Virus record (IMG/VR): IMGVR_UViG_3300023174_006445
Span: 1-21,265 of that record
Direction: 5' to 3' (one strand)
Source: a virus
DNA: 21,265 nt
Made by a program: the position numbers and the translations under genes. Of the stretch, positions 1 through 21,265 are shown piece by piece (the first letter of the stretch is position 1; each line of letters opens with the position of its first letter). Under the pieces are notes generated by a model that was not told the DNA's origin, made no database searches, and saw only the letters and a list, made by a program, of their open reading frames with translations.

Positions 1-1803
1 AGTGTTGAAATCATTAGTGAATTCACCATCAACTTTTGCCGTCAGACCAATAGTTCCAACAAAATTAGGTAGCAATACTACATCAATAGCATATATGAAA
101 TCGAAATCTGGATCTTCCTTTTTTCTACAAAGACAATAATTTTCAAATTCTTCAATGGTTAATATAGTAACAAATCCATTGTTATCAAAAGATTCATCTA
201 CCACTTTATTTCCAATTAGTATCTCATAAGAGGAAAAATCATCTGTTAATGAAAAATCATTTCTATTATCATATTCATCTCCAAGAATTACTAATGTTGT
301 TGGCTCATCAACTGTTTGAAGTTCAATACATGTTCCGTCATAATCTTCTTTTTGTTCACCAACTAATTCATTCATATTATGACTGTGTTTCTCATGTTCT
401 GGTTGTTTATGTTGTGCTTCGCACATTTCATTAAAATTAGGGTTTTCCGAGAATCCTAATTTAATTAGTTTATTGATAATATCAGCATGATCCATTTGAC
501 CTTCGTAAAAAAGTTTTTTATCTTCAACAAAAAACTTAGTTTGTTGTGATACTAAATCAAAATCTTTGAAATATTTAATAACATTTTTGTAATCTTCCAA
601 TTCAACCAAACCTTCTTCAGTATTACAACCAATATGTATTTGATATATTGCATTATCAAATAAATGCATAAAGTAATCTGTGTTAGGATAATTCATTGCT
701 ATCAACTTATCTTGAATAGTTTTTCTAACAGATTCTTCAAGATAAGTTTTTTCACTCAATACCATCGGAACATATATGAAATATCCATTTAATGGTTCTT
801 GAATACCTAATGAATCGATACGAGAAGATAAAGTTTTAATTTCCTCATTACATTCACGAATTTTTGTAAAAGCTAAATTTTGTTGATTTTTAGCAATTTT
901 TAACTCGTTTCTGTAATTGTCTAATGTTTCCAAAAGTTTCGCTAATTTTTGTTTTTTAGCTTCTAAAAACTCTTCAGCAATTTGAGCCCTTGTTCCTGTC
1001 AATTCTTCTTTTGGTTGAATTGGTAATGGAATAGGTGGTTCTTTTATTTCTACTTCTTCGTCATCATCTTCTAAAAAACTTAAATCTGCATCTTGTGGAA
1101 TTTCTTTCCTAAGTGCAGGATTGAGTGTTTCACTTTCGTGAATTTGTTCTATATTCATATTTGTTGGATTTTCATTATCTTCATCTTCGTCAAAAAAGTT
1201 TAACAAATTGTTATATGGTTTTTTTGGTTCAACTATTAAATAGGCTTCAAATAACATTTTATCTTTACCTTCTTCTAATTCACCAAAATTCCTTTCTAAT
1301 TTTTTTCTATTTTCATCTGTTATAGGATATTCTATATAAAATATAAAATCTGAATAAACAGATTTTTCCCTAAAACCAGATATAACACTTTCTTCAAACA
1401 TTTCAACAAATCTTTGATGATCAGTTTCTGTTGTTTTAGCTATTTCACCTTCGGCAACAATTTCTTCAAAATCAAAAGTATTATCATCTTTTAAAGTCAT
1501 TTGAAATTTAACACCGTCAAGATTTAATGTGTCAAAAAATTTACCATCAATAATTGCTGTTTTTGAAAGAAAATTGATACTACCAAAAGCACACATAAAA
1601 TCATAAATACCTCTCTTGGATTGATATTTACCGTGTATTTTTGGCGCAATTTCTTCGGTATCTAAATCAATACCAAAATTTTCTCCTAAAACAAGTTTAT
1701 TACCTGATTTACCAGATTTAATGTCTGCGACATCGCCGTCTGGTCCGACACCATAAACAACACCCGCTTTATCGAGTGCATCTTTTATATCTTTTGGAAA
1801 CAT
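1..1803 (-). CDS. Large acidic hypothetical protein, 3' end outside the window
   Basis: The reading frame is open for 601 codons from an ATG at 1803 to the left edge, so the C-terminus is missing. I do not recognise the family. The first 190 residues look globular (MFPKDIKDALDKAG at the start). A strongly acidic, proline-containing linker follows at about 200-265, then a Lys/Glu/Leu-rich stretch at about 276-334 that should form a coiled coil. A second globular part follows. The start is placed at 1803 because it lies 4 nt after the stop of the upstream gene (1808-2623), which suggests one transcript. Size, acidity and coiled coil would suit a structural or assembly protein, but this is only inference. 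Confidence is high that it is a gene and low for any role. Confidence 0.8.
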   Translation of the reverse strand, partial: MFPKDIKDALDKAGVVYGVGPDGDVADIKSGKSGNKLVLGENFGIDLDTEEIAPKIHGKYQSKRGIYDFMCAFGSINFLSKTAIIDGKFFDTLNLDGVKFQMTLKDDNTFDFEEIVAEGEIAKTTETDHQRFVEMFEESVISGFREKSVYSDFIFYIEYPITDENRKKLERNFGELEEGKDKMLFEAYLIVEPKKPYNNLLNFFDEDEDNENPTNMNIEQIHESETLNPALRKEIPQDADLSFLEDDDEEVEIKEPPIPLPIQPKEELTGTRAQIAEEFLEAKKQKLAKLLETLDNYRNELKIAKNQQNLAFTKIRECNEEIKTLSSRIDSLGIQEPLNGYFIYVPMVLSEKTYLEESVRKTIQDKLIAMNYPNTDYFMHLFDNAIYQIHIGCNTEEGLVELEDYKNVIKYFKDFDLVSQQTKFFVEDKKLFYEGQMDHADIINKLIKLGFSENPNFNEMCEAQHKQPEHEKHSHNMNELVGEQKEDYDGTCIELQTVDEPTTLVILGDEYDNRNDFSLTDDFSSYEILIGNKVVDESFDNNGFVTILTIEEFENYCLCRKKEDPDFDFIYAIDVVLLPNFVGTIGLTAKVDGEFTNDFNT

Positions 1804-1807
1804 ATTT

Positions 1808-2623
1808 TTAATCCCATTTGGTATGGAATAAACCTTTTATTTGTTCATATTTTTCTGGTTGTTCGTTTATCAAGTCGCTTGGCGAAAAATGAGCATAATT
1901 TAATACCTCATCATTTGGAATAATACCTGTATTATACAGTAAAGCATTTTCCCAAGCATAATCGATATCTGTAGCAAATACTACTGAATTATTACCATTT
2001 TTATATACACCAATTACAGAACCTTTATCTTCCATATCTTTTGTATATTCTTTTTCTAATCTTGAAACGACAAATTCATATACTTTCATACATTTTTCTT
2101 CTGTGCCGATCCATAAATTGAAATCATAATCAGTTGGACAAAGTGATTCTTCACGGTAATTTTCGAATGTTTTATGAAATTTCCATGTTTCTTTTGGAAC
2201 AAAAACTGTTGATATTGTATTTGTCATATCAATGCATCCTAATATATTATCAATGTATTCAGGATTTTCAATTTTTTTAACATTTGTAAGTTTTTTCTCC
2301 TTTTTTTGCGGAACGATATCTTCTACATCACTCAATATTTTTTCAATTTGGTGATTTCGGTGTTCAGCAGTAGTGACAGAACCTAGTTCATAGGCTCTTT
2401 GATAAAAAACTTCAAAAATATGTTCATAACCAAGTTCACGAGCAACATGACCTCTATTATAGGCTTTTTCTGGCGTATCAATAGAGTTAGCCATTTGTGC
2501 TGCTTTATTAACTTCTTTTTGCTTATCACCACCACATTTGGCGACAAGGTCTTTAATTCTCTTTTCGTTTTTAACGAATTCTGCTCTACTTTGTGGTTGC
2601 GGATTAAATCCAAATGAAGGCAT
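1808..2623 (-). CDS. Hypothetical protein, 271 aa
   Basis: No family recognised. The N-terminal 110 residues are rich in charged helices (SRAEFVKNEKRIKDLVAK, then a segment around residues 50-85 with helix pairs that resembles a small TPR-like or helical-bundle region). A Lys/Glu linker lies at about 105-120, and a more hydrophobic C-terminal half contains several Trp and Tyr residues. There is no signal peptide or membrane segment. It begins 30 nt downstream of the 3' strand of the RNase P-like RNA P1 helix and ends 4 nt before the next gene, so it is probably co-transcribed with both. An ORF of 103 aa in another frame (2383-2694) covers its 5' half and is treated as a shadow. Confidence 0.8.
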   Translation of the reverse strand: MPSFGFNPQPQSRAEFVKNEKRIKDLVAKCGGDKQKEVNKAAQMANSIDTPEKAYNRGHVARELGYEHIFEVFYQRAYELGSVTTAEHRNHQIEKILSDVEDIVPQKKEKKLTNVKKIENPEYIDNILGCIDMTNTISTVFVPKETWKFHKTFENYREESLCPTDYDFNLWIGTEEKCMKVYEFVVSRLEKEYTKDMEDKGSVIGVYKNGNNSVVFATDIDYAWENALLYNTGIIPNDEVLNYAHFSPSDLINEQPEKYEQIKGLFHTKWD

Positions 2624-2652
2624 AAAAATAAAAATTTATAAAAATAATAAAA

Positions 2653-2875
2653 ATTGAAATTAGGTAAATAACCCACCTTCTGTATTAAATGCAATTTGTC
2701 TAATGTCCTCTACCTCGACGTCATAGTGTTGCTCACCCACTAGTCTATTTTGAGTTTAATCCTCGATGGTATAGCGACTTACTATTATAGGTTGTCTTCC
2801 ATCTTAAGCAAAGATTGGCGGAGTTTCCTCACATCATATTTCTATGGTAGTGCTGCATAATAACCTAATTTCAAT
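2653..2875 (-). ncRNA. rnpB: RNase P RNA, compact phage-encoded form
   Basis: This would be the catalytic RNA that removes 5' leaders from pre-tRNAs. Read on the minus strand, the 5' and 3' ends form a perfect 13-bp helix (ATTGAAATTAGGT at 2875-2863 with 2665-2653), equivalent to P1. A 6-bp P2 follows (AUGCAG 2858-2853 with UUGCAU 2694-2689), then a P3 hairpin closed by GAAA (2852-2830). The conserved region GAGGAAACUCCGCC (2830-2817) matches the family's GAGGAAAGUCCGGGC. The 3' block ACAGAAGGUGGGUUAU (2684-2669) matches ACAGAA...GGCUUAU. Together they form P4: A-U, A-U, C-G, bulged U, C-G, C-G, G-U, C-G, C-G. The hairpin at 2742-2724 has GGU in its loop, like L15, which binds the tRNA CCA end. 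The total of 223 nt is well below the usual 350-400, so the specificity domain is strongly reduced. It sits between two minus-strand genes and starts 2 nt after a stop codon. Confidence 0.87.
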
Positions 2876-2877
2876 AA

Positions 2878-3213
2878 TTAGTTTAATTCTAATTCTAAAG
2901 CATCTAATGATACTTTATCCCTTAAACGAATTAACTTCATTAAATCAATTTCAGATGCTCCTGCAAAAAAAGAATTATTTTCTAAATTTAAGTTAGCAAA
3001 TTCCATATCACCAATTCTTTTTCTAGAAAAAGCAATATATTGTGCTAACATCAATTTTCGTGCATCTGAATTAGAATCCGCTTCATATAATTTTTGAAAA
3101 TTATTAATGGTTGATTCTAATTTATTGATAACCTCTGTAAAGGTTAAATTTTCATCTTTTAATAGCTTATCAATTTTCCTGTCAATACTGGATTTTATAG
3201 TTTCTAATGTCAT
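2878..3213 (-). CDS. Small helical hypothetical protein, 111 aa
   Basis: I do not recognise it. It is almost wholly predicted alpha-helical: an amphipathic N-terminal segment (TIKSSIDRKIDKLLKDENL), then two longer helices to about residue 70, then a Leu/Glu-rich end. No Cys, no membrane segment and no catalytic motif were seen. It has its own host-type promoter (3230-3260). Its stop codon lies 2 nt before the P1 helix of the RNase P RNA, so the RNA is probably transcribed through this gene and released by processing. That position makes a link to the RNA worth testing. It lacks the basic RNR-type motif of the bacterial RNase P protein RnpA, so I do not call it that. Confidence 0.75.
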   Translation of the reverse strand: MTLETIKSSIDRKIDKLLKDENLTFTEVINKLESTINNFQKLYEADSNSDARKLMLAQYIAFSRKRIGDMEFANLNLENNSFFAGASEIDLMKLIRLRDKVSLDALELELN

Positions 3214-3229
3214 TTTATTTAACTTTAAG

Positions 3230-3260
3230 CAAATGTAAGAAAAAATTTTGAAAAATCAAA
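3230..3260 (-). promoter_or_regulatory. Bacteroidota-type promoter for the 2878-3213 gene and RNase P RNA
   Basis: On the minus strand TTTG (3260-3257) is followed by 19 nt and TACATTTG (3237-3230). This matches the Bacteroidota primary sigma consensus TTTG, 19-21 nt, TANNTTTG. The start codon is 17 nt downstream. It would be read by unmodified host RNA polymerase, which points to early expression. Confidence 0.6.
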
Positions 3261-3275
3261 ATTTTCAAATGAAAA

Positions 3276-3899
3276 TTAAATATGTAAATGCGCCACCAAC
3301 ATATTAAATAATGGTAAATGAATATCACGAATTACCGAAGTATCTGCTTTTAATTCATTCAATGAATACCATTTAATTTCACCTAAATCGTCACCTGGTT
3401 TTGCCAAATCCATTTCATCATTTGCTAAACGGCATAAGAAAATCTGTGTCGTAATTTTATGTGGTGTTTTTTTATAACGAATATCATCTACAAACAATTC
3501 ACCAATTAATTCCAATCTTTCTACATCAATTGTTAAAGTTGCTTCTTCTTTTAACTCTCTTGAAGCAGCAAACCGTGATGTTTCACCAGGATCACGAAAT
3601 CCACCTGGAAATTGCCATTTTGGTTGCCCAGGTTTTCTACCTAACATAACTTGTATTCCTTCGTTAGTTGTTGAAATACATATCATATCAACCGTTGATA
3701 ATGATATGGGAAAGGGGATTGAAGGAACACCATTGTTCTTTTTGTAAATAGCAATCATAGTGGCAATTGCGCCTTTAATTGCTATATTAATTTCTTCTTG
3801 ACTAACATTTACCATTGCTTCTTTAACAATAGTTTCTGCTTGTTTTTCAAAACTTGTTAAAAGTTCGGATGAAATTTCCAATGATTCAGGAGTATACAT
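3276..3899 (-). CDS. Nudix hydrolase
   Basis: Nudix enzymes hydrolyse nucleoside diphosphates linked to another group, such as ADP-ribose, NADH or oxidised dNTPs. The Nudix box GX5EX7REUXEEXGU is present at residues 100-122: G100, E106, then RELKEE at 114-119. The last glycine of the box is replaced by Thr121. Before it comes the usual PKWQFPGGF strand and loop, and after it WYSLNEL, as in many family members. An N-terminal helical extension of about 65 residues precedes the domain and is not part of the standard fold. The QFPGGFRDPGET arrangement resembles ADP-ribose pyrophosphatase and NadM-associated Nudix domains, so an NAD-related substrate is possible but unproven. It lies 3 nt downstream of the tRNA-binding protein gene, with which it forms an operon. 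Confidence 0.92.
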   Translation of the reverse strand: MYTPESLEISSELLTSFEKQAETIVKEAMVNVSQEEINIAIKGAIATMIAIYKKNNGVPSIPFPISLSTVDMICISTTNEGIQVMLGRKPGQPKWQFPGGFRDPGETSRFAASRELKEEATLTIDVERLELIGELFVDDIRYKKTPHKITTQIFLCRLANDEMDLAKPGDDLGEIKWYSLNELKADTSVIRDIHLPLFNMLVAHLHI

Positions 3900-3902
3900 A
3901 AA

Positions 3903-4244
3903 TTATATTTTTTCTTTGATTTCAATAAATGGTAATAATTCAAAACCTGGAGTTGCTTCTAATACATCCATTAGAATCATTGCTTCGGATAAGATTCCGT
4001 TTAATTCTCTTTTCTCTAAATTAAGAATAAATGGAAATGTTTTACCGATTAATATAGATACATCTTCTACTTTACCACCAATGTTAGAAACAAGAATACG
4101 ATTAAATTCTGCAAAATTAGCAGTCAATTTAACCATCTTCTTGTTTTTAGGAATGCGTTCCGCTTCGGAAATAACTCCGAAACGGATATCTAATTTATTT
4201 GCTGCTTCAGCAAATGTGTTAAAATCTATAATTTGTTTTTGCAT
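3903..4244 (-). CDS. tRNA-binding OB-fold protein (Trbp111/CsaA/MetRS C-domain family)
   Basis: This 113-residue protein matches the free-standing EMAP/Trbp111-type OB fold, which binds the tRNA elbow without sequence specificity and is also found fused to MetRS, PheRS and TyrRS. Visible signatures are LDIRFGVISEAERIPKNKKM (18-37, usually DIRVGxIxxxExxPxxxKL), NRILVSNIGG (48-57, usually RxIVSGI), LIGKTFPFILNLEKRELNGI (65-84) and SEAMILM (86-92, usually SEGMILA). The glycine of SEGM is alanine here. The length fits the stand-alone family. It has a strong host-type promoter and is followed by the Nudix gene, so it is likely an early gene. A role in tRNA chaperoning or export, as suggested for CsaA, is inference. 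Its presence less than 1.5 kb from an RNase P RNA suggests a tRNA-directed function. Confidence 0.8.
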   Translation of the reverse strand: MQKQIIDFNTFAEAANKLDIRFGVISEAERIPKNKKMVKLTANFAEFNRILVSNIGGKVEDVSILIGKTFPFILNLEKRELNGILSEAMILMDVLEATPGFELLPFIEIKEKI

Positions 4245-4261
4245 AAATTAATTTTAAAATG

Positions 4262-4293
4262 CAAAGATAGACAAAAATAATTGAAACAACAAA
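4262..4293 (-). promoter_or_regulatory. Bacteroidota-type promoter for the tRNA-binding/Nudix operon
   Basis: On the minus strand TTTG (4293-4290), a 20-nt spacer and TATCTTTG (4269-4262) match the TTTG/TANNTTTG consensus exactly. The start codon at 4244 is 18 nt downstream. The element lies directly after the stop of the topoisomerase subunit gene at 4295. Confidence 0.65.
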
Positions 4294-4294
4294 A

Positions 4295-5638
4295 TTATTT
4301 TTTACTAATTTTTTGTTTTAATTCTTTTAACTCACTCAAATACATTTCGGTAGGTTCAACTTTTTCTAACTCCAAAATCTCTTCCTTTTTTGTTAAAAAA
4401 TCTTTTTTAAGTTTTTCAAACAACTCCTTTGTTAAACTCCACAATGGCATACGAAGTAGGTAGTCATAAGAATCATCAATTAGTTCTAAATTCATAGCGG
4501 TAATATCAGATATCAATTTTTCTTTGGATTTATTTTTAATATCTAATTTATTTTCTAATATGGCACGAATAAATTTTCCTCTGTTGGATAAGATTTTCAA
4601 GTCATATTTCAATCTGTCAAGCATGAATTGTTTTCTTTTTACATAAAATTTTAATCGGAAATCAACAAAATATTCAATAATTTCTGTATCTGCATCAAAT
4701 AATTTTATTTTTCCAAATTCATCTAATGTTGTAAATATTTCAGTATTTGCTTCTTCTAATTTGAGTAATTTAATTAATTTTTCTTCATCTAAATTTGCCA
4801 AATCTTCCCTGGTAAATTTGATTGTATAATCAATATTATTTTTGCAATTATTATCATAACTTACTATTTTCTTTTTATCAACTAAATCATCTAAAATTTC
4901 CTCATATTTTTCATAAGTCATAGAAGGTGGCAATTCTGATATATGAATAGTGGTTGTATTTTTAACTTCTAATTTACCTCTTATTATCCATCTTTTATTA
5001 TTTTCTACATCATTTATAAATTCACCTTTAAAATCTTTTACATATGGTTTTATTGTTTGAATCTTTTTACCTTTTAATAAAAAAGCACAAGCATCTATTA
5101 AATCATTTGGATTTCTATTTAAGATATTAGATGAAAAGCCAACGGCTATACCCGAAGAACCATTTAATAAAACTGTAGGTATAATTGGTAAGAAAAATTT
5201 AGGTTCAATTATTTCTCCTTCTTCTTCCTTATTTTCCAATAATTCAAAATCTTTATATAATAAACGGAAGTTTTTAGATAATTTAGTTCCAATATATCTT
5301 GGCGCACCTGGCTCAGGCGATCTTAAAGATCCAAATTGTCCATCTTCTTCTAATAATGGAAGAGAATTTTTAAATGATTGTGCCATATTAATACAAGCTT
5401 GTTCCAAACTTGAATTTCCGTGATGATAAAAACAATCAGAAGCTACTTTACCAGAAAGTTGAAATATTTTCATAGTTTTTTCATTACCATTTTTCCATAT
5501 ATCATTGGCAACATGTATAATTTTTCTTTGCACTGGTTTAAAAGAGTCAATACAACTTGGTAATGCTCTATTTTCAATAGTGTAGATGGAATATTCTTTA
5601 TATTGTGTGCTTAAAAATTCTGTAATTGTTGTTTCCAT
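4295..5638 (-). CDS. Phage type II DNA topoisomerase, medium (GyrA/gp52-like) subunit
   Basis: This subunit carries the DNA breakage-reunion activity of the phage topoisomerase, which relaxes supercoils and supports replication. Residues 1-120 show the winged-helix core of the GyrA/ParC/gp52 family: SIYTIENRALPSCIDSFKPV (17-36), FYHHGNSSLEQA (70-81) and APRYIGTKL (112-120), in which Tyr115 after Arg114 should be the nucleophile that bonds to DNA. PTVLLNGSSGIAVGFSSNI, further on, is the typical tower-region strand. At 447 aa it matches T4 gp52 (about 440) and lacks the GyrA beta-pinwheel C-terminus, so it is not a gyrase. It pairs with the large subunit at 8131-9972, which is transcribed in the opposite direction 2.5 kb away. 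The interval between the two holds an HNH endonuclease and a methyltransferase. Confidence 0.95.
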   Translation of the reverse strand: METTITEFLSTQYKEYSIYTIENRALPSCIDSFKPVQRKIIHVANDIWKNGNEKTMKIFQLSGKVASDCFYHHGNSSLEQACINMAQSFKNSLPLLEEDGQFGSLRSPEPGAPRYIGTKLSKNFRLLYKDFELLENKEEEGEIIEPKFFLPIIPTVLLNGSSGIAVGFSSNILNRNPNDLIDACAFLLKGKKIQTIKPYVKDFKGEFINDVENNKRWIIRGKLEVKNTTTIHISELPPSMTYEKYEEILDDLVDKKKIVSYDNNCKNNIDYTIKFTREDLANLDEEKLIKLLKLEEANTEIFTTLDEFGKIKLFDADTEIIEYFVDFRLKFYVKRKQFMLDRLKYDLKILSNRGKFIRAILENKLDIKNKSKEKLISDITAMNLELIDDSYDYLLRMPLWSLTKELFEKLKKDFLTKKEEILELEKVEPTEMYLSELKELKQKISKK

Positions 5639-5705
5639 AAGAATTATATTATATTTTTATGAAAAGTTTTAACCAATTCCCATGATGATAAGAGGTGTAT
5701 TTTAC

Positions 5706-5719
5706 TATATAAAATAAAA
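5706..5719 (+). promoter_or_regulatory. Putative phage promoter element TATATAAAATAAAA
   Basis: This 14-mer lies 22 nt before the HNH endonuclease start and recurs exactly before the GIY-YIG gene (17965-17978). Close variants precede the VWA gene and the small basic protein. It resembles the T4 late motif TATAAATA. Low sequence complexity limits confidence. Confidence 0.4.
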
Positions 5720-5727
5720 AGAAAAAA

Positions 5728-6756
5728 ATGGAAATTTGTATTAGGTGTGGAAACGATTTTGATATAAGTATGATATCTAAAAAATATTTAGATAAAAATC
5801 CAGAACAATATAAATCTTGTTCTTATTGCCGTAAATATAGAAAATGTTTGAATTGTGAAAAAGAGTTTCACCATAAACAGAATCAAACTTGCTCTAAAAA
5901 ATGTGCCCAGGAATTAAAAGAAAAATCTTGGTTAATTTCTTGTGGTGCAATACATAACTTTTCAAAAGATTCAACTTCCAGAAAAGATTGGGAGAGTAAA
6001 TTACTAAATGAGGAAGGTATTACAAATGTTTTTCAAAGAAAAGAAGTTAAAGAAAAATCCAAAATTACTTGTATACAAAAATATGGAGAAGAGAAATATT
6101 CTTTAACTAATGAATGTAAAGAAAAAATTAAAAAAACTAGCTTAAAAAAATATGGTGTTGAAAACTATAGCAAAACTGAAGAATGGTTAAAATCTTTTAA
6201 AGAAACTAATTTAGAAAAATATGGAGTTGAAAATCATACACAAAATAAAGAAATAAAAGAAAAAATTAAAAAAACTAATCTTGATAAATATGGTGTATAT
6301 ACTTTATTTTTATTAAAAGATTTTCGTGAAGAAAGTATGATGAATAAATATGGAGTTCCTTATGCTTCTCAATTAGAATCGGTTAAGAAAAAAATTAAAG
6401 AAACAAGAAGTTCCAAAGATTTCATATATAAAATGATTGAAAAAGGTTATTTCTTAGATCCTCAAAAATTATCAGAAAAAGAATTATATTATCATTTAGT
6501 AAAACAGGAAACCAAAAATTCACTAAAAAATTATGGAGAAAATGTTTTTGGAAAAAATTGGCAAGATACGATTGGTAGAAAAGAAAATCATATCGATCAT
6601 ATTTATTCAATAAACGAAGGATTTAAAAATTGTATATTACCACATATAATAGGTTCGATTAATAATTTAAGAATAATACCTTTTATTAATAATTGTATTA
6701 AACAAAATAGATGTGATATTACATTAGAGGAATTGTTAGAAAAGATAAATCAATAA
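5728..6756 (+). CDS. HNH homing-type endonuclease with zinc-binding N-terminus and KYG repeats
   Basis: This looks like a free-standing selfish endonuclease. The N-terminus has paired cysteines (C4/C7, C31/C34, C40/C43, C55/C59), suggesting two zinc-binding modules. Residues 105-225 hold five copies of a repeat with the core KYGVEN (KYG at 118, 141, 164, 187 and 207, mostly 23 residues apart), each followed by a Lys-rich helix such as KEKIKKT. Similar repeats occur in phage HNH proteins and probably contact DNA. The C-terminus has an HNH nuclease motif: HIDHIYSINEGF (288-299), then NNLRIIPFINN (312-322). It lies between the two topoisomerase subunit genes, a location favoured by homing genes in T4-like phages. 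Its last 7 nt overlap the convergent gene 6750-7118. It has a TATATAAAATAAAA element upstream and no clear Shine-Dalgarno. Confidence 0.88.
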   Translation: MEICIRCGNDFDISMISKKYLDKNPEQYKSCSYCRKYRKCLNCEKEFHHKQNQTCSKKCAQELKEKSWLISCGAIHNFSKDSTSRKDWESKLLNEEGITNVFQRKEVKEKSKITCIQKYGEEKYSLTNECKEKIKKTSLKKYGVENYSKTEEWLKSFKETNLEKYGVENHTQNKEIKEKIKKTNLDKYGVYTLFLLKDFREESMMNKYGVPYASQLESVKKKIKETRSSKDFIYKMIEKGYFLDPQKLSEKELYYHLVKQETKNSLKNYGENVFGKNWQDTIGRKENHIDHIYSINEGFKNCILPHIIGSINNLRIIPFINNCIKQNRCDITLEELLEKINQ

Positions 6757-7118
6757 AGTATTTGTGGATATTTTTCGAATAATTTATATCCTAATTTTAA
6801 TTTGCTTTCTAATAATGGTTTAGACCATTCAACTATTTCGATTACTTCTTTTAGTTTATCAGGTGTTTTTATTTCAGAATAAATTATACCAGAACTTAAT
6901 GAAAATCCGATTATATCTCGTTTAATTTCTTTTTCAAATAATTTTACATTTATTTTAAATATATCTAATTCTGAAATTAATTTTTCTGTATATAAAAGAT
7001 AAGGTGATAAAATCCTATTTGAATATGATTTATCAATCTCTGAAAGGTAATTTAAAAGAATATAATTTTGATATTCAAAATCAATGCAAGGATTAATAAA
7101 CCAATTTAATTCTAACAT
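6750..7118 (-). CDS. Hypothetical protein, 122 aa
   Basis: I do not recognise this family. The protein starts MLELNWFINPCIDFEYQN and is mostly helical, with many Leu, Ile, Lys and Glu residues. No signal peptide, membrane span or catalytic motif is visible. It lies 11 nt downstream of the DNA methyltransferase gene on the same strand, so the two probably share a transcript. Its 3' end overlaps the end of the HNH gene by 7 nt in convergent orientation. That tight overlap suggests the HNH gene was inserted close to, but not inside, this gene. Confidence 0.75.
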   Translation of the reverse strand: MLELNWFINPCIDFEYQNYILLNYLSEIDKSYSNRILSPYLLYTEKLISELDIFKINVKLFEKEIKRDIIGFSLSSGIIYSEIKTPDKLKEVIEIVEWSKPLLESKLKLGYKLFEKYPQILY

Positions 7119-7129
7119 AATATTATATA

Positions 7130-7993
7130 TTAAAATATATCTAAATATTTCTCAACAGCACCATTTGATAATTTGATATAATCTTCATTTATATCAAATC
7201 CTATAAAATCTACACCTAATCTTTTACAAGCTACGCCTTCTGCGCCAGAACCACCAAATGGTATTACCACAAAACAATCAGTTTCAGGTTTAGATGATAA
7301 AATTAATTTTTCAGTTAATCTAAATGGTTTTTGAGTTGGATGCTTTAAACATTCATCTATATTAAACTTCTTTATTTCTTTAGCTGGATAAACTTGATCC
7401 TTATACAAAAAATATCTTTCACGACCGGCACCGCCGGCTAAAGTTGAAATATCCGTAAAAACATCTCTTGGTAAAGCACCTGATTCATGAGCAGTATAAA
7501 CTGTTTCCGCAGATGAGCCAAATCTGGCAGTTGTGCTTGCGGTGCGTTTTTTACCGGCTGAATTTTTCAAAAAAGATTCTGTATAAGGAACTCTTACAGC
7601 ATCACGATTAAATATAGGTTTATCTTTCCAAATATAAAGTATAGATTCATGCGTTCTCTGCCATCCATTATAAGTTGGGATGGTTTTATTTTGATAATGC
7701 CAAATTAACCATCTTTTTGGTAAATCTATACGAACTGATAAATAAGCAAGTATTTCAGAAAATCCATAAATATAAAGAGAGCCAGTTGGTTTTAAAACTC
7801 TAATACACTCTGCAATCCAAGTATCACACCAAATTAAATAGTCATTTAATTCTAAATTATCTTTACATATTCCAAAATCTACTTTAATGTTATATGGTGT
7901 ATCAGCAATAATTATATCGGCTGAATTGTCGTCTAATAGTTTAAGTCCAGCAACAACATCTATAAGATGAAATTTATTTAATTCTAATTTCAT
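7130..7993 (-). CDS. DNA methyltransferase (amino-methylating, beta-class order)
   Basis: The enzyme transfers a methyl group from S-adenosylmethionine to the exocyclic amine of adenine (N6) or cytosine (N4). The catalytic motif IV is ADTPYN (30-35), a variant of DPPY in which the first Pro is Thr. The SAM-binding motif I lies near the C-terminus as PFGGSGAEGVACKRLG (245-260) followed by FIGFDINEDYI. HPTQKP at 218-223 is the usual lead-in to it. Motif IV before motif I is the beta-class order. At 287 aa it is a complete single-domain enzyme. There is no adjacent restriction endonuclease gene, so it probably acts as an orphan that protects or marks phage DNA. It diverges from the topoisomerase gene at 8131 across a 137-nt gap that holds a perfect palindrome. 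Confidence 0.92.
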   Translation of the reverse strand: MKLELNKFHLIDVVAGLKLLDDNSADIIIADTPYNIKVDFGICKDNLELNDYLIWCDTWIAECIRVLKPTGSLYIYGFSEILAYLSVRIDLPKRWLIWHYQNKTIPTYNGWQRTHESILYIWKDKPIFNRDAVRVPYTESFLKNSAGKKRTASTTARFGSSAETVYTAHESGALPRDVFTDISTLAGGAGRERYFLYKDQVYPAKEIKKFNIDECLKHPTQKPFRLTEKLILSSKPETDCFVVIPFGGSGAEGVACKRLGVDFIGFDINEDYIKLSNGAVEKYLDIF

Positions 7994-8042
7994 GATATAT
8001 ATATGTAAATATAAATTAAAGTTGCTAAACTTATGTTTTAAA

Positions 8043-8064
8043 AGTTTATATAATTATATAAACT
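8043..8064. promoter_or_regulatory. 22-bp perfect palindrome in the methyltransferase/topoisomerase divergent gap
   Basis: Positions 8043-8064 read the same on both strands (half-site AGTTTATATAA). It lies between divergent genes starting at 7993 and 8131, so it could be an operator or a pair of back-to-back TATATA promoter elements. The AT-rich composition makes chance palindromes more likely than usual. Confidence 0.4.
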
Positions 8065-8130
8065 CTTTGTGTATTTTTTAATAAGACAGAAAGTTTATTT
8101 AATAGCAATTAAAAATAAATCAGGCACTAA

Positions 8131-9972
8131 ATGGCAATTGAAAATAAATATAAAAAGTTAGACGATATCACCCATGTTCTACAGAGATCTGGAATGTACT
8201 TGGGTTCTATAAAAAATCATATAGGAAATAAATGGAGTCTCAGTGAGGACAAAATGTCTTTTCAAGAAAGAACCTACAATCCTGGCTTTCTTAAATTATT
8301 TGATGAAATTATTATGAATTCAGTTGATGAATTCAAAAGAGAAGGCACTAAACTTAACACAATAAAAGTTTCTATTAACGAAAATAAAATATCTGTTTGG
8401 GATAATGGTGGCATTCCCGTTGTTAAACATCAAGAACATAACGAATGGATACCAGAAATGATTTTTTCAAATCTTAAAGCAGGTTCAAATTTCAATGACG
8501 AAGAAGAAAGAACTGGTTCAGGGACTAATGGCGTAGGTTCATCATTAGTAAACATATTCTCAAAAGAATTTACGGTTTCAACTTGTGATGGCAAAAACCA
8601 TTTTACTCAAATATTCTTTGATAATATGCGACAAAGAACCGAACCAACTATTGAAAAATCAAGAAAAAATCATACAGAAATAACTTATATTCCTGATTAT
8701 GTAAGATTCAATATGGAAGGTTTGGATGAAATACATTTTAATTTAATTAAAAAAAGAACTCTTGATATAGCTGCTTGTAATCCGGGTATTAAAATTTATT
8801 TTAATAATGAATTAGTATCGGCTAAAACATTTTCGGATTATATTAAACTTTATACCGATGGTGCTTTTGTTGAAACAAATAAAGAAAAAAATTGGCATAT
8901 TGGTATAGCAGCATCTAATGAAGGATTTAGACAAGTTTCATTTGTTAATTCAACAGAAACATATGATGGTGGAAGTCATTGCGATTATGTTTTAAATCAA
9001 ATAATTTCAGAATTAAGAGTATTTTTTCAGAAAAAGCATAAAGTAGATATAAAACCTTCGGAGATAAAAAATCATATTTTTCTTTTCTTAAATACTACAA
9101 TTATTAATCCAAGCTTTAGTTCGCAAACGAAGGAAAAGTTAATTACAGAAGTGAAAGATTTTGGCTATACATATCAAGTATCAACTAAATTAATTAAAGA
9201 TATATTAAAATCAGAAATAGTAGAAACTATATTAGATTGGATTGCTCGCAAAAAAGATGCAGATGCAAATAAATTAGCGAGAGAAGTTAATAAAAATTTA
9301 GCTAAAATTAAAGTTGATAAATTAATTGATGCAAAAGGTAAAGATAGATTGAAATGTAGCATTGCCTTATTTGAAGGTGATTCAGCTTCTTCTCCATTTA
9401 GAGATTATCGTAATACAGAAACACAAGGCGCTTTTTGTTTAAGAGGTAAGTTTGTTAATGCAATGGATATGACAAATGATAAATTGATTCAAAATAAAGA
9501 AGTTCTTAATTTTATGGCTGCTATGGGTTTAAGATTAGGTGAAGTTGCTGTTCCTGATAAATTACGATATGGAAAAATTTTAATTTATACGGACGCTGAT
9601 ACGGATGGTTCAAGTATTGCAGCTTTATTAATCAATTTCTTTTATAAGTATTGGCCAGAATTATTTTATCATAATATGGTGTATAGGGTAGAAACTCCAA
9701 TAGTGGTTAGTCAAAATATAAAATCAAAAAAGAAAATTAATTTTTATACACAAGACGAATATGCTAAATGGTTAGATTCAATAAACGCAAAAGATTGGAT
9801 TATAAAATATAAGAAAGGATTAGCGGCTTTATCTAATGACGAATATGAAGAAATTATTTTAAAACCAAGGTTAATGTCTATTTTACCAGATGAGTTTTCA
9901 TCAGATAGTTTGAACATATGGTTTGGAAAAGATTCTGAATTAAGAAAAGAACAATTATTAAAACTACAATAA
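8131..9972 (+). CDS. Phage type II DNA topoisomerase, large subunit (GyrB-like; gp39 and gp60 in one chain)
   Basis: This is the ATPase and Toprim subunit that partners the gp52-like protein at 4295-5638. The GHKL ATPase site is clear: EIIMNSVDE (59-67, Glu59 and Asn63), DNGGIP (91-96, Asp91) and GSGTNGVGSS (129-138). SSQTKEKL at 330-337 holds the QTK loop lysine that senses the ATP gamma-phosphate. The Toprim metal site is FEGDSAS (Glu415) and YTDADTDGSS (Asp488, Asp490, Asp492). At 613 aa it corresponds to T4 gp39 plus gp60, which are two separate genes in T4 but continuous here. No bypass or intron is seen. A strong rho-independent terminator follows directly after the stop. The start is set at MAIENKYKKLDDITHVLQR, which matches the family's usual N-terminus. 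Confidence 0.96.
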   Translation: MAIENKYKKLDDITHVLQRSGMYLGSIKNHIGNKWSLSEDKMSFQERTYNPGFLKLFDEIIMNSVDEFKREGTKLNTIKVSINENKISVWDNGGIPVVKHQEHNEWIPEMIFSNLKAGSNFNDEEERTGSGTNGVGSSLVNIFSKEFTVSTCDGKNHFTQIFFDNMRQRTEPTIEKSRKNHTEITYIPDYVRFNMEGLDEIHFNLIKKRTLDIAACNPGIKIYFNNELVSAKTFSDYIKLYTDGAFVETNKEKNWHIGIAASNEGFRQVSFVNSTETYDGGSHCDYVLNQIISELRVFFQKKHKVDIKPSEIKNHIFLFLNTTIINPSFSSQTKEKLITEVKDFGYTYQVSTKLIKDILKSEIVETILDWIARKKDADANKLAREVNKNLAKIKVDKLIDAKGKDRLKCSIALFEGDSASSPFRDYRNTETQGAFCLRGKFVNAMDMTNDKLIQNKEVLNFMAAMGLRLGEVAVPDKLRYGKILIYTDADTDGSSIAALLINFFYKYWPELFYHNMVYRVETPIVVSQNIKSKKKINFYTQDEYAKWLDSINAKDWIIKYKKGLAALSNDEYEEIILKPRLMSILPDEFSSDSLNIWFGKDSELRKEQLLKLQ

Positions 9973-10002
9973 AAAAAGCAACTCATTTGAGTTGCTTTTT
10001 TT
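9971..10002 (+). terminator. Bidirectional rho-independent terminator after the topoisomerase gene
   Basis: A GCAACTC/GAGTTGC stem is flanked by A7 on one side and T7 on the other. It can end the topoisomerase transcript and the convergent transcript of the gene ending at 10009. Confidence 0.9.
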
Positions 10003-10008
10003 ATTGTT

Positions 10009-10509
10009 TTATATTATAACGTCATCTGGATTCCAATAAGGCTTTGGATTTTCTCTTAAATCCAACATTCTTCTCTCATAATCTTCGATTTGTTCATAAG
10101 TTAACCATTCTGGTTTTACTGGTAATTTTTCCCATGTTTCTTTCATTTTGGCAATATGTTCTTCGATGTTCTTCGTAAAAAGAACATTTTCCGAACCATT
10201 TCCATAATGCAAAAAATACTCACAATCATTTCTTAATCTATCAAGAAACATATAATTAAATTTATCATTATTCGTTTCATAATTTTCATTTACAAATGAT
10301 TCAAAAGATTTAATCTTTTTTTCTTTTGTTGAAAGGAATTTTTCACCATCTAATGTTTTATTATTCGGTTTAGATATTTTACCTTTGTCAGGTGTATCTG
10401 CTAAAAACTCCTCACCATCCATTTTTGGTTGTGTTTTTGTTAAAGGCTTAGCAGCTTTTGCATCTATGTTAGATAGAGATTGTTCTGGTTTTAATTTTTT
10501 ATTTTGCAT
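10009..10509 (-). CDS. Hypothetical protein, 166 aa, with an internal capsid-targeting-like motif
   Basis: No enzyme family recognised. Two short repeats, DGEEFL (31-36) and DGEKFL (54-59), lie in a Lys- and Pro-rich, probably unstructured N-terminus. Residues 65-76 read KIKSFESFVNEN, which closely resembles the leader found at the starts of the neighbouring proteins (MK..K.FE...). The C-terminal 90 residues are charged and contain KPEWLTYEQIEDYERRML. The gene is last in a four-gene minus-strand cluster and overlaps the preceding gene by 11 nt. The placement of the leader motif suggests either an extended N-terminus upstream of an old start, or a cleavable propeptide with a longer leader. Virion location is inference. 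Confidence 0.75.
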   Translation of the reverse strand: MQNKKLKPEQSLSNIDAKAAKPLTKTQPKMDGEEFLADTPDKGKISKPNNKTLDGEKFLSTKEKKIKSFESFVNENYETNNDKFNYMFLDRLRNDCEYFLHYGNGSENVLFTKNIEEHIAKMKETWEKLPVKPEWLTYEQIEDYERRMLDLRENPKPYWNPDDVII

Positions 10510-10741
10510 TTATATATTTATTTATTTTTTCAAGAGCGGTTTTTAATTCTAATTCTGATAAATTAATTGAATTAATTTTTTTAGCAATTATAGAATCAAG
10601 TAAATCAATAATTATATCATTTAATAAATGTTCCTTACCTTCTAAATGTAAACGATTTGTTTTAATTTTCATAACTATATCCTGCAATTCAGAGATATTT
10701 TCCATTTTTTCAAACAATTGATTATACTTAAATATTTTCAT
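10499..10741 (-). CDS. Small protein with LFE leader, 80 aa
   Basis: It begins MKIFKYNQLFEKMEN, so it carries a short positively charged leader ending in LFE, as its neighbours do. The remaining 65 residues are helical and Leu/Ile/Lys-rich, with no recognised domain. It starts 3 nt after the gene at 10745-11188 and overlaps the next gene by 11 nt, so translation is probably coupled. In T4, small internal proteins of this size with such leaders are packaged in the head and trimmed by the prohead protease after L/I-x-E. The same fate is inferred here. Confidence 0.7.
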   Translation of the reverse strand: MKIFKYNQLFEKMENISELQDIVMKIKTNRLHLEGKEHLLNDIIIDLLDSIIAKKINSINLSELELKTALEKINKYINAK

Positions 10742-10744
10742 AGT

Positions 10745-11188
10745 TTATATATTAATTTGATAGTCTGAATTTCCTTTTAAAACTTTAGAAAGTAATTCTT
10801 TATTTTCTAAATTTTCTACAAAATTAATAAATGAATCTAATAATTCCATTACTTCGTCCAATTCCATTAAATTATAATCTAATTTATCATGTATTTTCTG
10901 AAAATCACCCATAACAATATCAGATTCATATCTATCAACTAAATTCCAAACTTCATCAATAATTTTATTAATAGATTTTTTTTGTAATTCTAAATTGTTT
11001 AATAATTGTTTATATCGTTTTACATCATCATACACATCTTTTATTGTAATTGCTGTTATGTTAATAATATGTTTAGTTATTTCTATTTCTATTTTTTTAG
11101 AAATTTTTGTATATTTATCAACTAATTCTTGTTTTTGTTCCGGTGATAATTTCCAATCACTATTTTCAAAAAATTTTATGTATTTCAT
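10745..11188 (-). CDS. Helical protein with FFE leader, 147 aa
   Basis: The N-terminus MKYIKFFENSDWKLS has the leader pattern of the cluster, with FFE in place of LFE. The rest looks like a long helical bundle or coiled coil (heptad-like spacing of Leu and Ile from about residue 20 to 140), is highly charged and has no Cys. No family recognised. It follows the 11205-11969 gene by 16 nt on the same strand. A role as an internal head protein or scaffold component would fit its leader and shape, but nothing in the sequence proves it. Confidence 0.75.
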   Translation of the reverse strand: MKYIKFFENSDWKLSPEQKQELVDKYTKISKKIEIEITKHIINITAITIKDVYDDVKRYKQLLNNLELQKKSINKIIDEVWNLVDRYESDIVMGDFQKIHDKLDYNLMELDEVMELLDSFINFVENLENKELLSKVLKGNSDYQINI

Positions 11189-11204
11189 TATTTTAAAATT
11201 ATTT

Positions 11205-11969
11205 TTAAGATCCAGTTATTGTATCATAACCATTATTTATAGCATATTTGGCAATTTTAACTAAATCATCTATATATGTATTATCATCAGAATGTGAAGC
11301 ACCACTATAAAAGCGAATATTGCCTGTATTTTGGATTGAATCAATTGGTTCTGATTTATTGTTTTTAGCAGAATCAGATCGGTTTATAATTTCTTTGGCT
11401 GGTATATTAAATACAAAATCATCGGCATCTATATCAAATCCCATTTTTCTTAAAATTCTTTGGGCAGTTGAATTGCTAACATTTAATTGCGTTGTTTCTT
11501 TTTCAATATCATTATTATTTTCACGAATTGGAATTCTAATAACTCTTATTGTATCAATTGGTTGTCCTTTTTGATAGTGAACTATTAATTTTTTTGAACT
11601 ATAAACCTCAGCAGTTAATTTACCTAACACAAGTTTATTATTTTTAGCAAATTCTTGAACTGCTCTAATAATTTTTTCTAATTGTTCTCTTGTTTCTACA
11701 CCTGGATATAAATTAACTATTCCAGTTCTTTCAAATGCATACACGCCATCAGGAGTAAATTCTGCTTCATCGTAAGATTTAATTAAATTTTTATTAGCAA
11801 GATAAGATTTAAATGCATAAGATATGTGTAATAAATTATCCAATTCAGGTTTATAAACTGAGATAAGATTGCCTTTATCATCTATCATATTTTGCTTGCC
11901 ATAATCCTTGATTGAAAAAGTTATACTTTCATTTAAATTCCAATTTTCAAATAATTTTAAATACTTCAT
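11205..11969 (-). CDS. Hypothetical protein with LFE leader, 254 aa
   Basis: It starts MKYLKLFENWNLNES, the clearest example of the short leader with the L-F-E motif that T4-type prohead proteases cut behind. After the leader come mixed alpha/beta sequence and, around 125-215, segments such as LVLGKLTAEVYSSKKLIVHY and IRVIRIPIREN that look like beta strands. No catalytic motif was recognised. It is first in the minus-strand cluster and diverges from the exonuclease gene across 50 nt of AT-rich DNA. No host-type promoter is visible in that gap, so transcription by a phage-modified polymerase is likely. Confidence 0.75.
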   Translation of the reverse strand: MKYLKLFENWNLNESITFSIKDYGKQNMIDDKGNLISVYKPELDNLLHISYAFKSYLANKNLIKSYDEAEFTPDGVYAFERTGIVNLYPGVETREQLEKIIRAVQEFAKNNKLVLGKLTAEVYSSKKLIVHYQKGQPIDTIRVIRIPIRENNNDIEKETTQLNVSNSTAQRILRKMGFDIDADDFVFNIPAKEIINRSDSAKNNKSEPIDSIQNTGNIRFYSGASHSDDNTYIDDLVKIAKYAINNGYDTITGS

Positions 11970-12019
11970 AATGTATATATTTTTTAAACTAAATCAAAAA
12001 TTAAAAATATAATCGTATT

Positions 12020-13006
12020 ATGAATATAAAGTGTAATTTAATAGTTGATTTAAACTATATCCTCATGAGAGCAGTATTCACACTTTCCAAATCAAATGTT
12101 TTATATGGCAATTTATCCAAAGCATTAGAAACAAGTGTAACTAATTATAGACAATGGTTTCCATTTTCAAAGGTTTATCTTGTATCTGATTCAAAAGAAA
12201 AATCATGGAGAAAATCTATTTACAATGAATACAAAGCAAATAGAAAAAGAGACAACGACATTGATTGGGATTTTGTATACTCTACTTATGACGAATTTAA
12301 AAAATATATCTCCGATAAAGGATTTAGAATACTTGAATTAGGAGGAATTGAAGGCGATGATTGGATATCATATGTTGTGCAAACTTCTAATTTGAATGGT
12401 ATGTGTAATATAATTGTTTCAAATGACCACGATATAAAACAACTTTTGAAGTTTGATGAAAATGAGGGGTATATTAATTTAATGACTAATGAAATTTTCA
12501 ATAAAACCAAATTATTTTTACCACAAAATTATAATATTTTTATAAATAAATTGAAAAAACAAAATAATGATGACATTTTTTGTTTAAATAATAACGTGGC
12601 TTTTATCAAAATGATTTCTTCTTTTATTGAAAAACATGAAGTTGTTGAAATAAATCCTATACAATCATTAGTTGTTAAAATTATTTCTGGTGATACCTCA
12701 GATAACATTAGTTCTGTATGGACAACATATTCGGAAAATGGGAAAAAAAGAGGTGTTGGAGAAAAAAGTGCTTTAGCTATTTTTGAAAAATATATTGCTG
12801 AATTTGGCGAACCTTCATTAGAAGATCCTGAATTGGTTGAAAATATTGCTGATTTAGTATTAGAAAAAAGGAAAGTTCCAGTATCAAATATGGGTAAAAT
12901 AATTGAAAATTTATCTTTAAATAAACAATTAGTAGATTTAAGATTATCTAATTTACCAAATCATATAATTACAAAAATGGAAAATAAATTTAACAATTAT
13001 GTATGA
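12020..13006 (+). CDS. RNase H / 5'-3' exonuclease (FEN-1 family, T4 Rnh-like)
   Basis: The enzyme should remove RNA primers and flaps from lagging-strand fragments during phage replication. All family metal ligands are visible: IVDLNYILMR (Asp10), SDSKEKSWRKSIYNEYKANR (Asp57 with the basic WRK..YK..R stretch), GIEGDDW (Glu111, Asp113, Asp114), VSNDHDIKQL (Asp136, Asp138) and SGDTSDNI (Asp225, Asp228). GVGEKSALAIFEKY (245-258) is the helix-hairpin-helix-like DNA-binding loop. The length of 328 aa compares with 305 in T4. It overlaps the next gene by 8 nt (ATG at 12999 inside its end), so the two are probably translated together. No host-type promoter lies in front of it. Confidence 0.95.
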   Translation: MNIKCNLIVDLNYILMRAVFTLSKSNVLYGNLSKALETSVTNYRQWFPFSKVYLVSDSKEKSWRKSIYNEYKANRKRDNDIDWDFVYSTYDEFKKYISDKGFRILELGGIEGDDWISYVVQTSNLNGMCNIIVSNDHDIKQLLKFDENEGYINLMTNEIFNKTKLFLPQNYNIFINKLKKQNNDDIFCLNNNVAFIKMISSFIEKHEVVEINPIQSLVVKIISGDTSDNISSVWTTYSENGKKRGVGEKSALAIFEKYIAEFGEPSLEDPELVENIADLVLEKRKVPVSNMGKIIENLSLNKQLVDLRLSNLPNHIITKMENKFNNYV

Positions 13007-13523
13007 TGAAGGACAACAATATCTTTACAATAAAATCTTTAAACAAGGTATTTTAAATAAAGAAAAATTAAATTTATTACGCTCACATGATAGAGAAATA
13101 CAATCAGTATTTGGTAATTATAATTTAAGTAAAGATTTTATTTTAGAAATTAATGCTTATTTCAATTATTGTAAAGAAATTATAATGACTAATCCTTCTT
13201 ATGTGACTGATATACTTTCGTATGATAAAATATTATTGGAAAAAAATAAACATGTTATAATAAGCAATGAGATCCTTTTAATTAAGGAAAAACTTGAAGA
13301 AAAATTAAATAAAAGAAGTAAAATTATTGGCAAAGTTTATAACTACAAAACTAATAAATTAGAATATGAATTAGAAGATGGGGCATTTGTTGAAATATCC
13401 AAAGATAGTTTATCAAAACCAATAATCGAATTAGATAAATCAATTTTTCCTGATTGTTGGTTATATATATCTGGAGATATTGCATCTTTACGAAACAATA
13501 GAATTAACGATATTTTGGAATGA
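12999..13523 (+). CDS. Hypothetical protein, 174 aa
   Basis: No family recognised. The N-terminal 95 residues are helical (MYDEGQQYLYNKIFKQGIL onward). Residues 100-125 form a Lys/Glu-rich helix, and the C-terminus looks like beta strands (SKIIGKVYNYKTNKLEYELE and DGAFVEISKDSL). That arrangement would suit a small beta-barrel preceded by a coiled coil. It overlaps the exonuclease gene by 8 nt at its start and the next gene by 4 nt at its end. This three-gene coupling suggests joint expression with replication functions. Confidence 0.75.
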   Translation: MYDEGQQYLYNKIFKQGILNKEKLNLLRSHDREIQSVFGNYNLSKDFILEINAYFNYCKEIIMTNPSYVTDILSYDKILLEKNKHVIISNEILLIKEKLEEKLNKRSKIIGKVYNYKTNKLEYELEDGAFVEISKDSLSKPIIELDKSIFPDCWLYISGDIASLRNNRINDILE

Positions 13524-13957
13524 TATTTAAAGTTGATTTAATACATAATTTAGATTTTTATTCTAAAGAAGAATTTAATGTAATTAACGATTTATTTAAT
13601 AAATTAAATTGGTATGGAGAATTAGAACCATCGAATGGGTCTGTTATACTTTTAACTAAAGTTTCGCATATTATCGAAAATTTTTTTATTGAAAATAATA
13701 TATTGTGGGGTAATATCAAATTATTAGATACAACTAATGGGAAAATTATTAAAGAAATCTTAAAAGATGTCAATTTTAACATACTACCAATTTTGAATAG
13801 GGAAAACAGAATATTAAATATATTAGACAACACTGATCATAAATATATATACCCATCTGATTTATTAAAATTATATGGATTAATGTTTTGTAAAAGAGCT
13901 TCTTATAAAGGTAATAAATTATATAAAATATTTACATTTGATATAATTTCATCTTAA
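13520..13957 (+). CDS. Prohead-protease-like protein without a visible catalytic serine, 145 aa
   Basis: The middle and end of this protein resemble the phage prohead protease fold (T4 gp21 / herpes assemblin type). TKVSHIIENFFIENNILWGN (46-65) corresponds to the strand carrying the catalytic His (here His50). NIKLLDTTNGKIIKEIL (65-81) matches the GxIxxLxTxxGKxxKxLL segment. YKIFTFDII (135-143) matches the KLITFDIV strand. The expected ISSRG segment with the nucleophilic Ser is replaced by NILPILNRENR (87-97). If the homology is right, this is an inactive paralogue, perhaps a regulator or structural partner of the true protease. The match is from memory of family patterns, so the call is tentative. 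Its start overlaps the previous gene by 4 nt (ATGA). Confidence 0.4.
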   Translation: MIFKVDLIHNLDFYSKEEFNVINDLFNKLNWYGELEPSNGSVILLTKVSHIIENFFIENNILWGNIKLLDTTNGKIIKEILKDVNFNILPILNRENRILNILDNTDHKYIYPSDLLKLYGLMFCKRASYKGNKLYKIFTFDIISS

Positions 13958-14002
13958 AATTTTATTACTTATATATTTATTTTCAACTTAATTTTTATTA
14001 TT

Positions 14003-14018
14003 TATATAAAAAATAAAA
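14003..14018 (+). promoter_or_regulatory. Putative phage promoter element, TATATA plus A-rich tract
   Basis: TATATAAAAAATAAAA lies 23 nt before the VWA start at 14026. It is a near copy of the element before both homing endonucleases, with two extra A residues. Confidence 0.35.
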
Positions 14019-14025
14019 ATAAATT

Positions 14026-14751
14026 ATGCAAGAAAATAATTTAACACAAACCGAAATTGTGGTAGTTTTAGACCGTTCTGGCTCTATGGGCTCAATAGCT
14101 AAAGCAACAGTAGAAGGATTTAATACCTTTCTTAATGAACAAAAAAATGCTGAAGGTGAAGCCTATCTTACTTTGGTTCAATTTGATGACAGATATGAAG
14201 TTAATTATAAATCCGTACCTATTAAAGATGTTCCAGAATTAATTAATGGGGAAACATATATACCTCGTGCAACCACTGCTCTTTTTGATTCAATTGGTAA
14301 AACAATAAATGAATTACAAACTGATAGAGATGTAGTGTTTGTAATTATAACAGATGGACATGAAAATGCTTCAAAAGAATTTAAACAAGAAGCAATTAAA
14401 AATATGATAGAAACATTGGAAAAAGAAAATAATTGGAAATTTTTATTTTTAGCTGCTAATCAAGATGCAGTGACTACTGGTCGTTCGATTGGAGTTAAAA
14501 GTTCTAATAGTATGAGTTGGGCGGCTAGTGCTGATGGTGTTGGTAATACTTTCGTGTCTATGAGTGCTAATATAGGTTCTTATCGCAAAGCTAAAACATC
14601 TTATGATTCATATGTAGCAGAAAATTCAGATAAAAACATTAATTATGCTGATTATATGGCAGAAGCTAGTTTACAAAGCTTATCATTTTCGGATAAACAA
14701 AGAGACAAATCTATGGATAAAAAAGAAGATAAAACAGATAAAAATGCATAA
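14026..14751 (+). CDS. VWA-domain protein
   Basis: A single von Willebrand factor A domain fills residues 8 to about 160. The metal-ion-dependent adhesion site is complete: DRSGSM (Asp16, Ser18, Ser20), the Thr in PRATTALFD (Thr83/84) and ITDGHENAS (Asp110). The C-terminus is a charged, Lys/Asp-rich tail. There is no signal peptide, so the protein is cytoplasmic. VWA domains mediate metal-dependent protein contacts, often in complexes with AAA+ ATPases, but none is encoded next to it. The QTEIVVVLDRSGSMGSIAKATVEGFNTF type is common in large phages, where its role is unknown. A degraded reading frame begins inside its last codons. A TATATA-type element precedes it, so it probably starts a new transcription unit. 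Confidence 0.9.
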   Translation: MQENNLTQTEIVVVLDRSGSMGSIAKATVEGFNTFLNEQKNAEGEAYLTLVQFDDRYEVNYKSVPIKDVPELINGETYIPRATTALFDSIGKTINELQTDRDVVFVIITDGHENASKEFKQEAIKNMIETLEKENNWKFLFLAANQDAVTTGRSIGVKSSNSMSWAASADGVGNTFVSMSANIGSYRKAKTSYDSYVAENSDKNINYADYMAEASLQSLSFSDKQRDKSMDKKEDKTDKNA

Positions 14752-14968
14752 TCAATCTTTAGCAGCTATTGAAAAAGAAATTCAATAGTCAAATCGAACC
14801 AATTAATTTATGGGTTAAAACACCATATAAAAGTGGTATTTTTGATTCTGCTGGTTGTATGGCTATTTTGAATTAAATTTATGTAAAAATCTAACATTAG
14901 AAAATATGGATGAAACTGCAAAAAGAGCAAATGAAATTAGAAATAAATATAATATTAAAAAATCGTGA
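14744..14968 (+). pseudogene. Frameshifted remnant of a ~70-residue gene
   Basis: Three short open segments in different frames follow one another without gaps. An ATG at 14744 opens MHNQSLAAIEKEIQ and stops at 14788. A second frame reads NSQIEPINLWVKTPYKSG and onward to a stop at 14876. A third reads LNLCKNLTLENMDETAKRAN and onward to a TGA at 14966. Joined, they give one plausible small protein with an ATG that overlaps the VWA stop. Two frame changes are needed, so it is either a decayed gene or carries base errors in A- or T-runs. The function is unknown. It lies directly before a terminator, as the last gene of the VWA unit would. Confidence 0.5.
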
Positions 14969-14990
14969 GTAAAAACTTACGATTTTTTAT
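14957..14990 (+). terminator. Rho-independent terminator with 14-bp stem
   Basis: The stem runs from the A-rich arm at 14957-14970 to the T-rich arm at 14975-14988, with an AAAA loop and one G-T pair. It closes the VWA unit and ends 8-10 nt before the next likely start codon. Confidence 0.8.
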
Positions 14991-14997
14991 TAATACA

Positions 14998-15414
14998 ATG
15001 TTTATGACAATAGATGATAATATTTTAGCAATTTCCAACTGTATTTTTAGAAATCCTGAAAATTGGATATATGTTGATGATTCTTTAAAGAAAAAATGGT
15101 TTTTTATATTTAATCGTTATTTTTCAAAGAAATATCCAGAATATGCACAATTTTTAAATGATAAATTACAAGATGAAATTTCTGGTATGAATTTAATTCA
15201 TGCTTTCCTAAGTAGAAAACCATATCCAAAATGGTTCTGGTCTAAAAGTGAAAAAAAAGAAAAAAAGATTTTGTTTAACGAAAAAGAAATCTTATCTTTG
15301 CAGCAAAAATACGAATTTGTTGATGCTGAAATTGAACTCTTAATAATGTATCATTCGGCTGAAATAAAGGAGGAATTAAAATATATTAAATCCTTAACTG
15401 AAGAAATGAAATGA
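14998..15414 (+). CDS. Possible clamp-loader small subunit (T4 gp62-like), 138 aa
   Basis: The pattern FFIFNRYFSKKYPEYAQFLN, then GMNLIHAFLSRKPYPKWFW and a C-terminus of repeated charged helices resembles phage clamp-loader small subunits. These show (F)..NR.LS, a conserved Asn, then a basic K/R..(F/P)..W segment. Such proteins help gp44-type ATPases load the sliding clamp. Similarity is by pattern only and identity is low, so the call is tentative. I use ATG 14998 rather than the in-frame GTG at 14965, because the longer form would start inside the terminator hairpin. The ATG at 15004 is also possible. The end overlaps the next start codon (ATGA at 15411), so the two genes are coupled. Confidence 0.45.
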   Translation: MFMTIDDNILAISNCIFRNPENWIYVDDSLKKKWFFIFNRYFSKKYPEYAQFLNDKLQDEISGMNLIHAFLSRKPYPKWFWSKSEKKEKKILFNEKEILSLQQKYEFVDAEIELLIMYHSAEIKEELKYIKSLTEEMK

Positions 15415-15773
15415 AATATTTCAAATTATCAATTGGTATAAATCACCATAAATATGGAAATGATTTTAAGTATTCAGAAATATCAAATGAAGAATACTTA
15501 AACATTAAAAATGAATTTTTTCTAAATTCTAATTATCGTTTTGGTGTATCTGGTGATACAGAACATAACATGATATGGGATTTTGACGGTACTAATGATA
15601 AAGGTTATATATATGCTATAGCAACAGAAGATACATTTGATTCTATAAAAGATACTATTTTTCGTGAAGTAAATCAATTTATTGCTAAAACTATTTCTTG
15701 GAAGACAAAAGAAATTAATAATTTGATGCTATCAATAAATACACTACAACAACATCCGATTTATAAAAATTAA
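15411..15773 (+). CDS. Hypothetical protein, 120 aa
   Basis: I do not recognise it. The N-terminal half looks like beta strands (MKYFKLSIGINHHKYGNDFK; FGVSGDTEHNMIWDFDG), followed by a helical C-terminus. There is no membrane segment or catalytic motif. The start MKYFKL recalls the leaders of the 10-12 kb cluster but lacks the L/F-x-E step, so I do not group it with them. It is translationally coupled to the gene before it and lies 10 nt before nusG, so it is probably part of the same transcript. Confidence 0.75.
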   Translation: MKYFKLSIGINHHKYGNDFKYSEISNEEYLNIKNEFFLNSNYRFGVSGDTEHNMIWDFDGTNDKGYIYAIATEDTFDSIKDTIFREVNQFIAKTISWKTKEINNLMLSINTLQQHPIYKN

Positions 15774-15783
15774 TTAATATTAT

Positions 15784-16326
15784 ATGGCACATCAAGAAAC
15801 AAATTGGTACACTGTCAAAGTGCAGAACAATTACGAAGCGAAAGTCAAAGAAAGAATTGAACTTGAACTTGGAAGGAATAAATATGATGTAAAAATCGTT
15901 ATTCCTATGGATAGAACTTTTTCTGTTAAAAAGGGGAAAAAGATATTCAAAGATAAGGTTAAATTCCCTGGTTATTTATTTGTTGAAACTACAAATGTAG
16001 CTGAATTGAATGCAGTTATTCGACAAACAACAGGAGCTACCAAAGTTGTCACCACAAGAGATACAGAAGGTAAAGAAATTCCTGCTCGTTTAAGACATTC
16101 AGAAGTTGTGGCTATGTTATTAGCAGATGAGGAATTACAAAACCCAGTTGCCGAAGATGCATATATTGTTGGACAATATGTTAAAATTATTGATGGTGCT
16201 TTTTGTGATTTTGAAGGAACTATTGATAGTATTGATTTAGAACATCAAAAAGTTAAAGTTCTTGTTAAAATCTTCGGTAAAATGACACCAGTTGACCTTA
16301 CATTTGATCAAATAAATAAGATATAA
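15784..16326 (+). CDS. nusG: NusG-type transcription factor
   Basis: NusG binds RNA polymerase near the clamp, suppresses pausing and links transcription to translation or Rho. Both domains are present. The NGN domain spans residues 1-115, with NWYTVKVQNNYEAKVKERIE (7-26) and the family hallmark KFPGYLFVE (60-68). The KOW domain spans about 126-180, with VGQYVKIIDGAFCDFEGTI (129-147). At 180 aa it is the length of bacterial NusG. A full-length homologue in a phage could redirect or antagonise host polymerase, or compete with host NusG. It lies mid-operon, and codon use looks like that of its neighbours. It is the most clearly transcription-related gene in the window. Confidence 0.95.
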   Translation: MAHQETNWYTVKVQNNYEAKVKERIELELGRNKYDVKIVIPMDRTFSVKKGKKIFKDKVKFPGYLFVETTNVAELNAVIRQTTGATKVVTTRDTEGKEIPARLRHSEVVAMLLADEELQNPVAEDAYIVGQYVKIIDGAFCDFEGTIDSIDLEHQKVKVLVKIFGKMTPVDLTFDQINKI

Positions 16327-16328
16327 TA

Positions 16329-16697
16329 ATGGAAGGCAAAACTGGAATTATAACTTGGGGTGACAAAACAACATCAAAAGTTATTGTTGAAAAAATTCAA
16401 TATTATAGTTATTTACCAAATGATTATTGGTTAGATTATGCTGAAGATGAAACACATAGACCATTGATACATCCAGATTATGGTAAAGTAGACGAAATAA
16501 TTGCACCAATATTATTACCAGAAGAATTGTTTTACCGTGTTTTTGATGATTTACAACCATCATTTTCTAAAAAATTGGAAGCTTATATTAAGGACAATTA
16601 TGACGAACAAAATCAACAAAAAGCTTTTCAATTATTTAATCAAATAAAGTCATTAAAAAATGAACAATACATAATTGATAACTACTTTGATAAATAA
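16329..16697 (+). CDS. Hypothetical protein, 122 aa
   Basis: No family recognised. It is acidic, with an N-terminal part that may form beta strands (GKTGIITWGDKTTSKVIVEK) and a helical C-terminus rich in Asn, Gln and Tyr. The start codon is 2 nt after the nusG stop, so it belongs to the same operon. A bidirectional terminator lies 15 nt after its stop and ends the unit. A link to NusG or to transcription is suggested only by its position. Confidence 0.75.
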   Translation: MEGKTGIITWGDKTTSKVIVEKIQYYSYLPNDYWLDYAEDETHRPLIHPDYGKVDEIIAPILLPEELFYRVFDDLQPSFSKKLEAYIKDNYDEQNQQKAFQLFNQIKSLKNEQYIIDNYFDK

Positions 16698-16711
16698 GAT
16701 TAAGCAATGAT

Positions 16712-16744
16712 AAAAAAACCACACTATAATAGTGTGGTTTTTTT
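16712..16744. terminator. Bidirectional rho-independent terminator after the nusG unit
   Basis: CCACACTA/TAGTGTGG stem with a TAA loop, A7 on the left and T7 on the right. It isolates the small basic gene that follows. Confidence 0.9.
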
Positions 16745-16752
16745 ATGTTTTA

Positions 16753-16767
16753 TATATAGAAATAAAA
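16753..16767 (+). promoter_or_regulatory. Putative phage promoter element, TATATA plus A-rich tract
   Basis: TATATAGAAATAAAA lies 19 nt before the start at 16772 and matches the TATATAAAATAAAA element with one insertion. It sits between a terminator and a gene, which is where a promoter is needed. Confidence 0.4.
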
Positions 16768-16771
16768 AAAA

Positions 16772-16903
16772 ATGGCTAAATCTAAATCTGGTTCAAATGA
16801 CAGCAAAAAGATTTCTTTTGGTAAAAAGAAAGTTGGAAAAGCAAAAAAATCTTTTAATAAACATGATAAAAAAGAAAGAAACTACAGGGGGCAGGGTAGA
16901 TAA
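16772..16903 (+). CDS. Very small basic protein, 43 aa
   Basis: The ATG at 16772 opens MAKSKSGSNDSKKISFGKKK and ends with ERNYRGQGR before the TAA at 16901. It has 13 Lys and 3 Arg in 43 residues, so it should bind nucleic acid or an acidic surface. It is a complete unit of its own, with a TATATA-type element 19 nt before the start and terminators on both sides. This argues that it is expressed, despite its size. I have an unproven impression that short proteins of this form, ending in YRGQGR, recur in phages of Bacteroidota. It could be a virion or DNA-packing protein, or a ribosome-associated factor. Confidence 0.7.
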   Translation: MAKSKSGSNDSKKISFGKKKVGKAKKSFNKHDKKERNYRGQGR

Positions 16904-16937
16904 AGAAAAGCGGTTATTAATAACCGCTTTTTCTTTA
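16902..16937. terminator. Bidirectional rho-independent terminator after the small basic gene
   Basis: GCGGTTA/TAACCGC stem with a TTAA loop, flanked by AAAGAAAA and TTTTTCTTT. It can also end the convergent UV endonuclease transcript (stop at 16967). Confidence 0.9.
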
Positions 16938-16966
16938 TGTAAAATTAGATTTTGTAATTTTTAACC

Positions 16967-17887
16967 TTAAATATAATCAGTTCTATATTTAAATAATGCT
17001 ATATCTTTCATCTTGCATTCCAATTCAACATCTACGTCTATACCAAAATTTTCAAATTTTTCGTATAAAAAATCAGTATGCGTTTGAATAGTTGTTAAAT
17101 TATCTTCATGTAATTTTCTAGAAGAAGAATGATGACATAATGGCTTTATATCACCCCATGTTGAAATTGCTAATTTAAATGATTCTTCCCAAGTATAACC
17201 GCCAGAATGACAAGAATGATGCAAAGAATCAGCAATAATTGGAATTCCAATTTGCTTATGAACCAATCTATACAAATCTTGAACGGTATATTGTGCCTGT
17301 TTGTCATCATTTTCAACCGTTAATCTTTTTTTCGTTGTTTCATTTAGTAACCAAAAAGAGTTACAAAATCTTTGTGCAGCATCTTCTAATGTTGGTTTAG
17401 TTGTATTCAAATGTATATTAATTGAATAATATGTATTTGCAGGCAATCCCATTAAATCTAACATTTGTGAATGCTTATTTAACTCATCAATTGATTTTTC
17501 CACAACATCTAAATTCTCGGAAGCCAATACTACATATTGGCCCGGATGACATCCCATTCTTATTTTATTATTTAAAATAAAATCTCCTATATCTTTAAGG
17601 AGTTTTTTTATAATATCCCAATTAGGTAAATCTTCAAGATTATAGTGTGTAAACCATGGAAACATATCGGAACTCATCCTATAAACATAAATGTTATTTT
17701 TAATGTTATATTTCAGAATCTTCAAACAATCTTTTAAATTGAGAATTGATAACTCGGAACAATATTCTAAACCTTTTGCATCAAAAGTTTTTTTAATCAT
17801 TCCACGATTTACCGATATTTCGTCTTTCTTTTTAAGTCCTTCGTTTATTCCAAGGGAAATGCAGCAGTAGCCGATATTAACAGACAT
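16967..17887 (-). CDS. uvsE: UV DNA damage endonuclease
   Basis: The enzyme nicks DNA 5' to UV photoproducts and starts an excision pathway independent of UvrABC. The TIM-barrel family motifs are present in order: RMSSDMFPWFTH (70-81), CHPGQYVVL (113-121, His114), INIHL (156-160, His159), LTVENDD (189-195, Glu192), IADSLHH (218-224), PLCHHS (249-254) and VELECKMKDIAL (287-298). These supply the His/Glu/Asp ligands for the Mn site. At 306 aa it is close to Thermus and Bacillus homologues. It is a single-gene unit that converges on the small basic gene and diverges from the GIY-YIG gene. Phage-encoded versions could repair phage DNA after irradiation before infection or during it. A TATTTTTG box 22 nt upstream of the start may be its promoter -7, though no good -33 is visible. 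Confidence 0.96.
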   Translation of the reverse strand: MSVNIGYCCISLGINEGLKKKDEISVNRGMIKKTFDAKGLEYCSELSILNLKDCLKILKYNIKNNIYVYRMSSDMFPWFTHYNLEDLPNWDIIKKLLKDIGDFILNNKIRMGCHPGQYVVLASENLDVVEKSIDELNKHSQMLDLMGLPANTYYSINIHLNTTKPTLEDAAQRFCNSFWLLNETTKKRLTVENDDKQAQYTVQDLYRLVHKQIGIPIIADSLHHSCHSGGYTWEESFKLAISTWGDIKPLCHHSSSRKLHEDNLTTIQTHTDFLYEKFENFGIDVDVELECKMKDIALFKYRTDYI

Positions 17888-17964
17888 TTAATATATTTTT
17901 TTGAGATGCAAAAATAAAGAAAAAATTTGTAAAAAAATACACACACATACACATTATTTTTTTA

Positions 17965-17978
17965 TATATAAAATAAAA
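17965..17978 (+). promoter_or_regulatory. Putative phage promoter element TATATAAAATAAAA
   Basis: Identical 14-mer to that before the HNH endonuclease (5706-5719), here 19 nt before the GIY-YIG start. Shared use by two mobile endonuclease genes is suggestive. Confidence 0.4.
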
Positions 17979-17983
17979 AACAC

Positions 17984-18781
17984 ATGATAATATACCGAAT
18001 TTTAAATATTAAAAATAATAAATCTTATATAGGTCAATCTGTGCATTCATTTAATATCAGATATAAAGGAGGTAAATGGTGGAAATATACACATAACGAA
18101 ATACTAAAAAATGCCGTAAATAAATATGGTATAGATAGTTTTACAATAGAAATTCTGAAAGATGATATTGAAAATATTGAAGACTTAAATAAATTTGAAA
18201 GTTATTATGCTGATATGTATAATACATATCGTCCTAACGGGTATAATATAAATGGTTGTGGAAATAATAGATTTGTGGACGATGTGTTGAAAAAACAATT
18301 ATCTAAAGCAAGATTAGGAACTGACTATCAGCCAAAAAATAAAATATCTTCGCAATATAAAGGTGTTTATTGGAAAGAATCGAAAAAATCTTGGTTATGC
18401 AGGTTCCACAATAATTTACTCAGGAAAGATAAGTATGCATCTTCTGAAATAGAAGCTGCTGAAATTTATGATAAAGTTTCTTTATTTTTATTTGGAGAAA
18501 ATTGTTATATTAATTTTGAAGAAAAACGATATGAATATTTAAAAATGGATTTGAAAGATTTTTATGAAAATTGTTTTTTACAACAAAAAAAGAAAAGGAA
18601 TGAAAATTATTTCAAAGACCATACTGAATTATTAGAAGAAATAAAACCTTTAATCTGGAGTATGTCTATTCCTAAAATAGCATCTCTTTTATCTACTACT
18701 CCAAAAAAAGTATCATATTGTATAAAAAAATATAATTTAGAAACACCACCAAAAAATTATTGGCAAAAAATAAAAAAATAA
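17984..18781 (+). CDS. GIY-YIG homing-type endonuclease with AP2 and helix-turn-helix DNA-binding domains
   Basis: The nuclease domain occupies residues 1-95: IIYRI and SYIG (the GIY-YIG pair at 2-5 and 14-17), Arg26 in FNIRYKGG, Glu72 in KFESYY and the Asn in YNIN (87-90). An AP2-type DNA-binding domain follows at about 122-178 (SQYKGVYWKESKKSWLCRF, then EAAEIYDKVSLFLFG). The C-terminus (220-252) has IPKIASLLSTTPKKVSYCI, a helix-turn-helix like those in intron-encoded endonucleases. The domain order is typical of free-standing homing genes in T4-like phages. No intron border was seen near it. It starts 97 nt from the divergent UV endonuclease gene, and a tiny ribbon-helix-helix gene follows 1 nt after its stop. 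Confidence 0.92.
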   Translation: MIIYRILNIKNNKSYIGQSVHSFNIRYKGGKWWKYTHNEILKNAVNKYGIDSFTIEILKDDIENIEDLNKFESYYADMYNTYRPNGYNINGCGNNRFVDDVLKKQLSKARLGTDYQPKNKISSQYKGVYWKESKKSWLCRFHNNLLRKDKYASSEIEAAEIYDKVSLFLFGENCYINFEEKRYEYLKMDLKDFYENCFLQQKKKRNENYFKDHTELLEEIKPLIWSMSIPKIASLLSTTPKKVSYCIKKYNLETPPKNYWQKIKK

Positions 18782-18782
18782 A

Positions 18783-18953
18783 ATGAAAACAAGATTAAAC
18801 TTTACAATTGAAGAAAATATTTCGGATGAATTCAAAAAAATATGTAATAATGAATGTATCAACATGTCTAAATTAATAGAAAGATTCATGGAAGATTTTA
18901 TTAAGAAAAACATACAATATAATAATGTAAACAAAAATGATGTTGATAATTAA
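18783..18953 (+). CDS. Ribbon-helix-helix DNA-binding protein, 56 aa
   Basis: The ATG at 18783 opens MKTRLNFTIEENISDEFKKI and the frame ends with TAA at 18951. The pattern is that of Arc/CopG/MetJ-type regulators. A short beta strand (TRLNFTI) would insert in the major groove as a dimer sheet, followed by helix one (SDEFKKICNNE) and, after the NMSK turn, helix two (LIERFMEDFIKK). The length is normal for the fold. It starts 1 nt after the endonuclease stop, so the two are co-translated, and it may repress its own operon, including the nuclease. It overlaps the upstream in-frame extension of the next gene, which supports a later start for that gene. Confidence 0.8.
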   Translation: MKTRLNFTIEENISDEFKKICNNECINMSKLIERFMEDFIKKNIQYNNVNKNDVDN

Positions 18954-18963
18954 TATATACTAT

Positions 18964-19590
18964 ATGAAAATACAGAAATTTCGTGAATATTTAATTTTAG
19001 AAGGTAATAGTCCTGAGGAATACATGGCTAATTTATTAAACCAAATTAAAGCAAAATTAGATCCTATTTTTGATCCTAATAAAGTTAGAACCTTAAAAGA
19101 TTTTAAAAATTCAAATCTTCAACTTATGAATACGCCAGAAGTTGATAATTTTCCTATTACAGCAAGAAGTCTTAAATATAAATTTTCCGATGATGGACAT
19201 AGTGTTTACGAATTAACATTTACTGTAGATTTAAAAGATGCAATTAATCCTAAACCAGATGAAGATTACAAAACTTCGGAAATTAAAAAAGTTCATGTTT
19301 CATTTAAAAAATACACAACAGAAGGAACTTCTTTAAATATGGTTGGACAATTAATGGATAGAACTGTTGCACCAGATGAAATTAATCCTGATTTTTTAAT
19401 TCAATTAAAATTAGATTTAGATGAAGGTAAAACCGAAGCTGATGAAGAGGAAGAATTTAAGATAGAAACTGGTGAAGAAACTTCGCAACCACAATCACAA
19501 GGACAAACTACTCAACAATCAACGCAAGGACAACAACCAGCAGAAGAATCGGAAGAGCAAACTACAACACCAGCACAGGGACAAGAATAA
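18964..19590 (+). CDS. Hypothetical protein with LE leader and Q/T/E-rich tail, 208 aa
   Basis: I place the start at ATG 18964 rather than 18937. The later codon gives MKIQKFREYLILEGNSPEEY, which matches the capsid-targeting-like leaders at 10-12 kb and contains I-L-E, a possible protease step. It also avoids overlap with the ribbon-helix-helix gene. The folded part (about 20-155) looks mainly beta (ITARSLKYKFSDDGHSVYEL, VYELTFTVDL). From about residue 158 the chain is acidic, then low-complexity in Gln, Thr, Glu and Pro with GQ repeats, and should be disordered. No family recognised. The leader suggests a protein packaged in the head, by inference. Confidence 0.75.
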   Translation: MKIQKFREYLILEGNSPEEYMANLLNQIKAKLDPIFDPNKVRTLKDFKNSNLQLMNTPEVDNFPITARSLKYKFSDDGHSVYELTFTVDLKDAINPKPDEDYKTSEIKKVHVSFKKYTTEGTSLNMVGQLMDRTVAPDEINPDFLIQLKLDLDEGKTEADEEEEFKIETGEETSQPQSQGQTTQQSTQGQQPAEESEEQTTTPAQGQE

Positions 19591-19604
19591 TCTATATATA
19601 GGTT

Positions 19605-20126
19605 ATGGAGTATAATATCGTCACAAACACTCGCATAACACAGGCTATTAAAGGTTATAAAAACTTCACCAAATCTCTCGGTTATGCGTCAACTACGGAA
19701 CAGAATAATGAAAGAGTTTTAAGTAATGCAGATAAGTTTGCGCATTTTTACAATAAAAGATATAAAGCAACTATATTAGGACAAGGCTATATTGGTGATA
19801 TATCAGTTTATATTGATTATTTTATTAAAGATGATCAGTTAGCTATTTATGTAAATGAAGAAGAATTTGTTTATGATTTTAATTGGAATTTATATAAAGA
19901 AAAAGGAATTGAATGGTATTTAGGACATTTATTAAAACAAGTAGATTTTGAATTACAAAAAATAAAAGAAACTAAACAAGAAAAAAAAGAAGAAAAAGAA
20001 ATTCAAAAATCTACTGGGGATCCTTATAAACTTGTCGTTGGACATCCACATTATAATCCTGGTTCAGTAAAATGGGAAGATATTAAAGCGTATCAAGAAG
20101 CGAAAAGAAGTGGTTTAATTAAATAA
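19605..20126 (+). CDS. Hypothetical protein, 173 aa
   Basis: No family recognised. The N-terminal 120 residues appear folded, with strands such as YKATILGQGYIGDISVYIDY and YVNEEEFVYDFNWNLY. A Lys/Glu-rich helical linker lies at about 122-138, and the C-terminus ends with a Pro/Tyr/Trp-containing patch (VVGHPHYNPGSVKWEDIKAY). It starts 14 nt after the Q/T/E-rich protein gene, with TATATATAGG just upstream of the ATG. The two may form a pair. No membrane segment or enzyme motif is seen. Confidence 0.75.
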   Translation: MEYNIVTNTRITQAIKGYKNFTKSLGYASTTEQNNERVLSNADKFAHFYNKRYKATILGQGYIGDISVYIDYFIKDDQLAIYVNEEEFVYDFNWNLYKEKGIEWYLGHLLKQVDFELQKIKETKQEKKEEKEIQKSTGDPYKLVVGHPHYNPGSVKWEDIKAYQEAKRSGLIK

Positions 20127-20138
20127 TTAAAAAATTAA

Positions 20139-20170
20139 TTTGTTAAAATTATACTAATTAAGTAAATTTG
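20139..20170 (+). promoter_or_regulatory. Bacteroidota-type promoter
   Basis: TTTG (20139-20142), a 20-nt spacer and TAAATTTG (20163-20170) match the consensus exactly. It starts a new unit 13 nt after the preceding stop. Confidence 0.6.
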
Positions 20171-20186
20171 CTTTGTATGATAAAAA

Positions 20187-20630
20187 TTGATATTTCACAA
20201 GTACCGCTCATATCCTCCTCTTTCTATATATTCAGGTAATTTAATTTACGAAGATATATATCGGAAAATAGAAGATGTTATTAATGATAAGACAAATTTG
20301 CAAATTCGGTATTCTATATTTTATGACAAAGAATGTCTCAGTGGATATTATATAAAAAATTTAAAACAAATTAATATAGAAATATTTCAAAAAGAAACAA
20401 AATGGTTTATTTTCAAAACAGAAAATAAACTTGACAATAAAAAGTTATATATAAGATATTTAAATAAATATTATTTATTATTTTTTCAAGAAAAAATATA
20501 TGTAATTCCAACTTTAGAAGAATTATTACAAATACTCACAATAATCGATTTCTCCAAAATTGAGGAATTTGACGAAACTTATATTAAAGCCAAATGGCGA
20601 GAAATCCAAATAAATTCAATTTTAGACTAA
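20187..20630 (+). CDS. Hypothetical protein, 147 aa, start uncertain
   Basis: The frame opens at a TTG (MIFHKYRSYPPLSIYSGN) only 17 nt after the promoter -7 element, and no ATG lies near. An ATG at 20177 is 10 nt upstream and out of frame. One base fewer in the AAAAA run at 20182-20186 would join it as MIKLIFHKYRSYPP, so a base error or a frame change there is possible. The protein is Tyr, Ile and Lys-rich with alternating strands and a helical C-terminus. No family recognised. It ends in TAATG, so the next short ORF begins 1 nt inside its stop. Confidence 0.65.
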   Translation: MIFHKYRSYPPLSIYSGNLIYEDIYRKIEDVINDKTNLQIRYSIFYDKECLSGYYIKNLKQINIEIFQKETKWFIFKTENKLDNKKLYIRYLNKYYLLFFQEKIYVIPTLEELLQILTIIDFSKIEEFDETYIKAKWREIQINSILD

Positions 20631-20728
20631 TGAGAACAATACATTTAGCAAAATTTCCAGATAAACCAGAAGTATTAAAAACCTCAATTATATTCACAGA
20701 ACCCAATAAAATATGTAAGGGATTTTAG
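20630..20728 (+). CDS. Short ORF, 33 aa, before the methyltransferase gene
   Basis: The ATG at 20630 overlaps the previous stop codon and opens MRTIHLAKFPDKPEVLKTSI, ending with TAG at 20728. It has no recognised motif. The coupling to the previous gene favours translation, but the small size makes it uncertain. It could be a truncated gene or a leader for the methyltransferase, 31 nt downstream. A 7-bp hairpin (ACTTTCT at 20731-20737 with 20744-20750) lies between the two. Confidence 0.35.
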   Translation: MRTIHLAKFPDKPEVLKTSIIFTEPNKICKGF

Positions 20729-20759
20729 AAACTTTCTCTAAAAAGAAAGTATAACATTA

Positions 20760-21265
20760 ATGATAAATCAAATCTATAATGAAAGCAATTTAATTACCAT
20801 GTCTAAAATAGCTGATGCTTTTGTAGACGGTATAATAACAAGTCCGCCATATAACCTAACAACTAAAAGAAAAGATGTTTACTATAATAATGGTTATTCA
20901 GATATAGATAATTTAACAGAAGAAGAATATATTAATTTAAGGATTACTGAATTTAAAGAGTTTGAAAGGATATTAAAAGATAATGGTGTTATACTATATA
21001 ATATATCATATCATAATGAAAATCCAATTCTTCCACTTTTATTAATAACCGAAATTCATAAACAAACAAATTTAACAATAGCAGATATGATAAGTTGGAA
21101 AAAAGGAAATAGTATTCCATTCCAAACCTCGCCCACAAAACTTTCCCGATTAGTGGAACAAATTTATGTAATTGTTAAAAAAGATAAATTACATACATTT
21201 AAAACAAATAAAGAAATTTCAAAAATAAACGAAAAAACAGGACAAAAATTTTATAAAAATTATAC
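20760..21265 (+). CDS. DNA methyltransferase (N4/N6 amino type), 3' end outside the window
   Basis: The frame is open from ATG 20760 to the right edge (168 codons). An upstream in-frame stop at 20739 fixes this as the first possible start. The sequence MINQIYNESNLITMSKI leads to GIITSPPYN (residues 24-32), the catalytic motif IV in the SPPY form common among N4-cytosine and some N6-adenine enzymes. FKEFERILKDNGVILYNISY (about 64-83) matches the following strand-helix unit, and the FQTSPTKLSRLVEQIYVIVK segment is typical of this group. The SAM-binding motif I should lie beyond the edge. It differs clearly from the methyltransferase at 7130-7993, so the phage probably modifies two targets. It follows the 33-aa ORF. 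Confidence 0.88.
   Translation, partial: MINQIYNESNLITMSKIADAFVDGIITSPPYNLTTKRKDVYYNNGYSDIDNLTEEEYINLRITEFKEFERILKDNGVILYNISYHNENPILPLLLITEIHKQTNLTIADMISWKKGNSIPFQTSPTKLSRLVEQIYVIVKKDKLHTFKTNKEISKINEKTGQKFYKNY

Follow-up and report, generated by a model that had tools for sequence, protein, structure and literature searches.

Sequence does not normally reveal which proteins travel in a phage head and are injected into the host. In T4, the internal proteins IPI, IPII and IPIII bear an N-terminal targeting sequence (Mullaney and Black 1996; reviewed in PMC9026906). In IPIII, residues 4 and 7 control targeting, and residues 8 and 10 control processing (PMC9026906).

The window analysed here, a whole stretch of 21,265 nt, is part of the genome of a T4-like huge phage. 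The nearest records to its large topoisomerase subunit are LR756502.1 (W01, 642 kb, 62% identity), LR745206.1 (W02, 635 kb, 62%) and LR756504.1 (W03, 636 kb, 44%). Gene order is partly common to the window, W01 (499-511 kb) and W02 (478-494 kb), the genes in shared order being those for the topoisomerase II large subunit, a 5'-3' exonuclease and the orthologues of 18964 and 19605. As these three records carry no annotation, their ORFs were called mechanically and all gene counts are approximate. The window holds neither a protease nor a capsid gene, so the head machinery was read from the relatives only. Elsewhere in the window, the protein encoded at 16967-17887 has a 55% identical relative in W01 (628079-628990) and has the appearance of a UvdE (UV-endonuclease)-like TIM barrel, that at 14026-14751 begins with a VWA-like VVVLDRSGSMG motif and has a W03 relative (39% identity), and that at 5728-6756 is predicted to be homing-endonuclease-like, with KYG repeats and numerous relatives in W01 and W03.

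The features of the window on which the analysis bears are as follows, an arrow marking a candidate site of cleavage:

11974-11981, minus strand: AATATATA, late-promoter-like motif before gene 11205-11969
11205-11969, minus strand: 254-residue ORFan with leader MKYLKLFENWNLNES (leader HMM 15.1 bits)
11946-11969, minus strand: leader MKYLKLFE of gene 11205, with hydrophobic L4 and aromatic F7
10745-11188, minus strand: 147-residue helical ORFan with leader MKYIKFFENSDWKLS (MKYIKFFENS; leader HMM 14.5 bits)
10746-10753, minus strand: AATATATA motif before gene 10499-10741
10499-10741, minus strand: 80-residue ORFan with leader MKIFKYNQLFEKMEN (MKIFKYNQLFE↓K; leader HMM 6.1 bits)
10511-10518, minus strand: AATATATA motif just before gene 10009-10509
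10009-10509, minus strand: 166-residue LPD11 protein with an N-terminal extension of about 75 residues (putative propeptide) and KIKSFESFVNEN inside
10285-10311, minus strand: class A motif K67-SFESFVN-E75, predicted processing site E75↓N76 (PSSM 14.0)
10066-10263, minus strand: LPD11 domain, residues 83-148 (Pfam PF18824, E = 1.3e-28)
18952-18959, plus strand: AATATATA motif before gene 18964-19590
18964-19590, plus strand: 208-residue protein with class A leader MKIQKFREYLILE↓G

A sequence-only reading had ascribed a shared leader to four of these ORFs; all four are present, in tandem on the minus strand, and the gene at 18964, which it had missed, adds a fifth. Four of the five motifs are N-terminal and that of the LPD11 protein is internal (residues 67-75). 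A chance likeness is countered by the scores from a leader HMM, trained on two relatives only: 15.1 bits for 11205 and 14.5 bits for 10745, when at least 14 bits was reached by 4 of 6057 control starts at internal methionines, and these four have the look of genuine leaders preceded by a wrongly called start. The 10499 leader is weak when taken alone, as 46 of the 6057 controls score at least 6 and it scores 6.1. Positions 4 and 7 fit in 11205 and 10745 but at 4 only in 10499 (F4, N7), and in 18964 the F..Y pair is displaced by two. The orthologues of 18964 (W01 500348-500902 and W02 479412-479969) begin MKIRKFTEFINE and MKIRKYIEFITE.

For the 11205 protein no relative was found in viral contigs and no family in Pfam, and its single-sequence structure model was too poor for use (pLDDT 42). 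The single-sequence AlphaFold2 model of the 10745 protein (mean pLDDT 68) gives the leader a helix of its own, of low confidence, at residues 3-8, and its helical body begins at residue 16.

The 10009-10509 protein, for which likewise no relative was found in viral contigs, matches LPD11 (PF18824) with 99.3 bits against a cut-off of 27. Its internal motif KSFESFVNE scores 14.0 on a separate profile, on which about 0.12 such matches would be expected across all window proteins. In relatives from Aeromonas T4-like phages the domain lies at the N-terminus, without the extension. Since KSFESFVNE↓N closes the roughly 75 extra residues, immediately ahead of the domain, the extension is likely to be a long cleavable propeptide.

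The sequence-only reading had also proposed a search of the whole genome for the leader motif. W01-W03 have 194 and 74 leader starts of two forms. The former, MK[YH]-hydrophobic-x-x-aromatic, begin 194 of 2854 ORFs, about 1 being expected from internal methionines; the latter are further ORFs that start with the class A consensus, M-x-KK-[YF]-x-x-F-[IL]-[NK]-E, which is nearly identical to that of T4. With weaker variants added to these two forms, the tagged ORFs number about 141 of 980 (W01), 112 of 941 (W02) and 55 of 933 (W03). A strict leader definition gave 193 ORFs against 15 expected. When all MK[YH] starts were taken unselected (n = 240), a hydrophobic residue stood at position 4 in 224 of them and an aromatic one at position 7 in 196, compared with 22 and 6 of 62 internal MK[YH] occurrences. 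The forms MK[YH][LI]KxYK[IL]FES and MKYLKLFE thus keep positions 4 and 7, with the glutamate at 11 or 8 rather than at 10. The leader codons vary synonymously, which indicates selection on the leader peptide and not on the DNA. Viral contigs contain 94 stretches of DNA that encode class B leaders, and 257 Gb of bacterial and archaeal genomes contain one. Searches of the open-access literature yielded no description of leaders like these from huge phages.

The likeness to T4 was assessed with a position matrix built solely from huge-phage class A leaders. Applied to 278 T4 ORFs, it placed gp61.1 (MKTFKEFIKED), IPIII and IPII (both MKTYQEFIAEA) and the vertex protein gp24 at ranks 1 to 4. Class B and C leaders and the N-termini of the window proteins score lower on this profile (best 7.7). 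The top leader score of all T4 ORFs belongs to gp61.1 (54 residues, MKTFKEFIKEDMVAGDSGG; L244, T4 record, 18966-19130), and it is possible, from this match, that gp61.1 is an unrecognised head-targeted T4 protein.

Head machinery of the T4 type is present in the relatives. W01, W02 and W03 each have an ORF for an S77-like (gp21-like) prohead protease adjoining a gp23-like capsid gene; both matches are distant, and that of the protease falls under the Pfam cut-off. The protease ORF continues into a long scaffold of 14-residue repeats, e.g. KNISYSEYIAENLD, so that in the capsid-protease loci of the three genomes (L016-L017, L051-L053, L087) a single polypeptide combines prohead protease and core scaffold. 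The three protease-scaffold ORFs contain 26 copies of the heptad YxE[FY][ILV]AE, and all other proteins together contain one; this heptad is similar to YQEFIAE, the core of the T4 leader. The capsid prodomains of W01-W03 terminate in INE↓N or IHE↓N and were not flagged by the class A leader profile.

Cleavage after L/I-x-E at LFE, as had been suggested for the window proteins, suits 11205 and 10499 but not 10745, which has FFE, and in 11205 the candidate site LNE↓S (residue 14) is as good as LFE↓N (residue 8). Among class A leaders the ends INE, IKE and LNE are common and fit (L/I)xE, as do the IFE and LFE forms; the LPD11 protein comes close with V-N-E. The commonest leader form (IFE↓S, LFE) has phenylalanine before the glutamate, where the scaffold and capsid sites have A, N or H.

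Known folds are found among the tagged proteins, most of which match no known family. They include a T4-type RNA ligase (1.7e-20), a PPK2 (5.9e-77), a 2H phosphoesterase in W01 (28.4 bits against the Acb1 cut-off of 27), a 2H-plus-exonuclease fusion, an FMN reductase, a DHH protein, methyltransferases and HNH nucleases. In IMG/VR contigs an RNase T-type exonuclease and a DUF2201 metallopeptidase are tagged; tagged metallopeptidase-like proteins of these contigs lie at L192:576-1148 and L138:39-1433 (HExxH-like; DUF2201 with a VWA-like domain). Two other tagged proteins from these contigs are not claimed: one that looks like an ADP-ribosyltransferase was confirmed by neither Pfam nor PDB sequences, and one that looks like a kinase was not confirmed by Pfam. 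Such cargo bears on whether the leaders, if they are head signals, mark proteins that remain part of the particle, in its core or as minor constituents of the capsid, instead of being delivered. Such a leader is also found on gp24, the vertex protein of the T4 capsid, and this reading keeps a real though minor share of the probability. However, RNA ligase, PPK2, 2H phosphoesterase and nuclease folds have no obvious structural use, and the repertoires of W01 and W02 differ widely, as arms-race genes should.

The timing of expression was approached through the sequence AATATATA. Of the 190 strict leader genes, 95 have it in the 45 bp upstream, against 361 of 2412 others (p from 1e-7 to 1e-12 per genome), and so do 4 of the 5 leader genes of the window, against 1 of its 23 others (hypergeometric p = 0.0012). 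Ahead of structural homologues it is common (10 of 15), ahead of replication homologues rare (2 of 38), and permuted versions of it are mostly without comparable enrichment. We infer that it is a late promoter, its distribution being what late, virion-associated genes would show. No TATAAATA occurs in the 60 bp before T4 ipI, ipII and ipIII, so promoter sharing with T4 is not claimed. The distance from the end of AATATATA to the ATG is mostly 0-9 bp in leader genes and about 20-30 bp in structural genes (L005-L112, in W01-W03), and the mRNAs of the leader genes may be leaderless. The company that the motif keeps also counts against a leader that is a short amphipathic helix sending proteins elsewhere in the infected cell, such as to a membrane patch or a replication compartment. 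Membrane-binding helices can indeed be short, basic and amphipathic, like this pattern; but the T4 head signal is matched at its mapped residues, the scaffold repeats are resembled, the promoter-like motif is shared with structural genes and the replication genes are without the leader, which makes such a destination very improbable.

The leader also behaves independently of the protein behind it. The 310 leader-bearing bodies fall into 219 clusters at E<=0.01, of which 182 are singletons and one has 44 members, part of the leader set being a single expanded paralogous family. Among W01-W02 reciprocal best hits the leader is present in both proteins in 16 pairs, in one in 27 and in neither in 401 (Fisher p 8e-14), which shows conservation of its presence between orthologues. 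A methyltransferase has a class A leader in W01 and a class B leader in its W02 orthologue, another orthologous pair has 84% identical bodies and unlike leaders (MKYLRTYEGF and MIIKKYIKFINEE), and in W03 the RNA ligase orthologue and that of a HAD-like protein have no leader at their start. As orthologues swap or lose it, the leader is a module. Homologues of T4 core genes in W01-W03 carry the strict leader on rnlA only (W01 and W02). Very improbable, too, is that the leader is simply the start of one expanded paralogous family, spread with its body by duplication and with no sorting role: many class B proteins do have a weak KDILLELxDDGF stretch in common, 44 of the 310 bodies do form one cluster and leaders are concentrated at one end of W01, but the number of clusters and singletons, the same leader on RNA ligase, PPK2, methyltransferase, exonuclease and metallopeptidase folds, its exchange or absence between orthologues and the reproduction of the T4 signal by class A all stand against it.

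One leader-bearing family has the core GTLGxSCM...GRAILWK...FMDRIY...PYMDT (L018:17650-19161, L022:15131-16663, L032:10224-11447 and relatives). It occupies 7-15 places per huge genome, several members have DnaJ-like zinc-ribbon repeats, and related stretches occur in Cellulophaga phages.

It is very probable that a clade of huge T4-like phages uses the leaders as a portable tag, and that they are T4-type propeptides for capsid targeting. The comparison with T4 leaders made in the sequence-only reading is strongly supported computationally by the match to IPII, IPIII and gp24, the conserved positions 4 and 7, the S77 protease and scaffold of the relatives, the shared late-type promoter motif and the swapping or loss of leaders between orthologues. 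That reading was right at its core and understated in scope, as the tag is a portable one on a large set of proteins. The leader family, its T4 likeness, its modularity and the promoter-like motif, and the protease, scaffold and capsid genes of the relatives, are all observed in the sequence; we infer the packaging, cleavage, injection and host effect of the tagged proteins. The cargo found in the relatives makes injection and anti-host action plausible; for the window genes an anti-host role is a guess from the company in which they are found.

The portable-tag reading suggests the following course of events. Tagged proteins would be made late in infection, alongside the capsid genes. The short amphipathic leader, with its hydrophobic residue 4 and aromatic residue 7, would dock on the prohead core, whose scaffold in the relatives is fused to the S77-type protease and built of leader-like YxEYIAE repeats. 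By imitating the scaffold repeat the leader might dock beside it and be cut by the same enzyme. The protease would cleave after glutamate, at (I/L)xE and probably at looser forms, freeing mature proteins inside the head, and these would accompany the DNA into the next host. Five such cargos would come from the window, encoded by 11205, 10745, 10499, 10009 and 18964.

Whether the huge phages of this clade each encode about 55-140 head-targeted proteins, a delivered arsenal whose leader mimics their own protease-scaffold repeat, is an evenly balanced question. If they do, any protein, RNA-repair and counter-defence enzymes included, becomes cargo on gaining the tag and the injected proteome can be read from the sequence. 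The leader, together with the late-promoter-like motif, would then predict head cargo for dozens of otherwise unknown genes per genome. Candidate injected factors flagged in this way are the tRNA-repair ligase, PPK2, the Acb1-related 2H phosphoesterase, nucleases and methyltransferases, which provide a ranked list for seeking counter-defence proteins in some of the largest phages. It is also proposed that the T4 targeting signal acts through imitation of a scaffold repeat.

Compared with known systems, the LPD11 protein of the window shares with the polyvalent proteins a full match to their LPD11 domain (PF18824); those are large and multidomain, whereas it has 166 residues and, by Pfam, one domain. 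Relative to its counterparts in Aeromonas phages it adds the 75-residue extension ending in a targeting and processing motif. The leaders resemble the targeting sequence of the T4 internal proteins in being N-terminal, about 8-13 residues long and begun by MK, in having hydrophobic or aromatic residues at 4 and 7 and in ending with glutamate, the class A core [YF]xxF[IL]xE being the T4 YQEFIAE pattern, and the relatives also have an S77-type protease. Unlike T4, which has a handful of leader bearers, the huge phages have about 55-140 per genome; many bearers have the commoner forms MK[YH][LI]KxYK[IL]FES and MKYLKLFE, which are absent among T4's top matches; the cargo includes large known enzymes; and protease and scaffold are fused, gp21 and gp22 being separate in T4. 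For the huge phages packaging is a prediction. The ejection-protein propeptides of SPN3US and phiKZ (PMC5694885) offer a second parallel, a large phage with many head-packaged, protease-processed proteins, but most of those propeptides exceed 100 residues and their sites are of the A/S-x-E type, whereas the leaders described here are short and of the T4 type.
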